From Verrucomicrobiia bacterium (GTDB lineage: Bacteria; Verrucomicrobiota; Verrucomicrobiia; Verrucomicrobiales; DEV007), in assembly GCA_030425385.1 (NCBI GenBank), contig JAUIAH010000006.1, positions 62,001-126,000 of the forward strand: a stretch of 64,000 nucleotides of DNA, in the 5' to 3' direction. The notes beneath the pieces are model-generated. The model made no database searches, was not told where the DNA came from, and worked only from the letters and a program-made list of their open reading frames with translations. Position numbers and translations under genes: made by a program. Positions 1-64,000 of this stretch are shown one piece after another. How positions within the stretch are numbered: position 1 is the stretch's first letter; every line of letters begins with the position of its first letter.

Positions 1-3000
1 ACCAGACCAAGAGGTTTCGTTGGGTGATCGAAAGATCACACCTTTCCATGGCTGGGAAACATCATTCGTGAAGGTAACATTGGGATTCAGGAGAGCATTG
101 GCAATATCTTCCAAAGGAACCTCAGCATCCAATGCCACAAACTCAAGGGTATCCAAGAAGGCATCACCGTTTGCCGCTCGCAAACGAATCGGCTGATCAC
201 TAGCGATGAACTGACGCACCTGAAACCAAGAATCGTTGGCGGGGACAGCGATTTGTGTGAAACGTTCTCCTTCCGTCCATAAGTCCAAATGCTGGCCACG
301 GAGACGAAAGTTCATCCAGCCCTGTTGGATGGGGGGCACGAGGCTCACGGTGGAGGATGAAGAGGAGACTAACAGGGCATCGCCACCCTCCGCTGATTCA
401 TCTTCTATTCGTTGGGCAAGGGTGCTGCCGTAGGATGCTATCGGGATATCGGCTCCTTCTAAAGATGCCGTCATGGGAAAGCCCGACGAGTAATTGACCT
501 TAAAGTTGACAATTGATGCGGCGGGCCAACGAGGGCTTGTCACTGGATCATGCCTAATGTTTCCTTGGAATTCAAATTGAAGAACGTGTTCTCCTGTCGG
601 GACTCTGATGTGCGCTTTCCTCCATGGAATTCCATCTTCCGTAGGAGCCTCCATCAATGGTTGATGATCAAGAGCGACGTGAAGGGTTCCTGAGCGAACT
701 TGATAACCAAACGTCACCAGAGCGGGCCCCGTAATGGTGGTCGTCGTGCGTGCCAGGTTCTCCGCATTCGTTTCGGTAGCGATCAAGGCTCCGTCCCCAG
801 GGTCAGTGCCCCCGTACCATGTCCATATCCCTTGATCCGCCTCGGCCGTCCATTCCAAGAGCATACCGAACGCATTCCGACTATCCCCGCGAATCAATTG
901 TGAAAACCGATCGATCCATCTGGATCCGTGACTGGAGTGAAGCGAGAAATCCCATGCGATCAAATAGTGATACCGTTTCCACTCGAGGGAAGTCGACGAA
1001 AGCTCCCAATAGCGCACGAGGACGTTCGGATCAGTGTCAGCGTGAAACGAACTTCCAGGTGAGAGGTAAAGGGAGTCCTCACCATCATGTGAGGGGCTTT
1101 GCACGAGCTGAGCGCCGACGTTTGAGTAGACGACTCGATCGCTTTGATCCAGAGCCTCAGCGATAGGTGAGTTAGGACCAATAGTGAACGAGTCCAATGA
1201 CAACGATGAGATCGTGCTAGGCAAGAATTCTACCACAGTACAGGCACCGGAGATCGTCTTGGTGTATGAACCCCATTGGCCTCTCTTAGGCAGGTGGTGC
1301 TTCCCTGAATTTGTGCGTAGCGCTCCTTGCCCCTTCCAAGAAAAGCTAAGCGTCCGGTTCTGATCTGGAGTGTCGGATTCGGGCACATAGATGAGCAGGC
1401 TTGCCTCATCCAACCCATTGCTTCTTGGCAAATAGACGAAATCTGGATGCGCGGGAGTCATTGGAAAGGCGATGGCTGAAGGCGAAGTGAATGACTCCAC
1501 CGTATAGTGGCTGTCTAAAGCTTCTGCCAGGGAGGACGTATTCGAAGCGCTTGAGAACCCCGTGCAATCGACGTGGAAACCGGTGATATTCCCGTAACTC
1601 AGGGTGAGCAACCGCGAATCACTCGATACCGCCACGGAAGCAAATTGCCATGTGTTCGCCTCAGTATCCTCAAATTGCAGAAAGTTCTCCTCCATATTGG
1701 ACGCCTCATCCTCAAGCGTCCATGAGAGCTGAGGTCGGTAGGTTGTCGTAAAGGGAAGTTTCCAGGCAAAGCCGATCGTTCCCGCCTCCCGTAGTCCGAA
1801 GTGAATGGCAGGGGCGTAGTCACCTTCATTCAAATGCAAGCCGTTTCCACTCCAGCCATTGTCATGAGTGAGAAAGTGGTGGTCGTTAAGAGCAATGAAT
1901 GTCATTTCATGAGGATCGAGGCCCAGAGTCTCAAAGTAGAACAGGTCGCCTGGGATCCATTCGATGGCATCTAACAAGAGGGTGCTCGTTCCTAAGGGTG
2001 TGAGCCATCGAATATGATGAACGCCCTGTGATAGGTTCACCGCAATCGATTCCCATTCGCCTTTCTGATAGGCTGGGAAGAAGGGCTGCCCATTGACTTC
2101 CAATCGCATCCTTCGATCCGTGGCCTTCTGTGAGAAACGAAGGAGGCCTGGCCCGTCGAGAGTAGTCTCCAACCAAGATTCCGGATCACCCTTTTGCCTT
2201 GCGGGTACGCCGAGGACAGCCTCGCCGAGGGGGGAATCGTCATGGGGCTGATAGCGCCATGGTCCACCCGCAGTTGCAATCGTGAGGTTATCGCCCAAAT
2301 CGAGGGCATCGATAGCAGACGGCGTTGGCATTACAGCAAGTTGGTCGATCCATAGCATCGGCCAGTAGCCGTCCGATGGGCCGGACGGCGATCGAATACT
2401 CCACCGGACTCTCTGAGGGCCTTCTCCCAATGGGATGGCGTGCGTTCTCCATTCCCCTAGGGCTGGCAATGGGATGTCGAATATCGGCGCGCCGGACACA
2501 GAAACATCAATTCCATGGGACCCGTAGTAGCGAAACGCATATTGTAACATGCCGGGCCCGTCGAATTCGGCTTCGAAGAATGCTGGGGCAGATGTTGAAG
2601 CCGTAGAATCATATTGGATCTGGACAGCGTCTTCACCATCCAAAGTGACTAAGGATTGTGTGCTGACGCCTGTGGTGCTCCGCGCCAAATACCGAAGATC
2701 GGGATAATCCAACGCTTCAGCAAGGGTGGAGGATGGGTATGGCGCCGCCTGGTAATCAATGGCGCGAATGCGATGCTCCAGTGGCTCGTTGTCTGTTACC
2801 CAATAGTATTGGGCATCCCATTCAAGTTGGTGAGTGCCTTCAGCAATCACGAATTCTGTGGATTGCCAGAAAGGATCACGTTCATATACTGGGCTAGCAA
2901 CCGGGATACCATCTACTTTGAACGTGAGCCATGGTGGGCCAAACCAATCAAAGCGGAGTCGTCCAGGGCCCTCGACTTCGCCTACGAGCTTGGCGAAGTC

Positions 3001-5301
3001 ACCATCTCTTTCCAGTTGCACCACGGCGATGTCGGATGGAGTTCCGGCGGGATCTGGGGGGACGGACCAGCTTCGCACTCCCTTTTGTTCAAGGGGTATG
3101 GTGCTGTTAAGATGCTCGAACTCGAAGTTCGGTTGAAAGGTGATAGAGTCCAATGCTCCTATTCCTTCCAGGGAGATGACAACGGTCTCTGCGACCGGCA
3201 CGGGAAAGTGGTAGGTTGACCAATCTGGTTTGAGATCTACAAGGGTGATCTCAGGGGTGAACAACAGGGTTGATGCGGGATCGTTGGTGCCGCCTTTCGC
3301 TCGCACAGAGAGCAATCCGGGAGTGAAGGTGCGCAGTTGAACGGTGCTCTTAGCAGAAGGGTGAGTAGCGCTTAATGTGTCCTCACTTATTTCCCATTGG
3401 TGATGACCTGATTGCTGAAGTTGCAGGTGAGGGTTCTCCGGAGCGATCTCCAAGGCCTCTGCCCAAGGATGAATGAATCGATCCAAATGAAAGTGGTCAA
3501 TGACTGTAAGCGGTGCGGAGGTGTCCGGCCACCATATCGAGTATAAACTGTCAGTGCTCCAGGATTGTGTGCTGCCGTTCAATTGATAGCTCAATTCACC
3601 CATGGGAAGGTGGGGGAAGGCCAATTCACCACAATCGCCTTCACATTGCAATTGGCCGTCGATGATCTCCCATCCGCGTTCAAAGAGCATCACGCCGGGA
3701 TCAAATCCTAGCACGTCCACGACGGCAATTGATGGTTGAAATCGAAATGCATCAAGGAATGAGATCTCAGATCTGCTAGAGTCTTGGCCGCCAATGCGCC
3801 AATGAAGGTGATGCTCCCCTGAGCCCAGCCAATAGCGCTCATTTCCTGGTCTAGCGCGGACGCGCATGGGGCGTTCATTGATGGTGAATTGGCGTGTGCC
3901 TTGCCAGGTGAATTCAACAAATCCGGGGCCTTCCACAATGGTTCCAATATCGATTTGCTCGCCATGGGACGAAGAGACCATATCGCCTCCCTCACCAGAT
4001 GGCCATATATGGCCTTCGATTCCAGGTTCGGCTGTCCATTCGAAACCAGGGGCGTCTAACGCTTCTGCGAGGGAGACAGCGGTCAGCGCTTGAACGTGAA
4101 ACTGATCCAAGTTGGCTTTTAATGAAGTCGTTTGGGCGCTAACGGTGTGATAGAGTGAGATTTCGAGTGGTTCTTCGGCGGGATGCGCTGTCCATTCCAC
4201 AAGCGTCCAGGCGTTCCCATCCACGGACTTTATCAAGTGGTTCCCTTGATAAAGGTTGATTCGAGTGCCTTCTTCGGGTCGGCACCAATACTGCCCCTGC
4301 GAGGGGACGGACGGTTTCCATGCAAAGATAGTGCCTGGGCGACTGCCATCCAATTCAATTGCCAATGAGTCCTCGCCGTCGTGAGATTGAACCATATCGA
4401 TCGTCCAAGAACTGGATAAGAAAGCCGTCAAGGAGGTTTCCGAATCCAAGGCTTGGAAGATTGGGTCAGTCGGCGTCCACGATAACTGGTCTAGCCAAAC
4501 GGATTCACTAGGGCCAAGGGCTTGGGTCCACCGCCATTCCAAGTGGTGCTCGCCGTCAGGCACGTGGTGGACGACTGTCGACCAGGCTTGGGAGTGGTAG
4601 GAGTGATGGGCGCGTTCCATTCCGTTCATCGTAAAGCTGAGTGGGTCCAGCCCGTCACCTGCTTCAACTCGCAAGGCAAAGCGAAACACGCCAGGTCCGG
4701 TGACTGTGGCTTGGAAGGAGGCGTCGTTGGCATGAGGCGCGACGAGCATGGCGAAATCGTCTCCATCGTGGGCGAGGGGGCTTTTCCAACCAGTCCATTG
4801 ATTCGAGAATGCGACTTCGGATGGTGCTTCTGCGGCGGAGGCTGGGCTTACCTCGGCGTCATCTGAAAGACTCACGGCATCAATCCAGAGCCGTCCATTA
4901 GCTTGCGAGCCTTGTCTCCAATGAAGGCTCCCCATGCGGTCCCGAGTGGGAAACAAATGGAGGCGGGTCCACTCACCAGGCGCGATTGATAGGTAGTCGA
5001 GGTGACCAGAAGGTTGAAGGTCAACCGGCTGACCACTGTCTTCCTCATATCGCACCCAAAGAGTCGCAGGACCGTATCGCGGAAAGAGAAAGCCAAGGGA
5101 TCCAGAAGCTTTATCGTTGACGATCGCATCGCCCTGAACGGCGTGTTCACTGTCGACCGTCCACGTCCAGGATCCGTGCGCACTCAAATGGAGTCCGGGC
5201 AGATCTAGCGCATGGGCGGCACGATCACGGTCTGGGAGGCAAATCTCCTCAGACAGTAGGCAGGAAGCCATCACGCACATCATCAGAGCCACTCTCATCA
5301 T
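1..5301 (-). CDS. Giant secreted modular beta-sandwich protein, 3' end outside window
   Basis: The minus frame whose codons begin at positions divisible by three has no stop from 5301 to the left edge, giving about 1,767 codons. The likely start is ATG at 5301 (or 5298), followed by a hydrophobic signal-like segment rich in Met, Ala and Cys. The rest consists of degenerate modules of about 125-135 residues. Many open with a tag like A-x-A-L-D (AEALDAP near 4070, AEALDYP near 2720, AEALDSH near 1525, AEALDQS near 1160). Inside modules, H-D-G-E-D-S and G-P-G-x-L/F-x-F motifs recur. This resembles the jelly-roll modules common in very large PVC-group exported proteins, so adhesion or glycan binding is inferred, not shown. 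The 3' end is missing, so any catalytic or anchoring domain is unseen. Confidence 0.85.
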   Translation of the reverse strand, partial: MMRVALMMCVMASCLLSEEICLPDRDRAAHALDLPGLHLSAHGSWTWTVDSEHAVQGDAIVNDKASGSLGFLFPRYGPATLWVRYEEDSGQPVDLQPSGHLDYLSIAPGEWTRLHLFPTRDRMGSLHWRQGSQANGRLWIDAVSLSDDAEVSPASAAEAPSEVAFSNQWTGWKSPLAHDGDDFAMLVAPHANDASFQATVTGPGVFRFALRVEAGDGLDPLSFTMNGMERAHHSYHSQAWSTVVHHVPDGEHHLEWRWTQALGPSESVWLDQLSWTPTDPIFQALDSETSLTAFLSSSWTIDMVQSHDGEDSLAIELDGSRPGTIFAWKPSVPSQGQYWCRPEEGTRINLYQGNHLIKSVDGNAWTLVEWTAHPAEEPLEISLYHTVSAQTTSLKANLDQFHVQALTAVSLAEALDAPGFEWTAEPGIEGHIWPSGEGGDMVSSSHGEQIDIGTIVEGPGFVEFTWQGTRQFTINERPMRVRARPGNERYWLGSGEHHLHWRIGGQDSSRSEISFLDAFRFQPSIAVVDVLGFDPGVMLFERGWEIIDGQLQCEGDCGELAFPHLPMGELSYQLNGSTQSWSTDSLYSIWWPDTSAPLTVIDHFHLDRFIHPWAEALEIAPENPHLQLQQSGHHQWEISEDTLSATHPSAKSTVQLRTFTPGLLSVRAKGGTNDPASTLLFTPEITLVDLKPDWSTYHFPVPVAETVVISLEGIGALDSITFQPNFEFEHLNSTIPLEQKGVRSWSVPPDPAGTPSDIAVVQLERDGDFAKLVGEVEGPGRLRFDWFGPPWLTFKVDGIPVASPVYERDPFWQSTEFVIAEGTHQLEWDAQYYWVTDNEPLEHRIRAIDYQAAPYPSSTLAEALDYPDLRYLARSTTGVSTQSLVTLDGEDAVQIQYDSTASTSAPAFFEAEFDGPGMLQYAFRYYGSHGIDVSVSGAPIFDIPLPALGEWRTHAIPLGEGPQRVRWSIRSPSGPSDGYWPMLWIDQLAVMPTPSAIDALDLGDNLTIATAGGPWRYQPHDDSPLGEAVLGVPARQKGDPESWLETTLDGPGLLRFSQKATDRRMRLEVNGQPFFPAYQKGEWESIAVNLSQGVHHIRWLTPLGTSTLLLDAIEWIPGDLFYFETLGLDPHEMTFIALNDHHFLTHDNGWSGNGLHLNEGDYAPAIHFGLREAGTIGFAWKLPFTTTYRPQLSWTLEDEASNMEENFLQFEDTEANTWQFASVAVSSDSRLLTLSYGNITGFHVDCTGFSSASNTSSLAEALDSHYTVESFTSPSAIAFPMTPAHPDFVYLPRSNGLDEASLLIYVPESDTPDQNRTLSFSWKGQGALRTNSGKHHLPKRGQWGSYTKTISGACTVVEFLPSTISSLSLDSFTIGPNSPIAEALDQSDRVVYSNVGAQLVQSPSHDGEDSLYLSPGSSFHADTDPNVLVRYWELSSTSLEWKRYHYLIAWDFSLHSSHGSRWIDRFSQLIRGDSRNAFGMLLEWTAEADQGIWTWYGGTDPGDGALIATETNAENLARTTTTITGPALVTFGYQVRSGTLHVALDHQPLMEAPTEDGIPWRKAHIRVPTGEHVLQFEFQGNIRHDPVTSPRWPAASIVNFKVNYSSGFPMTASLEGADIPIASYGSTLAQRIEDESAEGGDALLVSSSSSTVSLVPPIQQGWMNFRLRGQHLDLWTEGERFTQIAVPANDSWFQVRQFIASDQPIRLRAANGDAFLDTLEFVALDAEVPLEDIANALLNPNVTFTNDVSQPWKGVIFRSPNETSWSG

Positions 5302-5466
5302 GCCACATGTTAGGCCAATGAACGCATTGATCCAGTAGATCCCAAGCCAGGTCACACTTTTGCCTGGACGCCCGTGACGATTTCTTTGCAGGATCCACCG
5401 CGATTTGCCAGTTCGTCTTGGCGGATCCACCAAACCTACACTCCGAACCCTACCCACATCCCAGCA
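5302..5466. promoter_or_regulatory. Divergent intergenic region between two giant secreted proteins
   Basis: These 165 bases separate two genes transcribed away from each other, so both promoters must lie here or just inside the neighbouring 5' ends. I see no convincing -35/-10 pair and no strong Shine-Dalgarno sequence in front of either start. The plus frame stays open back to 5374, but that stretch has no signal-peptide character, which is why the start at 5467 is preferred. Confidence 0.45.
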
Positions 5467-8400
5467 ATGAACCGCTATCGATATCGATGGGCGCTTGCCG
5501 CGCTCATGGCATCGGGATCGTTTGCCTTTCAGGCGACATCCTACGGGCAAAGTGACGTGACCCAACCGGGGGACCCACTGATTGCCAGCTCCGACAATAG
5601 CCCGGGCTCCGAAACGGGCCCGAACGCGATTGATAACCAACCCACCAAGTATTTGAACTTCGACACGGTGGGAACGGATCCCGTGGCATCGGGGTTCGTC
5701 GTCTCGCCCTCGGTGGGCATGACCTTGGTGACTGGACTCGCCATCCAATCCGCCAATGACGCGATTGAACGTGACCCAAAGTGGGTCCGGCTGGAAGGGT
5801 CCAATGACGAAGCGCCGACCTGGGAGGCCGGGGCTTGGCAGACCATCTATGAGAAGAACGATATCGCTGGTTGGGAGACGCTGTTCCCCGATGGCGATCG
5901 TTTCCAGACGCAGAAGTTCTCCTTCGGGAATGACAAACCCTTCCTGCATTACCGCTTCACCGTGGTGGAAGTGCAAGGCGCTGGCGCCAACAGCACGCAG
6001 TATGCGGAGATCGAGCTGCTCGGCTCGGTCATGCCTGGTGATGTGACCCAGCCGGGCGATGCCTTGATCGCAAGTTCGGACAACAGCCCGGGCTCCGAAA
6101 CGGGGCCCAATGCGATCGATGATCAACCGACGAAGTATTTGAACTTCGACACGGTGGGCACCGATCCTGTCCCCTCCGGTTTCGTCGTGACGCCTTCGTT
6201 AGGCCTCACGCGCGTGACGGGTTTGGCGATGCAATCGGCCAATGATGCCATCGAACGCGATCCCAAATGGGTGCGCCTAGAGGGGTCGAATGACCCAGCG
6301 CCGAGCTGGACCGAGGGCAGCTGGGAAGTGATCTATGAGAACAACGAGGTCGAGGCGTGGGAAGTGCTCTTCCCCGGAGGTGATCGCTTCAAAACGCAGG
6401 CGTTCACCTTCGCCAATAGCAAGCCCTTCCGCCACTATCGCTGGACGGTCTTGGAGGTGCAAGGCGCTGGAGCCAACAGCATGCAGATCGCTGAAGTCGA
6501 ACTCTTTGGCGAAGTGATGCCGGGAGACGTGACCTCCCCCGGCGATGCCTTGATCGCAAGTTCAGACAACAGTCCGGGCTCTGAGACCGCTCCCAATGCC
6601 ATTGATGGTCAACCTACCAAATACCTCAACTTTGACACCACGGGTACCGATCCCGTGCCGTCTGGTTTTGTCGTGACGCCGGGTATTGGACGGACGGTTC
6701 TCTATGGGATCACTTTGCAATCGGCCAATGACGCCATCGAGCGCGATCCCAAGATCTTCCGCCTCGAAGGCTCCAATGACGAAGCTCCCTCCTGGGAAAC
6801 CGGTAATTGGACAGTGATCTATGAAAACGACGCGGTGCAGCCGTGGACGGAGTTGTTTCCTGATGGGGACCGCTTCCAAACGCAGACCTTCGTCTTTGAT
6901 AATCTCGCTGCCTACACCCACTACCGCTGGACGGTGGTGGAAGTGCAAGGAGACGGGGCCAATAGCATGCAAATCGCTGAAGTCGAACTGCTCGGCGGCC
7001 CGGCACCGAAGGACGTGACCCAGCCCGGCGATGCCTTGATCGCGAGCTCTGACAATAGTCCAGGATCAGAAACCGCTCCCAATGCGATTGATAACCAGCC
7101 GACCAAGTATCTCAACTTCGATACGACTGGCACGGATCCCTTGCCTTCGGGCTTGGTCGTGACGCCTTCTGTCGGCGCGACGACGGTGACCGGGATAGCC
7201 ATCCAGTCTGCCAACGATGCGGTGGAGCGTGATCCCAAATGGATCCGTTTGGAAGGCTCGAACGACCCCACGCCCTCTTGGGAAAGTGGTAGTTGGGAAG
7301 TGATCTATGAGAACAACGAATTGCCTGCCTGGACCGCGCGTTTCCAGACCCAGGAATTCTATTTCGAGAATACCGCTTCCTATGCGCACTATCGTTTCAC
7401 CGTGGAAGAGGTTCAGGGTGAAGGAGCGAATAGCACCCAATACGCTGAGATCGAACTCCTCGCCGTGACGAAGGGTAATCCCTGTAACATCGCCCGCTTC
7501 AAGACGCAGCCTGTCGACACACCCGTCTTGTTAGGCAAGGGCGCTGGCGCCGAATTCTTCGTAGAAACAAACGGTCCTTGGACGGTGCAGTGGTATAAGA
7601 ATGACGAGCCCATCTCAGGGGCCATTCAGAATCGCTACACCACCGATCCCGTCGGGCCTGATAACGTCGACGATGTCTACACGGTGAAGTTGGTCGGTTG
7701 TGAGGAAGAGGAGACCGGCGTTTCCGCTCCTGCCCTAGCTTACTTGTTGGATCCGTTGGAGAATCCTGTGAGTATCGGCCTGAGTTTCGCTGGTGGTGGT
7801 GCCAATGGCGCGCCCACGCGCTCCGACGATTTGGAAGTCGCTGGCGACGTGTCCCAAGGTTACTGGAACCACTTGCCGCCTGATGGCGATGGCACACCGA
7901 ATGGCATACAAGCCGATCTCTTAGACAGTCTTGGCGACGAGTCAGACATCTCTGTTGAGTGGGCCGCAGATGCTCGTTGGGGGGCAGGCACGGGAACGGA
8001 GAGCTCCATGGCCAAGCTACTCAATGGCTTGATCGAAGGGGGCGGCGCCGAGGACACGCCTGCGACCATCACCTTTAGCAATGTGCCAGAGGGTTCCCAC
8101 TCCGTGCTCATCTACTCAGTAGCACGTCCGCTAGAGTTCCCCAATGCGACTTTCAAGCAAGTGCAAACGGGCGAAGTGGTCGCCATGCGTCAAGAGAACG
8201 CGGACGAATACAATCCCGATCCCTCGCCCCGCCAGGTGACCTCGGCAGACCCCGCGGACACGGTTGGGAACTTTGTTAGGTTCGATAGCATTCGTCCCGT
8301 CGATGGCATTGTCTCCATTGAGTTCTGGGACAACGGCGAAGGAGGAAGTTCAACGATCAATGCGATGCAATTGGTATTGAATGCGCTCTTTGATCCGCCG

Positions 8401-10599
8401 CGTGATGGGCCCGATACCGATGGCGATGGGTTGCCTGATGTCTGGGAAGAAGGGCTTCTTGGCGATCTGAGTCACGATGGTGAAGGCGACTTCGATGGTG
8501 ATGGCTTATCGAATGCCGATGAGCTCGCCAACAAAGTGGATCCGACTCATGTGGACACGGACCGTGACGGACTTGAAGACGGCGCGGAAGTGGCGACGCA
8601 TGGGAGTAATCCTGCGCGTGCGGACACCGATGGCGATACCTTGATCGACTCGGCGGAAGTCAACGAACACAACACGGATCCTGCATTGGCGGATTCCGAT
8701 GGCGATGGTGCGCTCGACTCAGTCGAGGTGAATCCGCAGTTCGGAACGGATCCTAACAATCCCAACTCCGTGCCCAATGTGATTGTGGCCACGCAGTCAG
8801 GGCCATGGATGGATCCGGCGACCTGGGGTGGCACCGCGCCTGTCGCTGGGCAGAAATACGCAGCCCTCGCAGGAATCGCGGATGACATCATGACGACTTC
8901 CGGCTCGTTTGCCGGGGACTCCCTGACCTTGATTGGTGCAACCTTGAACCTGGCGCATGCGGGTTCTGCTAGTGGCACAGTCGTGATCAGTGAAGGCGTG
9001 TTAGAGTCTCAAGGGTCAAATACCTTTGGGGGTGAACTCACCTTCATTGGGAACTGTATCGTCGATGTGGGTAACAACGATCTTGAACTCACAGCTGGAT
9101 TGGTCGGGCAGGATGGGCTGACCTTCGAAGGCGGCACTGTCGACGAACCGTTGGGCAATGCGATGATCAATGGTCCCGCTAGCAAGCTCAATGGCGACAT
9201 CACCATCATGGGTACCAGTGTGAGTATTCTCTCCGAGAAAGGTCTCACCGGCGAAGGCAATGTGACCTTGATCGGTGGCGGCTTGGCTTTGGGTCAGGCC
9301 GCGGGTTTCTGTGGCGACCTCCTCTTGCAAGGGGACACGTTTATCCTCGCCTTGCAGGCCGACTTACAGATTCGCGATATCAAGGGCTTGTTCCCAGATG
9401 GGACGGTTCAATTCTCGCTGGCTGACTTCGGCATCGCAGATACGACTCTGGCGACGGGAGACCTGGCTGAAGCGCTCGGTCTCGGCGATGATCAAATCTT
9501 CGGGGACGGCAATTTCGTCCTCACGCAGGATCCTGATTGCGGCGTTGACTGTGGTGATGCGAATGCCGATGCCGATGGCGATGGTCTCAGCGACTTCGAT
9601 GAGACTTGTGTCTACGGCACCTCTGCCGACAACGCAGACACCGATGGTGACGGCATCGATGACGGCACGGAGATTGCCGATGCCACCAATCCAAAGAGTG
9701 CCGACTCAGACAGTGATGGCCTCAGTGATGGTGACGAGAAGACCAACGGAACCAATCCGCTCCTCGCAGATACGGACGGCGACTTGTTCTCCGACGGCGT
9801 GGAAGTGGATCAGGGGACAGATCCGACCGACGGTGGAAGCGCTCCACCCCTCTTCCTGGTCCGAACCGTCGTCTCGAATGGTACGGAGATTGGCAGTCTC
9901 GCGTTGGCCGAATCGCTCCGCGATGGCGTGATCTCGGGAACGGAAACCTTGACCTTCGAAAGCATCATCAATTACTCGGATGCGGGCGATGTCGGTGCGA
10001 TCGCGGGTGACAAGCCATTTGAAGGCGAAGCCGTGGACGATTTCATTGTTCACGCGGTGGGGTCCTTTGAAATCCCGGCCGATGGCACCTATTCGATTGG
10101 ATTCTCTTCCGATGACGGTGGTCAATTGATCGTGGACGGCGATGTCTGGGCGGCCTTCCCAGGCACCCGAGGAACGAATCACACGGTGGCCTCTGGTTTC
10201 CTCACAGCAGGAACGCACACGTTGGATGCGCTCATGTTCGAGCGAGGCGGCGGGGCGGCCTTTGAAGTCTACTTCGCTGAAGGCGACTTCGCGGTGGACA
10301 ATGGCGAAGTGCCTGCAGGCATGGTGCCCGAGACCATCATGGCTGTGGTCCCCAGTGGCGACGGCGGTGGCGGTAATCCCGGCGGCGGCGGCGGTGACGC
10401 TGGCGAGATCGGCGAAGTCACCAAATCGGCTTCTGCGGTCTCTCTGAGCCTGCCCGCGGGGTCCACCTATGACGTGGAATTCTCGACGGATCTGGAGAAT
10501 TGGTCGGTGATCGCCACCGATGTGACGGGCGTCTACGAAGATTCGGACGCTGCTCGTGTGGGAGCTGTTGAAGGCTACTATCGCGGCGTCGCGAAGTAA
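5467..10599 (+). CDS. Large secreted multidomain protein: four discoidin-like repeats, calcium-binding repeats, PA14-like domain
   Basis: The protein has 1,710 residues from the ATG at 5467, which is followed by a signal peptide ending near ATSYGQS. Four near-identical 162-residue units follow (residues about 30-670). Each starts DVTxPGDxLIASSDNSPGSE and resembles a galactose-binding or discoidin fold. Next come an Ig-like segment (about 671-760), a module of unknown type (about 770-975), D-x-D-x-D-G thrombospondin-3-like repeats (about 980-1100), a G8-like segment opening with a DPATWGG motif (about 1110-1355), more D-x-D-G repeats (about 1360-1460) and a PA14-like domain with SSDDGG (about 1465-1600). 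A Gly-rich linker leads to a C-terminal module containing FSTDLENW and YYRG. A calcium-stabilised, carbohydrate-binding surface or secreted protein is inferred. No catalytic domain was recognised. Confidence 0.85.
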   Translation: MNRYRYRWALAALMASGSFAFQATSYGQSDVTQPGDPLIASSDNSPGSETGPNAIDNQPTKYLNFDTVGTDPVASGFVVSPSVGMTLVTGLAIQSANDAIERDPKWVRLEGSNDEAPTWEAGAWQTIYEKNDIAGWETLFPDGDRFQTQKFSFGNDKPFLHYRFTVVEVQGAGANSTQYAEIELLGSVMPGDVTQPGDALIASSDNSPGSETGPNAIDDQPTKYLNFDTVGTDPVPSGFVVTPSLGLTRVTGLAMQSANDAIERDPKWVRLEGSNDPAPSWTEGSWEVIYENNEVEAWEVLFPGGDRFKTQAFTFANSKPFRHYRWTVLEVQGAGANSMQIAEVELFGEVMPGDVTSPGDALIASSDNSPGSETAPNAIDGQPTKYLNFDTTGTDPVPSGFVVTPGIGRTVLYGITLQSANDAIERDPKIFRLEGSNDEAPSWETGNWTVIYENDAVQPWTELFPDGDRFQTQTFVFDNLAAYTHYRWTVVEVQGDGANSMQIAEVELLGGPAPKDVTQPGDALIASSDNSPGSETAPNAIDNQPTKYLNFDTTGTDPLPSGLVVTPSVGATTVTGIAIQSANDAVERDPKWIRLEGSNDPTPSWESGSWEVIYENNELPAWTARFQTQEFYFENTASYAHYRFTVEEVQGEGANSTQYAEIELLAVTKGNPCNIARFKTQPVDTPVLLGKGAGAEFFVETNGPWTVQWYKNDEPISGAIQNRYTTDPVGPDNVDDVYTVKLVGCEEEETGVSAPALAYLLDPLENPVSIGLSFAGGGANGAPTRSDDLEVAGDVSQGYWNHLPPDGDGTPNGIQADLLDSLGDESDISVEWAADARWGAGTGTESSMAKLLNGLIEGGGAEDTPATITFSNVPEGSHSVLIYSVARPLEFPNATFKQVQTGEVVAMRQENADEYNPDPSPRQVTSADPADTVGNFVRFDSIRPVDGIVSIEFWDNGEGGSSTINAMQLVLNALFDPPRDGPDTDGDGLPDVWEEGLLGDLSHDGEGDFDGDGLSNADELANKVDPTHVDTDRDGLEDGAEVATHGSNPARADTDGDTLIDSAEVNEHNTDPALADSDGDGALDSVEVNPQFGTDPNNPNSVPNVIVATQSGPWMDPATWGGTAPVAGQKYAALAGIADDIMTTSGSFAGDSLTLIGATLNLAHAGSASGTVVISEGVLESQGSNTFGGELTFIGNCIVDVGNNDLELTAGLVGQDGLTFEGGTVDEPLGNAMINGPASKLNGDITIMGTSVSILSEKGLTGEGNVTLIGGGLALGQAAGFCGDLLLQGDTFILALQADLQIRDIKGLFPDGTVQFSLADFGIADTTLATGDLAEALGLGDDQIFGDGNFVLTQDPDCGVDCGDANADADGDGLSDFDETCVYGTSADNADTDGDGIDDGTEIADATNPKSADSDSDGLSDGDEKTNGTNPLLADTDGDLFSDGVEVDQGTDPTDGGSAPPLFLVRTVVSNGTEIGSLALAESLRDGVISGTETLTFESIINYSDAGDVGAIAGDKPFEGEAVDDFIVHAVGSFEIPADGTYSIGFSSDDGGQLIVDGDVWAAFPGTRGTNHTVASGFLTAGTHTLDALMFERGGGAAFEVYFAEGDFAVDNGEVPAGMVPETIMAVVPSGDGGGGNPGGGGGDAGEIGEVTKSASAVSLSLPAGSTYDVEFSTDLENWSVIATDVTGVYEDSDAARVGAVEGYYRGVAK
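5554..7467 (+). repeat. Four tandem 486-bp in-frame repeats
   Basis: Units start at 5554, 6040, 6526 and 7012, exactly 486 bp apart. The last unit is shorter by roughly ten codons. Protein identity between units is high (PNAID, KYLNFDT, QSANDA, LEGSND and VQGxGANS recur in each), while synonymous positions vary. The array therefore appears to be kept by protein-level selection or old duplication, not by very recent copying. Confidence 0.9.
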
Positions 10600-10629
10600 T
10601 CTTCCCGTTTCCATTAAAGAACGACTCCC

Positions 10630-10659
10630 GAAGGGCGGGGCCGAAAGGCCTCGTCCTTC
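10630..10659 (+). terminator. Rho-independent-type terminator
   Basis: A 13-bp stem (GAAGGGCGGGGCC pairing with GGCCTCGTCCTTC through two G-U pairs) closes a GAAA tetraloop and is followed by TTTCGTTTGTT. It lies 30 bases after the stop of the large secreted protein and separates it from the CotH gene, which therefore probably has its own promoter. Confidence 0.8.
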
Positions 10660-10726
10660 TTTCGTTTGTTACACCCTTGCCATCCAGGGCGTTCCCTCGA
10701 TACATTGCGGATCACCCCGAATCCCA

Positions 10727-13700
10727 ATGAGAAAGCTCCTCCTTCACACCTCATTCACCTTGCTCTCCACGGCGATCCCATCCATCGCCGCGCCCGTGAT
10801 CACGGAATTCATGGCTAGTGGCAGCGAAGCCCCCGTGGCAGCGGATGGATCCACTCCGGACTGGATTGAGATTCACAATCCAGACGAGGTTACTGTGAAT
10901 TTGGAAGGTTACGCGCTCTCCGATGATGCCGAGCAAGTGCAGAAATGGCTCCTTCCCTCTGTTAGCCTCGAGCCCGGGGGCTATCTCATCGTCTTTGCCT
11001 CGGGAGATGACGTGCGTGAGGGGAACGAGTGGCACACCAATTTCCAGCTCGATGGTGGAGGAGAATACCTGACCTTCGCTGATGCCAGCGGAACCTTGCT
11101 ATCGGAGTTCACGTTTCCAGAGCAGCGGGGCAACGTGTCCTATGGAGACTACGAGGGGGCTCTCCATTTCTTTAATGATCCTTCTCCTGGAGAAGCCAAT
11201 GGTGAGGGCATTGTCGGTTTCGTCGCCGATACCAAGTTCTCCGTCAATCGTGGCTACTACGATGAAGGATTTACGTTGGAAATCACGACGGCAACAGAAG
11301 GAGCCGATATCTTTTATTCCGTTGATGGAAGTGATCCTGCCTTTGGTACGTTGTTCAATCCGGCCAAGAAATACACAGAGCCATTGACCATTGACACCAC
11401 CACCGTCGTGCGTGCGATGGCAAAGAAAGCAGGCTGGCAATCGACCAATACCGACACCCATACCTACATCTTTCACAACGACGTGGTGGATCAGCCCGAA
11501 GATCCCGATGGTTTTCCCGATCGGTGGGGCAGTTTTCGGGTCGATTACGAAATGGATCCTGAGATCACGGGGCCGAATGCGACTGAAATGACACCGAGCT
11601 TGCGTTCGCTCCCGACGGTATCGTTTGTGGGAGAGACGGATGATTTCTTTGGATCCCGAGGGATCTATGCCAATCCCGAATCGAAAGGGGTCGAATGGGA
11701 AGTGCCTATTTCCTTTGAGTGGATTGACGAGGACGGCACGGAGCGCTTTCAAGTGGATTGCGGGGCGCGCATTCAAGGGGGATTCTTCCGCCAAGCCAGT
11801 GCCACGGAGAAACATTCCTTCCGGTTGCTCTTCAAAGGTGAATATGGGGTGGAAAGACTTCGCGAGGACATTGTTGATTTGCCAGGAGCGACGTCAAACT
11901 TTGATACGATTGTCTTCCGCGCGGGTGCCAACGATGGTTACGCGTGGGGAGCGGCGGGAACGACGGTTCAATTTCTCCGCGATGAATTTGGGCGTCGCTT
12001 AGCGCACGCCGCTGGGCATTATTCACCCCGAGGCGGGTTTAACCATCTCTATATCAACGGTCTCTATTGGGGCGTTTACAATTTAACGGAACGTCCAAAC
12101 GAGGACTTCTCGTCCACCTACTACGGCGGAGACGCTGACGACTGGGATTCGGTCAATTCGGGCGAAGTGAAGAATGCGGGCGGGAGAGAGAATGGCAATG
12201 ATCCCACCAATAGTGGGCTCCGAGATTGGAATGCCTACATATCGGCCGCAAGGAGCGCCTCGACCTACGAAGACTGGATGGCCTTGCAGGGGCTAAACCC
12301 TGATGGGACACGCAATCCCGATTTGAAGGTCTATCTGGACGCGGATCATTACGTGGACTACATGATCATCAATTATTGGGGTGGCAATTGGGATTGGCCT
12401 AACAAGAATTTCTGGTTTGGCCGTTTGAACACTCCAGAGAGCACCGGTTTTAAACACTATGTGTGGGACTTTGAGAACACGATGGGCAACAATCGTGATC
12501 GATCTCCTCTGAACATGCGGGCGCCACGCAACACGCAATGGGTGGGCGAGCCGTGGGCGGCCTTGCGAGATCTCTTATGGTTTCAAGTGAAATGGGCGGA
12601 CCGTACGCAGCGCTTGTTCTTCAATGATGGGCCACTGGCACCTGACCAAACCATTGCGCGCTACAGCGCCATGGCGGACGAATTGGAACCGGCGATCTAT
12701 GCGGAAACCGCGCGCTGGGGAGATGATAATTCCGGGAGGCCCCACACCATTGATGAGTGGCGGGGCGAGCGTGATTGGATGTTGAATACCTACCTGCCGC
12801 AGCGGACGGATATCGTATTAGACCAGTTTGTCGATTACGACGTTTACCCCGAGAGAGCAGCTGTGGTCTTTTCCCAACATGGTGGGGTGGTTGCCAATGG
12901 ATTTGAACTCGCCTTTGAAGGGAGCACTGCGAACGCCTACTACACGACTGACGGCACGGATCCCTTTCAATTTAATGAGACCTCCGGTGACATCGAATTG
13001 AGTCCCACGGCAACTCCTTATGAGAATCCCATTCCCATCACCGGGACGACAACGGTGAAGGCGCGCTATTTCTCTAGAAGCATCTTCGGCAGCGTCTCCT
13101 GGTCGGCTCTCACAGAAGCAACATTCAGTTTGGGTACTGACGGCCTCGTCGTGGCCGAGTTGATGTATCATCCACCGGCACCGACCGATGAAGAGAGGGA
13201 ACAGGGGTGGACGAGCGCGAGCCAGTTCGAGTACCTGAGAATCCAGAACATTGGCAGTGCGGTGGCGGATTTGGAAGGCGTTCGCTTCGACGCTGGAGTG
13301 CAATTTGCGTTCACCGAGGGGCAACTGGAAGCAGGGGAATCCCTCTATCTGGTCCGTGACTTGGCCGCTTTCGAGTCTCGCTACGGAACTGGTCATGCGG
13401 TCCTCGGAGCCTATGGAGGGCGATTGGATGATGGTGGTGAGACCATTCGCCTCGTGGATGCCTCAGGCAATGTCATCCATGCTTTCCGCTACGAGGACGA
13501 TGAACCATGGCCGATGGAAGCTGATGGCGAAGGGAAAACGCTCGTGCTCAAGCCTGGCGGCGACAAGAATGAATCGAGTAAGGGAGATAGCTGGTCAGCA
13601 GGAGACGCCCTCGTCGGCGAGGGCGGCAATGGCGGCGGTGGTGACGGAGAAACTTTCGACGAATGGATGACCACCAATGGTTTAAGTGCTCCTGATGGCG

Positions 13701-14029
13701 ATGACGATGGCGATGGTATTCCCAATCTCTTAGAGTTCGTATACGGATCGGAGCCCACGGTCGCCGAGCACCAGGTGGGCCCTTCGATTAATCTTGAGTC
13801 GCAGATTTCGAGTCCGCTCTACGTCTACCCCCGCCGGATGGAGTTGAGTGGTGTGGACGTGAATCTGGAATGGAGCGCAGATTTGGTCACCTGGTCGCCC
13901 GTCACCGAGGCCAATTGGGTGGTGACGGAAACGCCTGTGGCCACGCTTCCGGGCGTCGAAGCCGTCGGCGTGGCTCCGAAGGAAGTGACCAGCCAACCAC
14001 GATTTCTCCGCCTGAGCGCAACTCGTTGA
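10727..14029 (+). CDS. CotH-kinase family secreted protein with two lamin-tail domains
   Basis: The protein has 1,100 residues. ATG 10727 is chosen because it opens a clean signal peptide (MRKLLLHTSF to SIAAP); the frame is open further upstream. Domain order: lamin-tail domain (about 22-150, with DWIEIHNP), chitobiase C-terminal-like segment (about 168-250, FYSVDGSDP), CotH domain (about 300-640, with GLYWGVYNLTERP, NYWGGNWDWPNKN and WDFENT), second chitobiase-like segment (about 710-800, YYTTDGTDP), second lamin-tail domain (about 805-940), a D-x-D-G stretch and a C-terminal module with WSADLVTW and RFLRL. Exported CotH/LTD proteins of this architecture are common in Verrucomicrobia and Planctomycetes. 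CotH homologues phosphorylate secreted proteins in spore formers, but the role here is unknown. Confidence 0.88.
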   Translation: MRKLLLHTSFTLLSTAIPSIAAPVITEFMASGSEAPVAADGSTPDWIEIHNPDEVTVNLEGYALSDDAEQVQKWLLPSVSLEPGGYLIVFASGDDVREGNEWHTNFQLDGGGEYLTFADASGTLLSEFTFPEQRGNVSYGDYEGALHFFNDPSPGEANGEGIVGFVADTKFSVNRGYYDEGFTLEITTATEGADIFYSVDGSDPAFGTLFNPAKKYTEPLTIDTTTVVRAMAKKAGWQSTNTDTHTYIFHNDVVDQPEDPDGFPDRWGSFRVDYEMDPEITGPNATEMTPSLRSLPTVSFVGETDDFFGSRGIYANPESKGVEWEVPISFEWIDEDGTERFQVDCGARIQGGFFRQASATEKHSFRLLFKGEYGVERLREDIVDLPGATSNFDTIVFRAGANDGYAWGAAGTTVQFLRDEFGRRLAHAAGHYSPRGGFNHLYINGLYWGVYNLTERPNEDFSSTYYGGDADDWDSVNSGEVKNAGGRENGNDPTNSGLRDWNAYISAARSASTYEDWMALQGLNPDGTRNPDLKVYLDADHYVDYMIINYWGGNWDWPNKNFWFGRLNTPESTGFKHYVWDFENTMGNNRDRSPLNMRAPRNTQWVGEPWAALRDLLWFQVKWADRTQRLFFNDGPLAPDQTIARYSAMADELEPAIYAETARWGDDNSGRPHTIDEWRGERDWMLNTYLPQRTDIVLDQFVDYDVYPERAAVVFSQHGGVVANGFELAFEGSTANAYYTTDGTDPFQFNETSGDIELSPTATPYENPIPITGTTTVKARYFSRSIFGSVSWSALTEATFSLGTDGLVVAELMYHPPAPTDEEREQGWTSASQFEYLRIQNIGSAVADLEGVRFDAGVQFAFTEGQLEAGESLYLVRDLAAFESRYGTGHAVLGAYGGRLDDGGETIRLVDASGNVIHAFRYEDDEPWPMEADGEGKTLVLKPGGDKNESSKGDSWSAGDALVGEGGNGGGGDGETFDEWMTTNGLSAPDGDDDGDGIPNLLEFVYGSEPTVAEHQVGPSINLESQISSPLYVYPRRMELSGVDVNLEWSADLVTWSPVTEANWVVTETPVATLPGVEAVGVAPKEVTSQPRFLRLSATR

Positions 14030-14195
14030 GCACGTGCGCCTGGCGCGTGGTGGGCGACAACATTGCGAAGGCGATCCGATGTGCGTCGTGGCGACGCGAT
14101 TACGCTCGGTAGGGAAATTCTAAATGTTAATGGTTTTTACTGTTTTTCTAGACGTGACATCAAGACAGGCGTAATTATTGGCAAGTCTTTCCTTC

Positions 14196-16400
14196 ATGTC
14201 GAACCGCGAGTCTGTCGCTCTCAAGCTCCCGTGGCATCGCCAGCCGCTGCGCCTGCATGGTATCGTGCAAGCGCTCCTCGGTTGTTGCCTCCTGGGGCTG
14301 GGGATTTACGCGTACAGCGAGGCCAAGCTTCAGGTCGATCTGACCCTCAAGGACGCGTCGCTGAACGACTTGGGTGGGCTCTTCAGCGCGGTCTCGGGAA
14401 ATCCCTATCTTGCCGTGAAGATTGGGGGGCCGTTGTTGGTGGCCTTGCTCGGGGTGATCGCGGGACTCACACACTTTCTGGCGGGCATCGGACGGCTGAC
14501 GCAGGCTGATCAGGAGGGACGAAAGCCGAGGCGGATTGGCGAACCGGAAGAAGTGGTCGATGCTCTTCTCACGGCGAGGGTGCCGAGTGATTCTACTTTG
14601 CAGGGGGATTCATTCTTTCAGTTTATCCGATCAAATTTCACAGATCGTGTGGCCTTCGTCCCGCGATCCTATCAGTCGCTCATTCGCGACTATCTTGGAT
14701 ACTTCATTTCGGTCTTTCTCATTGCGCTTGGCCTGTTTGTCATGAGCAAGCAGACCATTCAATTCGGACAATTTGAGAAAGTTGGGAACCTGTATTTGCA
14801 GCTTCCCTTTGCAGGTCCCTTGATGGCGATGCTGTTAGTGGTTGCCCTGCTACGATTTGCCTTTGCGGCTCTCTTGCTGCCAAAGGTTCCAGATGCACGG
14901 GTATTGACAGCTCGGCAGAAGTTCACGGCGGCGGGTCATCCACGCACCGTTCTTGAGGAATTGCGAGGGGCGCTCTCTGGATTATGCCGGGGAGGTATCG
15001 GTGATGTGCTCGATGAGAAAGACCTACAGATGGATCAGGATCCCATGAGCGATGTCGGCCGTGCTCGTGGCAGTCTCATTGTCGAAAGCAAGCCAAAGGT
15101 CTGCGAGGACTACGCAACGAAGACCGCTTGGCTTGGATTGGCGCATACCGCCGTGGGGGCTTTATTGATCAGTTTCGGACTTTATTTCATGCTCAAACTG
15201 GCAGCCGTGACGCCATCTAATGGTGGCTTTAATATCGGTCCGCCATTGCTGATCTTACTCGTTGGGCTCTTGGCATTCTCGAACGGAGGAAAGTTCTTCG
15301 AGAATGCCATCACCTTGCTCCAGCGCCGGGTCTTTCAAAGCGTTGTTTATGCGGTCGAGTTGAAAGGAACGGTTTATCGCAGTGAAGTGGGTGCTGGCAT
15401 GGCGGCGAACGACACTTTCCGTTCGTCCTCTGTTGCCGTTAGGAGTGAAATTTTTATCGACTATGCGGTCGCCAATTGCGTCTCGGAAGGCACCGAGGGC
15501 ACTGACAGGCGCTTGTTAGAACTGACGTCGGATCCCTCTCTCCAAGTCAATCTGAAGAAACTGAAGGCGACGGTCGAGGGAAAGGAGAATGCGAGCGTTC
15601 CCATCATGGGTGTTCCCTTACAAGAGTCCGAAGAGGTGCGCGATATCGCGCGCGCCAATGCCGCGGTGGCCGAACAGCGAGCCGCGGTGGAAGCCCAGCA
15701 GCAGGAGCGGGTATTGCAACAACAGCAGGAAGTGCTCCGGCAACAACAGGAATTGTTACGGAATCAGTCCTCGGGCACGCCGGCTGCGCCCTCAGCAGCA
15801 GCGCCGGCGAATGGGACGCCCAGTCCTTTTCAAATTGAGAGTCCGCCACCACCGGAGCCCAAGGAGCCAGAGCAGATTCCCAATGTGACATCTGCCTCTC
15901 CAGACGCGGTTCCCATAGAAGTCTACCAAGACGAGATCCATGATCGTGCCCGCTCCGTGGCTCCTACGGAAGAGGCTCCCAGGCGGTTTCCTGCTGGGTT
16001 TGCGCCCGCGCAGGCACGGCGATCAGGGAGTGGGAAGGAGGAGCCGCAAGAGCGCGAAGGCCTGGAAGCTCCAGGGGTGCCCCAGCTTCCGGCCAATGGA
16101 GCTGGCTCCCAATCCTCCAACAACATTCCCGCGTCAGTGTTCCAACGGCCGCGATCGACGACCATGCCGTCACATGGCTTTCCACCGATGCCGCCCTCTC
16201 AACATGTGCCAAGCTCGGTCTTGGCCCAGCAGTCTCCTTCCAGCCTCGCACCCAAGGAGGCGCTCAGCCTGATTCAGGGGGAAAGCACCGACCCCGAAGA
16301 GGATGATGTGAAAGTCTGTCCAGATTGTGCGGAAACGATCAAGGCAGCGGCCGTGAAATGCCGATTCTGCGGTCTCCGCTTCGACGGACGCTCGGCTTGA
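14196..16400 (+). CDS. Multispanning membrane protein with C-terminal zinc ribbon
   Basis: The protein has 734 residues from the ATG at 14196; a TTG at 14178 in the same frame is an alternative start. About six hydrophobic segments are visible, near residues 20-45, 70-95, 165-190, 200-225, 315-340 and 348-370. They are followed by a Gln/Glu-rich coiled coil (about 490-530), a long Pro-rich linker and a four-cysteine zinc ribbon, C-x2-C-x10-C-x2-C, at about 705-725 (CPDC and CRFC). I do not recognise a named family for the whole protein. It sits 31 bases before moxR and reads the same way, so it may be part of the MoxR/VWA system, with the ribbon facing the cytoplasm as an interaction module (inference). 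Confidence 0.8.
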   Translation: MSNRESVALKLPWHRQPLRLHGIVQALLGCCLLGLGIYAYSEAKLQVDLTLKDASLNDLGGLFSAVSGNPYLAVKIGGPLLVALLGVIAGLTHFLAGIGRLTQADQEGRKPRRIGEPEEVVDALLTARVPSDSTLQGDSFFQFIRSNFTDRVAFVPRSYQSLIRDYLGYFISVFLIALGLFVMSKQTIQFGQFEKVGNLYLQLPFAGPLMAMLLVVALLRFAFAALLLPKVPDARVLTARQKFTAAGHPRTVLEELRGALSGLCRGGIGDVLDEKDLQMDQDPMSDVGRARGSLIVESKPKVCEDYATKTAWLGLAHTAVGALLISFGLYFMLKLAAVTPSNGGFNIGPPLLILLVGLLAFSNGGKFFENAITLLQRRVFQSVVYAVELKGTVYRSEVGAGMAANDTFRSSSVAVRSEIFIDYAVANCVSEGTEGTDRRLLELTSDPSLQVNLKKLKATVEGKENASVPIMGVPLQESEEVRDIARANAAVAEQRAAVEAQQQERVLQQQQEVLRQQQELLRNQSSGTPAAPSAAAPANGTPSPFQIESPPPPEPKEPEQIPNVTSASPDAVPIEVYQDEIHDRARSVAPTEEAPRRFPAGFAPAQARRSGSGKEEPQEREGLEAPGVPQLPANGAGSQSSNNIPASVFQRPRSTTMPSHGFPPMPPSQHVPSSVLAQQSPSSLAPKEALSLIQGESTDPEEDDVKVCPDCAETIKAAAVKCRFCGLRFDGRSA

Positions 16401-16431
16401 CTCGAAGGGAGAACCGTGAGGAGGTTCTCGA

Positions 16432-17463
16432 ATGGCAGACTCTTCTCGTCCGTCGGGCGCCTCTGTAGAGGTGGTGAATCAGTTGTATCAACGCTATGAC
16501 GCCCTGCGAACGCAGATGGGCGGCGTGATCGTCGGGCTGGACGACGTGATTGAGCAACTGATGGTCGCGCTCCTCTGCCGCGGCCATTGCATTCTGGAGG
16601 GGGTGCCGGGTCTGGCCAAGACGAAGATCGTCTCGACCATGGCGTCACTCCTCAATCTCACCTTCAAGCGGGTGCAGTTCACGCCAGATCTGATGCCAGC
16701 CGATATCACGGGAACGGATGTGTTAGAGGAAGATCGGACCACGGGCAAACGCGTGTTTCGATTCATCCCTGGTCCGCTCTTTGGCAACATGGTCCTGGCG
16801 GATGAGATCAATCGGACGCCACCCAAGACACAAAGCGCGTTGTTAGAAGCCATGGAGGAACGGCAGTTGACGGTGGGTGGTGAAACCTACGCCCTGCCCG
16901 ATCCGTTTCTGGTCCTGGCCACTCAGAACCCCATTGAACAGGAAGGGACTTACCCTCTACCAGAGGCACAATTGGACCGATTCATGCTCAAGGTCGTACT
17001 GGGCTATCCTGATTTCCGGGAGGAGATCGAGATCATGAAGCGGGTGACCACTGCCTATCGCTTTGAGACCCAACAGGTGCTCTCTGCGGATCAGATTGTA
17101 TCCTTACAAGACACCGTAAGGGGGGTGCCGGTCGCCGATCATGTCTACGAATACGCGGCTCGCTTGGTTCGCCTATCACGTCCCGGGGAAGCGGATGCCA
17201 CACCCTACATCAAGGAGAATGTCAGTTGGGGAGCAGGCCCTCGAGCTAGCATCTATTTGATCATGGCTGCCAAGGCGCGAGCAGTCCTGCAAGGGCGTTA
17301 CCACGCCACGACGGATGATTTGCATGCCATGGCTCTACCGGTCCTGCGTCATCGTGTGATGCCCACCTTCAACGCGGAAGCGGCGGGGATCACCTCCGAG
17401 AGCATCGTTGCCGAGATTGTGCGGACTGTTTCTGGGGCTAGAGAGATCGCGGGAGCAGCCTGA
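16432..17463 (+). CDS. moxR: MoxR-family AAA+ ATPase
   Basis: The protein has 343 residues, typical of MoxR. Walker A reads GVPGLAKTK (about residue 62). Walker B reads LADEINRTPPKTQSALLEAM (about 122-141), with the family's invariant N-R-x-x-P-K. A sensor region containing LATQNPIEQEGTYPLPEAQ follows, and the C-terminal AAA lid is present. MoxR ATPases act with von Willebrand A proteins, probably as chaperones that mature or insert partner complexes. The partner genes follow directly: DUF58 begins 14 bases downstream, then two VWA-type membrane proteins, so this is the ATPase of the cluster. Confidence is high for the family and low for the client protein. Confidence 0.95.
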   Translation: MADSSRPSGASVEVVNQLYQRYDALRTQMGGVIVGLDDVIEQLMVALLCRGHCILEGVPGLAKTKIVSTMASLLNLTFKRVQFTPDLMPADITGTDVLEEDRTTGKRVFRFIPGPLFGNMVLADEINRTPPKTQSALLEAMEERQLTVGGETYALPDPFLVLATQNPIEQEGTYPLPEAQLDRFMLKVVLGYPDFREEIEIMKRVTTAYRFETQQVLSADQIVSLQDTVRGVPVADHVYEYAARLVRLSRPGEADATPYIKENVSWGAGPRASIYLIMAAKARAVLQGRYHATTDDLHAMALPVLRHRVMPTFNAEAAGITSESIVAEIVRTVSGAREIAGAA

Positions 17464-17477
17464 TAGGTGGAGATAGG

Positions 17478-18401
17478 ATGGGTGCCCCGCACGGATTTCA
17501 TGACCTGGTTCTGCCCGAAGATCAGGCTTCCCTAGCAGACCTCGAATTCGTCGCTACCCAGATTGTCGACGGGTTCATGGCGGGGGGACATCGTTCCAAG
17601 ATGAAGGGGGGCTGCACGGACTTCGCGGAGCACCGCGCCTATAGCCCTGGCGACGAGGTGCGTTTGCTAGACTGGCGCGTCTATGCCAAGAGTGATCGCT
17701 ACTACATCAAGCAGTTTGATGAAGAAACCAACCTCAATGCCATCCTCGTGCTCGACACCAGCGGATCGATGGGGTTTCGGTTAGACAATCCCTCGAAGTT
17801 TGCTTATGGTCGAGCTGCCTGTGCCGTGCTCGCAAGGCTTTTGTTAGGGCAGCGTGACCCTGTCGGCCTCGCCATCTCGCACCTTGCCGAGCCCACATAC
17901 ATTCCTCCGCGTTCCACGGCGACCCACTTTCATCTCTTCCTCAACCACCTTAGTAAGGCCACCGCCAGCGGACCGACCAATCTCGTGCCCACCTTGGATG
18001 AAATGGTGCGGCGTGTACGGCATCGCGGTGTCTTTCTCCTCTTCACGGATGCCTTTGTCGATGTTCCTGCCTTGGAGCAGAAATTGCGCGTGATCCGGGG
18101 GAGGGGGCATCAGGTCGTGCTCTTCCACATCATGGCCCCTGAAGAGCTTGACTTCGCTTTCTCGGCGAGCTCACGATTTCAATGCCTTGAAGTCAACGAC
18201 TACCATCTTGACCTGGATCCGGTAGTGGTTAGAGATCAGTATCTGTCAGGATTGCAGACTTACCTCGATCAACTCAAGGCTGCTTGCATCGGCTGCGGGT
18301 GTGATTACTTGCCGTTGACCACTCATGAGCCCTTAGGGGAAACGTTAGCCAATTATTTGCGCAAACGTTCCCGTCAATCCAACTTTGTGCGTACGCGGTG
18401 A
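17478..18401 (+). CDS. DUF58 / VWA-like protein, MoxR partner
   Basis: The protein has 307 residues. The DUF58 signature is clear: HRAYSPGDEVRLLDWRVYAK around residue 54, then SDRYYIKQFDEE. A MIDAS-type metal site, DTSGSMG, follows near residue 92. A GGTGGAGATAGG stretch just upstream of the ATG is a plausible ribosome binding site. Its stop codon overlaps the next start by four bases, so the two genes are translationally coupled. Soluble DUF58 proteins typically pair with MoxR. The bound client is unknown. Confidence 0.93.
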   Translation: MGAPHGFHDLVLPEDQASLADLEFVATQIVDGFMAGGHRSKMKGGCTDFAEHRAYSPGDEVRLLDWRVYAKSDRYYIKQFDEETNLNAILVLDTSGSMGFRLDNPSKFAYGRAACAVLARLLLGQRDPVGLAISHLAEPTYIPPRSTATHFHLFLNHLSKATASGPTNLVPTLDEMVRRVRHRGVFLLFTDAFVDVPALEQKLRVIRGRGHQVVLFHIMAPEELDFAFSASSRFQCLEVNDYHLDLDPVVVRDQYLSGLQTYLDQLKAACIGCGCDYLPLTTHEPLGETLANYLRKRSRQSNFVRTR

Positions 18402-20608
18402 ACTTTCTTAACACCGTCTTTCTGTATGGGCTCCCCTTGATGGCCTTGCCGGTGGTGGTGCATTTGCTCGCCAGGCGACGCCGAAAGGTGATCCCTTGGG
18501 GAGCGATGCAGTTTCTAGCTCAAGCCAATCCCAAGGCGCGTCGGAGCTGGCGATTGAAAGACTTGTTCCTCTTGCTATTGCGGATTCTCGTCATCGCTTG
18601 CTTCGTGTTCGCTTTGGCCCGGCCGCTTGTCCCTGCGGCTTGGTTAGGGGGGCATGACACCCGCGATCTCATCGTGGTGATGGACCATTCCATGTCCACT
18701 CAATGGGACTTTGGAGGCGAGACCGTGCATGAGCGTCAAGTGGAATTGTTAGATGAACTTCTGGCGGAGTATGAAGAGACTGACTATATCCGCTGTCTTC
18801 AGGTGAAGGAGGCGGCGGCATGGCTCACGGAGGCCCCATTGAAAGCCAATCCAGAAACCAAAGCACGTGTGCGAGAGCACCTCACCGTGACACAAGGCCC
18901 CAACTGGACTCATAGTGATCACCTGGCCGCATTGGAAATGGCGTGGACGGCTGATCCAGCGACTCCTAACGCAGTTAGACAAGTTGTGCTCATCACGGAT
19001 GGGCAGCGAGAGGGATGGGATCTTGAACAGACAGCGCGCTGGCGTGCGATCTCGGAAAGGGTAGAGGCCTTCCCGTCTGGCAGCGAGTTGCGGGTGCTTC
19101 GTGTTCCCTGGGATGACGGAGAAACTCGCGATAATCTTACGGTGACGGCTCTCAGAGCGGGGCGCGAAGTGGTTGCGTTGGGAGAGCCCGTGGCCTTGCG
19201 CGCAACCATCCAGCATTTCGGTGAGACGGCGAGTTCATCCCGCGTCGTGCGATGGCATTTAGGCGATGAGATGTTAGGCATGGCGACTGTGCCTCCGCTC
19301 TCTCCCGGGGCCTCGACAACGGTGGCGTTGGAGCATCCAATCGATTCGGTGGGTCGTCATCGTTTCCGAGTGACCTTGGAGAGTGGTGATGGGCTGGCAA
19401 TCGATGACCAAGGAGAGGTCTTGGTCCAAGTAGCTCAGGGGCTTCCGGTCTTGGTCGTCGCGAGCGTGCGAGATCAGGACCGCGCCACCCGTTACCTTCA
19501 GGCTGCCTTGGGCTCCTTCGAGGAGGCCCACGAAGGGGTGTTTCATGGCACCATGATAGCTCCCGATGAGCTCGCAGGCATCCGTTTGGCCGACTATCGA
19601 GCGATCATCATCACGCAGGTTGCTGCGTCGATGTTAGGGTCTATGGGTGAGTTGGAGACTTTTGTGAGAGAGGGTGGGGGATTGTGGCTCGCTCCAGGCC
19701 CAGAAACTGAAGTGAATCTCTTCAACGCGCTCTTTCGCACAACAGCCGCTCTTGCCCCAGCATCTCTGGCTCAGGGGCCGCCCATTGAGCAGGCTTCTGA
19801 ACCAGAGTGGGTTTCGCCTCCCATCCAACAGCATCCAGCCACCATCCTGTTAGCGGATACCGAGCGCTTGGACCTCGACGAGTTGCAACTGCGGCGGCAC
19901 CACTCCTTTCAGAAACCGCTTCCCGGAGATCTCTCCGTCCTCCTTCGAACGCACGAAGGTGAGCCATTAGTCGTGGAACGAGCGATTGAGAAAGGGCGGG
20001 TGATCACGCAAGGGTTCCCGTTGGGTCAATCATGGTCGAACCTACCCGCCCTGCAAATCTATGTGGCTCTGGTCTACGAGTGGCTCTGGTACCTGGCCGA
20101 GCCTGGTTTGCCCCGATTGAATCTCGGCCGTCGCGAATCTTATGAATGGCAGGTCGATCACCGGCCTCCAATCGAGAGCGCGGTCGAGCAGACGCCCGAT
20201 GGGAGGGAGAGAGCGTTGACGCTCCTGGACACAGGGATCCATCACCGCTCAGTGCGTATGTCAGGGCCGTTGCAACCAGGGCATCACTTGGTGACGGTTT
20301 CTCAAGGAGGGGAAATGGTGCGCACTACCGAGTTTCTGGTTGCCCGCGAACCTGCCGAGTCTAACCTTGCGCAAATACAGGGGGATACGGAAGATCAGCT
20401 CCGATCTTTCGGAATCACCTTCGACCAAGAAGAAGCGCGTTCTAGGCGCAATCAGCCCGACGGAGAGACGCGCCAGGAGTCTCTTTGGTTCTGGCTGCTC
20501 ATGGGAATGCTTGTCTTTCTGATAGGAGAATCGGCATTGGCAAGCTCCATCGCTCGTCATCGCCAACTAACCAAACAAGGCGTCCGCCACACGCCGATCA
20601 CTCGCTGA
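18398..20608 (+). CDS. BatA-type N-terminal membrane protein with VWA domain
   Basis: The protein has 736 residues and starts at GTG 18398, overlapping the DUF58 stop. The N-terminus is a classic BatA membrane domain: a hydrophobic hairpin around GLPLMALPVVVHLLARRRR, then a second segment LLLLRILVIACFVFALARP. A VWA-like domain with MIDAS DHSMS follows (about residue 93). A long extracytoplasmic region with a glutamine-amidotransferase-like fold is possible in the middle, and a C-terminal membrane segment lies near residue 700. The protein is inferred to sit in the cytoplasmic membrane with its VWA domain exposed. Such proteins belong to MoxR/Bat stress-tolerance clusters, but the physiological role in this lineage is not established. 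Confidence 0.88.
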   Translation: MNFLNTVFLYGLPLMALPVVVHLLARRRRKVIPWGAMQFLAQANPKARRSWRLKDLFLLLLRILVIACFVFALARPLVPAAWLGGHDTRDLIVVMDHSMSTQWDFGGETVHERQVELLDELLAEYEETDYIRCLQVKEAAAWLTEAPLKANPETKARVREHLTVTQGPNWTHSDHLAALEMAWTADPATPNAVRQVVLITDGQREGWDLEQTARWRAISERVEAFPSGSELRVLRVPWDDGETRDNLTVTALRAGREVVALGEPVALRATIQHFGETASSSRVVRWHLGDEMLGMATVPPLSPGASTTVALEHPIDSVGRHRFRVTLESGDGLAIDDQGEVLVQVAQGLPVLVVASVRDQDRATRYLQAALGSFEEAHEGVFHGTMIAPDELAGIRLADYRAIIITQVAASMLGSMGELETFVREGGGLWLAPGPETEVNLFNALFRTTAALAPASLAQGPPIEQASEPEWVSPPIQQHPATILLADTERLDLDELQLRRHHSFQKPLPGDLSVLLRTHEGEPLVVERAIEKGRVITQGFPLGQSWSNLPALQIYVALVYEWLWYLAEPGLPRLNLGRRESYEWQVDHRPPIESAVEQTPDGRERALTLLDTGIHHRSVRMSGPLQPGHHLVTVSQGGEMVRTTEFLVAREPAESNLAQIQGDTEDQLRSFGITFDQEEARSRRNQPDGETRQESLWFWLLMGMLVFLIGESALASSIARHRQLTKQGVRHTPITR

Positions 20609-20614
20609 AACCCA

Positions 20615-23308
20615 ATGCCTGAAGCCTGGATAGAGACGATTCCTCAATTTGCCTGGGAAGGGCGGCTTGGCGGAATGACGCTTTGCCTGTTGGGGGTGGG
20701 CTCTGCCCTGATTCTGGCGTTCTTCGCCTGGCGCGAATCGCGGCTGGTGAGCAAGCCCGCACGCGTGTGGATGCTCTTCGGACTGCGGCTGGCAACGTTG
20801 ACCATTCTCCTGCTCGCTCTCGCCGAGCCTACCGATATCCTCACACAACGACAACATCAACCGCGCACGGTAGGGGTGTTCCTTGATGCCAGTGCAAGCA
20901 TGGGTCTCGTGGATCCCGGAGATGGCTCCGGCGATCGGCAGCGCTGGAACGAGGCGCTGGGGGACGATGCTTCTCCTCGCAAGATCTTGGATGAAGCTCA
21001 TGGAGCCCTAGCTGCTGCGGCGAGGCAAGTGACCACATCACCTGAAGCAACTCGGGATGCCCTAGCACAAGCCACGAGCCATCTGGAGAGCGGGTGTGGC
21101 GGGCTTTCTGGTCATGAACGTGTCACAGAGTTGGAGGGCCTGCTCTCAAGCATGAATGCATCCCTCCTACCGTCCGTCGAGAACTTGCCGCTCGCGGCCG
21201 TCAAGACGGCAACCGAGAAAGAACAGATCCGCGCGGTCCAGCAAGAGCTGACAACAACCGCGGACGCCTTGAGGCGCTGGATCGATGAAGACTATGAACG
21301 CGCGGAGACGGCCGCAACGAGCAAGCAGACTGCCTCACGGCTCAGCAAAGCGATTGCTTGGCTAGAGCAAGCAGAGGCTGATTGGCTGCAAACGATGGGA
21401 TCGACTGTTCAGTTAGAACGTTATGCATTCGATCGTGATGCGTATGCGATTGGTAGGCGGGGATGGAATGGGATCGGATCGGAGCAGATTGATCCTCATC
21501 AAGGCACGGATCAATCCGCCTGGATCAGGGAGATCGCGAAGCGACGAGCCGAGCGCCACCTCGACGCTGCCATTGTTCTCACGGATGGCGTGCACAATAC
21601 CGGTGAATCGCCACGCGATCTGGCACAAGGGATCCAGCAGGTGGCGACGGCGTTGGTTCCGTTAGGAGACACGCGCCTCCGCCGCGATGTGTTTCTTCAC
21701 CACGTGAAGGCACCGACCTCGGTCATGCGGAAAGACACGCTTGTCATTGAAGCTATTGTCAGTGCTCATGCCTGCGAGGGAGAGAAGCTGATCGTGGACC
21801 TGCAAACGGCTGACGGCGAGACTCTCGATCAAGAAACCTTCACCATCACGCAGCGGATGGAGGATCACCGCGTGGCGCTCCGTTGGAAGGCAATGGAAAT
21901 TGGAGCGCATGCGCTTAGGCTCCGTGTGCGCGCGGTCCCTGATGAATTCACGGAGGCGAACAATGAGGACACGCTCAAGGTGCAAGTCATCGATGACGAA
22001 TTGAGGATTCTGCTAGCTGATCGCTTGCCTCGGTGGGAGTTTCGCTATTTGAAGTCGATCTTAGCTCGAGATCCACGTGTGCGTTCTCATCCTGTGCTCT
22101 TTCACCCCAATCATACCTACTCGGGACGCCAAGGGGAAATCAGTGTCGCCCCTTCGTTGCCCGAGACGCTTGACGAGTGGAATCGCTTCCGCGTGGCTGT
22201 GTTAGGTGATTTGTCGACACGAGAACTTCCTGTCGAAACGCAAGAGAATCTACGTCAATGGGTCGTGGAGGCAGGCGGAAATCTGGTCCTCATCGCTGGC
22301 GACTCCATGCCATCTCAGTTTCTTCAGGCACCACTTGCCGAACTCTTGCCCGTCGAGAGCCGCAGAGCTCCCATTTCCCAGGGAGGTTACGGTCTTTCGG
22401 TGACGATTGAGGGCGCCACGTCGCCGCCGGTTCTGGTCGCTGATGATGACATTCAAAGCGCTACTGTTTGGGAAAGTGTCAGTCGAAAGTTGCCTGTCTA
22501 TGATCTCTCGCCTCACGCGATTGCCAAACCCACCGCCCGTGTCTTGATCGAGGCGCACGCTCTCGAGAAGGCGGCACCCAGTCTGGCCTTCCTTTCGTGG
22601 CACTACGTTGGCAAAGGGAGAGTCATCTACTTGTCCGCACCGGTCGCCTATCAATTGCGCTACCGCAAAGGCGACGAGTATCACTACCGCTTCTGGGGAC
22701 AGCTCTTTCGATGGGCCATGGCCCGCGATCTTGCAGGAGGATCGCGCACGGTACGCCTTCACACAGATAAGACGCGCTATCCCTTTGGATCCGAGGTTTC
22801 GGTGCGATTGCAAATGAGTGAACTGAATGGCTTGCCCTGCTCTCAGGCAGATCCCCAACTGATGGTTCATGCCGATGGAGAGTTGGTGCAGACCGTGTCT
22901 TTTCGGGCAGAATCAGGAACGCCTGGAAGCTATCAAGCAACCCTCACCGATTTGCCGTCGGGCAAGATTCGCTTGCAAGCGAGTGGAAGGGAGCTCGATC
23001 GGCTCTTGCTTGAAGAGAGGTTTGAGGAGGCGATCACGCATGAATGCATCATCGATCCTCATGATTCCGCAGAACTCAGAGTACCGCTTGCAGATACCGC
23101 GCTATTGAGCAATCTAGCAGATGCCTCAGGTGGTGTCGTGACGTCTCCTTCGAGTGTGCGCGCATTCTTAGAGAATTTGGATCTTTCTCCCATCACCTCA
23201 GAGACCGTGAGTCGGGAGCCCCTTTGGAACCGGTGGTGGGTGTTGTGTCTGCTGTTGGCGCTCTTGCTGACAGAATGGGTTGGCCGCAAGCTCCTGGGTC
23301 TGGTATGA
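20615..23308 (+). CDS. Second large VWA-type membrane protein of the MoxR cluster
   Basis: The protein has 897 residues and begins 6 bases after the preceding gene. Two N-terminal membrane segments (about residues 25-45 and 55-75) are followed by a VWA-like site with MIDAS DASASMG (about residue 90), where a helical insert replaces the compact VWA core. A middle segment begins LLADRLPRWEFRYLKSIL (about 467) and resembles the amidotransferase-like portion seen in other paired VWA proteins. The chain ends in a hydrophobic stretch LCLLLALLLTEWVGRK. It looks like an ancient paralogue of the gene before it, and the two may form a membrane complex. The function is not known. Confidence 0.85.
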   Translation: MPEAWIETIPQFAWEGRLGGMTLCLLGVGSALILAFFAWRESRLVSKPARVWMLFGLRLATLTILLLALAEPTDILTQRQHQPRTVGVFLDASASMGLVDPGDGSGDRQRWNEALGDDASPRKILDEAHGALAAAARQVTTSPEATRDALAQATSHLESGCGGLSGHERVTELEGLLSSMNASLLPSVENLPLAAVKTATEKEQIRAVQQELTTTADALRRWIDEDYERAETAATSKQTASRLSKAIAWLEQAEADWLQTMGSTVQLERYAFDRDAYAIGRRGWNGIGSEQIDPHQGTDQSAWIREIAKRRAERHLDAAIVLTDGVHNTGESPRDLAQGIQQVATALVPLGDTRLRRDVFLHHVKAPTSVMRKDTLVIEAIVSAHACEGEKLIVDLQTADGETLDQETFTITQRMEDHRVALRWKAMEIGAHALRLRVRAVPDEFTEANNEDTLKVQVIDDELRILLADRLPRWEFRYLKSILARDPRVRSHPVLFHPNHTYSGRQGEISVAPSLPETLDEWNRFRVAVLGDLSTRELPVETQENLRQWVVEAGGNLVLIAGDSMPSQFLQAPLAELLPVESRRAPISQGGYGLSVTIEGATSPPVLVADDDIQSATVWESVSRKLPVYDLSPHAIAKPTARVLIEAHALEKAAPSLAFLSWHYVGKGRVIYLSAPVAYQLRYRKGDEYHYRFWGQLFRWAMARDLAGGSRTVRLHTDKTRYPFGSEVSVRLQMSELNGLPCSQADPQLMVHADGELVQTVSFRAESGTPGSYQATLTDLPSGKIRLQASGRELDRLLLEERFEEAITHECIIDPHDSAELRVPLADTALLSNLADASGGVVTSPSSVRAFLENLDLSPITSETVSREPLWNRWWVLCLLLALLLTEWVGRKLLGLV

Positions 23309-23351
23309 AAAAGGGTTCTGCAAACTGAATTTCCTCACAAAAGCCACGATC

Positions 23352-26060
23352 ATGAACTCTTCATTGCCTTCTGTTCGCAAGATGCCGACGTCGATCTTGC
23401 AGAAGTTGCAAAGCGTCCACCAGGCGGAAAGGCGCGTCCGATTCGTGACGGGAATGGTGAAAGTGATCGCATTGGCGGTGGTGGCCATGGTCCTGGCCAT
23501 GCTTCTCGACGCCACGCTTGTCCTCTTCTCGCCGTCCGCGCGTTGGGGGCTCACCTTGGCCACGATCATCGGTGTCCTGCTAGCGCTTATTCTTTGGGGA
23601 ATTCGACCGATTCTCAAACGCATGCAAATCGCATCCACGGCGCGGGCTGTCGATGATGCTGTACCCGGTCTCGAAGAGCGCTGGTCCACGGTGACAGGGC
23701 TCACTCAGAGCCGCGATGCGGACGAAATGCTAGGATCTCCGGACCTCATCGCCAAAGTGTGTGGCGAGGCAGAGGACCTTGTGCCCAAGGTGGAAGCGCA
23801 GAAGGTGGTCGCCCGCGGACACCTCCGCACGGCGGCCTTGGCGCTTGGTGGGATTCTCCTGGCCAGTTCCCTTCTCTTCCTTTGGGACAGTGAGAGGACC
23901 TGGATCTTGCTCAAACGGTTCTTTGCGCCGGGCTCCAGCATCAGTCTCGCGCAAGTCACGGCGACGCGTGGGGATTTCGCCACGCCGCGTGATGAACCCG
24001 TCACCCTCTCCGCAACCGCCTCAGGACGCTGGGAAGGCAAGGGAACACTCTGGATTGAGGAAGAAGGTGGAATCATGGAGACGGTTTCGCTCACGCCCAC
24101 CTCCGGCGGTGAACTCACTTACAAAGTGCCCAAGGCGAGGAAGGACTTTCGCTATCGCTTTCGCATCGCGGATGGCCAAACGCCCTGGCACCAAGTGCGC
24201 GCACTCACTCGGCCCCGATTGACCTATGTGGGAATCCGAGTGCTCCCTCCGAGCTACACACAATTGCCAGAAGTTGTTGAATCGAGTCTTCCAAGACAAA
24301 TCAGTGCCATCGCCGGAAGCACCTATGAATTGCGATTTGAGGCCAATAGCTCGTTGGCGTATGCGCAACTCACCTTTGCACATGGTGCCAAAGTGCCCGT
24401 ATCACCAGCGGACGAAGGGGGCTACCTTTACCGCACGACCCTATCAGAGACCATTCACTTCGAAGTGCATCTGCGCGATCACCATGGGCTCGCCAATCAT
24501 CAACCGCCACGCACGTCGGTCCACGTCTACCAAGATCTCCCACCGGAAGTGACCCTCACAGAACCCGAAGGACGTCCGGATGGAGACAAAGTCTATCAAG
24601 GGAACGAAACGATCACCGTGCCGTTTGAGGCCAAAGACGACTTTGGCATCGCTTCAGCAGAAGTGCTCGTGCACCAGACACCACCGGGAGGGGAGCCACA
24701 ACTGGTGGAGCGAATTCCCGTCGACTTGGGTGATCAGGAGAATGCCACCCAGATCCAAGCAGAAGGAGAGATCAATCTCGAATCGCTCGATCTCAGTCAA
24801 GGGGGGGCGCTGACTTACACGGTGCAAGTCACGGACAATCGTGAGCTACAGCAAAGCGCTTCTGGAGAAGCCATGCCGTCTGAAACGACGCCTCAAAACC
24901 CGCCTGAGGAGACCCCACCGCCTCCCAGTCAGCCTAATCAAGCACCTCCACAAGAGGACGAGCAACCCGAAGGGACGAACGAAGCACCCGGCACTAACGA
25001 GGATCAACCGGGAGAAGAAGAATCTCGAGGAGATCAAAGAGAGGACTCGCAGAATAGGAGTGAATCACTTGGTGAGAGCGACCAACCACAGGGTCAGGGT
25101 GACCAACCACAAGGTCAGGGTGAACAACCACAAGGTCAGGGTGACCAACCACAAGGCCAGGGTGGACAACCGCAAGGCGCAGGTGAACAACCGCAAGGCG
25201 CAGGTGAACAACCGCAAGGCGCAGGTGAACAACCGCAAGGCGCAGGTGAACAACCGCAAGGCGCAGGTGAACAACCACAAGGTCAGGGTGAACAACCACA
25301 AGGTCAGGGTGAACAACCACAGGGTCAGGAATCCTCTTTGGCGACCAATGAGGTCGGGGAAGATTCGAGTCAAATGTCAGGGATGGAGGGGATCAGCGGC
25401 CAAACCATGTCGCCTCCGCAATCCATTCCGTTAGAAGGTCAGGGCCAAGGTGAGGGTGAGGGTCAGGGCCAAGGTGAAGGTCAGGGCCAAGGTGAAGGCC
25501 AAGGCCAGGGCCAAGGTGAAGGTCAGGGCCAAGGTGAAGGTCAGGGCCAAGGTGAAGGTGAAGGCCAGGGTGAAGGTGAAGGCCAGGGTGAAGGCCAAGG
25601 TGAAGGTGAAGGCCAGGGTGAAGGCCAAGGTGAAGGTGAAGGCCAAGGCCAGGGTGAAGGCCAAGGCCAGGGTGAAGGCCAAGGCCAGGGTGAAGGCCAA
25701 GGTGAAGGTGAAGGCCAAGGCCAGGGTGAAGGCCAAGGCCAGGGTGAAGGCCAAGGCCAGGGTGAAGGCCAAGGCCAGGGTGAAGGCCAAGGCCAAGGCC
25801 AGGGTTCCCGACCCGGGCGAGGCGGTGGCGGCGGCTCTCGTGGTGGTGAGCCCACCCCTCTACCAGAGACGCTTCGAGAGGGTGAAGCACGTCCTCAGCT
25901 CGGCGACCCTGACAAAGCCACTTCCACCGACGATTGGAACACCGTTCCCTCCGAGTTGAAGGATGACTTGTTACAGAAGCGTGGCGTGACGCCACCTGAA
26001 CGCTATCGCAAGGCGATCCAGGATTACTTCGAACGGATTGGATCTGGAGATCCAAATTGA
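23352..26060 (+). CDS. DUF4175-like membrane protein with very long Gly/Gln/Glu low-complexity tract
   Basis: The protein has 902 residues from ATG 23352. The frame is open further upstream, but the earlier stretch overlaps the previous gene and lacks membrane character. Three hydrophobic segments occur near residues 37-58, 63-85 and 155-175. A large beta-rich region follows, then a Pro/Glu-rich linker and two repeat tracts: twelve 7-residue GEQPQG(Q/A) units (about 576-659) and a (GQGE)-type tract of about 124 residues (about 695-818). A basic, Arg/Gly-rich patch precedes a short conserved-looking C-terminus (WNTVPSELKDDLLQ, ending in DYFERIGSGDPN). The order MoxR, DUF58, VWA, VWA, DUF4175-like recurs in PVC and related bacteria from general knowledge. 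The tract could be an extended extracytoplasmic spacer. Confidence 0.82.
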   Translation: MNSSLPSVRKMPTSILQKLQSVHQAERRVRFVTGMVKVIALAVVAMVLAMLLDATLVLFSPSARWGLTLATIIGVLLALILWGIRPILKRMQIASTARAVDDAVPGLEERWSTVTGLTQSRDADEMLGSPDLIAKVCGEAEDLVPKVEAQKVVARGHLRTAALALGGILLASSLLFLWDSERTWILLKRFFAPGSSISLAQVTATRGDFATPRDEPVTLSATASGRWEGKGTLWIEEEGGIMETVSLTPTSGGELTYKVPKARKDFRYRFRIADGQTPWHQVRALTRPRLTYVGIRVLPPSYTQLPEVVESSLPRQISAIAGSTYELRFEANSSLAYAQLTFAHGAKVPVSPADEGGYLYRTTLSETIHFEVHLRDHHGLANHQPPRTSVHVYQDLPPEVTLTEPEGRPDGDKVYQGNETITVPFEAKDDFGIASAEVLVHQTPPGGEPQLVERIPVDLGDQENATQIQAEGEINLESLDLSQGGALTYTVQVTDNRELQQSASGEAMPSETTPQNPPEETPPPPSQPNQAPPQEDEQPEGTNEAPGTNEDQPGEEESRGDQREDSQNRSESLGESDQPQGQGDQPQGQGEQPQGQGDQPQGQGGQPQGAGEQPQGAGEQPQGAGEQPQGAGEQPQGAGEQPQGQGEQPQGQGEQPQGQESSLATNEVGEDSSQMSGMEGISGQTMSPPQSIPLEGQGQGEGEGQGQGEGQGQGEGQGQGQGEGQGQGEGQGQGEGEGQGEGEGQGEGQGEGEGQGEGQGEGEGQGQGEGQGQGEGQGQGEGQGEGEGQGQGEGQGQGEGQGQGEGQGQGEGQGQGQGSRPGRGGGGGSRGGEPTPLPETLREGEARPQLGDPDKATSTDDWNTVPSELKDDLLQKRGVTPPERYRKAIQDYFERIGSGDPN
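25077..25328 (+). repeat. Twelve 21-bp tandem repeats (7-residue unit GEQPQGQ)
   Basis: Twelve consecutive 21-bp units encode GEQPQGQ, GEQPQGA or close variants. Five adjacent units share the A-ending form with almost identical DNA, which points to recent slippage or unequal exchange inside the array. Length variation between strains is expected. Confidence 0.92.
25434..25805 (+). repeat. Hexanucleotide-based GQGE repeat tract
   Basis: This tract is built almost only from the hexamers GGTGAA, GGCCAA and GGCCAG, giving Gly-Glu and Gly-Gln dipeptides. Because no hexamer makes a stop in most registers, other frames on both strands are also open here: Lys/Arg/Val/Ala on the plus strand, Leu/Ala/Phe/Thr and Pro/Trp/Ser on the minus strand. 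Those frames are by-products of composition and not separate genes. Confidence 0.92.
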
Positions 26061-26367
26061 CCAGCTCTAGCAAAGATCTGCCGTCATGAACCCGTGGCCC
26101 GGTAGCAGCCATGTACGCCGCTGCCGCAGATTCCAGGAAATGCCTATCAATCTATCTGTGTTCATCTGCGAAATCTGTGGTCAACCTTTGGTGAGCCACA
26201 GATCTCACAGTAGGAAAGCACGGATGACAAACGGATTGGATCTCATCACACAATGGTAGTCTTTCTTGCTCTCTTGCCATGCGCACGATCAACATGCTTG
26301 AGGAAAGGGTTGATCTCATCTCCTGCGTTCGGCATGCTGGCCTTCCTCAACAATCATCCATCCATCC
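26061..26367. other. Gene-free interval after the MoxR cluster, with a possible dispersed repeat
   Basis: These 307 bases contain no credible gene. Bases 26140-26220 hold phrases such as ATCTGTGTTCATCTGCGAAA and CTGTGGTCAACC, followed by CCACAGATCTCACAG. They resemble a short intergenic sequence I associate with many bacterial genomes. This is recognition from memory, not a search. The promoter for the downstream Tat oxidoreductase should lie near the right end. Confidence 0.35.
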
Positions 26368-27717
26368 ATGAATTCTGAGAATCCCAATCGTCGCCATTTC
26401 TTAAAATCCGCCCTTGCGGCATCCACTGCGCCCATGATCTTGCCTGCGGGTGTGTGGGCGGCAGACGACGCTCCTAGCAAACGCATCACGATGGGATTCA
26501 TCGGCATGGGAAAACAGAATCGCGGCTTGCTCAACGGTTTCCTGGGCCGAAAGAATACCGAAGTCGTAGCCGTTTGTGATGTCGATACGACCCGCAGGGG
26601 ATCCGCTCTGCGCCAAGTGAATGATCGCTATCGGGATCGCGCGCCATCTGGTTGGAAAGGGTGTGAGGCATACAACGATTTCCGCGAGATGTTAGAGCGA
26701 CGTGACATCGACGCCGTCTGCATCGCGACGCCGGATCACTGGCATGCCATCATCACGATTGCGGCACTTGACTCTGGCAAAGACGTCTATTGTGAGAAGC
26801 CCCTCACCCATAATATTCACGAGGCCAAGGCCGTGATCGCGGCGGTGGAACGGAATCAGCGCGTGCTGCAAACGGGCTCGATGCAACGTTCGATGACGGG
26901 TTTCCGCACCGCCTGCGAACTCGTTCGCAATGGATGCATTGGGGATGTGGTGAAAGTCTCCTGCAACTTTGGCCCTCCCGGCGTGCCCTGCGATCTACCA
27001 GCGGAGAGCATGGAGCCTGGTTTGGATTGGGATTTCTGGTTAGGCCCAGCGCCGGGTCGTGCCTACAGTCCCGTGTTGAGCCCACGTGGAAACCACGATC
27101 ACTTTCCAGCTTGGCGAGACTATCGTGAATACGGCGGCGGCATGGTGACAGACTGGGGTGCGCATCATCTCGACATCGCCCAATGGGGACTCGGGATGGA
27201 CGAGAGCGGCCCGGTCAAAGCGCTTCCTCCTGCGAACCCTGGCAAAGACACGAAAGGCGCGCGGTTGGTCTATGCCAACGGCGTGGAAGTTCAGCATGGA
27301 GAAGGCATCGGGGTGCATTTCTTTGGGACCGAAGGGGAAGTGGAAGTCACCAGGGGGCGCATGCACTTCAAACGGGGTGATGAATCGATTGCCAAATTCC
27401 TGCAGCGTGAAGACGGTGGTTCGTTAGAGGGAGCCGTGGCGAAAGCGGAGAAGGGCTTCCTTCAGGGAGCGTCTATCAAGCTCTATCGTAGCCAGAATCA
27501 CCTCGCCGACTTCTTGGAATGTGTAGAGAGCCGCAAGAAACCGATCACCCACGAAGGGATCGGCGGTCGCTCGGCCATTTGCTGTCATTTGATGAACATC
27601 GCCTATTACCACGGAGAGATCGTTGAGTGGAATCCCGAGGATAACACTTTGGCAAATAGCACAGGCAAAGATGCCTGGCTCACACGCCACTACCGCGGCC
27701 CCTGGACTGTCGCTTGA
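26368..27717 (+). CDS. Tat-exported Gfo/Idh/MocA family oxidoreductase
   Basis: The protein has 449 residues. The N-terminus is a twin-arginine signal (NRRHFLKSALAASTAP, cut near GVWAAD), so the folded enzyme is exported with its cofactor. The Rossmann fold starts with ITMGFIGMGKQNRG (about 42). The catalytic-site motif EKPLTHN (about 149) follows, and DWGAHHLDIAQWG (about 262) marks the C-terminal substrate domain. Family members oxidise or reduce sugars and inositols with NAD(P). Exported paralogues are very abundant in Verrucomicrobia and Planctomycetes and are thought to act on polysaccharide-derived sugars. The substrate cannot be told from the sequence. The gene stands alone, with a terminator directly after it. 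Confidence 0.93.
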   Translation: MNSENPNRRHFLKSALAASTAPMILPAGVWAADDAPSKRITMGFIGMGKQNRGLLNGFLGRKNTEVVAVCDVDTTRRGSALRQVNDRYRDRAPSGWKGCEAYNDFREMLERRDIDAVCIATPDHWHAIITIAALDSGKDVYCEKPLTHNIHEAKAVIAAVERNQRVLQTGSMQRSMTGFRTACELVRNGCIGDVVKVSCNFGPPGVPCDLPAESMEPGLDWDFWLGPAPGRAYSPVLSPRGNHDHFPAWRDYREYGGGMVTDWGAHHLDIAQWGLGMDESGPVKALPPANPGKDTKGARLVYANGVEVQHGEGIGVHFFGTEGEVEVTRGRMHFKRGDESIAKFLQREDGGSLEGAVAKAEKGFLQGASIKLYRSQNHLADFLECVESRKKPITHEGIGGRSAICCHLMNIAYYHGEIVEWNPEDNTLANSTGKDAWLTRHYRGPWTVA

Positions 27718-27736
27718 GCGTTCTGGTAGACTTTCG

Positions 27737-28291
27737 CTAAGACTTGGAGCCCTCCTTCTCCGCAGTGGAGGAGGGCTCTTCGCTCTCTTCAGAGGCACCC
27801 TCGTTCTTCTCTTCTTCTTTCGGAGTCTTAGTGATGGCTCCGTTGAGGAGTCCTCTGACATTGGGACCAGACCACGTTCCTGCGTAGGAATCATCGTAGA
27901 CGACGACCCGTGCCGAGTAGGTGCCGCCACCTGGAATCCCCATCTTGTCTACGATGATGACGGGGGTGTCTTCTGCCCACACGACTTGGACGGGCACCGG
28001 GAGCACGAAGTCGAACTTGTTGTAGCGGATGCGTGACTGGATGATCCAGTGCGTGTCTTTCGTCTTAGTGACGGAAACAATGTCGTACTGATCCACTTTC
28101 TCACTGGTGAGTTCGCCATCTTCCTTGATGAGACACCAACGTCCTTTCATGGTGGCATTGGTTAGGGTTTGTTTGAACTTTTCTTCCAGCTCTTCCTGAG
28201 ACGGCTTCGGCGTCGCTTCCTCACCGGCTGCTGGATTGGACAAGAAGGCGACAATGACAAGAGGAAGGATCAGTAGCGTATGAGCTCTCAT
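27737..28291 (-). CDS. Exported protein of unknown function
   Basis: The protein has 184 residues with a signal peptide (MRAHTLLILPLVIVAFLSNP, cut near AAGEE). The mature part begins with a charged helical stretch and continues with beta-rich sequence (GRWCLIKEDGELTSEKVDQY, DTHWIIQSRIRY, TYSARVVVYDDSYAGTWSG). It ends in an acidic Glu/Ser tail of about 30 residues. The pattern GRW...G.....YDI..V resembles small Planctomycete/Verrucomicrobial secreted proteins annotated as hypothetical. No catalytic motif was recognised. It is the last gene of a short minus-strand run with the SRPBCC gene, 31 bases apart. Confidence 0.8.
   Translation of the reverse strand: MRAHTLLILPLVIVAFLSNPAAGEEATPKPSQEELEEKFKQTLTNATMKGRWCLIKEDGELTSEKVDQYDIVSVTKTKDTHWIIQSRIRYNKFDFVLPVPVQVVWAEDTPVIIVDKMGIPGGGTYSARVVVYDDSYAGTWSGPNVRGLLNGAITKTPKEEEKNEGASEESEEPSSTAEKEGSKS
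27747..27778 (+). terminator. Terminator hairpin shared by converging genes
   Basis: A perfect 10-bp stem, GAGCCCTCCT with AGGAGGGCTC, encloses a 12-base loop and lies 30 bases after the oxidoreductase stop. It also forms part of the last codons of the converging minus-strand gene (its Glu/Ser-rich tail), so the two 3' ends share it. Confidence 0.7.
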
Positions 28292-28322
28292 GATTGGAAT
28301 AGGATAGGGTTAGGGCGGTTTC

Positions 28323-29246
28323 TTATTTTAGAGGGAAGTGGACGGTGGTGACCGGGCTCTTCGTAGCCGTTTCGGTAGGGTCGGTCTCGTAGATTTCGAA
28401 AGGCGGGATCTTCTTGGACTGGGCGATGATCTTGTTCCGCGAACGATTGATTCCGGCCGACCACGCGTTTCCGAGGTGTTTGTAAGATCCCGTATGCCGG
28501 ATGGCGAAGGTGCGGCATGCGGGCAGTTCTCCGTTGACGAAGCCATCGGGCAGGGGATTGGGCGGAGACTCTAGCGGAAAGGCAATCGTGTATTCAGTGA
28601 GGGCTTTGGCAGGATCCCAACGATGGTAGATGGCGAAGGGTTTCCCAGAAGCCTGCATGCCGGAAGTGTCTAACCATTTCCCTAGTTGGCACAAATCAGA
28701 TTCCATGGCTGAGCCAATGGCTTTGATATCCGTGCGCGTTCGGATACCGACATAGGGCGTGGCTGCGACCGTCGTTTCCCCAGGAAATTCCAGCTTGGAA
28801 TCGACCGACCCCGTTTCGAGTTTCTCTTTCAGCATGTTCAGACCGCGTTCGTAGTCCATGCCGATAAGCGCCACCATCATGGGACGCATGAAGAACAAGA
28901 AGAATGGTAGGGCGCTATCGAGGCTCCACCGCACTTCCGTTCCACCGTCTTTCTCTGTGAACGACATGGCGACATCGGCATTGGATTTCCAGGGCTTGAG
29001 AAACGCTAACGCATACTGAATCCGATTCGGTTTCTCCGAGTATAGGACCCGCATTTCGCCTTCGCCTGTCACTTTCCCTTCCCAGTGATACTGATCTCCC
29101 GCATCGGAGTAAGTGAGCTGGCAATCGGGATCGGTGATGATCCATGGCGACCACTCAGGCCATTGGCGGAAATCTCGGACGTAGGCGTAGACCTCAGAGA
29201 TGGGCTTTTGGATGTGAACAGACTTGGAGACGTGGAATTTGGGCAT
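28323..29246 (-). CDS. SRPBCC-domain protein fused to GyrI-like effector-binding domain
   Basis: The protein has 307 residues. The first half (about 1-150) is an SRPBCC/polyketide-cyclase-like fold: VHIQKPISEVYAYVRDFRQW, WSPWI and YHWEGKVTGEGEMRV. The second half (about 155-300) resembles the GyrI/AraC effector-binding domain, with VAATPYVGIRTR at its start, AIYHRWDP in the middle and ACRTFAIRHTGSYKHLG near the end. Both folds bind small hydrophobic ligands. There is no signal peptide, so it is cytosolic. It could be a ligand sensor or carrier, but no partner regulator is adjacent. Confidence 0.85.
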   Translation of the reverse strand: MPKFHVSKSVHIQKPISEVYAYVRDFRQWPEWSPWIITDPDCQLTYSDAGDQYHWEGKVTGEGEMRVLYSEKPNRIQYALAFLKPWKSNADVAMSFTEKDGGTEVRWSLDSALPFFLFFMRPMMVALIGMDYERGLNMLKEKLETGSVDSKLEFPGETTVAATPYVGIRTRTDIKAIGSAMESDLCQLGKWLDTSGMQASGKPFAIYHRWDPAKALTEYTIAFPLESPPNPLPDGFVNGELPACRTFAIRHTGSYKHLGNAWSAGINRSRNKIIAQSKKIPPFEIYETDPTETATKSPVTTVHFPLK

Positions 29247-29293
29247 GAGGCGAGCGGCTGGAAAGTGGCGCTCGCTACCTTAATCGAGGAGCT

Positions 29294-29630
29294 CTCTAGA
29301 ATTCAATCCCGCATCCTCACGGTTTGGGAATCTCCAGGGCCGCGATCGCTGCCATGGTGCGATCACAAAGGCTTTGATAAAATTCCTTGCCCTTCTGTCC
29401 CGTGGCAATCTCCGCACTGAAATCGAGAGGTTCTCCGACGACGACAGAGATCTTGCCCTTGAGGGCAGGACGCTTGGCATGGCGAGGGAAGGCTTCGAAG
29501 GCACCGAAGAGGCGGAGGGGCAGCACGGGTGCCTGGCTCTTGGCGATGACGAGACCCACCCCAGGCTGACTCTCGCCTAACTGGCCATCTGCAGTGCGTT
29601 CACCCTCGGGAAAGATGAGCACGCGTTCCC
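29294..29630. repeat. Left copy of a 337-bp direct repeat (3' end of plsC)
   Basis: This segment matches 31591-31927 over 337 bases without gaps. By eye there are four mismatches (near 29350, 29367, 29402 and 29512), giving about 99% identity. It contains the last part of plsC plus 23 bases beyond its stop. The match ends abruptly on both sides. Confidence 0.95.
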
Positions 29631-29655
29631 ATGTGTGGAAACTATACTCGGACAT
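29317..29655 (-). pseudogene. Truncated duplicate of the plsC 3' part
   Basis: From RVLIFPEGERTADG onward the translation equals the C-terminal half of the acyltransferase at 31614, with two substitutions (Cys for Ser and Thr for Met). The first residues (MSEYSFHTWE) come from unrelated joined DNA. The acyl-transfer motif NHxxxxDP lies in the missing half, so this copy cannot be an active enzyme. It is read as a by-product of the duplication that flanks the 29.7-31.6 kb insert. Confidence 0.9.
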
Positions 29656-29745
29656 GGTAACTAGAGGTAAGCTTAAACACGAATTTGATCCCTCCTCCCA
29701 TCAACTAGCTTGCGCCTTGTAATTCTAAGTTGAAACTCTACATTT

Positions 29746-30774
29746 ATGAAAGCAAATAAAGTTTTGATCATCCTGTGTGTGATTTTTGCCTTGTGCGCGA
29801 GCGTAGTTGCACAGGACACTCCAGACCTCTTTCCAGCAGAATTCGAGAGAGAGGAAAGCTATCGGCAAAGGATCACCGTCGTGGTGAAAGATGAGGGAGG
29901 GGAAATCGCGAAAGGTGCCAAAGTGCGCCTACGTTTCGCCAATGGGAACGATTTTTCAGATGGCTTTCATGATTTTGCTGGAGAGGTAGACGAAGAAGGT
30001 AAGTTTAGTGGAGAAGCGATCGGTCAGGGGTGGGTTAAGGTTGAGGTGGAGAAGAGGGGTTACTATGTGAGCCGCAAAGATGTCGGTAGCGATTTTTCGC
30101 AGCCTGAGCGTATTAGGCGTACGGGTAAATTTGAACCGTGGAATCCTACTGTAGAACTTATTCTGAAGAAGATCGTCAACCCAATACCGATGCTAGTGAA
30201 AAGTGCGGGTGATGTGCCGCCTGTGTTGGGAAAGGGCCTGGAGTGGGATATGATTGAGGGAGACTGGCTGCCGCCGCACGGTGAGGGGCGGCAGGCCGAC
30301 GTGGTCCTTAATTTTGAAGGTGGCTACACGGATTCACGGAATTATTCAGGCAAGATGGAGATTAGCTTTGTGAATGGGGACGACGGATTAATCGCTATTC
30401 AAGAGCTGAGTGGAGAAGAAAGCGCCCTGAAGTTTCCTAGAATGGCACCCGAAGAAGGATACCACCAGAAAAAATATCTTAGTAGCTTGATAAAGAAAGG
30501 TAGATCTTACGAAATAATACCAAAGGAGGATGATAAGCCGAAGGGATATTTCATACGCTTGCGATCTGAGAGAAACGAGGAAGGCAAATTGACGGCTGCG
30601 TATTATGGCAAAATTGTTGGGGATTTTTCTCTTGTGGCGCCAAGTTGGGATACCAATCCGCAGTTCTGGTATGTTTCTTACATGAATATGACCAGCTTGG
30701 ATCGGAATTTGGAGTTTGATCCAAGCAAAAATCTGGTACCACGAGGGTTTAAAAATGAAATTTTTGAGCCATAG
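29746..30774 (+). CDS. Exported protein of unknown function, in an AT-richer insert
   Basis: The protein has 342 residues with a signal peptide (MKANKVLIILCVIFALCASV, cut after VVAQ). Residues about 40-125 look like a carboxypeptidase-regulatory-like beta-sandwich (RITVVVKDEGGEIAKGAKVR, GWVKVEVEKRGYYVS). The remainder is beta-rich (GKMEISFVNGDDG, YFIRLRSERNEEGKLTAAYY) and ends DPSKNLVPRGFKNEIFEP. I do not recognise the family. Base composition is clearly more AT-rich than the flanking genes. With the 337-bp direct repeats on both sides, this suggests acquired DNA. Confidence 0.8.
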   Translation: MKANKVLIILCVIFALCASVVAQDTPDLFPAEFEREESYRQRITVVVKDEGGEIAKGAKVRLRFANGNDFSDGFHDFAGEVDEEGKFSGEAIGQGWVKVEVEKRGYYVSRKDVGSDFSQPERIRRTGKFEPWNPTVELILKKIVNPIPMLVKSAGDVPPVLGKGLEWDMIEGDWLPPHGEGRQADVVLNFEGGYTDSRNYSGKMEISFVNGDDGLIAIQELSGEESALKFPRMAPEEGYHQKKYLSSLIKKGRSYEIIPKEDDKPKGYFIRLRSERNEEGKLTAAYYGKIVGDFSLVAPSWDTNPQFWYVSYMNMTSLDRNLEFDPSKNLVPRGFKNEIFEP

Positions 30775-30808
30775 AATTTGAATTGCGTTTAAAGAGGAAT
30801 ATTTCGAT

Positions 30809-31315
30809 ATGAAGCGACTGCAGGTTCTGGTTTTATTGCCATTTCTGACGTTTACACTTTTGGCGGTAAGTGGCGGTGCGCGTCCATTACATCTTGTTAA
30901 AAGTGATGTGGGCAATTCTCTGGTATTGTACCATGAGGAAGGGGAACTGGATTTTGGCTTATTGGTCGAGATACAAGGGTCCCTAAACTTCAGTGTCAGT
31001 GGGAAGTTTAAGAAGGCAGAAATCGTTAAAGCCTCGACGGTGGCTCCTGATGGGAAGCGGTATGCGCTGGAGGCGTTGGGGGAGCAGCCGCAACTGCCAC
31101 AGGGAAGTTATATGCGATTTTTATCGATTAAGTTCGGAAATACCTACTCAAGGTTTTCGATTGGCAAATGGGAGATTGAGATCGTGTTCAAGATCGACGG
31201 GGAAGAGTATACGCATAGAAGCAACCATTTAGTTACGTGGCGAAAGCCTGGGGGAATGTGGGAAGATCAGGAGTGGGTCAATGAACGAGCTGATACGGAG
31301 AAGCTGAAGGAGTAA
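30809..31315 (+). CDS. Small exported protein of unknown function, second gene of the insert
   Basis: The protein has 168 residues with a hydrophobic signal (LQVLVLLPFLTFTLLAVSGG). The mature part is predicted beta-rich (LLVEIQGSLNFSVSGKFKKA, WEIEIVFKIDGEEYTHRSNH) and ends in a charged tail. It starts 34 bases after the preceding unknown gene in the same direction, so the two are probably cotranscribed and may act together. There is no recognised family and no conserved catalytic pattern. Composition matches its partner and not the surrounding genome. Confidence 0.75.
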   Translation: MKRLQVLVLLPFLTFTLLAVSGGARPLHLVKSDVGNSLVLYHEEGELDFGLLVEIQGSLNFSVSGKFKKAEIVKASTVAPDGKRYALEALGEQPQLPQGSYMRFLSIKFGNTYSRFSIGKWEIEIVFKIDGEEYTHRSNHLVTWRKPGGMWEDQEWVNERADTEKLKE

Positions 31316-31395
31316 ATCTATTCATGAAGTGAGTGAGACCTCATCTTGATGTTAACATCACATAATCCTTGTGCGTGCTACACGGAATCATTCGT

Positions 31396-31590
31396 CTAGT
31401 TTGCGATTGGGACGGATATTCTAGCAAAGCCAAATTGAGACACTTTCTGCCACAATTGCTCCCATCTTCCTGGTGTTAGCACCATCGTGCGAAGCGACAA
31501 GATTTGTTTGGCGCCCGGCATTTGCCATTTCATGCCGCTTCCACACATCCGTTGCTTTACGACTGTCTTGCAGCCAGCCTCAGTAACTCC
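31396..31590 (-). mobile_element. 3' fragment of an ISKra4-like transposase gene
   Basis: The minus strand from 31590 to a stop at 31396-31398 encodes 64 residues beginning GVTEAGCKTVVKQRMCGSGM and continuing with LSLRTMVLTPGRWEQLWQKV. From memory this is the typical C-terminus of ISKra4-family transposases (VTEA-C-KTLVKQR, SGMRW, LSLR). The fragment starts exactly where the right copy of the 337-bp direct repeat begins, so the rest of the transposase was lost at the junction. The 80 bases between its stop and the small exported gene may hold the old IS end. Confidence 0.75.
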
Positions 31591-31927
31591 CTCTAGAATT
31601 CAATCCCGCATCCTCACGGTTTGGGAATCTCCAGGGCCGCGATCGCCGCCATGGTGCGATCACTAAGGCTTTGATAAAATTCCTTGCCCTTCTGTCCCAT
31701 GGCAATCTCCGCACTGAAATCGAGAGGTTCTCCGACGACGACAGAGATCTTGCCCTTGAGGGCAGGACGCTTGGCATGGCGAGGGAAGGCTTCGAAGGCA
31801 CCGAAGAGACGGAGGGGCAGCACGGGTGCCTGGCTCTTGGCGATGACGAGACCCACCCCAGGCTGACTCTCGCCTAACTGGCCATCTGCAGTGCGTTCAC
31901 CCTCGGGAAAGATGAGCACGCGTTCCC
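31591..31927. repeat. Right copy of the 337-bp direct repeat (within intact plsC)
   Basis: This is the parent-like copy. It lies in the intact acyltransferase gene and extends 23 bases past its stop codon, where it meets the transposase fragment. Confidence 0.95.
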
Positions 31928-32240
31928 CACTTCTAAGGAGAGCGATGATCCGCTTCAGGCTTGTCATGTCCGGTCGTTCTTGATCGACCGGGAGCGCATT
32001 GAGCCGTCGGATGAGGGCTCCGAAAAGCTTATGGTCAAACAGGGTCTTGCGCGCAAGGAAGTGGATCGGATTGCGAAAGGTGATGGCCACACAGGGCGGG
32101 TCAAAGAAACTCTCGTGATTGCAAGCGATGAGCGCGGGCCCGCTTTCGATCAGACGCTCTGGATAAAAGACCTCAAAACGGTAGAAGATCTTCGCAGCAA
32201 TCTTGCTGCTCGTGCGGCAGATCCAATAAGTCGGCGTCAT
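31614..32240 (-). CDS. plsC: 1-acyl-sn-glycerol-3-phosphate acyltransferase
   Basis: The protein has 208 residues, short but complete for this family. The acyl-acceptor motif NHESFFDPP (about residue 41) carries the catalytic His/Asp pair, and FPEGERT (about residue 114) binds the glycerophosphate. It would move an acyl chain to lysophosphatidate at the inner membrane during phospholipid synthesis. It lies 17 bases after cmk in the order tyrA-aroA-cmk-plsC. Many bacteria place rpsA next in this order; here the following DNA is the repeat-flanked insert. Confidence 0.93.
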   Translation of the reverse strand: MTPTYWICRTSSKIAAKIFYRFEVFYPERLIESGPALIACNHESFFDPPCVAITFRNPIHFLARKTLFDHKLFGALIRRLNALPVDQERPDMTSLKRIIALLRSGERVLIFPEGERTADGQLGESQPGVGLVIAKSQAPVLPLRLFGAFEAFPRHAKRPALKGKISVVVGEPLDFSAEIAMGQKGKEFYQSLSDRTMAAIAALEIPKP

Positions 32241-32257
32241 GACCTTTCCCCTAAGCC

Positions 32258-32926
32258 TCAGGCGTTTGGAATGAGCCCTTGCTTGGCAAGATGGCTCAGA
32301 AGGGTCTCGACAACTTCATCCAAGGAAAGGTCCGAGGTATCAATCACGGTGGCGCCTTCAGCAACTTTGAGAGGGGAGACCTTGCGGTTCGCATCCATGC
32401 GATCGCGCTCGGCAATCTCATCGCCAAGGCCCTGCGCGGCTCGACGCTGCGCCCGAACTTCCTCGCTGGCATCGAGATAGAATTTGTACGGCGTGTCCGG
32501 AAAGACGACCGACCCGATATCACGCCCTTCCATGACAATGTCAGAGGCGTGAGCGGAGGCGCGTTGCTGCTTGACGAGTGCTTGGCGCACATCTGGAATC
32601 TTCGCAACGATGGACACGCGACTGTTGATCCGATCACTGGTGAGCGCGTCGCCGGGATCCTCGCCATTGACTCGCAGAAAGATCTCGTTCCCACGGCGAT
32701 CGGGCTGAATGTCCGTCTTTTCCAAGACAGCGACCACTCCCTCGGGATCGCTTTCAGGATCGATACCAGCCTCACAAACGACCCACGTGAAGGCTCGATA
32801 CATGAGACCGGTGCTCACGAAAGCATATCCGAGACGATTGGCGACACGACGAGAAACGCTGCTCTTGCCAGAGGCAGCAGGTCCATCGACAGCGATCACA
32901 ACGTTAGTGGCGGGAGAATCAGACAT
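32258..32926 (-). CDS. cmk: Cytidylate kinase
   Basis: The protein has 222 residues, the usual length. The P-loop reads DGPAASGKSSVSRRVA (about 14). GRDIGSVVFPD (about 114) is the NMP-binding signature, and SDRINSRVSIVAKIPDVRQA is the typical substrate-binding insert. The enzyme phosphorylates CMP and dCMP with ATP to feed nucleotide synthesis. It sits between aroA (35 bases) and plsC (17 bases), the conserved aroA-cmk gene pairing. Confidence 0.97.
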   Translation of the reverse strand: MSDSPATNVVIAVDGPAASGKSSVSRRVANRLGYAFVSTGLMYRAFTWVVCEAGIDPESDPEGVVAVLEKTDIQPDRRGNEIFLRVNGEDPGDALTSDRINSRVSIVAKIPDVRQALVKQQRASAHASDIVMEGRDIGSVVFPDTPYKFYLDASEEVRAQRRAAQGLGDEIAERDRMDANRKVSPLKVAEGATVIDTSDLSLDEVVETLLSHLAKQGLIPNA

Positions 32927-32961
32927 GGGAAATCGGTGGTGGGTAAGAATGAGAACAAGAG

Positions 32962-34275
32962 TTAGTCAGAAAGGGCCACGCGTTCCAACGTGGTGATAAA
33001 GTTAGGGTAGGATGTGCGGACACAATCCGTATCCTCAAGAACCGTCTCGCCGTCGGCAAAGAGCCCTGCAATGGCAAAGGCCATTGCGATACGGTGATCG
33101 CCAAAGCTTGGAAGGGTAGCACCGGTAAGAGGCTTGCCTCCCTGGATCACCATGCCATCAGGTTTCTCTTCCACGGCGGCTCCCATGGCTTGGAGATTGG
33201 CCACCACCGCCTGGATGCGATCCGTTTCTTTCACGCGCAATTCCGCCGCATCACGGATCGTCGTCGTCCCTTCCGCAAGCGCTGCGGCCACCGCGAGAAT
33301 AGGAATTTCATCAATGATGTTAGGAATCTCTTCTCCACCTATGTCCGTGCCCTGCAGTCCCTTGCCATGCACGTTGAGAGCGCCCATGGGTTCGCCGGAT
33401 TCCTCCACCAAGCCAGAAATGGCGATCTCAGCTCCCATGCGACGCAGGACTTCAAGGATTCCAATCCGGGAAGGATTGAGACCAATGTGAGGGATGGTTA
33501 GCTGCGACCCTCGCTGAACCGCGGCCGCCACGAGCCAGAATGCCGCGCTGGAAATGTCGCCGGGCACATGGAAATCGCGTGCTTGAATTTGCTGTGGACC
33601 TGTTAGAGAAATGTGCGTTCCTTCATGGGTCACGGGCACGCCGAATGCGCGAAGCATGCGCTCCGTGTGATCGCGAGTGATGACAGGCTGGATCACGGTG
33701 GTGGTGCCTTCGGTGAACAATCCTGCCAGAAGAATCGCGCTCTTCACTTGAGCCGAAGCGACTGGGAGTTCATAGGTGATGGATTCTAACGAACGTCCAT
33801 GGATCTTGAGCGGCGGACAGCATTGGTCACCGACTCCCTCGATGCGGGCACCCATTTCACCTAACGGAATCGCAATCCGGTTCATGGGACGGGCCGAGAG
33901 GGATGCGTCACCGCCCAGCTCCGAATCAAAGGGCTGCGCCGCCAGGATTCCACTCAGCAAGCGCATGGATGTCCCAGAATTTCCACAATCAATGGGCTCT
34001 TGAGGTGCTTGTAGGTTTCCCGCGCAGCCACGGACGTTGTAGCGCGTCACGCCAAATCCTTCATCCGATGAGGCATCGGCCTCAATGACGGCACCGAGAG
34101 CGCGCATGGCATGCAAGGTCGCGAGGCAGTCCTCGCTGGGAAGGAACCCGCTGATGACGCAGGATCCCTGACTCATGCCCGCGAGCATCATGGATCGATG
34201 AGAGATGCTCTTGTCGCCAGGAATGGTGATCTCGCTATGGATCCTCCGGCCGCGCCGGACTCGAAAGGTGCTCAT
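32962..34275 (-). CDS. aroA: 3-phosphoshikimate 1-carboxyvinyltransferase (EPSP synthase)
   Basis: The protein has 437 residues, the usual length. Key motifs: PGDKSISHRSMML (about 18), GNSGTSMRLLSG (about 99), RVKETDRI (about 350) and GDHRIAMAFAI (about 393). It joins shikimate-3-phosphate to phosphoenolpyruvate in the sixth step of the shikimate pathway. It follows the prephenate dehydrogenase gene by 26 bases, so two aromatic amino acid steps are encoded together. Confidence 0.97.
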   Translation of the reverse strand: MSTFRVRRGRRIHSEITIPGDKSISHRSMMLAGMSQGSCVISGFLPSEDCLATLHAMRALGAVIEADASSDEGFGVTRYNVRGCAGNLQAPQEPIDCGNSGTSMRLLSGILAAQPFDSELGGDASLSARPMNRIAIPLGEMGARIEGVGDQCCPPLKIHGRSLESITYELPVASAQVKSAILLAGLFTEGTTTVIQPVITRDHTERMLRAFGVPVTHEGTHISLTGPQQIQARDFHVPGDISSAAFWLVAAAVQRGSQLTIPHIGLNPSRIGILEVLRRMGAEIAISGLVEESGEPMGALNVHGKGLQGTDIGGEEIPNIIDEIPILAVAAALAEGTTTIRDAAELRVKETDRIQAVVANLQAMGAAVEEKPDGMVIQGGKPLTGATLPSFGDHRIAMAFAIAGLFADGETVLEDTDCVRTSYPNFITTLERVALSD

Positions 34276-34301
34276 GGGTGGTTGGTCGATGGGTCAGGCG
34301 C

Positions 34302-35162
34302 TTAGGGCTGGATTTGGGGGACGATATGACTATCGCGAAGTTCTTTCGCCTCCAGTAGAAATCGGTTAAGCGCCTCAATTTCCTCAGATTCGATGATGGA
34401 AGCCAAGCGTCGCAATTCGCTCTCGGCCGCGTTCAAACTCTCCAAAACCGCTTTCCGATTCTCCAGAAAGATCTCCGTCCACATGTGGGGTTCTCCAGAA
34501 GCCACGCGCGTGGTGTCCTGCAAGCCCCCTCCACAGAATGCCGCCCACTCGGGATGGTCACCGATTGCCGTGGTGACGAGCAGGGACGCCAGCGCATGAG
34601 GCAAGTGACTGATGTGCGCGACGATCCGGTCGTGCTCCTCCGCGGATAACTGATGCACACGCATGGCAACGCTTTTCCAGAAAGCAGCAATCTCCTCGAC
34701 CGCGTCCGCAGGGGAACGCTCATGTGGCGTCACTAAACAGCGGGCACCGTCGAATAGCCCTGCGGTGGCCGCCTCGATCCCCGAGGCTTCAGAGCCTGCC
34801 ATCGGGTGACTGCCAACGAACAGGTGCGAACTCCCTTCAAGAATGGTCTCGGCCTGAGCCACGATGGGAGCCTTCACACTGCCCACATCGGTGATCAGCT
34901 TGCCGGAGGAGGCGGACTGTCGAATGGACCGTAACAGTCCCGGCATGACGCCAATCGGCGTGGCCAGGACCACCAGGGACGCATCGGCCACGGCGTGGTC
35001 GAGATCACTCTCCACCGTGACGCCGTGACACACGGACTTCAAATGATCGAGAGGCTGCTGCCGGCGTCCCCAAACGACCACGTCACGTTGCTGCGCCACC
35101 AGCGCCATGGCGAGAGAACCACCGAGAAGGCCGGGGCCCAGAATCGCCACACGCTCACCCAT
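34302..35162 (-). CDS. tyrA: Prephenate dehydrogenase (or arogenate dehydrogenase)
   Basis: The protein has 286 residues from the ATG at 35162; a GTG six bases upstream is possible. The nucleotide-binding motif is GPGLLGGSLAMAL (about 8). TDVGSVKAP and GSHPMAGSE (about 118) are hallmark motifs of the family. The enzyme oxidatively decarboxylates prephenate (or arogenate) in tyrosine synthesis. There is no chorismate mutase or ACT domain, so feedback control is not evident in this chain. It lies 20 bases after a lipoprotein gene and ahead of aroA. Confidence 0.94.
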   Translation of the reverse strand: MGERVAILGPGLLGGSLAMALVAQQRDVVVWGRRQQPLDHLKSVCHGVTVESDLDHAVADASLVVLATPIGVMPGLLRSIRQSASSGKLITDVGSVKAPIVAQAETILEGSSHLFVGSHPMAGSEASGIEAATAGLFDGARCLVTPHERSPADAVEEIAAFWKSVAMRVHQLSAEEHDRIVAHISHLPHALASLLVTTAIGDHPEWAAFCGGGLQDTTRVASGEPHMWTEIFLENRKAVLESLNAAESELRRLASIIESEEIEALNRFLLEAKELRDSHIVPQIQP

Positions 35163-35182
35163 GATCACTCCGCAGAGGCGGA

Positions 35183-35680
35183 CTAGGGGACCAGGATCGT
35201 TTTACCGGTCTTGTTGCACTCAATTTGAGTACCGCTGGAGAGCCCTGAAACGTCAATGTAAGGCCCATCTTTAGCGTAGGGACTCACCACGAGATTGGTG
35301 GCACCGTCAACGGGAAGCGCATAGGGAAACTTCTCCTTCTCCGCTTCCGCAATGGGATCGATGTCTACCAATGGACGCGATTCGGGAGGCTTCGGTCTTG
35401 GCTTGGGCTGCGGCGTCGGCTTGGGCTGAGGACGCGGCTTGATCTCTGGAGTCGTGTTTCGACTCGTCGACGACGACGACGGACGGTTCCAGCGATTATC
35501 GGTGGGGTAATTACGTTGATTATTGTAATTACGAGATTGTTGCTGCTGCCCTACTGTTCCTGGAGGATACCGCAATTCGGAATTTCGTGGATAATTCGGG
35601 TGATCAAACGGAATAGGCTCCAAGCAGCCCCCGAACAGGAGAAGAATGGGCGAAGCGAATAGGAGATGGATAGCCTTCAT
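35183..35680 (-). CDS. Proline-rich lipoprotein of unknown function
   Basis: The protein has 165 residues. ATG 35680 opens a lipoprotein signal MKAIHLLFASPILLLFGGC with lipobox LFGGC; longer upstream starts lack sense. The mature protein has an Asn/Gln/Tyr-rich stretch, then a rigid (P-x-P-K) linker (PRPQPKPTPQPKPRPKPP), and a C-terminal segment (VVSPYAKDGPYIDVSGLSSG) ending KTGKTILVP. Such small C-terminal modules occur at the ends of verrucomicrobial lipoproteins, but I know no function. Its place upstream of tyrA may be chance. Confidence 0.8.
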   Translation of the reverse strand: MKAIHLLFASPILLLFGGCLEPIPFDHPNYPRNSELRYPPGTVGQQQQSRNYNNQRNYPTDNRWNRPSSSSTSRNTTPEIKPRPQPKPTPQPKPRPKPPESRPLVDIDPIAEAEKEKFPYALPVDGATNLVVSPYAKDGPYIDVSGLSSGTQIECNKTGKTILVP

Positions 35681-35849
35681 ATCTAAGAACTTGGATTCGA
35701 GGTGTCTTGCCTTGGTCACGTACCACACCGCTTTTATTCACTTGTGTCAAGTCGTGCCCTCAAGCGGCCTGGCGGCGAATCGATCTGCTTGCGCCTCCGA
35801 GGATGTGGCATCTGAGGCGCGCTGGGTCGACCCTCTTGCGGTTCCGCGC

Positions 35850-37067
35850 TCAGTGACTCTCTGCCGCCAACGCCTTGGGTTGGCCGATGGCTTCGAGCAT
35901 CTCCGCAAACCACTCTTGGGTGATGTCGAACGGCTTGTGTCCTTTGATCCGGGGAAACTCGATGACGCGCATCTCGCCGCCATGATCTTCGTCTAGTCCC
36001 GCCACGCCACTGGTCTTTTCCAAAGCGGCCTTGGCAGCAACAGCGGCGCTCTTGCGGATCAGCTCAATGTCACGCTCGTTGGGAGCGGCCGAACGGGCGA
36101 AATAGCCACTCTTCTGCACCAGCACTTTCTCTGCACCCAACTTGTCTTCTAACTGTTTGGCGAACCACTTGCCTGGATTCAATTGATCAATTCGAGGATG
36201 TCCGAAGGCGTCGCGGGGGACCTCTTCGCCGCGCGTTTCCATCTCCTTAATGATCGCATCAATGCCAGCACCCTCACTGAGAAACAAATGCACGCAGTCA
36301 TGCTCGTCCATGCAGCCATTCAAACGCTCCACCTCGGCGTCGAGATCGAGCGCCAACTCTGGCAACCACACCGCATTGACGTCCCAGCGTGCCTTGCTGA
36401 GAAGCATTTCGGGATAGAAGTCCCAGCTATCGATGAGCTTACGATAGGATTGTGCCGTCGCCGCGGCGAGCCATCCGCAACTCCGACCCATGATTTCGTG
36501 AATGAGGAGTTGTCGACGGCTCGTCGTATTCTCGTTCGCGATATTGGCATAGAAGAGCGCTCCCTGGTCCGCCGCTGTCCACGCACCTAGCGTTTGCACT
36601 ATTGGAAACACATCGTTATCCACCGTCTTGGGCATGCCGACGACGGTAAGGTCGTAGTTATTGCCCTCAAGATATCCTGCGAGATTCGCCGCCGCGGTAT
36701 TGGTGTCATCGCCGCCGATCGTATGCAGGATATCGATCCCATCTTTGGTAAGTTGTTCCGCGGCAACGTGGAGTGGGTCTTGGCCTTCGTTCACGAGTCC
36801 ACGCTTCACGCAGTCGTCAATATTGGTGAGCTTCACCCGGCTGTTGCCAATGAAACTACCACCAAAGTGGTGGAGCTTGGCCGCCTTCTGCATGACGTCT
36901 GCTGGAAACGTGATGCTCTTGCCCTGCAAGAGACCCTGATATCCATTCAAATAACCGACGAGTTCGGCGTCGGGACAAAGTGTGGCATATTGCTCGATGA
37001 GCGCTCCAATGGAAGAGGACAAGCACGGAGCAAGTCCGCCGGCAGTGAGGAATGCAATCTTGGGCAT
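35850..37067 (-). CDS. pfp: Pyrophosphate-dependent 6-phosphofructokinase
   Basis: The protein has 405 residues. GGDDTN (about 118) and PKTVDND (about 143) are the diagnostic sites. The Asp after GGD and the Lys in PKT mark pyrophosphate rather than ATP as phosphoryl donor. MGRSCGWLAA and HPRIDQLNPGKWFAKQL follow. The enzyme interconverts fructose 6-phosphate and fructose 1,6-bisphosphate reversibly, so it can serve glycolysis or gluconeogenesis. It is divergent from the class II aldolase that handles its product, giving a compact glycolytic pair. Confidence 0.94.
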   Translation of the reverse strand: MPKIAFLTAGGLAPCLSSSIGALIEQYATLCPDAELVGYLNGYQGLLQGKSITFPADVMQKAAKLHHFGGSFIGNSRVKLTNIDDCVKRGLVNEGQDPLHVAAEQLTKDGIDILHTIGGDDTNTAAANLAGYLEGNNYDLTVVGMPKTVDNDVFPIVQTLGAWTAADQGALFYANIANENTTSRRQLLIHEIMGRSCGWLAAATAQSYRKLIDSWDFYPEMLLSKARWDVNAVWLPELALDLDAEVERLNGCMDEHDCVHLFLSEGAGIDAIIKEMETRGEEVPRDAFGHPRIDQLNPGKWFAKQLEDKLGAEKVLVQKSGYFARSAAPNERDIELIRKSAAVAAKAALEKTSGVAGLDEDHGGEMRVIEFPRIKGHKPFDITQEWFAEMLEAIGQPKALAAESH

Positions 37068-37224
37068 GGTATGGAAATTGTTAAGAATAATGAAACGAAC
37101 CGCCTGACACGGGTCTCGATGGCGGCTTCTTAGCGTTCGATTGCGGCCGACGCAAGCATGGGCAAGAGAACGTTTCGTCCATGAGCTTGACGGTTGGTCA
37201 ATCTGTGCCTACGGAGGATTAACT

Positions 37225-38259
37225 ATGCCTATTGCCACACCGAAACAATTCGCCGCGATGCTGGACGCGGCTCAACAGGGAGACTATGCCTACCCGGCGA
37301 TCAATTGCTCGAGCATCACGACGCTCAATGCGGCGCTGAAGGGATTCGCCGATCAGAAGTCGGACGGGATCATTCAGTTCTCCACGGGTGCTGGTCAATT
37401 TGCCTCCGGACTCAATCACAAGGACGCCACCTACGGGACGATCTTGCTGGCGGAAGCGGCTCACCGCCTGGCCGAGCAGTATGACGTTCTCGTCGCCCTC
37501 AACACGGATCACTGTCAGCCCGAAAAGGCCGAGAGCTTCCTTGATCCGCTGCTTGAAGCGACCGCGGCTCGCCGGGCGAAAGGGGAGAACAATCTCTTTC
37601 AGAATCACATGCTCGACGCCTCGATCTTGCCTCTGGATGAGAACATGGCGATTTCGAAGAAATATCTGAAGAAGTGCGCGGAACTCGACATCATCTTGGA
37701 AGTCGAGGCCGGGGTCGTCGGTGGGGAAGAAGACGGCGCAGCGGGTACGGAAGACACTCCTGAAGAGCATCTCTACACCACGCCTGAAGACATGGTCGCG
37801 GTACATGAAGCGCTCGCCGAACTCGGCCGCTTCACCTTCGCGGCAACCTTCGGAAACGTGCACGGCCACTACAAGCCTGGCGCCGTCAAGCTTAAGCCTG
37901 GCATTCTCAAGGATGGCCAAGCGGCAGTGAAAGCGAAGTATGGCGATAGCGCTCAGTTTGATCTCGTCTTCCACGGCGGTTCTGGAAGCTTGTTAGAAGA
38001 GATTCGCGAAACCCTGGGTTATGGTGTCGTCAAGATGAACGTGGATACGGATACCCAGTATGCGTTCACACGTCCGATCGTGACGCACATGTGTGAGAAC
38101 ATTGAGGGTGTCCTCAAGATAGATGGCGAGATCGGCAACAAGAAGGCATACGATCCGCGTTCCTATCTTAAGAAAGGAGAGGAAGCCATGGCCGCACGCG
38201 TCGCACACGCCTGCGACGATCTCTTGTCGGTAGGCAAGACCTTGCATGGGCAAGTCTAA
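37225..38259 (+). CDS. fba: Class II fructose-bisphosphate aldolase
   Basis: The protein has 344 residues from ATG 37225, chosen because GGAGGA lies just upstream; the open frame extends further 5'. Zinc ligands and active-site motifs are visible: NTDHCQP (about 92), GNVHGHYKPG (about 211) and VFHGGSGS (about 248). It cleaves fructose 1,6-bisphosphate to triose phosphates. The length and motifs fit the class IIA form. It stands divergent from pfp, with 157 bases between the two starts for both promoters. Confidence 0.95.
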   Translation: MPIATPKQFAAMLDAAQQGDYAYPAINCSSITTLNAALKGFADQKSDGIIQFSTGAGQFASGLNHKDATYGTILLAEAAHRLAEQYDVLVALNTDHCQPEKAESFLDPLLEATAARRAKGENNLFQNHMLDASILPLDENMAISKKYLKKCAELDIILEVEAGVVGGEEDGAAGTEDTPEEHLYTTPEDMVAVHEALAELGRFTFAATFGNVHGHYKPGAVKLKPGILKDGQAAVKAKYGDSAQFDLVFHGGSGSLLEEIRETLGYGVVKMNVDTDTQYAFTRPIVTHMCENIEGVLKIDGEIGNKKAYDPRSYLKKGEEAMAARVAHACDDLLSVGKTLHGQV

Positions 38260-38348
38260 CTGATTGACCACATTTGTCTCTCTCGCGCCGGCTTCACGAA
38301 TCGTCGGCTGGCATGAGGTGAGAGAATCCTAGCGGATTCCTTTATGCA

Positions 38349-38378
38349 AACGGCCATCCTCGTGCGGGGATGGCCGTT
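38349..38378 (+). terminator. Hairpin after fba
   Basis: An 11-bp perfect stem, AACGGCCATCC with GGATGGCCGTT, around an 8-base loop lies 90 bases after fba. The following U-tract is poor (TTCTGC), so it is a likely but weak terminator. Confidence 0.5.
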
Positions 38379-38406
38379 CTGCAATCGTCTCACCACCCAC
38401 ACTGCA

Positions 38407-39552
38407 ATGCCCATGAAATTAATCCTTCTCTTATCGTTTGGCCTCCTTCACCTCACACTGGTTGCCGCAGAGCCTTTGCAGGTGGTTTCATTGGCAAAGG
38501 AAGACGAAACGGTGACCCTCTCCTGGAATGGTGGCGAACCTCCCTACGAGATCTTTCGGAGCGCTGACTTGCAGCAGTGGGCACCTGCAGGCACGAGCAC
38601 CGAGCCCACTTACACCATGATGACTGGTGAGGCTACCCCCTCGCAGTTCTTCCGTGTGATGGCGGCCGATGCGTTTGGTGATTATGTGGGGCAATGGCGG
38701 ATTGCGGAAGGGGAGTTTGGCGAGGCTTTGGCCAAGCATCGCCTCAAGTCACTCTGGGATTTCTATCGTCCTCAAAAGCCGACGGGCACCGCAGGTGCCA
38801 AAGCCTACTTCACACAGGCGAAAGTGCGCGTCCGCTACATTGATGGTTCCACCGTGCGGATGTTCACGGGCTCGCTGGCCGAACTGCCAGAAGCCGAGTG
38901 GACATTCGGGGACCGACAGATGGACCTCACGTGGAATTGGGGGGAAGGGGAATGGGAGCGCGCGATGACGCTTACCTTGTCGTTTCCCTATGATATCGAC
39001 GGTTTGCGCTTTCAACCCGTTCACTTGAGCGACCCCACGATCACTCTCAAAGCGGACTACGCCGTTCCCAAACCCAATCTTGAGTGGGATGGAAAGGTGA
39101 CCATGCGCGCCAATGAAGAAGCGGCTCTGGTCGAAGTCGACGACAAAGGCGAGCGCCCTGATTGGTGGGACCGCGAACTTGAGGTGACCCACGGCGGCGT
39201 CACCGTCGCGTCGACTTTCAGCATCGGCGTTCCGCTCATTGGGGGCAGTCCTGCCTTCATCTTCAAAACGCCACTCCTCGTCACCTGGGGGCAAACCACC
39301 ATCTCAGGTCTGACAGATCAACCGATTATTCTGTCAGGGAGATTCTCGCAAACTTACTATCCCTTTCACCACAATTTCATTGAAACACTCTGGCTTGAGC
39401 CCGCCTCGGAACCAGGGATGGACCCGAGGATCCTCGACCAGTTGCGAGACCAGAACATTCAGTTCATCATCCCCGAAAACCCTAGCGCTTTCCCTGATCA
39501 GGAATCGACTCTTAAGGTCATGGGGTTCGACCACCAGGTGCGTTCCCTCTGA
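38407..39552 (+). CDS. Secreted protein of unknown function with N-terminal S-x-D-L module
   Basis: The protein has 381 residues. ATG 38407 or 38413 opens a signal peptide (MKLILLLSFGLLHLTLVAAE). Residues about 20-85 form a short beta module with FRSADLQQW and QFFRV, the same pattern found at the C-termini of the two giant proteins upstream. The remainder holds Trp/Arg-rich beta segments (DYVGQWRIAEGEFG, MDLTWNWGEGEWERAMTL), with no family recognised. It is single, with the LysM gene converging on its 3' end 15 bases away. Confidence 0.78.
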   Translation: MPMKLILLLSFGLLHLTLVAAEPLQVVSLAKEDETVTLSWNGGEPPYEIFRSADLQQWAPAGTSTEPTYTMMTGEATPSQFFRVMAADAFGDYVGQWRIAEGEFGEALAKHRLKSLWDFYRPQKPTGTAGAKAYFTQAKVRVRYIDGSTVRMFTGSLAELPEAEWTFGDRQMDLTWNWGEGEWERAMTLTLSFPYDIDGLRFQPVHLSDPTITLKADYAVPKPNLEWDGKVTMRANEEAALVEVDDKGERPDWWDRELEVTHGGVTVASTFSIGVPLIGGSPAFIFKTPLLVTWGQTTISGLTDQPIILSGRFSQTYYPFHHNFIETLWLEPASEPGMDPRILDQLRDQNIQFIIPENPSAFPDQESTLKVMGFDHQVRSL

Positions 39553-39567
39553 CTCTCTGACAACGCT

Positions 39568-40074
39568 CTACGGGATGATCAGTTCTTGCCCAGGATAGAT
39601 GGTTGATTCTGTCAGGCCGTTGGCAGACATGATCGATTGCATGGAGACACCGTGAGCCTTGCCGATGCGGTAGAGATTGTCGCCCTTCTTCACGGAGTAG
39701 GTGCGGCCGCTTGAGGCACTCGTGCCGTAGTCGGATGGGGGATTGTAGGCACCACCTGAATTGTAGCTGCCGCCGGTGCTGTAGCCACCGGTCGTATCTC
39801 CTGGGATCGACACCACATTGCCAGTCTCAGAGTAGCCTTGACCCTGCTGACCCGTATAGGCACCCTGGCCGTAGCCTTGGTTCGTTGGTGCGCCATAACC
39901 TTGATTCGTCGTCCCATAGCCCTGCTGGTTGCCGTACCCGGTGGTATTTCCGTAGCCCTGGTTGGCGTAGGCGTCTCCGTAGCCTTGCTGCTGCCCATAG
40001 TAATCATCGTAATAGCAGCTCGATAGGAGAAGGGCTGGAGCAACTCCGAGTGACATCAGCTTAGAGATCTTCAT
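39568..40074 (-). CDS. LysM-domain lipoprotein with Gly/Tyr/Gln-rich repeats
   Basis: The protein has 168 residues. The signal ends in lipobox LLSSC (about 20). It is followed by a repetitive Tyr/Gly/Gln tract (GYGNQQGYGTTNQGYG), then a linker and a C-terminal LysM domain (YSVKKGDNLYRIGKAHGVSM, NGLTESTIYPGQELIIP). LysM binds peptidoglycan, so the protein would anchor in a membrane and grip the wall. The tract may be a flexible spacer. It runs convergent to the preceding gene. Confidence 0.9.
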   Translation of the reverse strand: MKISKLMSLGVAPALLLSSCYYDDYYGQQQGYGDAYANQGYGNTTGYGNQQGYGTTNQGYGAPTNQGYGQGAYTGQQGQGYSETGNVVSIPGDTTGGYSTGGSYNSGGAYNPPSDYGTSASSGRTYSVKKGDNLYRIGKAHGVSMQSIMSANGLTESTIYPGQELIIP

Positions 40075-40170
40075 AATTAAGATAAGTTAAACAAATTTCG
40101 CGCAACGCAAGCGTTTATCCCTGAGTGGGACGAGATCGACGCGCAATTCGTTCAGCTGATTTCTCAGGAA

Positions 40171-40392
40171 TCAATCATCGTCATCCATGCTGATGATCCC
40201 AGCCGTCTCATCTTCACGTCCGGTGTCACGGCCCATGATGCCCATGAGAACAAAGGCGGCCACCGCAAGGATCGCCAGTTCCATTCCATGAGTCTCAAAG
40301 CCCTCCGTTCCCTCCAAGCCATAACCAATGCCGACAGCCATGGCCAAAGAAACCATGCAGCCGACAAAGTAACGAAAGCGTCTCCAGTTCAC
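40171..40392 (-). CDS. Small two-helix membrane protein
   Basis: The protein has 73 residues with two hydrophobic segments, YFVGCMVSLAMAVGIGYGL and MELAILAVAAFVLMGIMG, and an acidic tail (DETAGIISMDDDD). No family is recognised. It lies between the NHL-repeat gene (57 bases upstream) and the LysM gene on the same strand, so it may be cotranscribed with the former. Confidence 0.6.
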   Translation of the reverse strand: MNWRRFRYFVGCMVSLAMAVGIGYGLEGTEGFETHGMELAILAVAAFVLMGIMGRDTGREDETAGIISMDDDD

Positions 40393-40449
40393 GTGACTGA
40401 GATTCTAGAGCCACGTCTCGAAGACGCAACCCGTTCTCCGTGATGAATA

Positions 40450-41493
40450 TCAACCAACCTTCTTCAGAAAGCTCACACGTCCCGTGGCCACCCATTCAGC
40501 CACGTAGATGTTTCCAGCGCGATCGAAGCAAGCGTCGTGTGGGTGGATGAAACGTCCAGCCTCCCACATAGACGGCGTCTTCCGCATGGCGAATTGATCA
40601 AGTGCCTTCTTGGTCCACGCCTCATCGTAGCCCAAATGCGTGATCACTTGGTTAGACTTGTCGTAGAGAGTGATGCGCGCATGAAGGTCGGGCACTAACA
40701 AGACCTCACCCTGAATATCGAAGTCGGCTGGAAAGCTAACAGTATCCACGAATTCACGATGCACACCCTCCAAGGTAAAGTATTGCAGCCTGGCATTGGC
40801 CCGATCCGCGACCACGAGAGCCGTTTCACGCCCTGGACGATCGTCTAACCAAATGCTATGTGGCGTCCTCATAGTACCAATGCGAGTGCCTTCGCCGCCC
40901 CACGATCGCACCCAATTTGCCTCGCGATCGTACTGATGGATGTAGTGGGAACCATAGCCATCAGCCACATAGAAACCGCCGTCGGGATGGAAAGCGATGT
41001 TGGTGGGGGAGAAACGCGCCTTCTCACCGTAGAACCCGCTATCTTGCGGATGGGCCATGGTCCAGACTTGTTCGCCTGTCAGAGTCGTCTTGGCCACCAG
41101 ACCCTGATTATCGCTAAGATAGAGAAACTCTTCGTTGCCCTCCTTCCTCACATCGATGCCATGACCGCCCCCGCTATACTCCTTTCCGAAAGTCCGCACA
41201 CACTTTCCGGTCTCAGGCTCGAAGACAGCAATCGTGTCCATGGGTTCCTTACCACCGCCGCGATGCTTCACATAGACCAGGCCTTCTGCATCGACCGCCA
41301 CGCCGTGGGTGTCTCGCCACAGGATGTGATCCGGCACCTGCCCCCAGCCGTGATGGCATTCGTATCGAAACCCATCCACGCCGATCACTACTGGTTTGGC
41401 ACCAGTCTTGTCAGCCGTGACGATGTTAGGAAAGAGAGGACCCGCTAGGGCAGTCCCACTGGCGGCAAGGAATCGGCGACGAGAGAGATGCAT
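40450..41493 (-). CDS. Tat-exported NHL/beta-propeller protein
   Basis: The protein has 347 residues. ATG 41493 is preferred because it opens a twin-arginine signal, MHLSRRRFLAASGTALAGPL. The mature part has regularly spaced NHL-like blades: DTHGVAVDAEGLVYVKHRGG, GHGIDVRKEG, PTNIAFHPDGGFYVADGYGS, RTPHSIWLDDRPG and HPHDACFDRAGNIYVAEW. Related exported propellers include peptidylamidoglycolate-lyase-like proteins, but a catalytic role here is not shown. It is divergent from the DUF1080 gene, 81 bases away. Confidence 0.87.
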   Translation of the reverse strand: MHLSRRRFLAASGTALAGPLFPNIVTADKTGAKPVVIGVDGFRYECHHGWGQVPDHILWRDTHGVAVDAEGLVYVKHRGGGKEPMDTIAVFEPETGKCVRTFGKEYSGGGHGIDVRKEGNEEFLYLSDNQGLVAKTTLTGEQVWTMAHPQDSGFYGEKARFSPTNIAFHPDGGFYVADGYGSHYIHQYDREANWVRSWGGEGTRIGTMRTPHSIWLDDRPGRETALVVADRANARLQYFTLEGVHREFVDTVSFPADFDIQGEVLLVPDLHARITLYDKSNQVITHLGYDEAWTKKALDQFAMRKTPSMWEAGRFIHPHDACFDRAGNIYVAEWVATGRVSFLKKVG

Positions 41494-41574
41494 GCCATCA
41501 TCCAACGCCAACAGACTAGGGAAGAGCAAGTGCGAACTTGTCATCCACCAGGCAATCTCTCAGGCTGATTCATC

Positions 41575-42363
41575 ATGAAAACGCCTTTCTTTCCGCTCGT
41601 CTCTCTTCTCCTGATCAACCTCGCATCGGCCGACGAAGCCCCTCAAGCTTCCACTGCGGACAGCCTCGGTTTGGGCGCGAAGCCACCCGCGGGAGCAGAC
41701 ATGCTCCTCGACGGCACCCGAGAGACACTCGATGCGAAATGGACCTATTGGGAAGGGCCACGATTCGCCTCGGCACTTCCTATCAAGTGGAAGATGGTCG
41801 ACGATCCGGTAGATGAAGGCCAGGTCCTCATGACCGACGATCCTGCCGCTGCTGGTGGCAAATACGGAGCTGCTGACATTGTCACCAAGAAGAAATACCG
41901 AGACTTTCGGCTCCATATTGAATTTCTCGTCGTCAAGGAAGGGGGAAATAGCGGCGTCTACCTGCAGAATCGCTACGAGATTCAGATCCTCGATGGCGAC
42001 ATGACGAAGCACGGGATGGGAGCGATCATCAACGAAAGTGAATCTCCGTATGAACTCTATCATGGTGCCGGCAAATGGAACGCCTACGACATGATCTTCC
42101 GCGCAGCGCGGTTTGAGGATGGCAAGCGTACGGAGCCTGCAAAAGTGACCATCTATTTCAATGGAAAGCTTGCCCACGAGGACTTCAGCATCGCCAAAGT
42201 GTGGGGTGGCGCCAACTCAGGGATCGATGGTGGCAACGACAACGGTCGCGGGATCACGGACACGCCAGGCGGTCTCAAGTTGCAATGTGAGGGGCACGAG
42301 GTGCTCTATCGCAACGCCTGGATCCAGGAACTCAACCTCAACGACGGCGATACCCGATTCTGA
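41575..42363 (+). CDS. Secreted DUF1080 (3-keto-disaccharide hydrolase-like) protein
   Basis: The protein has 262 residues with a signal peptide (MKTPFFPLVSLLLINLASAD). The DUF1080 domain (about 70-255) is clear: DFRLHIEFLVVKEGGNSGVY, YEIQILD and WNAYDMIFRAARFEDG, ending GHEVLYRNAWIQEL. This concanavalin-like fold is widely amplified in PVC bacteria. Some members hydrolyse 3-keto-glycosides, which would partner with Gfo/Idh/MocA oxidoreductases like the exported one at 26368. That link is inferred. Confidence 0.92.
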   Translation: MKTPFFPLVSLLLINLASADEAPQASTADSLGLGAKPPAGADMLLDGTRETLDAKWTYWEGPRFASALPIKWKMVDDPVDEGQVLMTDDPAAAGGKYGAADIVTKKKYRDFRLHIEFLVVKEGGNSGVYLQNRYEIQILDGDMTKHGMGAIINESESPYELYHGAGKWNAYDMIFRAARFEDGKRTEPAKVTIYFNGKLAHEDFSIAKVWGGANSGIDGGNDNGRGITDTPGGLKLQCEGHEVLYRNAWIQELNLNDGDTRF

Positions 42364-42469
42364 AGCACGGTCGTCCGTCGTCTGGAGTCGTGGAATTGCA
42401 CTAGAATTACCATAGCTCTCTCGGCGTGTTACGGGATACGATTTAATATTACATATATTGTGTTAAGTT

Positions 42470-42628
42470 ATGGGGAGCCTCCTAACCTCTTTAGGAAACC
42501 TTAATATTCAGCCAATGGCCAGTCACGGGATTCGCTCATCGATCGGTGATTCGGAACATGACTTGCAGGAAGTGACCATTGGGCTGAAGGAAGCGTCCAA
42601 CCTCTTGGCCGGTCGAAATCATGAGTAG
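42470..42628 (+). CDS. Candidate 52-residue small protein
   Basis: An ATG at 42470 opens 52 codons to TAG at 42626. The translation begins MGSLLTSLGNLNIQPMASHG and ends LKEASNLLAGRNHE, with coding-like amino acid balance and two putative amphipathic halves. An AT-rich stretch just upstream (TTTAATATTACATATATT) could supply a -10 region. No Shine-Dalgarno sequence or known family is visible. The ORF also contains a long imperfect inverted repeat, so the segment could be structured RNA instead. Moderate to low confidence as a gene. Confidence 0.35.
   Translation: MGSLLTSLGNLNIQPMASHGIRSSIGDSEHDLQEVTIGLKEASNLLAGRNHE
42507..42588 (+). other. Imperfect inverted repeat in the leader region of the SNF2 gene
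   Basis: Arms 42507-42526 (TTCAGCCAATGGCCAGTCAC) and 42572-42588 (GTGACCATTGGGCTGAA) pair over 16 positions with two small bulges, around a 45-base loop. A smaller hairpin (CCTAACCTCTTTAGG) lies at 42481-42495. The arrangement could be an RNA leader acting on the GTG-started SNF2 gene at 42683, or an operator site. Confidence 0.45.
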
Positions 42629-42682
42629 GCGTGAATTCTACTTGAAGCGGCCGCTCCAGTTGAATTACTAGGTAAGATATCA

Positions 42683-45562
42683 GTGATCGTGAATTTTGTA
42701 AAAGGTCAGCGCTGGGTCAGCAGCATGGAACCCGAACTTGGTCTTGGCATTGTCCAAGAGGTCCTCGATGGCAAAGTGACCATCCAGTTTCCTGCTCATG
42801 AGGAGACGCGCACATACACCGTCGAGAACGCCCCTCTGAAGCGGGTGCGTTTCTCGAAAGGCGAAGCGATTGCGTCACGCGATGGCTCTCGAATTCAGAT
42901 CCAGGAGATCAAGGAGAAGAGTCACCTCTATTACTACTACGGCGATAATGACCATGAGGTGAACGAAAGCGAACTCGCGGATTACCTCAGTTTCTCGAAG
43001 CCTCAGGACCGCTTGCTTGCGGGTCACGCTGACCCGATGGAAGTCTTTGAGCTGCGGCACGAAGCCTTGCGCTGCCAGTTCAACATGCGGAGTTCTCCCC
43101 TGCGTGGTTTTCAGGGCGCGCGCATGGAGTTGATCCCGCACCAGCTGTATGTAGCCCAAGAAGTCTCGTCACGTTACGCTCCGCGCGTTCTCCTGGCTGA
43201 CGAGGTGGGTCTGGGGAAGACCATTGAGGCAGGCTTGATTCTAATGCGCCTTGTCCTGAGTGGCCGGGCTCGCAGAGTGCTCATTCTTGTGCCGGAACCC
43301 CTTCTTCACCAGTGGTTTGTCGAACTATTGAGGCGATTTCAGATGACGTTTGCCATCTTCGATGAGGAGCGCTGCTTGGCGATCGAGGCGGAGGAAATGC
43401 ACGGCGGTCCTCGCCCTCAACCGCCTAAGAAAGCGGCACCAAAGAAGAAGGCAGCTAGCAAGAAGAAATCTGCCGCAAAGAAGAGTGCCCCTGAGTTGGA
43501 CGGTGTGAATCCCTTTCTCGATGAGCAGTTGGTCTTGTGCTCGACGGACTTTCTCACCAACGATGAGCGCCGTGGTCAGCAAGCGCTTGAGGCAGGCTGG
43601 GATTTGTTGATTGTCGATGAGGCCCATCACTTGGAGTGGACGGAGAAGGAAGTGAGCCCCGCCTATGCCTACGTGGAGGAGTTGTCTCAGGTCGTGCAGT
43701 GCCTGATCTTGCTCACGGCCACGCCTGAGCAGTTAGGCCGCGAAGGACATTTCGCCCGTCTGCGCCTCCTTGATCCGGATCGCTATCCCGATCTGAAGAG
43801 TTTCATGGACCAAACGGCGCGTTACGAGGAGATCGCCCATCTTGCGGATGGACTCCTGGGACGGCGCACGATGGAGAACGATGATTGGAAACGCATCAAG
43901 GAGTTGTTTTCCCATTACACAGCCGATGAAATTGCCAATCTCATTGAGGGAGCGGCCATGGAGGATCGCGATTGTCGTGGGAAGCTGTTGGAAGATCTTC
44001 TGGATCAATATGGCACGGGGCGCGTGATGTTCCGTAACCGTCGGGCTGCCATGCATGGCTTTCCCGAGCGCCGGGTGGAACTGATCCCCGTCAAGCCGAA
44101 CGAGAAGAAGGATCCGCACGTCGAATGGCTCGTGGGCTTTCTCAAGGAACTGAAGCCTAACGAGAAAGTCCTCCTCATCTGTGCCACGAAAGAGCGTGTG
44201 GAGGCGATTGCTGAGGCTGTCCGTACGGAGATCAACGTAAAGATGACCAGCTTTCACGAGGACATGACCTTGGTGCAAAGGGATCGTAGCGCGGCCTACT
44301 TTTCCGAGGACGATGGGGCCCAACTGATGCTCTGTTCGGAGATCGGGAGCGAAGGGCGCAACTTCCAGTTTGCACACCGCCTGGTCTTGTTAGACCTCCC
44401 CTTGGATCCGGCGCTGTTAGAGCAGCGGATCGGACGTCTGGATCGCATCGGGCAAACGGAGACTATTCAGATCTTTGTCCCCTACCTCATCAAGACTGGC
44501 GAAGAAATGATCACTCGCTGGTATCATGAGGGGCTAGACGCCTTCGAAACTTGTCAGCAATCTGGGCATCGTTATGTGAAGAAATTTGGCGAGCCGCTCA
44601 CCAAACTGATGGAGAAGACCGACAGCTCAGGGCGCTTCGAGAAGAAGCGTTTTGAAACGCTGTTAGAAGAAACCGCAGCCTTCCACGCAGAAACGGTTCG
44701 AGAGCTGGAAGCCGGTCGCGACCATTTGTTAGAGTTGAATTCCTTCCGCGATGAGCCAGCGCTCCAGTTGGTGGATGACATTTCGAAGGCGGATAACGAT
44801 CAAGAGTTGGAACAGTTCTTTCTCCGCATCGTCGATCACTTTGGGGTCACCGTGGAGGAGCTTCAAGAGCACGTCTATCACCTCAAGCCTGAGCACGTGT
44901 ACACGGATGCGTTTCCCAACTTGCCCGAGGAAGGTGTGTCCGTGACGCTTGACCGTCACATGGCTCTCAAACGCGAGGAGATGCAGTTTCTCACTTGGGA
45001 TCATCCCATGCTGCGTGGATCTCTCGACCTCTTGTTAGGCTCGGAGCAAGGGAATTGCTCGTTTGGCTACATGGATGCCACGGGTCCCAAGATGCTCTTC
45101 TTAGAGGCTGTCTATCTGCTGGAGTGCATTGCCCCCACCCATCTGCATGCCGATCGTTTCTTCCCGGCAACGCCCATCCGCGTGCTGGTGAATCATCGGA
45201 ATGAGGACTATTCGAACACGATCGCCTTCGATCAGATGGAAGAATACATCCGTCCGGGCAAGCCTCAGTGGGTGCAGAAGAATATCCACATCCTCCAAGA
45301 TCTCCTGCCAAAGCTGCAAAGCTTCGCCGAGAAGATTGCTGAAGAGCAGGTTCCTGACATCATCTCAGGCAACCGAGTGGTCATGCGGACCAAGCTTCGC
45401 ATGGAGGTCGATCGGCTCCGTCATCTGCAATCGATCAACAATCACGTGCGTGATGACGAGATAGAGATGGCTGAGCACTGCTTGTCCGAGTTGGAAGTGG
45501 CCATGGGTGCCGCGCGGCTGCGCCTTGATTCCATGCGCCTCCTCTACAAGGGCGATGATTGA
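42683..45562 (+). CDS. RapA/HepA-like SNF2-family ATPase
   Basis: The protein has 959 residues with a GTG start at 42683. Helicase motif I DEVGLGKTIEAG (about 172), motif II VDEAHH (about 311), motif III LLTATP and motif VI QRIGRLDRIGQ (about 587) are intact. The N-terminal region (about 1-120, KGQRWVSSMEPELGLGIVQE) matches the Tudor-like part of RapA, which recycles RNA polymerase. A Lys/Ala-rich insert of about 25 residues (about 248-272) interrupts the first helicase lobe and could bind nucleic acid. RapA is the best match, but other bacterial SNF2 proteins are possible. Confidence 0.88.
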   Translation: MIVNFVKGQRWVSSMEPELGLGIVQEVLDGKVTIQFPAHEETRTYTVENAPLKRVRFSKGEAIASRDGSRIQIQEIKEKSHLYYYYGDNDHEVNESELADYLSFSKPQDRLLAGHADPMEVFELRHEALRCQFNMRSSPLRGFQGARMELIPHQLYVAQEVSSRYAPRVLLADEVGLGKTIEAGLILMRLVLSGRARRVLILVPEPLLHQWFVELLRRFQMTFAIFDEERCLAIEAEEMHGGPRPQPPKKAAPKKKAASKKKSAAKKSAPELDGVNPFLDEQLVLCSTDFLTNDERRGQQALEAGWDLLIVDEAHHLEWTEKEVSPAYAYVEELSQVVQCLILLTATPEQLGREGHFARLRLLDPDRYPDLKSFMDQTARYEEIAHLADGLLGRRTMENDDWKRIKELFSHYTADEIANLIEGAAMEDRDCRGKLLEDLLDQYGTGRVMFRNRRAAMHGFPERRVELIPVKPNEKKDPHVEWLVGFLKELKPNEKVLLICATKERVEAIAEAVRTEINVKMTSFHEDMTLVQRDRSAAYFSEDDGAQLMLCSEIGSEGRNFQFAHRLVLLDLPLDPALLEQRIGRLDRIGQTETIQIFVPYLIKTGEEMITRWYHEGLDAFETCQQSGHRYVKKFGEPLTKLMEKTDSSGRFEKKRFETLLEETAAFHAETVRELEAGRDHLLELNSFRDEPALQLVDDISKADNDQELEQFFLRIVDHFGVTVEELQEHVYHLKPEHVYTDAFPNLPEEGVSVTLDRHMALKREEMQFLTWDHPMLRGSLDLLLGSEQGNCSFGYMDATGPKMLFLEAVYLLECIAPTHLHADRFFPATPIRVLVNHRNEDYSNTIAFDQMEEYIRPGKPQWVQKNIHILQDLLPKLQSFAEKIAEEQVPDIISGNRVVMRTKLRMEVDRLRHLQSINNHVRDDEIEMAEHCLSELEVAMGAARLRLDSMRLLYKGDD

Positions 45563-45565
45563 TTC

Positions 45566-46423
45566 ATGAGCTTGAGTCCGCGCCAACCGCCCCGGCTCGG
45601 GCTTCGTCTGGTCGTCGCACTCCCTGCGGAAGCATCCCCACTGATTTCACAGCTAGCACTTTCGCCGATTCCTGGAGAGCACCCCTTCAAGATCTATCGC
45701 GACACCGCTCAGTTGCATTGGCTCATTGTTTCTGGCATTGGCAGGCACGCCTCTAGCATTGCCACTGCCTACCTGGCAGGCCTGAGTCGTGCCCAGAAGT
45801 CAGTTGCCTGGTTGAATGTGGGCATCGCCGGACACGCCACACTCCCCGTCGGTGAGATCCGAGCGGCGCACAAGATCACAGATGCGACCTTGGGCACCTC
45901 TTATTATCCCCCGGTGCTCTTCGACAAGCTCTCGACGGAATCACTCATGACCATGCCTGAGCCTGAAAGCGCTATCGGCTCTAACATGCTAGTTGATATG
46001 GAGGCTGCAGGCTTCTACGCATCCGCGGCGACCTTCGCATCCCCTGAGCTGATCCACGCCATCAAGGTCGTTTCCGATCATGGCATGCAAGCGGGACAAC
46101 GCCTTTCCAAGGCCACCGTCACGGAATGGATCAATCAGCAGCGTCCCGCCTTACAACAGGCCATGGAGAAACTGCTCGATCTTTCCAATCAGTTTGCCCA
46201 GCGCTGGGCGGATCCAGATTATTACGATGCGATCCTAGCAGAGTATCACTTCACGGCCACACAGAAGAATCAGCTGCGGCGACTGCTGCAGCGTTGGCAG
46301 GTGCTCTTGAAGGACGACGATGTGGTCGATTTCGTGTGGAAGCACGCAGCCACTGGACGCGAGGTACTGGCGTCCCTGGCCGAACGGCTCGATCGCGAGT
46401 CGCTGACATTGCCCGAGGCATGA
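45566..46423 (+). CDS. Nucleoside phosphorylase/nucleosidase-like protein with extra C-terminal helical domain
   Basis: The protein has 285 residues. The first ~190 follow the PNP/UDP-phosphorylase fold: RLVVALPAEASPLISQLAL, WLNVGIAGHATLPVGEI and VDMEAAGFYASAATF, with the family's substrate-binding Met-Glu. About 95 further residues are mostly helical (QKNQLRRLLQRWQVLLKDDD). It begins 3 bases after the SNF2 gene, and its stop overlaps the start of the radical SAM gene (ATGA). From memory such proteins are often paired with spore-photoproduct-lyase-like enzymes, which suggests a shared DNA-damage role; this is inference. Confidence 0.72.
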   Translation: MSLSPRQPPRLGLRLVVALPAEASPLISQLALSPIPGEHPFKIYRDTAQLHWLIVSGIGRHASSIATAYLAGLSRAQKSVAWLNVGIAGHATLPVGEIRAAHKITDATLGTSYYPPVLFDKLSTESLMTMPEPESAIGSNMLVDMEAAGFYASAATFASPELIHAIKVVSDHGMQAGQRLSKATVTEWINQQRPALQQAMEKLLDLSNQFAQRWADPDYYDAILAEYHFTATQKNQLRRLLQRWQVLLKDDDVVDFVWKHAATGREVLASLAERLDRESLTLPEA

Positions 46424-47370
46424 TCAGCGCGCTCTATGTTGAGGAATCCATTTGGGAGCATCCTCGCGCACTGGCGCTCCGTGAGCGCTTTGCCAAGGTG
46501 CCGCACATCCGCTGTGAGCGCTACGGCGAAGTCTTCAATCGTCACGGCCAGGACTTCCGCGTGCAGAAGTCGCGGCCAGCTCTGATCCTAGCAGAGAAAC
46601 ATCGCCACCACGTCCTTCCAACGCCACCCGGCTACGGAATCGGTGGCCAGGCAAACTACTATTTCTCCCATATTCTCAACTGCCTTTACGATTGCCGATA
46701 CTGCTTCCTCCAGGGACTCTATCAATCCGCAAACTACGTCTTCTTCCTGAACTTCGAAGCCTTTCAGTTAGAAATGAAGGCTTTGCTAGATAAGCACCAT
46801 GACAACGTCTATTTCTTCTCCGGCTACGATGGCGATTCCTTCGCGCTCGAAAGCCTCACGGGGTTTGTACGCGCCCACTTGCCCTTCTTTGCCCAACATC
46901 CCCGCGCTCAACTGGAACTTCGCACGAAGAGTCTCAAGGCCAAGGACCTCGCCGCCTGCACTCCCCTTCCCAATGTCATCGTCGCGTTCACCCTCACCCC
47001 TGAGCGGATCTCGCGAGAGTGGGAATCGGGCGTGCCGCCGCTCGCGAAACGACTTGATGTGATGCAAGCGTTAGCAGAGCAGGGCTGGCCGATCGGATTG
47101 CGGATGGATCCTATCATTCCCATCGAAAGCTATCAGCAGCATTATGGTGAGCTGCTAGATCAGGTCTTTCAACGTCTCGAACCCGCTCAGATTCATTCCG
47201 CAACGCTTGGATCCATGCGTTTTCCCAAAGCCATGCACAAGACCATGGTCAAGCTCCACCCAGAGGAGCCTCTCTTCGCGACGTCTGATCCGGGCGATGC
47301 ACCTGTTTCCTGGCTCTCAGAACAACTCGGTCGCTGGCTTCCTGCTAGCAAGATCTTCCCATGCACCTGA
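46420..47370 (+). CDS. Spore-photoproduct-lyase-like radical SAM protein
   Basis: The protein has 316 residues from ATG 46420, which overlaps the previous stop; the open frame extends further upstream. The cluster motif is CLYDCRYC, spaced C-x3-C-x2-C, the spacing seen in SplB relatives. It sits after YYFSHILN, and FFSGYDGDSFALESLTGF follows. Canonical SplB repairs spore photoproduct thymine dimers using SAM and a 4Fe-4S cluster. The organism is not an obvious spore former, so repair of another lesion, or another substrate, is possible. Coupling to the nucleosidase-like gene supports a joint function. Confidence 0.88.
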   Translation: MISALYVEESIWEHPRALALRERFAKVPHIRCERYGEVFNRHGQDFRVQKSRPALILAEKHRHHVLPTPPGYGIGGQANYYFSHILNCLYDCRYCFLQGLYQSANYVFFLNFEAFQLEMKALLDKHHDNVYFFSGYDGDSFALESLTGFVRAHLPFFAQHPRAQLELRTKSLKAKDLAACTPLPNVIVAFTLTPERISREWESGVPPLAKRLDVMQALAEQGWPIGLRMDPIIPIESYQQHYGELLDQVFQRLEPAQIHSATLGSMRFPKAMHKTMVKLHPEEPLFATSDPGDAPVSWLSEQLGRWLPASKIFPCT

Positions 47371-47388
47371 TCATGTTAGATCTTCGTA

Positions 47389-48435
47389 TCACGTGTGCGT
47401 GAGTTTGAATTCTTTGCTTTCAGCAAGCAACTGCTGGACAGCTTTGCGGTAGGGAGCGGGCATGGCGAGGGCCGGGATCGATGCCAACGGGTGCCACTGA
47501 CCTTCGGTTAACGTTTCTTCACAGGCGTGCACATGAAGGGTCACGCGATAGTGTGTGATGCTGTATTTCGCTTTGTAGAGCAGGGATCCACGAGAATCAG
47601 CCTCGCCACATTCAGGAAGTTTCCACAGTCCCTTGCGGCGTTTGCCCGTTTCCTGCACGAGGCGTAGCTTTCCCTCACGGAGACACCACCAGACATGTTC
47701 CTCGACAAACTCAGTGGCTTTCCGCTTGGTCTTGACGGGAAGCGCTACGGGATCGCGCGTCTGGCAGAAGTCTCGCACAGGACAGGCAGGACAATCGGGT
47801 TGCTTCTGCGCACAAATGGTCTGCCCAAGTTCCATCAACCCGCTATTGTAGGCGCGCGCCCCATCCTTTGGCACCAGGGCTTCCGCCCATGCCCACAGTT
47901 GCTTCTGACCCGCCGGCCGATCCACCTCTTGACGAAAGTCAAAGAGTCTAGCGAACACACGATGAACATTGCCGTCGACGAGGGGCACGGATAAGTCATG
48001 GGCAAATGAGAGGACGGCACCCGCCGTGTAGCGCCCGACTCCAGGCAGCGCTAACATTCCCTCCAAAGTCTCTGGCAAGCGGCCATCATGCTCTGCACAC
48101 ACGACGATTGCCAATTGATGCAAACTCCGTGCCCGTCGATAGTAGCCTAGCCCCTCCCAAGCCTTGAGAACAGCGTCCTCCGGCGCCTTGGCAAGCGCTT
48201 CCACAGTGGGAAAGGCCTCCAGCCACCGCTCATAATAGCCGCGATCGAGGACGGTCGCGATCTGCGTCTGCTGAAGCATCATCTCAGATACGAGGATGGC
48301 GTAGGGATCCTGGGTTTCCCGCCAAGGATAGGTCCGGCCAACTTGGCGAAACCACGTCACGAGGGCAGCTTGGAAAGCCGACGCCGCCTCCAGGACATGG
48401 TGGACCGCTTCAGGTTTGGTAGCATCGGAAATCAC
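47389..48435 (-). CDS. mutY: A/G-specific adenine glycosylase
   Basis: The protein has 348 residues from a GTG at 48435, the length usual for MutY; longer upstream starts look non-coding. SEMMLQQTQ carries the catalytic Glu. LPGVGRYTAGAVLSFAHD is the helix-hairpin-helix, and VDGNVHRV holds the catalytic Asp. The iron-sulfur loop is C-x6-C-x2-C-x5-C. A C-terminal NUDIX-like region should read 8-oxoguanine. It removes adenine mispaired with oxidised guanine. The gene converges on the radical SAM gene, leaving 18 bases. Confidence 0.95.
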   Translation of the reverse strand: MISDATKPEAVHHVLEAASAFQAALVTWFRQVGRTYPWRETQDPYAILVSEMMLQQTQIATVLDRGYYERWLEAFPTVEALAKAPEDAVLKAWEGLGYYRRARSLHQLAIVVCAEHDGRLPETLEGMLALPGVGRYTAGAVLSFAHDLSVPLVDGNVHRVFARLFDFRQEVDRPAGQKQLWAWAEALVPKDGARAYNSGLMELGQTICAQKQPDCPACPVRDFCQTRDPVALPVKTKRKATEFVEEHVWWCLREGKLRLVQETGKRRKGLWKLPECGEADSRGSLLYKAKYSITHYRVTLHVHACEETLTEGQWHPLASIPALAMPAPYRKAVQQLLAESKEFKLTHT

Positions 48436-48593
48436 GCGGCATCCTCGGGGGCGCGTTGAGCTTGTCAACGCGCATGCAATCTTGCCCAATCCCGCGAGAA
48501 TTCCTCGCGCCACCGGGATGTCCGTGCATGGTGTAACTTGTTGCTTACGAATTCCTTCACAACCCCCGAATCTAGTTAAAACGTGTGCTGTAG

Positions 48594-48908
48594 ATGAAAA
48601 CGATTACGAAACGAGATCTCGTCATGGAACTCAGTGATGAACTGGGAATGACCCAGCGTGATGTGTTCAACATCCTGCAGGGGTTCATTGACCAAGTCAC
48701 CAACCACCTGTCGGAGGGCGATGAGGTGGTGCTGCGAAACTTTGGCACCTTCCAAGTCATGGAGACCAAAGCAAAGGTCGGCCGCAATCCTCGCCATCCC
48801 GAGAAGGAGGTGACGATTCCCCCGCGGGCCGTGGTGAAGTTCCGCCCTGGGAAAGAGATGAAAGAGAAGGTCGCCCAGCTATTGCCTTCATTGAAAGATA
48901 AGTCGTGA
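48594..48908 (+). CDS. HU/IHF-family DNA-binding protein
   Basis: The protein has 104 residues, slightly longer than HU because of a short C-terminal tail. It starts MKTITKRDLVMELSDELGM, followed by the dimer helices and LRNFGTFQV. The arm reads GRNPRHPEKEVTIPPRAVVK, with the Pro that intercalates DNA, and FRPGKEMKEKV ends the fold. It would bend and compact DNA. It is directly followed by a small lipoprotein gene, 3 bases away. Confidence 0.95.
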   Translation: MKTITKRDLVMELSDELGMTQRDVFNILQGFIDQVTNHLSEGDEVVLRNFGTFQVMETKAKVGRNPRHPEKEVTIPPRAVVKFRPGKEMKEKVAQLLPSLKDKS

Positions 48909-48911
48909 GTC

Positions 48912-49154
48912 GTGAAGCGATCGATTACCATCGGTGCATTTCTCGGTCTGATGGCGTTGCTGATGAGCTGCGCGCAGTCACCGCATTATGTGGTGACTCT
49001 GCGAGATGGTCGTCAGGTGCACGCTCGTAGCTGGCCTAGCTTCAATCAGACCACGGGCTATTACCGATGTGAGCAGGAAGATGGCACCCTTATTGTCTTC
49101 CAAGAAAGCCAGGTGGTGTCGATTGAAGACGCGGGTAAGACAGGTTCGGGATAA
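48912..49154 (+). CDS. Small YgdI/YgdR-like lipoprotein
   Basis: The protein has 80 residues with a GTG start at 48912. The signal ends in lipobox-like LLMSC (about 20). The mature part reads YVVTLRDGRQVHARSWPSFN and TGYYRCEQEDGT, the small SH3-like pattern of YgdI/YgdR lipoproteins (DUF903). It would be membrane anchored, facing the periplasm. The role is unknown even in Escherichia coli. It probably shares a transcript with the HU gene. Confidence 0.83.
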   Translation: MKRSITIGAFLGLMALLMSCAQSPHYVVTLRDGRQVHARSWPSFNQTTGYYRCEQEDGTLIVFQESQVVSIEDAGKTGSG

Positions 49155-49179
49155 TCCCCTTTCTGGCCGGAATCACCCC

Positions 49180-49208
49180 TTGACGCTCGGAAAGGCGCCT
49201 TCTAGTTT
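49180..49208 (+). promoter_or_regulatory. Sigma-70-type promoter upstream of sucC
   Basis: TTGACG at 49180-49185 and TAGTTT at 49203-49208 are separated by a 17-base spacer and lie 50 bases before the sucC start. This is one of the clearest promoter matches in the window and would drive sucC-sucD-citrate synthase. Confidence 0.6.
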
Positions 49209-49257
49209 GGCCGCCCGCTGAGGGCACTATCTCTCCCCCAGCCCACTTGTCACCGGC

Positions 49258-50448
49258 ATGAATATCCACGAATATCAGGCGAAGGAATTGTTTACTCAAT
49301 ATGGTGTGGCCACTCCGAAGGGACAGGCTGCAGACTCGGCAGCAGAAGCTTTGGAAGCGGCTAAGGCTCTCGGAACGAATGACCTCGTTGTGAAAGCGCA
49401 AGTCCATGCTGGCGGACGCGGCAAAGGTACCTTTAAGAATGGCTTTCAAGGAGGCGTTCACCTCGCTGACAGTCCGGAGAAAGCTCAAGAGCTCGCCAGC
49501 CAGATGATTGGACAAGTGTTGGTCACGCACCAAACGGGCGAAGAGGGCAAGCTGGTGCGGAAGGTTCTCATCGCCGAGTCTGTGGATATCGCGGAGGAGT
49601 ATTACTTCGCCATCCTCATGGATCGTGCCACCGAGCGCCCGTCGATCATTGCGAGCTCCGAAGGCGGTGTGGATATCGAGGAAGTCGCCGCCAGTCATCC
49701 TGAGAAGATCTTCAAAGAAGCCGTTCACCCAGCACTGGGACTGCAACAGTTTCAGGCGCGCAAACTGGCGAGCCAGCTAGGATTCAAAGGGGCCCAGATC
49801 CGAGCAGCGTCCAAGTTGTTCATGGCCATGTATGAACTCTTCATCTCCTGCGATTGCTCGATGGTGGAGGTTAATCCCCTCGTGTTGACGAAAGACGGCG
49901 ACGTCCTCGCGCTGGATGCGAAGTTTAATTTCGATGACAATGCCCTCTATCGCCATCCCGCCATCGCGGCGATGCGTGATCCTGAAGAGGAAGACCCTCG
50001 CGAAGTGGAGGCCTCAAAGTTCGACCTGAACTACATCGGCCTGGATGGAAACATTGGCTGCATGGTCAATGGAGCTGGGCTGGCGATGTCGACAATGGAC
50101 ATCATCAAGCACAGTGGAGGCGACCCTGCGAACTTTCTCGACGTAGGAGGTGGCGCCAGTGAGGATCAGGTGAAGGAAGCCTTCCGCATTCTCTGCGGCG
50201 ATCCCAAGGTCGAAGCCATTCTCGTGAACATCTTTGGAGGCATCATGCAATGCGATGTGATCGCTCAAGGGATCATCAACGCGGCCAAGACGGTGGATCT
50301 GAACATTCCGCTCATTGTTCGTCTTGAAGGCACTAATGTGGAACAGGGACGCGCGCTCTTGAATGAGTCTGGTCTGGCCCTGATCACTGCAGAAGATCTC
50401 GGGGATGCCGCCCGCAAAGCGGTTGAAGCCGTCAACAACGCCGCCTAG
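49258..50448 (+). CDS. sucC: Succinyl-CoA synthetase (ADP-forming) beta subunit
   Basis: The protein has 396 residues, the usual length. [20 protein letters not shown] opens the ATP-grasp domain, and HAGGRGKG is the nucleotide loop. The C-terminal CoA-ligase domain has [18 protein letters not shown] and [11 protein letters not shown]. With the alpha subunit it makes ATP or GTP from succinyl-CoA in the TCA cycle. The alpha gene follows after 24 bases. Confidence 0.97.
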
Positions 50449-50472
50449 CCTCTCAACTTTTCCAAATTTCCC

Positions 50473-51348
50473 ATGGCCGTCTTGGTAGATAAGAACACGC
50501 GCCTGCTTGTGCAGGGCATCACAGGTAAGTCTGGCTCCTTTCACACGCAGCAGTGCATGGAGTATGGTACGAATGTCGTGGCGGGGGTCACCCCTGGTCG
50601 CGGCGGCGAGAGCTTCGAGGGCAAGGTGCCCGTCTTTGACACCGTGAAAGAGGCGCGCGATAAGACCGAGTGCAATGCGACGATGATCTTCGTTCCCCCT
50701 GCATTTGCTGCCGATTCCATCTTGGAGGCAATCGATGCCGGCATTGAATTGGTCGTTGCCATCACCGAGGGCATTCCAGTCATGGACATGATGCGGGTCA
50801 AGGCTGCCGCCTGCCACTCCAATTCGGTTCTCATTGGGCCCAACTGCCCAGGTATCATCACGCCCGGCGCCTGCAAGATCGGGATCATGCCTGGCTACAT
50901 TCACAAGCCAGGCAAGATTGGCGTCATTTCCCGTTCGGGCACGCTTACCTATGAAGCCGTCTGGCAACTCAGCTCTCATGGGCATGGCCAAAGCACCTGT
51001 ATCGGCATTGGCGGTGACCCTATCCATGGCATGACCCACCAACAAGCGGCGCAGCTGTTCACGGAGGATCCAGACACCGAAGCCTTCATCCTTATTGGTG
51101 AGATCGGTGGGACGGAAGAAGAGGAAGCCGCTGCTTGGATCAAGGATAATTGCGACAAGCCAGTGGCGGCGTTCATCGCCGGAGCCACGGCGCCTCCCGG
51201 ACGTCGGATGGGGCACGCGGGTGCCATCATTTCAGGTGGCAAAGGCACCGCAGAGGCCAAGAAAGAAGCCCTTCAGGACGCCGGCATCGCCGTTTCCGAG
51301 AGCCCATCTGATATGGGTGCCACACTTTTAAAGCACATGGGGGCCTAA
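50473..51348 (+). CDS. sucD: Succinyl-CoA synthetase alpha subunit
   Basis: The protein has 291 residues, the usual length. The CoA-binding Rossmann part holds [19 protein letters not shown], and [17 protein letters not shown] contains the His that is phosphorylated during catalysis. It pairs with the beta subunit just upstream. Citrate synthase follows after 49 bases, so three TCA-cycle proteins appear cotranscribed. Confidence 0.97.
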
Positions 51349-51397
51349 AGCCGCCAGCAACCGTCCACACAAAAATTTAAGAACTGAGATCGCTGTT

Positions 51398-52522
51398 ATG
51401 TCCGTAGTTTCCAAAGGTCTGGAAGGAGTCGTCGCCAACGAGTCAAAACTGAGCAAGGTGGAGGGTCAGGAAGGTAGGCTCAGTTACCTCGGCTACACGA
51501 TCGAGGACCTCGTCCAGCACGCTTCCTTTGAGGAGGTGCTTTATCTGCTCCATAAAGGGAAGTTGCCGAAGCAGGCGGAACTTGACGCGCTCACGGATTC
51601 TCTCCGAGACCAGCGCTCCTTGCCCGATGGCGTCCTTGAATATCTCAGGAATGCTCCCAAAGACGCGGGTCCCATGGATGTCCTCCGAACGGGTGTCTCC
51701 ATGCTGGGGCTGTATGACACTCGCGGCGATCACCAGAATCGCGCCCTTAATGAGGAACGCGCCCTCGGCATTGTGGCCAAAGTGCCCCTCATCGTCGCCT
51801 ATTATCATCGACTCCGTCAGGGACTTGATCTCCCTCCTATTCGCAAAGATCTCTCGGAAGCTGCACATTTCCTCTATCTGATCTCGGGAGAAGAACCGAG
51901 CCCTGACGCCACGCGAACCCTCGATGTCGGCTACATTCTCCATGCGGATCATGGGATGAATGCCTCCACATTCAGTTCGCGCGTCACCATCGCAACGCTC
52001 AGCGATGTCTATTCGGCGATCACCTCGGCGATTGGGACCCTGAAAGGCCCACTTCACGGCGGTGCCAACGAAGGCGTCATCAAGATGCTCCTCGAAATCG
52101 GTTCTGAAGATGCGGTTGATGCCTGGGTTGAAGAGCGCCTTGCCAAGAAGGAGAAGATCATGGGCATTGGGCACCGCGTCTACAAGGTGCTTGACCCGCG
52201 CGCCCCTCACCTTCAGAAGATGGCTATCAAGCTCACTGAGGAATTGGGCGAGCCCAAATGGATTCGGATGTCAGAACGGATCGCTGAAATCATGCGCGAG
52301 CGGAAAGGCTTGGAGGCGAACGTCGATTTCTACTCGGCTACCGTCTATTACTCGCTCGATATCCCGACGGATCTCTTCACGCCAATCTTTGCGATTTCCC
52401 GCGCGGCTGGTTGGACCGCACAGGTCTTGGAACAGCTCGACAACAACCGCCTTTACCGTCCACTCACTGATTACACCGGTCCCGAGCCACCGCAGCCATG
52501 GGTCCCCATGGAAGATCGGTAA
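51398..52522 (+). CDS. gltA: Citrate synthase (short type; 2-methylcitrate synthase possible)
   Basis: The protein has 374 residues, matching the short citrate/methylcitrate synthases rather than the longer hexameric type. LHGGANEGVIKML and GIGHRVYKVLDPRAPHLQ hold active-site His residues, and VDFYSATVYYSLDIP holds the catalytic Asp region. It condenses acetyl-CoA with oxaloacetate. Because it follows sucCD and no prpB/prpD genes are near, citrate synthase is preferred over 2-methylcitrate synthase. Confidence 0.93.
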   Translation: MSVVSKGLEGVVANESKLSKVEGQEGRLSYLGYTIEDLVQHASFEEVLYLLHKGKLPKQAELDALTDSLRDQRSLPDGVLEYLRNAPKDAGPMDVLRTGVSMLGLYDTRGDHQNRALNEERALGIVAKVPLIVAYYHRLRQGLDLPPIRKDLSEAAHFLYLISGEEPSPDATRTLDVGYILHADHGMNASTFSSRVTIATLSDVYSAITSAIGTLKGPLHGGANEGVIKMLLEIGSEDAVDAWVEERLAKKEKIMGIGHRVYKVLDPRAPHLQKMAIKLTEELGEPKWIRMSERIAEIMRERKGLEANVDFYSATVYYSLDIPTDLFTPIFAISRAAGWTAQVLEQLDNNRLYRPLTDYTGPEPPQPWVPMEDR

Positions 52523-52648
52523 ATTAGATCTCTATTCAGATCCGGCCAAGGCGAGGTGGATGGCAATGGCTGCCCCCCCACTGCCCCACACCATCTCATG
52601 GAGTGGAGCGCCAAGCTAAAGAAGTCCCCTGCGCTTCCCAACCTTGGC

Positions 52649-53026
52649 CTAGTCTGACCAGCGAAGCGCTCCTTTCTTCAACGCATACAGGTAGGCAAGG
52701 AACAGGATTCCGACAAACCCTAGCATGCTGTAGAAGGCTACCCACACGCCGTCGCGGACGAACTCCTGAAAGGACACGGCCCATGGGTAGAGAAAGACGA
52801 CCTCGATGTCGAAGATGACGAAGAGCATCGCGACGAGGTAGAATTTCACGCTGAATCGTGGCTGCGTCTCACCGATCGGCAGCATCCCGCACTCATAAGC
52901 CTGATCCTTGACCTCAGATCGCTGTTGAGCCGTCTTGCCGAGGACGACGCTAATAAGGAGGGTCACCGCGGCGAAGCCTCCTGCGATGAGAAACTGGACG
53001 AGAATCGGCAGGTAATCCGTGTTCAT
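52649..53026 (-). CDS. nuoA: NADH-quinone oxidoreductase subunit A (orphan)
   Basis: The protein has 125 residues from ATG 53026. It shows three membrane helices, and the family motifs YECGMLPIG and FSVKFYLVAMLFVIFDIEVV are intact. NuoA is a membrane subunit of complex I near the quinone site. No nuoB or other nuo gene follows; instead the converging citrate synthase gene lies next. The gene is therefore separated from any nuo operon in this window. A long palindrome lies just upstream. Confidence 0.95.
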   Translation of the reverse strand: MNTDYLPILVQFLIAGGFAAVTLLISVVLGKTAQQRSEVKDQAYECGMLPIGETQPRFSVKFYLVAMLFVIFDIEVVFLYPWAVSFQEFVRDGVWVAFYSMLGFVGILFLAYLYALKKGALRWSD

Positions 53027-53038
53027 AGAAATAAGAAA

Positions 53039-53094
53039 AGCACTTAATCCAGAGACGTCCCTGCCTTTCCAGGGACGACTCAAGATTAAGTGCT
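53039..53094. repeat. 56-bp nested palindrome upstream of nuoA
   Basis: Outer arms AGCACTTAATC (53039-53049) and GATTAAGTGCT (53084-53094) are perfect over 11 bp. Inside them an 8-bp stem CGTCCCTG/CAGGGACG (53056-53063 and 53070-53077) closes a 6-base loop. The hairpin ends 12 bases before the nuoA start. It could be a terminator of the upstream minus-strand gene or a leader structure controlling nuoA. Confidence 0.85.
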
Positions 53095-53208
53095 GTTAAG
53101 AGGAAATCACCGCCGCGTCAACCCGGAAGGTGGGTGCGACAGTGATGCTCGGCGGGTCCGATGGAGAACGTGCCGAGCTGTGGGAGGATCTCGGGTATCC
53201 GATGACCT

Positions 53209-53538
53209 CTACGACGCCGCCTTCTGCTGGAGCTTCTCCGCTTGAGCGGCGAGATACTCACTAGAGGCCTCGTGGATCCGATCCGTGCCGCGATACTTGC
53301 GCCCTTCTTTCTCCACTAAACCGCGGGTGACCAAGTTCTGGAGCTTTTCGTAAGCGCGCAGGCGAAGCATCTCTTCGCCACCGCTAACAGCATTCTTCTC
53401 CTTGAGGTTCTCGTAAACCGACTCAAACAGTCCGTTGAATGGCAGAAACTCGTCGTTACCCTTCATCACATTGACGATTTCGTCTGTGACATGATCAGGG
53501 ATCCGACGAGAGAAACGGGTTCTTCTAGTTGTAGCCAT
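53209..53538 (-). CDS. Small basic protein of unknown function, winged-helix-like
   Basis: The protein has 109 residues. The N-terminus is Arg-rich (MATTRRTRFSRRIPDHVTDE). The body is helical, with RLRAYEKLQNLVTRGLVEKE resembling a winged-helix recognition segment followed by a short wing (GRKYRGTDRI), and it ends AQAEKLQQKAAS. It looks DNA- or RNA-binding, but no family is assigned. It is a stand-alone gene, with a long gene-free interval upstream. Confidence 0.65.
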   Translation of the reverse strand: MATTRRTRFSRRIPDHVTDEIVNVMKGNDEFLPFNGLFESVYENLKEKNAVSGGEEMLRLRAYEKLQNLVTRGLVEKEGRKYRGTDRIHEASSEYLAAQAEKLQQKAAS

Positions 53539-54207
53539 AGGACTTACAGCCTACCACAGAAACACGGTAAATGCGAGCCCTTTTGATCTTCGTGATCGCT
53601 TGTGAGAGAGTCACGTTTGCAAAAGTTCTCTAAAATTCGTGATTCCTTAAATGTTGCGGCCTGGCGTGAAGCTACTCCGCCGCCCTCCCTGCCGGGACTG
53701 GGATGAGTAATTAGGGCCTCATTGCTGCCGATGCCCACTAGCTATGCGCCGGGGAAAACCTTCAAGCAGAATCAATGATCCGTCCACGGGGCTGACAAAG
53801 TTGTCCTACGAAATTGTTTGGATGAGGAGGGTAATTTTAAAGAATTAACGAATGGTCACCCTAGGTGAGAGGGCGTTTCAAGCCCGCCGACTCTTAATTA
53901 TCAAGAAATCTTAGGAGCCTCCACCTTCCCAAACCGACTTTTTAAGCTTGATTTATCGTTGAATTAACATATTTATTTAAAAATACCATAAACCCAACAA
54001 TGAAGACATCGCCCCGCTCCTGATTTCTTCTCAAAAAGACTAGACCAAATCACAAGTGAGACACAGAATAGCAACGCCTCCGGAAAAGAAAGATTTACAA
54101 ATTGTTAATCAAGCCAATTATAATCACTCCTAATATCCCGGCGGAAATACTTTTGTCAGGTGATCCATGATTACTGCTAATTTCAATAATTCGAACGAGT
54201 CACGCTA
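53539..54207. other. Long AT-rich gene-free interval
   Basis: These 669 bases contain no credible gene. The left part (to about 53760) has normal composition. The right part (about 53830-54200) is strongly AT-rich, with runs such as TTAATTATC and TTTATTTAAAAATACC. One small hairpin GGGCGTTTCAAGCCC lies near 53870. A regulatory region, an unannotated small RNA or decayed DNA is possible. The right end carries a good promoter for marR. Confidence 0.5.
54094..54124 (+). promoter_or_regulatory. Likely marR promoter
   Basis: TTTACA (54094-54099) and the exact consensus TATAAT (54119-54124) are separated by 19 bases, 84 bases before the marR start. MarR-type repressors often bind near their own promoters; I did not find a clear palindromic operator here. 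Confidence 0.55.
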
Positions 54208-54684
54208 ATGTCTATGCAGGTACTGACAGATGAGCAGGAGGCTGTGCGTCGTGATGCCGGTAAACTCGCCGATTTCATCATGTTCACGCAACGCTCCTTC
54301 CTCCTGAATCTTTCGAAGGAGCTCAACAAAGGAAACGTATCCTTCGCCCAATTCTTCCTACTGGGATACCTCGCCAACGAGGACTATCTCACGATGACGA
54401 GCATCTCTAAGAAGATGGGTCACTCCACCGCTGCGGCCACGGGCCTGGTGGATCGCTTGGAGAAGCTTGGATACGTTCAACGACTTCACGCCTCTGATGA
54501 CCGCCGCAAGGTGATGGTGCAGATCACGCGGAAGGGCATCGATCTGGTGAATCGGATGCGCGAAGACATCGTCGGCAATTTGGTCGATCTCATGTCCAAT
54601 CTCGACCAGACCGAGAAGGAAAGTTTCATTGATACCTACGGCAAGCTTTCGGATTCGTTTGCCGATCTGGGTGCCGCACGCTAA
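54208..54684 (+). CDS. MarR-family transcriptional regulator
   Basis: The protein has 158 residues. The winged helix is clear: TMTSISKKMGHSTAAATGLV forms the recognition region and VQRLHASDDRRKVMVQITRK the wing with the conserved D-x-R. Long helices at both ends form the dimer. It probably represses genes in response to a small ligand. The pgeF-like gene follows 12 bases downstream and could be in the same transcript, but the target is unknown. Confidence 0.93.
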   Translation: MSMQVLTDEQEAVRRDAGKLADFIMFTQRSFLLNLSKELNKGNVSFAQFFLLGYLANEDYLTMTSISKKMGHSTAAATGLVDRLEKLGYVQRLHASDDRRKVMVQITRKGIDLVNRMREDIVGNLVDLMSNLDQTEKESFIDTYGKLSDSFADLGAAR

Positions 54685-54696
54685 GAGCGTCGGCAG

Positions 54697-55371
54697 ATGC
54701 CTTCAGGTTCTCTTCTTTCCAATCACGCTTTGAACGCATGTGCCGGGCTGGCACATGCGTTTGTGTGTCGGGCCCCAGAGATCGATACCGATACTCTCGA
54801 AAAGGCGGAGGCGATCAACCGTCTGAAGCCTCACTTTCACCAAGCAGCGAAGCACTTGGGGTTCGACTGGAATCAGGTCCAGACGGCGGAGCAGACGCAT
54901 GGCAATGCGGTCGCTATTGTGGAATCGGCTGAGGGGGGCGATCACCCGATCCCCATCGTGGATGGTCTAATGACGCAACAGATGGGTGTCCTCTTGGCCA
55001 TCATGGTCGCAGATTGCTGCGCGGTCTCAATTGTCGACTCGGAGACAAGAAGTGTCGCCCTGCTCCACTCGGGTAAGAAAGGCACGGAGACAAACATCAC
55101 CGGCAAGGCCATTGAGATGATGGAGACCAGGTTCGGCAGTCAAGCAGCTGATTTGGTGGTGAATCTGAGCCCTTGTATCAGGCCGCCGCACTACGAGGTC
55201 GACATTGCCAAGATGATCGCCGATCAGGCACGGAAGGCCGGCGTGCCATCTTCGCAAATCCACGACGAGGGTCACTGTACCTTCGCGGATCGCGAGCGAT
55301 TCTATTCGTATCGCCGGGAGAAAGGACGGACTGGGCGCATGCTCGCATTGTTAGGCTATTCCGACCGATGA
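54697..55371 (+). CDS. PgeF/YfiH-family protein (purine nucleoside phosphorylase, formerly laccase-domain)
   Basis: The protein has 224 residues. The zinc-site His/Cys/His positions are present in EQTHGNAV, ADCCAVS and LLHSGKKG. The usual H-A-G-W-R-G is H-S-G-K-K-G here, a deviation near the active site. LSPCIRPPHYEVD follows. Family members act on adenosine and other nucleosides, and one has been linked to peptidoglycan editing. Its stop overlaps the ispE start (ATGA). Confidence 0.85.
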   Translation: MPSGSLLSNHALNACAGLAHAFVCRAPEIDTDTLEKAEAINRLKPHFHQAAKHLGFDWNQVQTAEQTHGNAVAIVESAEGGDHPIPIVDGLMTQQMGVLLAIMVADCCAVSIVDSETRSVALLHSGKKGTETNITGKAIEMMETRFGSQAADLVVNLSPCIRPPHYEVDIAKMIADQARKAGVPSSQIHDEGHCTFADRERFYSYRREKGRTGRMLALLGYSDR

Positions 55372-56192
55372 ATCTCACCCTCCATGCCCCAGCGAAGATT
55401 AATCTCAGTCTTCGGATCCTGGGTAGACGCGAAGATGGCTTCCATGAATTGGAAACCCTCATGGTTCCCGTGCCGAACCTCTACGACACGCTTGCGTTTA
55501 CTCGGACGAACGATGAAGCCGCATTCAGCTGCTCGCGAACCGATCTCTCCGGGAGCGACAATCTGGTGGTGCGGGCCATTCGCCTTCTAGAGGACGCCAC
55601 CGGCAAGCCCCTTCCCCTTCGAATCCATTTGGACAAGCAGATTCCCTCAGGTGCTGGACTGGGAGGTGGAAGCAGTGATGCGGCAGCGACCCTGCAAGCG
55701 GTGAATCAGCTCTACGATTTGAATCTCCCTGATAAAACGCTTCACACGGTCGCATCGGAACTGGGGTCGGACGTGCCATTCTTTCTGCAAACAGGGGCTT
55801 GCTGGTGCCGAGGGCGTGGCGAGCAACTCGAGCCCATCGATTTCCCCCACGAGCTGAACATTCTCCTGCTCCGTCACGCCATCGACATCCCCACGCCTTG
55901 GGCTTATCAGCAGTGGGCGGAGTCGCGGGAACGCCCCGAATTTCCCTACGCGCCTCAGCCCATGCCCTGGGGCGAAATTGTCAATGACCTTGAGCGTCCA
56001 ACTTTCCAGAAAGTGCTGATCCTTGGGCACACCAAACGCTGGCTCCTCGAACAGCCCGAAGTTGAAGCAGCAGCCATGACGGGATCCGGATCCGCCCTCT
56101 TTGCCCTCCTCAAAGAGTCCAACACCGAAGCGAGACAACAATTGACCCACCGGGCACGCACCCACTACGGGGAATCTTTGTGGGTTTGTTAG
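55368..56192 (+). CDS. ispE: 4-diphosphocytidyl-2-C-methyl-D-erythritol kinase
   Basis: The protein has 274 residues from ATG 55368, chosen because it overlaps the previous stop and opens the conserved LHAPAKINLSLRILGRRED. The GHMP ATP loop is IPSGAGLGGGSSDAA (about 92), and MTGSGSALFAL is the third motif. It phosphorylates CDP-methylerythritol in the MEP route to isoprenoids, so the host uses that pathway. Confidence 0.96.
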   Translation: MNLTLHAPAKINLSLRILGRREDGFHELETLMVPVPNLYDTLAFTRTNDEAAFSCSRTDLSGSDNLVVRAIRLLEDATGKPLPLRIHLDKQIPSGAGLGGGSSDAAATLQAVNQLYDLNLPDKTLHTVASELGSDVPFFLQTGACWCRGRGEQLEPIDFPHELNILLLRHAIDIPTPWAYQQWAESRERPEFPYAPQPMPWGEIVNDLERPTFQKVLILGHTKRWLLEQPEVEAAAMTGSGSALFALLKESNTEARQQLTHRARTHYGESLWVC

Positions 56193-56256
56193 TTCCGCGC
56201 AAACGCCTGCTTTCTCATTGATCCCCCTTCAGATCGCTCATAGTTTCCCCCCATCG

Positions 56257-57906
56257 ATGCGTTGCTCATACACTTCCTTCGTCCCTATCATCTTCCTGGC
56301 GCTCTGCGGTTGCCTGGTTTCCTGTAACAAGGAGTCTCGCGTCGATTGGGCTATTCGGAACAAGATTCTCCTCCTAGGCAATGGTTCAGAGCCCAAGGCG
56401 CTCGATCCCCATCTTGTCAGTAGCGTGGGTGACAGCAATATCCTCCGGTCTCTCTTCGAAGGGCTCGTCACTTATCATCCTACCGATGATAGCCAGAATG
56501 CCCCCGGGGTCGCTGAGCGTTGGGAGTCAAATGAGGACTACACGGTGTGGACCTTCTACTTCCGTGACAACGCGAAATGGTCCAATGGCGATCCGGTCAC
56601 GCCACGAGATTTCGTCTATGCCTACCGCCGAATACTATCCCCTGACATGCTGTCGCCATATGCCAGCATGCTTTATTTCCTCAAGAACGGAAAGCAATTC
56701 AATGAAGGAACACTGACAGATTTCTCACAGGTCGGAGTGAAGGCACTGGATGATCGCACCTTAGAGTGCACGCTAGAACAGCCCACCGCCTTCTTTCCTC
56801 AGGTAGTGAAACATACGACTTGGTATCCGGTGCACCCTGCCACCATCGAGGCGTTTGGAAAGAATGACGATGGGCTGGATCCTATGACGATGCAATTCAC
56901 GCTGTGGCAGCGACCTGGCAATCATGTTGGGAATGGCGCCTTCAAGTTAAAGTCCTGGGTCATCAATAAGTCGGTCGTGGTCGAGCCCAACCCCAACTAT
57001 TGGGATGCCGATCAGGTGAAACTCAAGGAAATCCGTTTCTATCCGATTCCGAGCGAATTTAGTGAAGAGCGTGCGTATCGCGACGGACAAGTTCACTATA
57101 CGTATACGATGCCTCCCAATATGATTGATTGGTATCGCAAGAACGACCCCAAGCATCTCAGGCTTGATCCGTATCTGGGTGTCTACTACTACAAATTCAA
57201 TCTCAATAAGCCGCCACTAGATAATCCAAAGCTGAGAAAGGCATTAGCTCTCGCTATTGATCGTCAAAAGATTGTTGAGAACGTTACATTGGGCGGGCAA
57301 GAGCCTGCTTACGCCTTGAGCCCACCGATCAAAGGGCTCTATCAACCGCCCAAGATTGTCGAATATGATCCCGACAAGGCTCGCCAACTCATGGCCGAGG
57401 CTGGTTATCCCAATGGGGAAGGCTTGCCGCGATTGGAACTTCTCTTCAACACGCAAGATACTCACCGAGCCATTGCGGAAACGATTCAGGACATGTGGAA
57501 GAAGGAGCTCGGCGTTACTAACATTGGCCTGTTAAACCAAGAATGGAAAGTGTATCAGTCAACGCTTCATGAAATGAAGTATGAGATTGCCCGCCACGCA
57601 TGGATCGGCGATTACGTCGACCCGACGACCTTTCTCGACATGTTTCGGACGGGTGATAGCAATAATGAGACGGGATGGAGCAGTCCCGAATATGATCAGC
57701 TTTTGAAGGATGCGGCCCTCGCTCCCACAGCGGAGGCGCGAGTCCAGATCTTGCAGGAGGCAGAGAAGATTCTCCTGACGGAATTACCCATCATTCCCTT
57801 GTATTGGTATACGCGCACGACCTTGGTTCATCCAGCCATGCAGCATTGGGAGCCCCTCCTTCTCGACAATCACCCTTACAAGTACGTCGACTTGATCGCG
57901 AATTGA
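56257..57906 (+). CDS. oppA: Oligopeptide ABC transporter substrate-binding lipoprotein
   Basis: The protein has 549 residues from ATG 56257; an earlier TTG is less likely. The signal ends in lipobox LVSC (about 23). The family-5 binding fold is clear: EPKALDPHLVSSVGDSNILR, WTFYFRDNAKWSNGDPVTPRDF and NGAFKLKSWVINKSVVVEPN. It captures peptides and hands them to the OppBC channel. The first of five transporter genes; oppB follows 27 bases later. Confidence 0.95.
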   Translation: MRCSYTSFVPIIFLALCGCLVSCNKESRVDWAIRNKILLLGNGSEPKALDPHLVSSVGDSNILRSLFEGLVTYHPTDDSQNAPGVAERWESNEDYTVWTFYFRDNAKWSNGDPVTPRDFVYAYRRILSPDMLSPYASMLYFLKNGKQFNEGTLTDFSQVGVKALDDRTLECTLEQPTAFFPQVVKHTTWYPVHPATIEAFGKNDDGLDPMTMQFTLWQRPGNHVGNGAFKLKSWVINKSVVVEPNPNYWDADQVKLKEIRFYPIPSEFSEERAYRDGQVHYTYTMPPNMIDWYRKNDPKHLRLDPYLGVYYYKFNLNKPPLDNPKLRKALALAIDRQKIVENVTLGGQEPAYALSPPIKGLYQPPKIVEYDPDKARQLMAEAGYPNGEGLPRLELLFNTQDTHRAIAETIQDMWKKELGVTNIGLLNQEWKVYQSTLHEMKYEIARHAWIGDYVDPTTFLDMFRTGDSNNETGWSSPEYDQLLKDAALAPTAEARVQILQEAEKILLTELPIIPLYWYTRTTLVHPAMQHWEPLLLDNHPYKYVDLIAN

Positions 57907-57933
57907 TTCGCTGGATTCACCGATTTCTGAACC

Positions 57934-58872
57934 ATGGGCCGATTCATTATTTCTCGCACGCTGCAAGCGATTGTCGTTCTCTTCAGCATCCTCACCATCA
58001 CCTTCTTTCTCACCCGCATGGCTCCTGGAAACCCATTCCAGGAGGACAAGGCTATTCCCCCTCACATCCTCGCCAAGATGGATGCTTACTGGGGGCGGGA
58101 TCAGCCGGTGATGATTCAGTATTTCAAACAGATGGGAAATTTCCTCCGTTGGGATCTTGGCCCCTCTTTCGGTAACAAGGGATTTACCGTGAATGAGGTC
58201 ATTGCCATGGCCTTCCCAGTGTCATTCATGATTGGGTGTGCGGGTCTAGTGTTTGCCTTGGTCATTGGGATTCCCATTGGCGTACTCTCCGCTGTGAAGC
58301 GTAATACAGGGACCGACTATTCGCTCATGTCGCTAGCCCTTATTGGCATTTGTTTGCCGACATTTGTGATAGGGCCACTTTTATCGATCCTCCTCGGAAT
58401 TAAGCTTAATTGGTTTCCTGCTCTAGGATGGGAGAATCCAAAGGTGAATTGGATCCTTCCTGGACTCACTCTCGGTCTCTTCTACGGCGCTTACTTTGCT
58501 AGACTCACGCGAGCTGGCATGTTGGAGACTCTTTCTCAAGACTATATTCGAACAGCGCGTTCGAAAGGACTTTCAGAGACTCGAGTGGTACTCATGCACG
58601 CCCTCAAGGGTGGCCTGGTTCCGGTGGTCGGGTTCATCGGTCCAGCGGTGGCCGCTCTGATTGGTGGCTCGTTTGTCATGGAGACGGTTTTCCAACTTCC
58701 TGGCCTCGGAACGCACTTCATACGGGCGGTGACCAATCGCGATACACCTCTTCTACTAGGGTCGGTCTTCACTTTTGGAGCTCTCATTCTTCTTACCAAC
58801 TTGCTGTCAGATATCCTCTTGGCCTGGCTCGATCCGCGACAGCAGAAATCGAGTAGCCGAGCAGAAGCTTAG
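57934..58872 (+). CDS. oppB: Oligopeptide ABC transporter permease OppB
   Basis: The protein has 312 residues with about six membrane segments. The start MGRFIISRTLQAIVVLFSIL is typical, and the EAA loop that contacts the ATPase reads YIRTARSKGLSETRVVLMHA (about 202). It forms half of the peptide channel with OppC, which begins 10 bases later. Confidence 0.96.
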   Translation: MGRFIISRTLQAIVVLFSILTITFFLTRMAPGNPFQEDKAIPPHILAKMDAYWGRDQPVMIQYFKQMGNFLRWDLGPSFGNKGFTVNEVIAMAFPVSFMIGCAGLVFALVIGIPIGVLSAVKRNTGTDYSLMSLALIGICLPTFVIGPLLSILLGIKLNWFPALGWENPKVNWILPGLTLGLFYGAYFARLTRAGMLETLSQDYIRTARSKGLSETRVVLMHALKGGLVPVVGFIGPAVAALIGGSFVMETVFQLPGLGTHFIRAVTNRDTPLLLGSVFTFGALILLTNLLSDILLAWLDPRQQKSSSRAEA

Positions 58873-58882
58873 AATCAACGCC

Positions 58883-59818
58883 ATGGATACCACGATTGAT
58901 CACATTGAGAAAGGCTCATCGCTCGGGCGAGACGCATGGCTGCGGTTAAAGAAGAATAAACTCGCGATGGTGAGTTTGGTTGTCTTCATCTTCATTGCGC
59001 TTCTTTGTTTCATTGGGCCGTTCTTTGGAGTGCAGGATCCGACAACGACTCATTTGGATGCGAAGTCACAGCCTCCGAATAAGGACTTTCTACTCGGTTC
59101 AGAACATCTAGGGCGCGACATTCTTTCACGAATTCTCTATGGGGGGCAAGTGAGTCTGATTGTGGGGTTTATCGCCACGTTTGTCTCACTCGTCATCGGT
59201 GTTTCCTACGGAGCGATTGCGGGCTATGTAGGTGGCAAAGTGGATGCCGTGATGATGCGGATCGTTGATGTGCTTTATGCGCTGCCTTTCATGCTGATTG
59301 TCATCATCTTGACCGCCCTGTTTAGTGATTCTCTGGCAGATGTTGAAATCTTGCAAAGCCTCAAAGAGAAATCGAAAGTGTTCGAACCCGACCTTCTCTT
59401 GCTCTTCTTTGCGATTGGCTTTGTAGAATGGCTTACGATGGCGCGTATTGTTCGCAGCCAAATCATCACTCTTAAGAAGCAAGAATTTGTGGAAGCGGCT
59501 GTTTCCCTGGGTTTGAGCCATCCTCGGATCATCTTCCGCCATCTTATTCCCAACACCTTGGGATCGATTATTGTCTACACCACGCTCACGGTCCCTGCCG
59601 TGATGCGCCTGGAGGCCGTGCTCAGTTTTCTCGGTTTAGGCGTGAAGCCTCCCAATAGTTCTTGGGGCTCTCTCATCAAAGAGGGTGCTGATCGCATGTA
59701 TAGTGATCCGTGGCTGCTCGTCTTTCCGGCCCTATTCTTTTCCGTTACGATCTTCTCTCTCAACTTCCTAGGTGACGGTCTGAGAGACGCCTTGGATCCC
59801 AAGACGTCGAAGGATTAA
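58883..59818 (+). CDS. oppC: Oligopeptide ABC transporter permease OppC
   Basis: The protein has 311 residues from ATG 58883; the frame is open further upstream inside oppB. HLGRDILSRILYGGQVSLIV is the family motif, and QEFVEAAVSLGLSHPRIIFR is the EAA loop. An enlarged loop of about 27 residues (DSLADVEILQSLKEKSKVFE) separates two membrane segments, longer than in the E. coli protein. It pairs with OppB. Confidence 0.95.
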   Translation: MDTTIDHIEKGSSLGRDAWLRLKKNKLAMVSLVVFIFIALLCFIGPFFGVQDPTTTHLDAKSQPPNKDFLLGSEHLGRDILSRILYGGQVSLIVGFIATFVSLVIGVSYGAIAGYVGGKVDAVMMRIVDVLYALPFMLIVIILTALFSDSLADVEILQSLKEKSKVFEPDLLLLFFAIGFVEWLTMARIVRSQIITLKKQEFVEAAVSLGLSHPRIIFRHLIPNTLGSIIVYTTLTVPAVMRLEAVLSFLGLGVKPPNSSWGSLIKEGADRMYSDPWLLVFPALFFSVTIFSLNFLGDGLRDALDPKTSKD

Positions 59819-59849
59819 ACGCTCACTCTGAATATCCAACTCGGAAATC

Positions 59850-60833
59850 ATGCTCCAAGTAGAAGATCTCAAAACATATTTCCATACCCGCGATGGGATT
59901 GTCCGGGCGGTCGATGGCGTGTCGTTCTCTCTCGAGAAGGGCCAGACGATGGGCATTGTTGGTGAATCTGGCAGTGGCAAGTCGGTGACTTGTTATAGCT
60001 TACTCGGATTGATACCGATGCCTCCTGGAAAAATTGAAGGCGGACGAGCGCTCTTTGGCGAGCTTGATCTTTTAAAGGCTTCCGAGGAGGAGTTGCGGCA
60101 CGTGCGTGGCAAGAAGATCTCCATGATTTTTCAGGATCCCATGACGTCGCTGAATCCCTACTTGCGAATCAGTACGCAGCTCATCGAGCCGCTGATGGTT
60201 CATGAGCATTTGGATAAGAAAGCGGCTCTTCATCGAGCCATCGAATCCCTGGAAGAGGTGGGCATTCCCGATGCCAGTTCGCGGATTCGAAGTTATCCCC
60301 ATGAGTTTTCAGGGGGGATGCGACAGCGCGTGATGATTGCGATGGCATTGATCACCAAGCCGGAAATCCTAATCGCAGACGAACCCACCACGGCCCTGGA
60401 TGTGACGGTGCAGAAGGAAGTCCTGGATTTGATCAAAGAACGGCAAGAATCGTTGGGGACAGCGGTGATCTTCATCACTCATGACCTGGCCGTGGTCTCG
60501 AATGTATGTGACGAAGTGAATGTGATGTATGCCGGAAAGATCGTGGAAAGCGCTCCCACCGCACAGCTATTCAAACACCCGGAACATCCCTATACAAAAG
60601 CGCTCCAGCGTTCCATCCCCGCCATGCAGAAGAAGGGAGAGCCTCTTTATACCATTGAAGGTCTTCCACCCGATCTGACCAGGCCGATGCCTGGGTGCAG
60701 CTTTGCTCCAAGGTGCGATTATGCAACAGAAGCCTGCCAAACGACGTCACCTGTATTGAAGGAAACAGCGCATGCCGAGCACCTCACCGCGTGCACGCGT
60801 CGCCAACTTGGAGAAATTGAACTCGAATCCTAA
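59850..60833 (+). CDS. oppD: Oligopeptide ABC transporter ATPase OppD
   Basis: The protein has 327 residues. Walker A GESGSGKSVT (about 39), signature FSGGMRQRV (about 155) and Walker B LIADEPTTALD are intact. The C-terminal oligopeptide-transporter segment with PMPGCSFAPRC carries conserved cysteines. It powers peptide import with OppF, which starts 4 bases later. Confidence 0.96.
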   Translation: MLQVEDLKTYFHTRDGIVRAVDGVSFSLEKGQTMGIVGESGSGKSVTCYSLLGLIPMPPGKIEGGRALFGELDLLKASEEELRHVRGKKISMIFQDPMTSLNPYLRISTQLIEPLMVHEHLDKKAALHRAIESLEEVGIPDASSRIRSYPHEFSGGMRQRVMIAMALITKPEILIADEPTTALDVTVQKEVLDLIKERQESLGTAVIFITHDLAVVSNVCDEVNVMYAGKIVESAPTAQLFKHPEHPYTKALQRSIPAMQKKGEPLYTIEGLPPDLTRPMPGCSFAPRCDYATEACQTTSPVLKETAHAEHLTACTRRQLGEIELES

Positions 60834-60837
60834 CATC

Positions 60838-61605
60838 ATGCTGCGCGTCGAGAATCTTTGCACCTATTTCCATACCAAAGGCCAGGTCATTCGTGCCGTG
60901 GATGATGTCACGTTTGAAGTGGCTAAAGGCGAAATCCTTGGGCTTGTGGGCGAATCGGGTTGTGGGAAATCGACCTTGAGTCGGACGATCATGCAATTGC
61001 TTCCCCCGACGAGCGGGAAGATCTTTCTTCAGGAGCGCGATTTGAGTGGATTGACTCCCGCGCAAGTCCGCGAAGAGCGGCTCAATTTCCAAATGGTCTT
61101 TCAAGATCCTTATGCGTCTTTGAATCCTCGTATGACTGTCTTCACGACCCTAGCGGAAGCCTTGAAACGACGTCATCCAGATCTGAAAGGTGATGAGCTT
61201 AGCAAGCGTGTTGGTGCCCTGATGGAGAAGGTAGGGCTTGCTCCTCGTTTCATGAAGAAATACCCGCACGAGTTCAGTGGCGGTCAACGTCAACGGATTG
61301 CCATCGCTCGGGCTCTGGCACCCGAGCCGAAGCTCATGATCGCGGATGAGCCGGTGAGTGCTCTGGACGTGTCGATTCAAAGTCAGATCCTCAATCTTCT
61401 TATGAATCTGGTGAAAGAACTCGACCTCACCATGATCTTTATTTCTCATGACCTCTCAGTCGTTCATTACATCGCCGATCGCATTGCGGTGATGCGGAAA
61501 GGGAAACTTGTGGAAATGGCAGCCGCTGATGACGTGATGGAGCGCGCGCAACACGATTACACCAAGACCCTACTCGCGGCCATTCCCCACGTGGTGCGCC
61601 GGTAA
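60838..61605 (+). CDS. oppF: Oligopeptide ABC transporter ATPase OppF, C-terminally short
   Basis: The protein has 255 residues from ATG 60838. Walker A GESGCGKSTL, signature FSGGQRQRI and Walker B MIADEPVSALD are intact. It ends right after the ATPase core (DYTKTLLAAIPHVVRR). The C-terminal oligopeptide module with the Cys-rich P-G-C motif, present in OppD, is absent, making it shorter than the usual 310-330 residues. Confidence 0.94.
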   Translation: MLRVENLCTYFHTKGQVIRAVDDVTFEVAKGEILGLVGESGCGKSTLSRTIMQLLPPTSGKIFLQERDLSGLTPAQVREERLNFQMVFQDPYASLNPRMTVFTTLAEALKRRHPDLKGDELSKRVGALMEKVGLAPRFMKKYPHEFSGGQRQRIAIARALAPEPKLMIADEPVSALDVSIQSQILNLLMNLVKELDLTMIFISHDLSVVHYIADRIAVMRKGKLVEMAAADDVMERAQHDYTKTLLAAIPHVVRR

Positions 61606-61625
61606 AGAGAACAAGGATATCAAAG

Positions 61626-62600
61626 ATGAACACAGGCCCCATTTCCCAATTCATCACGCACCATTATAGGCACTTCAATGCGGCAAGCTTGGTAGACGCT
61701 TCAAAGGCTTATGTCAGCTTGCTAGACAGTGGGGGCCAGATGCTCGTGACTCTGGCGGGTGCCATGAGTACGGCCGAGCTGGGGGTGTCTCTCGCGGAAA
61801 TGATCCGACAGGGAAACGTCGGGGCTATTTGCTGTACGGGAGCCAATCTCGAGGAAGATTTGTTTAATCTCGTGGCGCATGATCATTATGTCCGGATTCC
61901 AAACTATCGGGAGCTGACGGGGAAAGACGAAGAGGCCTTGCTCCAAAAGCACCTCAACCGGGTGACGGATACCTGTATCCCTGAAGAGGAAGCCATTCGC
62001 CGGATTGAACGGCAGATTCTCCAATGCTGGCAGCGCGCAGAAGCCGCCGGCAAACGCTATTTCCCTTATGAATACCTCTATCAGATCATTCGTGAGGGCA
62101 TGGTCGCGGAGTCGTATCAGATCGATCCCAAAGACAGTTGGCTCGTGGCGGCGGCCGAGCGGGATCTGCCCATCTTCACCCCTGGCTGGGAAGATAGCAC
62201 GCTCGGAAATGTCTACACCGCCGCCTGCATGTCGGGAAAAGTGAAGGACGTGCACACGGTGAAGGTCGGGATCGAACTCATGATCTCGCTTGCCGATTGG
62301 TATCGGAAAGAATCGGCGGGCTCCCCCATCGGCTTCTTCCAGATTGGAGGAGGCATCGCAGGCGATTTCCCTATCTGTGTGGTGCCGATGTTAGAGCAAG
62401 ACATGCAGGAGTCGACCCCGCTCTGGGCTTATTTCTGCCAGATCAGCGATTCCACCACCAGTTACGGATCCTATTCGGGTGCCGTGCCCAACGAGAAGAT
62501 CACCTGGGGTAAGCTCGGTGTGGACACGCCCAAGTTTATCATTGAGTCCGACGCCACCATTGTGGCTCCTCTCGTCTTCGCCTATGTGTTGGGTTGGTGA
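61626..62600 (+). CDS. Deoxyhypusine-synthase-like protein
   Basis: The protein has 324 residues. The fold is that of deoxyhypusine synthase: NAASLVDASKAYVSLLDSGG, LAGAMSTAELGVSLAEMIRQ, CTGANLEEDLFNLVAHDHYV and IGFFQIGGGIAGDFPICVVP. NEKITWGKLG near residue 290 keeps the Lys that carries the spermidine intermediate in eukaryotic enzymes. Bacteria lack the eIF5A substrate, so homospermidine synthesis or another butylamine transfer is more likely. It follows oppF by 20 bases. Confidence 0.92.
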   Translation: MNTGPISQFITHHYRHFNAASLVDASKAYVSLLDSGGQMLVTLAGAMSTAELGVSLAEMIRQGNVGAICCTGANLEEDLFNLVAHDHYVRIPNYRELTGKDEEALLQKHLNRVTDTCIPEEEAIRRIERQILQCWQRAEAAGKRYFPYEYLYQIIREGMVAESYQIDPKDSWLVAAAERDLPIFTPGWEDSTLGNVYTAACMSGKVKDVHTVKVGIELMISLADWYRKESAGSPIGFFQIGGGIAGDFPICVVPMLEQDMQESTPLWAYFCQISDSTTSYGSYSGAVPNEKITWGKLGVDTPKFIIESDATIVAPLVFAYVLGW

Positions 62601-62613
62601 GCTGGTGGGAGGT

Positions 62614-62643
62614 CAATCTTTTTAAAAGTTTTAATAAAGATTG
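62614..62643 (+). terminator. Weak AT-rich hairpin
   Basis: CAATCTTT and AAAGATTG form an 8-bp stem around a 14-base AT-rich loop after the deoxyhypusine-synthase-like gene. There is no clean U-tract, so termination is only possible, not certain. Confidence 0.35.
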
Positions 62644-62709
62644 GCTGCCCGGATCCGAACACGCGCCATTCGTCTTGCAGAACGCGACGCCACGCTTCAT
62701 GTAGGCGCT

Positions 62710-63438
62710 ATGTTTGGCGAAATCCGCAATCCACAAGGCGAACGACTCGAATACGATTATCTTCCTGGAAAAGAGGGCGACTCGCGTCTGGTCGTGCTGG
62801 GGCACGGCGTGACGGGCAATAAGGATCGCCCCGTCATTACTGGATTGGCGGCCGCTCTCCAAGAGGCCGGCATCGCCAGCCTCGCGTTCTCATTCGCTGG
62901 CAACGGCGGTTCCGAGGGCAAGTTTGAGGATTGCACCATCACGAAGGAGATCGAGGATCTCGGCAGCGTGTTGGACGTCGTCTCTGCAGCCGGGCGGACG
63001 ATCGCCTACGGTGGGCACTCAATGGGTGGTGCCGTGGGAGTGAAACGCGCCTCCGTGGATGCGCGCATCCGCCTCCTCGTCTCTCTTGCGGGAATGGTCG
63101 ATTGCCAGAAATTTGCCCAGACGGAATTTGGAGAAGAGACGCCTGACGCGGGATGCATGTGGGAAGACGAAGATTGTCCCCTCTCCAGCCGCTACATGAA
63201 TGACATGGCGTCGATTGGTTCGATCGTCGACCTCGGTTCGGAAATCAACGTTCCATGGATTCTCGTCCATGGAACAGAGGACGATGTGGTGCTTATCCAA
63301 GATTCCATCGACATCGAGGCCCACGCCAGTTGTCCTCACGAATTCGTCAAGATTGAAGGAGCCGATCACAGCTTTTCCGAGCACCTCCCATTGATGACTG
63401 CGCCAGTGGTGGCGTGGGTTCAGAAACATCTCCATTGA
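62710..63438 (+). CDS. Alpha/beta hydrolase
   Basis: The protein has 242 residues from ATG 62710; a TTG at 62641 would add 23 residues without clear function. The catalytic triad is visible: nucleophile in GGHSMGG (about 103), acid in LVHGTEDDVV (about 186) and histidine in ADHSFSEHL (about 221). GHGVTGN forms the oxyanion region. No signal peptide is present, so it is cytosolic, probably an esterase or acylhydrolase. The substrate is unknown. It ends 3 bases before parE. Confidence 0.9.
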   Translation: MFGEIRNPQGERLEYDYLPGKEGDSRLVVLGHGVTGNKDRPVITGLAAALQEAGIASLAFSFAGNGGSEGKFEDCTITKEIEDLGSVLDVVSAAGRTIAYGGHSMGGAVGVKRASVDARIRLLVSLAGMVDCQKFAQTEFGEETPDAGCMWEDEDCPLSSRYMNDMASIGSIVDLGSEINVPWILVHGTEDDVVLIQDSIDIEAHASCPHEFVKIEGADHSFSEHLPLMTAPVVAWVQKHLH

Positions 63439-63441
63439 TCC

Positions 63442-64000
63442 ATGGCCGAGTACACCGAGGACAGCATTAAGACCCTTGAATGGAAGGAACATATCCGTCT
63501 GCGTCCCGGCATGTACATCGGGAAGCTCGGAGACGGCAGTTCGCCAGACGACGGCATCTACGTCCTTCTCAAAGAGGTCATCGATAATGCCATCGATGAG
63601 TTCGTCATGGGCCATGGCAAGATCATCGAAGTCACCTTGGATGACGGTGCGGTCTGGGTGCGCGATTATGGACGTGGCATCCCGTTGGGGAAACTGATGG
63701 ATTGCGCCGCCAAGATCAACACAGGCGCCAAGTATGACTCGGAGGCATTCAAGAAATCGGTGGGCTTGAACGGCGTCGGGATCAAGGCCGTCAATGCCCT
63801 GTCCGAGAACTTCAATATTCAGGCTTTCCGCGAAGGGAAAACCAAAGATCTGGTCTTTTCCCGTGGGGAAATCACCAAAGATTGCAAACGTGCCTACAAG
63901 ACAGTCGAGCCGGATGGCACCGAGTTGGGTTTCCGACCCGACCCCAAGATTTTTCCGAAATATCAGTTTCAGGAAGAATACTTGGAAAAGATGTTCCGAT
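63442..64000 (+). CDS. parE: DNA topoisomerase IV (or gyrase) subunit B, 5' part
   Basis: The first 186 codons are visible. [20 protein letters not shown] and [20 protein letters not shown] are the ATP-binding GHKL motifs, and VRDYGRGIP and [14 protein letters not shown] follow. The spelling [20 protein letters not shown] is typical of ParE-type proteins in Bacteroidetes and PVC bacteria rather than GyrB. It would decatenate chromosomes. The 3' end lies outside the window. Confidence 0.9.

Follow-up and report, generated by a model that had tools for sequence, protein, structure and literature searches.

The window (the whole stretch of 64,000 nucleotides that was analysed) carries three closely packed genes for an SNF2 ATPase, a nucleosidase (NUC) and a radical-SAM protein with a full-length spore-photoproduct-lyase fold (SPL), next to a convergent mutY that lies outside this module (Table 1). 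The first two genes are 3 bases apart, the second and third overlap by 4 bases, and 18 bases separate the stop codon of SPL from mutY. Open reading frame (ORF) calls, profiles and folds bear out the first-pass annotation as to the SNF2, nucleosidase and SplB-like identities, the gaps of 3 and -4 bases and the convergent mutY, and the extra helical domain it had noticed on the nucleosidase is present in our model. As the 3-base spacing between rapA and NUC is kept in two congeners (G001 and G002) and the adjacency of NUC and SPL recurs across several phyla, the arrangement is not a matter of chance. In G002, rapA-NUC and mutY are retained and SPL is absent at that locus (mutY, recognised by eye, lies at 10739-11785 of locus L180).

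Table 1. Genes and sequence features of the locus (positions in the window)
Feature	Positions	Strand	Details
rapA, SNF2 ATPase gene	42683-45562	+	GTG start, 959 aa; Tudor, Tudor, SNF2, RapA_C
NUC, nucleosidase with MTAN fold and helical C-terminal extension, SPL partner	45566-46423	+	ATG start, 285 aa
NUC Glu22	45629-45631	+	Invariant in alignment A4 (17 rows)
NUC Met145-Glu146	45998-46003	+	Invariant in A4 (17 rows)
NUC Ser170-Asp171	46073-46078	+	Invariant in A4 (17 rows)
NUC C-terminal helical stretch, residues ~212-285	46199-46420	+	Model helices 220-226, 231-247, 253-260, 264-276
SPL, radical-SAM protein, full-length spore-photoproduct-lyase fold	46420-47370	+	ATG start, 316 aa
SPL CxxxCxxC (Cys88, Cys92, Cys95), [4Fe-4S] binding motif	46681-46704	+	Cys in 92/92 family ORFs
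SPL Tyr136, at the place of H-donor Cys141	46825-46827	+	HMMER alignment to 4k9r; Tyr in 92/92 family ORFs
SPL Gly138	46831-46833	+	Column Cys 79, Gly 9, Thr 4 of 92
SPL Lys170	46927-46929	+	Alignment to 4k9r; Lys in 92/92
mutY, convergent neighbour	47389-48513	-	TIGR01084 278.7 bits, slightly below cut-off 286.5

Judged by its sequence, the SNF2 protein is a true and ordinary RapA. It scores 1066 bits in a profile scan with NF003426 (cut-off 576), matches PF12137 (RapA_C) at 2e-111 together with both RapA Tudor domains, and finds RapA among solved chains as its closest relative. It thus shares all domains with RapA (HepA), lies well over the equivalog cut-off, and no difference from RapA was found. 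An anti-phage role was also considered and rejected, as the PADLOC matches to DpdE, BrxH and DrmD (best 180 bits) resemble SNF2-superfamily background when set against the RapA score; NUC and SPL had no PADLOC match at E up to 0.1.

The nucleosidase and the radical-SAM protein

The AF2 model of NUC (pLDDT 92) aligns with the MTA nucleosidase 2h8g over residues 8-211 (VIA-align Z 21.9), the structure matches listed are of MTAN type with Z of about 20-22, and residues 1-232 of MTAN chain 1nc1 align with model residues 11-206. Profile scans with the NUC sequence gave no curated family above cut-off, and the window protein matched neither the MtnN models TIGR01704 and NF004079 nor the MqnB model TIGR03664. 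For comparison, NUC of locus L104 reaches 12.3 of 73.8 bits with TIGR01704, 22.4 of 169 bits with NF004079 and 27 with TIGR03664 (cut-off 124.7 bits), the last of which gives 17 with a Fusobacterium fusion protein described below. No mtnN was matched in the window's own genome (G000) at E up to 1e-8. Pfam gave weak matches, below its cut-offs, between NUC and enterotoxin or coiled-coil families (E 0.005 to 0.2); these, and a weak match of the C-terminal part of NUC to SelB (E 0.13), were taken as chance.

Among the invariant residues of NUC, we take Glu22 to be the equivalent of the MTAN general-base glutamate (Glu12 in the E. coli enzyme), while Met145-Glu146 and Ser170-Asp171 presumably correspond to the ribose-binding Met-Glu and purine-protonating Ser-Asp pairs. 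NUC therefore shares its fold and these catalytic positions with MTA/SAH nucleosidase (MtnN/Pfs) and futalosine hydrolase, but differs from both in falling below the curated cut-offs, in its additional C-terminal helices and in being tied to one radical-SAM family. The helical stretch, which was modelled and searched as part of the whole protein, is barely covered by the listed structures and is short or absent in L015 and L016.

SPL matches PF20903 (6.6e-17) and stays far under the curated spore-photoproduct-lyase cut-offs, with 69.9 of 400 bits for TIGR04070 and 47 of 437.55 for TIGR03886; the proteins of L104, L054 and the Fusobacterium fusion are likewise under them. Its model superposes on 4fhc with Z 28.8 (rmsd 3.0 over 308 aligned residues, 15-16% identity), compared with Z 14.9 for the best chain of any other family. 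We conclude that SPL is a subfamily of its own with the whole spore-photoproduct-lyase fold. With SplB (TIGR04070; solved as 4fhc and 4rh0) it shares, besides the fold, the CxxxCxxC motif, the Tyr97 equivalent and Lys170, which we take to be the equivalent of Lys174; Tyr99 is replaced by Phe in 88 of 92 family ORFs. It differs from SplB in its low TIGR04070 score, in its partner genes (NUC, a reductase and a glycosyltransferase) and, above all, in the tyrosine that stands throughout the family at the place of the H-donor cysteine. The latter is Cys141 in Bs numbering and Cys140 in the solved enzyme, and was located by sequence alignment rather than coordinates. These counts cover 92 ORFs, namely 95 less L007, L148 and L149, with the window's copy present twice (L001 and L022). 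Cys138 was considered as the family's H donor and rejected: it is Cys in 79 of 92 only, hence not essential. According to PMC5368176, the enzyme of C. acetobutylicum carries its cysteine elsewhere, at C74, so that lyase chemistry is still compatible with a missing Cys141. At the estimated alternative place (columns 74-76), cysteine occurs in 2 of the 92 ORFs, the window's SPL not being one of them.

Genomic association of NUC and SPL and their recurrent neighbours

Across 288 genomes of the phylum, strong matches to SPL (E<1e-70) and NUC (E<1e-30) fall in exactly the same five (Fisher 6e-11), with thresholds that were chosen after the E-values had been seen and that leave uncounted SPL matches of 1e-15 to 1e-19 in four genomes and one NUC match of 8e-11 (G594). 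Among 57 relatives, SPL is found in six, all with NUC, and NUC in nine (Fisher 2e-6). NUC occurs without SPL in G001 and G002 and, truncated, in G008, where an SPL match (E 1.3e-20, 28% identity) was not counted because it lies in a 425-aa ORF that does not carry the family motif. The adjacency counts rest on the 80 best among at least 488 confirmed SPL loci and so cover close relatives: NUC lies directly upstream of SPL at 18 of them, in several phyla, and does not adjoin it at 62. From these 62 loci, 26 genomes were searched and 25 proved to encode NUC elsewhere, including L107, whose NUC had been recognised beforehand at that very locus; the copy in G073 is interrupted by a stop codon, and G081 carries an additional fragment.

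In Fusobacterium vincentii the two proteins form a single 623-aa ORF (126 bits for NUC, 270 for SPL), which is followed by the short-chain dehydrogenase gene described below, and the trees of NUC and SPL agree with a Mantel rho of 0.74, a value reached by none of 999 permutations (47 genomes). Furthermore, of 28 SPL genomes one has an mtnN above the cut-off, and of 14 SPL-negative ones none has (one weak match); NUC is absent in 11 of the latter 14. This suggests that NUC follows this SPL family, assuming that other radical-SAM enzymes are present in those genomes. Within Pseudomonadota SPL is rare: among 249 genomes, one strong match was obtained, in the genome at the centre of that set, and four genomes gave weak matches. 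A plasmid search returned 12 records, seven of which bear an SPL or SPL-family annotation; the Fusobacterium fusion came from one of the 12, a 2.1 Mb sequence that is labelled a plasmid. The real unit is thus the NUC-SPL pair, not the trio, and it extends across many bacterial phyla.

Two further genes recur with the pair. In 56 of 79 loci among the best of at least 488, SPL is immediately followed by a short-chain dehydrogenase (SDR) that belongs to a single sequence cluster; the SDR lies within 300 bases of SPL in 44 of the best 80, and in L091 an aldo/keto reductase takes its place. The laboratory methanotroph Methylotuvimicrobium buryatense 5G (L054) has SPL with SDR, its NUC lying apart. 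The SDR orthologue is absent from 16 of 35 SPL genomes, and none was found in the window's own (best match 3e-33, generic). An orthologue of a family-2 glycosyltransferase (GT2), which the window's genome does carry, is present in 26 of 35 SPL genomes (absent from nine) as against 2 of 28 that do not have SPL, G003 and G008 (5e-8); the cut-off was E<1e-60, and six genomes at 1e-40 to 1e-50 were not counted. Both sets comprise 63 genomes, G078 (1.4 Mb, lacking NUC) being excluded, and the mtnN and queC counts refer to 42 of these 63. In four Verrucomicrobiales (L216-L219), GT2 directly precedes a DNA photolyase. Of the 80 best SPL loci among at least 488, 12 contain a gene identified by eye as PriA-like (cluster c11), in most cases 4-6 genes downstream, which looks like fixed Methylococcales gene order, and a UvrD-like helicase was recognised by eye at L110. 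There are 30 recurrent neighbour clusters, of which ten and a further ten were read by eye, two of them given no full name or function; since the clusters were only partly read, and by eye, repair genes near SPL may have been missed. As recurrent partners, SDR and GT2 would be more at home in a biosynthetic or modifying pathway than in repair. The separation of NUC and SPL at most of the loci, and the frequent absence of SDR and GT2, count against a common pathway.

Alternative readings and a proposed pathway

The tight spacing, shared between RapA and NUC with two congeners, agrees with the proposal by the first-pass annotation of a single DNA-damage module made up of RapA, NUC and SPL. On synteny, however, RapA was rejected as a partner of the pair: RapA_C was found in 42 of 57 relatives, NUC adjoins rapA in only 3 of the 30 RapA loci fetched, all from the window's genus, and a RapA-like ORF occurs at just one of the best 80 of at least 488 SPL loci (L073, about 4.7 kb off). 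We give such a module very little credence, and RapA is a bystander that shares a transcript with NUC-SPL at most. The annotation had expected scattering of the genes in relatives to tell against the module, and had pointed to their phylogenetic profile. RapA is indeed scattered, and NUC and SPL are so by half: in the window's family both are present in six of six genomes, as neighbours in three and on separate contigs in three. In the profile the pair co-occurs, as its joint distribution and the fusion attest, and the SNF2 gene is not tied to it. Alternatively, the pair could act in nucleic-acid repair or base editing independently of RapA, with SPL reversing a DNA or RNA base lesion and NUC clearing the nucleoside or 5'-deoxyadenosine. 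The full-length fold with its Lys174 and Tyr97 equivalents, rapA and mutY as neighbours, the photolyase behind GT2, the PriA-like and UvrD-like genes and, in PMC3765255, other SplB-like proteins that adjoin DNA-repair genes all speak for this. We nonetheless find it unlikely in view of the tyrosine at the H-donor place, of a reductase and a glycosyltransferase as ill-suited closest partners, and of the Methylococcales gene order that the PriA-like gene seems to reflect.

Two readings concern nucleoside metabolism. As mtnN is over cut-off in so few SPL genomes, NUC could be their general 5'-deoxyadenosine/MTA nucleosidase, a housekeeping enzyme of MTAN fold whose pairing with SPL would be incidental; the single mtnN among 42 genomes and the three genomes with NUC alone fit this. 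Yet the identical set of five genomes, the NUC genes found in 25 of 26 genomes, the fusion, and the 11 of 14 SPL-negative genomes that have neither NUC nor mtnN make it improbable. The other is a queuosine-like salvage, in which NUC would free a modified base from its nucleoside and SPL trim it. QueL is a radical-SAM enzyme, as is SPL. Queuosine salvage in Clostridioides difficile has a nucleosidase and a lyase, QueK and QueL, in one operon (PMC11130926 and PMC11477304), the same operon logic and gene pairing as in NUC-SPL, and the module is present in Chlamydiae and Fusobacterium. On the other hand, QueK is placed in IPR023186 in PMC11130926 and is probably of another family than NUC, whose listed structure matches are of MTAN type; the window's unit has no transporter gene, and the scheme offers no obvious role for SDR and GT2. 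A queC above the cut-off is present in 24 of the 28 SPL genomes and in 10 of the 14 that are SPL-negative, so that a need for salvage is not apparent; we regard this reading, too, as quite doubtful.

Hopanoid synthesis (HpnH-HpnG), arsenosugar synthesis (ArsS and a nucleosidase) and the futalosine pathway (MqnE-MqnB) all combine adenosylation by a radical-SAM enzyme with subsequent depurination; in the first two, the adenosyl adduct is trimmed to a sugar and then processed. NUC-SPL likewise joins a radical-SAM enzyme to an adenosine nucleosidase, presumably with sugar processing to follow, but SPL belongs to another radical-SAM family, that of the spore-photoproduct-lyase fold. SPL of the window, L104, L054 and the fusion matched none of the NCBIfam models for these systems, and the NUC and SPL proteins scanned gave no HpnG or HpnH match at E up to 0.5 (window) or 0.1 (a further scan), with a library that includes another hpn model, HpnB.

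That NUC and SPL act together in an undescribed radical-SAM modification pathway, with NUC cleaving adenine from a 5'-deoxyadenosyl product, is in our judgement an evenly balanced proposition; co-occurrence, adjacency, fusion, folds, active-site residues and partner genes are observed, and every chemical step is inferred. The [4Fe-4S] cluster of SPL would cleave SAM to a 5'-deoxyadenosyl radical that acts on a substrate other than spore photoproduct, after which NUC would strip adenine from the product. NUC might act on free 5'-deoxyadenosine, a known inhibitor of radical-SAM enzymes. By analogy with the known systems, we lean towards an adenosyl adduct on the substrate, which would be trimmed to a free sugar, reduced by SDR or the aldo/keto reductase and elaborated by GT2. 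More tentatively, and with clearly less confidence, GT2, NUC, SPL and either reductase may constitute a four-gene pathway that crosses phyla and makes an adenosyl-derived metabolite or macromolecule modification, the Tyr-for-Cys enzyme attaching the radical to its substrate and the other three trimming and decorating the sugar.

The NUC-SPL pair is undescribed as far as the open-access literature shows, no account of it having been found there. SPL-fold proteins of non-sporulating bacteria are commonly named photoproduct lyases, and the caution of the first-pass annotation about the SplB-like substrate in such a bacterium was well placed: "SplB-like" should not be read as DNA repair. A subfamily that does not have the repair cysteine spans methanotrophs, Verrucomicrobiota, Chlamydiae, Marinimicrobia and Fusobacterium. 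Linked to a nucleosidase both by their joint occurrence and by fusion into one gene, and accompanied by likely downstream enzymes, it turns a vague annotation into a testable two-enzyme system for which a laboratory methanotroph could serve as host.

Gene layout and the place of RapA

The first-pass annotation described a compact run of rapA, nucleosidase-like and SplB-like genes with mutY converging on it, and the window ORFs bear this out: a 3-base gap is followed by a 4-base overlap, and mutY lies 18 bases further on. Its reading of the three genes as one unit did not survive comparison with other genomes. The window's RapA is a complete family member by family profiles and solved chains, and RapA_C was found in 42 of 57 relatives, but the nucleosidase (NUC) adjoins RapA in only 3 of the 30 RapA loci retrieved, each with flanks of about 1.5 kb where the contig reached that far, and all three come from the window's genus. 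Both congeners having NUC there (G001, G002) keep the 3-base spacing; G002 has no SplB-like radical-SAM gene (SPL) between NUC and mutY, the contig of G001 ends right after NUC, and genome searches found no SPL elsewhere in either. Among SPL loci from other genomes, a RapA-like ORF occurs in 1 of the best 80 of at least 488: in L073, from a Methylococcaceae MAG, it lies downstream of SPL at a distance of about 4.7 kb. On these grounds the complete trio was seen in the window's genome only, and RapA is a bystander. Upstream of the trio lie genes for a 3-keto-disaccharide hydrolase-like protein and an NHL-repeat protein, for which no relation to NUC-SPL was seen.

Coordinates of the genes and sites discussed
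Feature	Sequence	Positions	Strand
NHL-repeat protein	window	40450-41544	
3-keto-disaccharide hydrolase-like protein	window	41575-42363	
RapA, SNF2 ATPase	window	42683-45562	+
NUC, nucleosidase	window	45566-46423	+
SPL, SplB-like radical-SAM protein	window	46420-47370	+
SPL codon 138	window	46831-46833	+
mutY	window	47389-48513	-
RapA-like ORF, Methylococcaceae MAG	L073	13648-16557	
NUC + SPL fusion, Fusobacterium vincentii SB055	L183	5104-6975	
NUC, Latescibacteria genome	L107	6116-6904	

A nucleosidase-SPL core and its partners

NUC and SPL belong together. SPL occurs in 6 of the 57 relatives, each time with NUC, which itself occurs in 9; the two adjoin in three of the six and lie on separate contigs in the other three. 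In an even draw of 288 genomes from the phylum, strong SPL (E<1e-70) and strong NUC (E<1e-30) matches fell in an identical set of five, with genome presence/absence thresholds chosen after E-values were seen; the two genes adjoin in four of these genomes, and in G370 about 3 kb separates them. Scanning named genomes yielded at least 488 SPL relatives, and adjacency was counted in the best 80 (the closest loci), which span Methylococcales, Verrucomicrobiales, Chlamydiae, Marinimicrobia, Planctomycetota, Latescibacterota, Acidobacteriota and others. NUC is directly upstream of SPL in 18 of these 80; for the remaining 62 loci, 26 genomes were searched and 25 hold NUC, the sole exception being a 1.4 Mb assembly. 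In Fusobacterium vincentii SB055 a single 623-aa ORF fuses NUC to SPL, followed by a short-chain dehydrogenase (SDR). Across 47 genomes, distances in the NUC tree correlate with those in the SPL tree (rho 0.74, a statistic that ignores species relationship). The record holding the fusion, 2.1 Mb and labelled plasmid, is probably a chromosome. Next after NUC in a Latescibacteria genome, and overlapping it by 4 bases, comes a gene for a phytanoyl-CoA dioxygenase-like protein.

Two partners recur, with functions assigned from family matches and few neighbour genes annotated. Within the best 80 of at least 488 loci, an SDR of one sequence cluster is the next gene after SPL in 56 of 79 and lies at most 300 bases away in 44 of 80, an aldo/keto reductase taking its place in L091, while a family-2 glycosyltransferase (GT2) directly precedes NUC in 7 of 80 (L060, L066, L067, L070, L091, L101, L111). 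GT2 has the same position in a Methylomonas genome (L146); its eight aligned members share 56-62% identity with the first row. Genome searches recovered GT2 (E<1e-60) in 26 of 35 SPL genomes versus 2 of 28 without SPL, and the SDR orthologue (E<1e-80) in 19 of 35 versus 0 of 28. The window's genome carries GT2 on another contig, and the SDR orthologue was not found there at E<1e-80. NUC-SPL therefore forms the core; GT2 often accompanies it, and the presence of the reductase depends on lineage.

Predicted proteins and possible chemistry

NUC is near-invisible to sequence libraries (best NCBIfam match 17.5 bits). Its AlphaFold2 model (pLDDT 92) has a predicted MTA/SAH nucleosidase fold over residues ~8-211 (Z 21.9 against solved structures), then four predicted helices barely covered by the listed structures. 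Two loci, L015 and L016, in G008 and G024, encode NUC without this helical stretch; G008 has no SPL of the window's family, and G024 keeps SPL on another contig.

The SPL model shows the complete spore-photoproduct-lyase fold (Z 28.8; best other chain Z 14.9), and the protein scores well under the curated NCBIfam cut-offs for that enzyme. There, according to the cited passages, the thymine radical receives an H atom from Cys141, and Tyr99 and Tyr97 return the radical to SAM (PMC5368176). The window's SPL shares the whole fold and Tyr97, kept in all 92 family ORFs, but differs at Cys141, whose column is Tyr in 92 of 92 (Tyr136 in the window by HMMER alignment), and at Tyr99 (Phe in 88, Tyr in 4). 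The C. acetobutylicum enzyme has its Cys elsewhere, at C74 (PMC5368176, same passages); the region taken to match it, by an estimated correspondence, has Cys in 2 of 92, and no invariant cysteine outside CxxxCxxC was found among the 92. Judged from sequence, this family is probably not spore photoproduct lyase. Column 138 is Cys in 79 of 92 ORFs; the window has Gly there, as do L002 and L003 (g6 relatives) and some Methylococcales.

NUC-SPL could still serve repair, although the Tyr at the Cys141 column speaks against it. Other SplB-like proteins co-occur with repair genes (PMC3765255, in the passages cited), and in four Verrucomicrobiales the gene directly after GT2, in the same orientation, encodes a DNA photolyase (L216, L217 by Pfam PF00875 and PF03441; L218, L219 by sequence cluster), an arrangement that may reflect local synteny or point to a link with light damage. 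Of the best 80 of at least 488 SPL loci, 12 have a PriA-like gene, named by eye, some genes further downstream; we take this to reflect a gene order fixed in Methylococcales. In L213 a GT2 orthologue lies ~2.8 kb before a photolyase gene, assigned by sequence cluster.

Enzymes with the MTAN fold cleave 5'-substituted adenosines; 5'-deoxyadenosine is both a product of radical-SAM reactions and an inhibitor of radical-SAM enzymes (PMC8102628, passages cited). NUC may merely clear free 5'-deoxyadenosine: just one of 28 SPL genomes has mtnN above its cut-off, which could make NUC the sole enzyme of this type in these genomes. However, 0 of 14 SPL-negative genomes had mtnN over cut-off (one weak match) and 11 of the 14 lack NUC, so that NUC tracks this one SPL family and not, we assume, radical-SAM enzymes generally. 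SPL, which in Fusobacterium vincentii is fused to the nucleosidase, is best read as the maker of a 5'-deoxyadenosyl product that NUC would depurinate. If the sugar so freed is attached to a substrate, a reductase and a glycosyltransferase would be fitting enzymes for the later steps.
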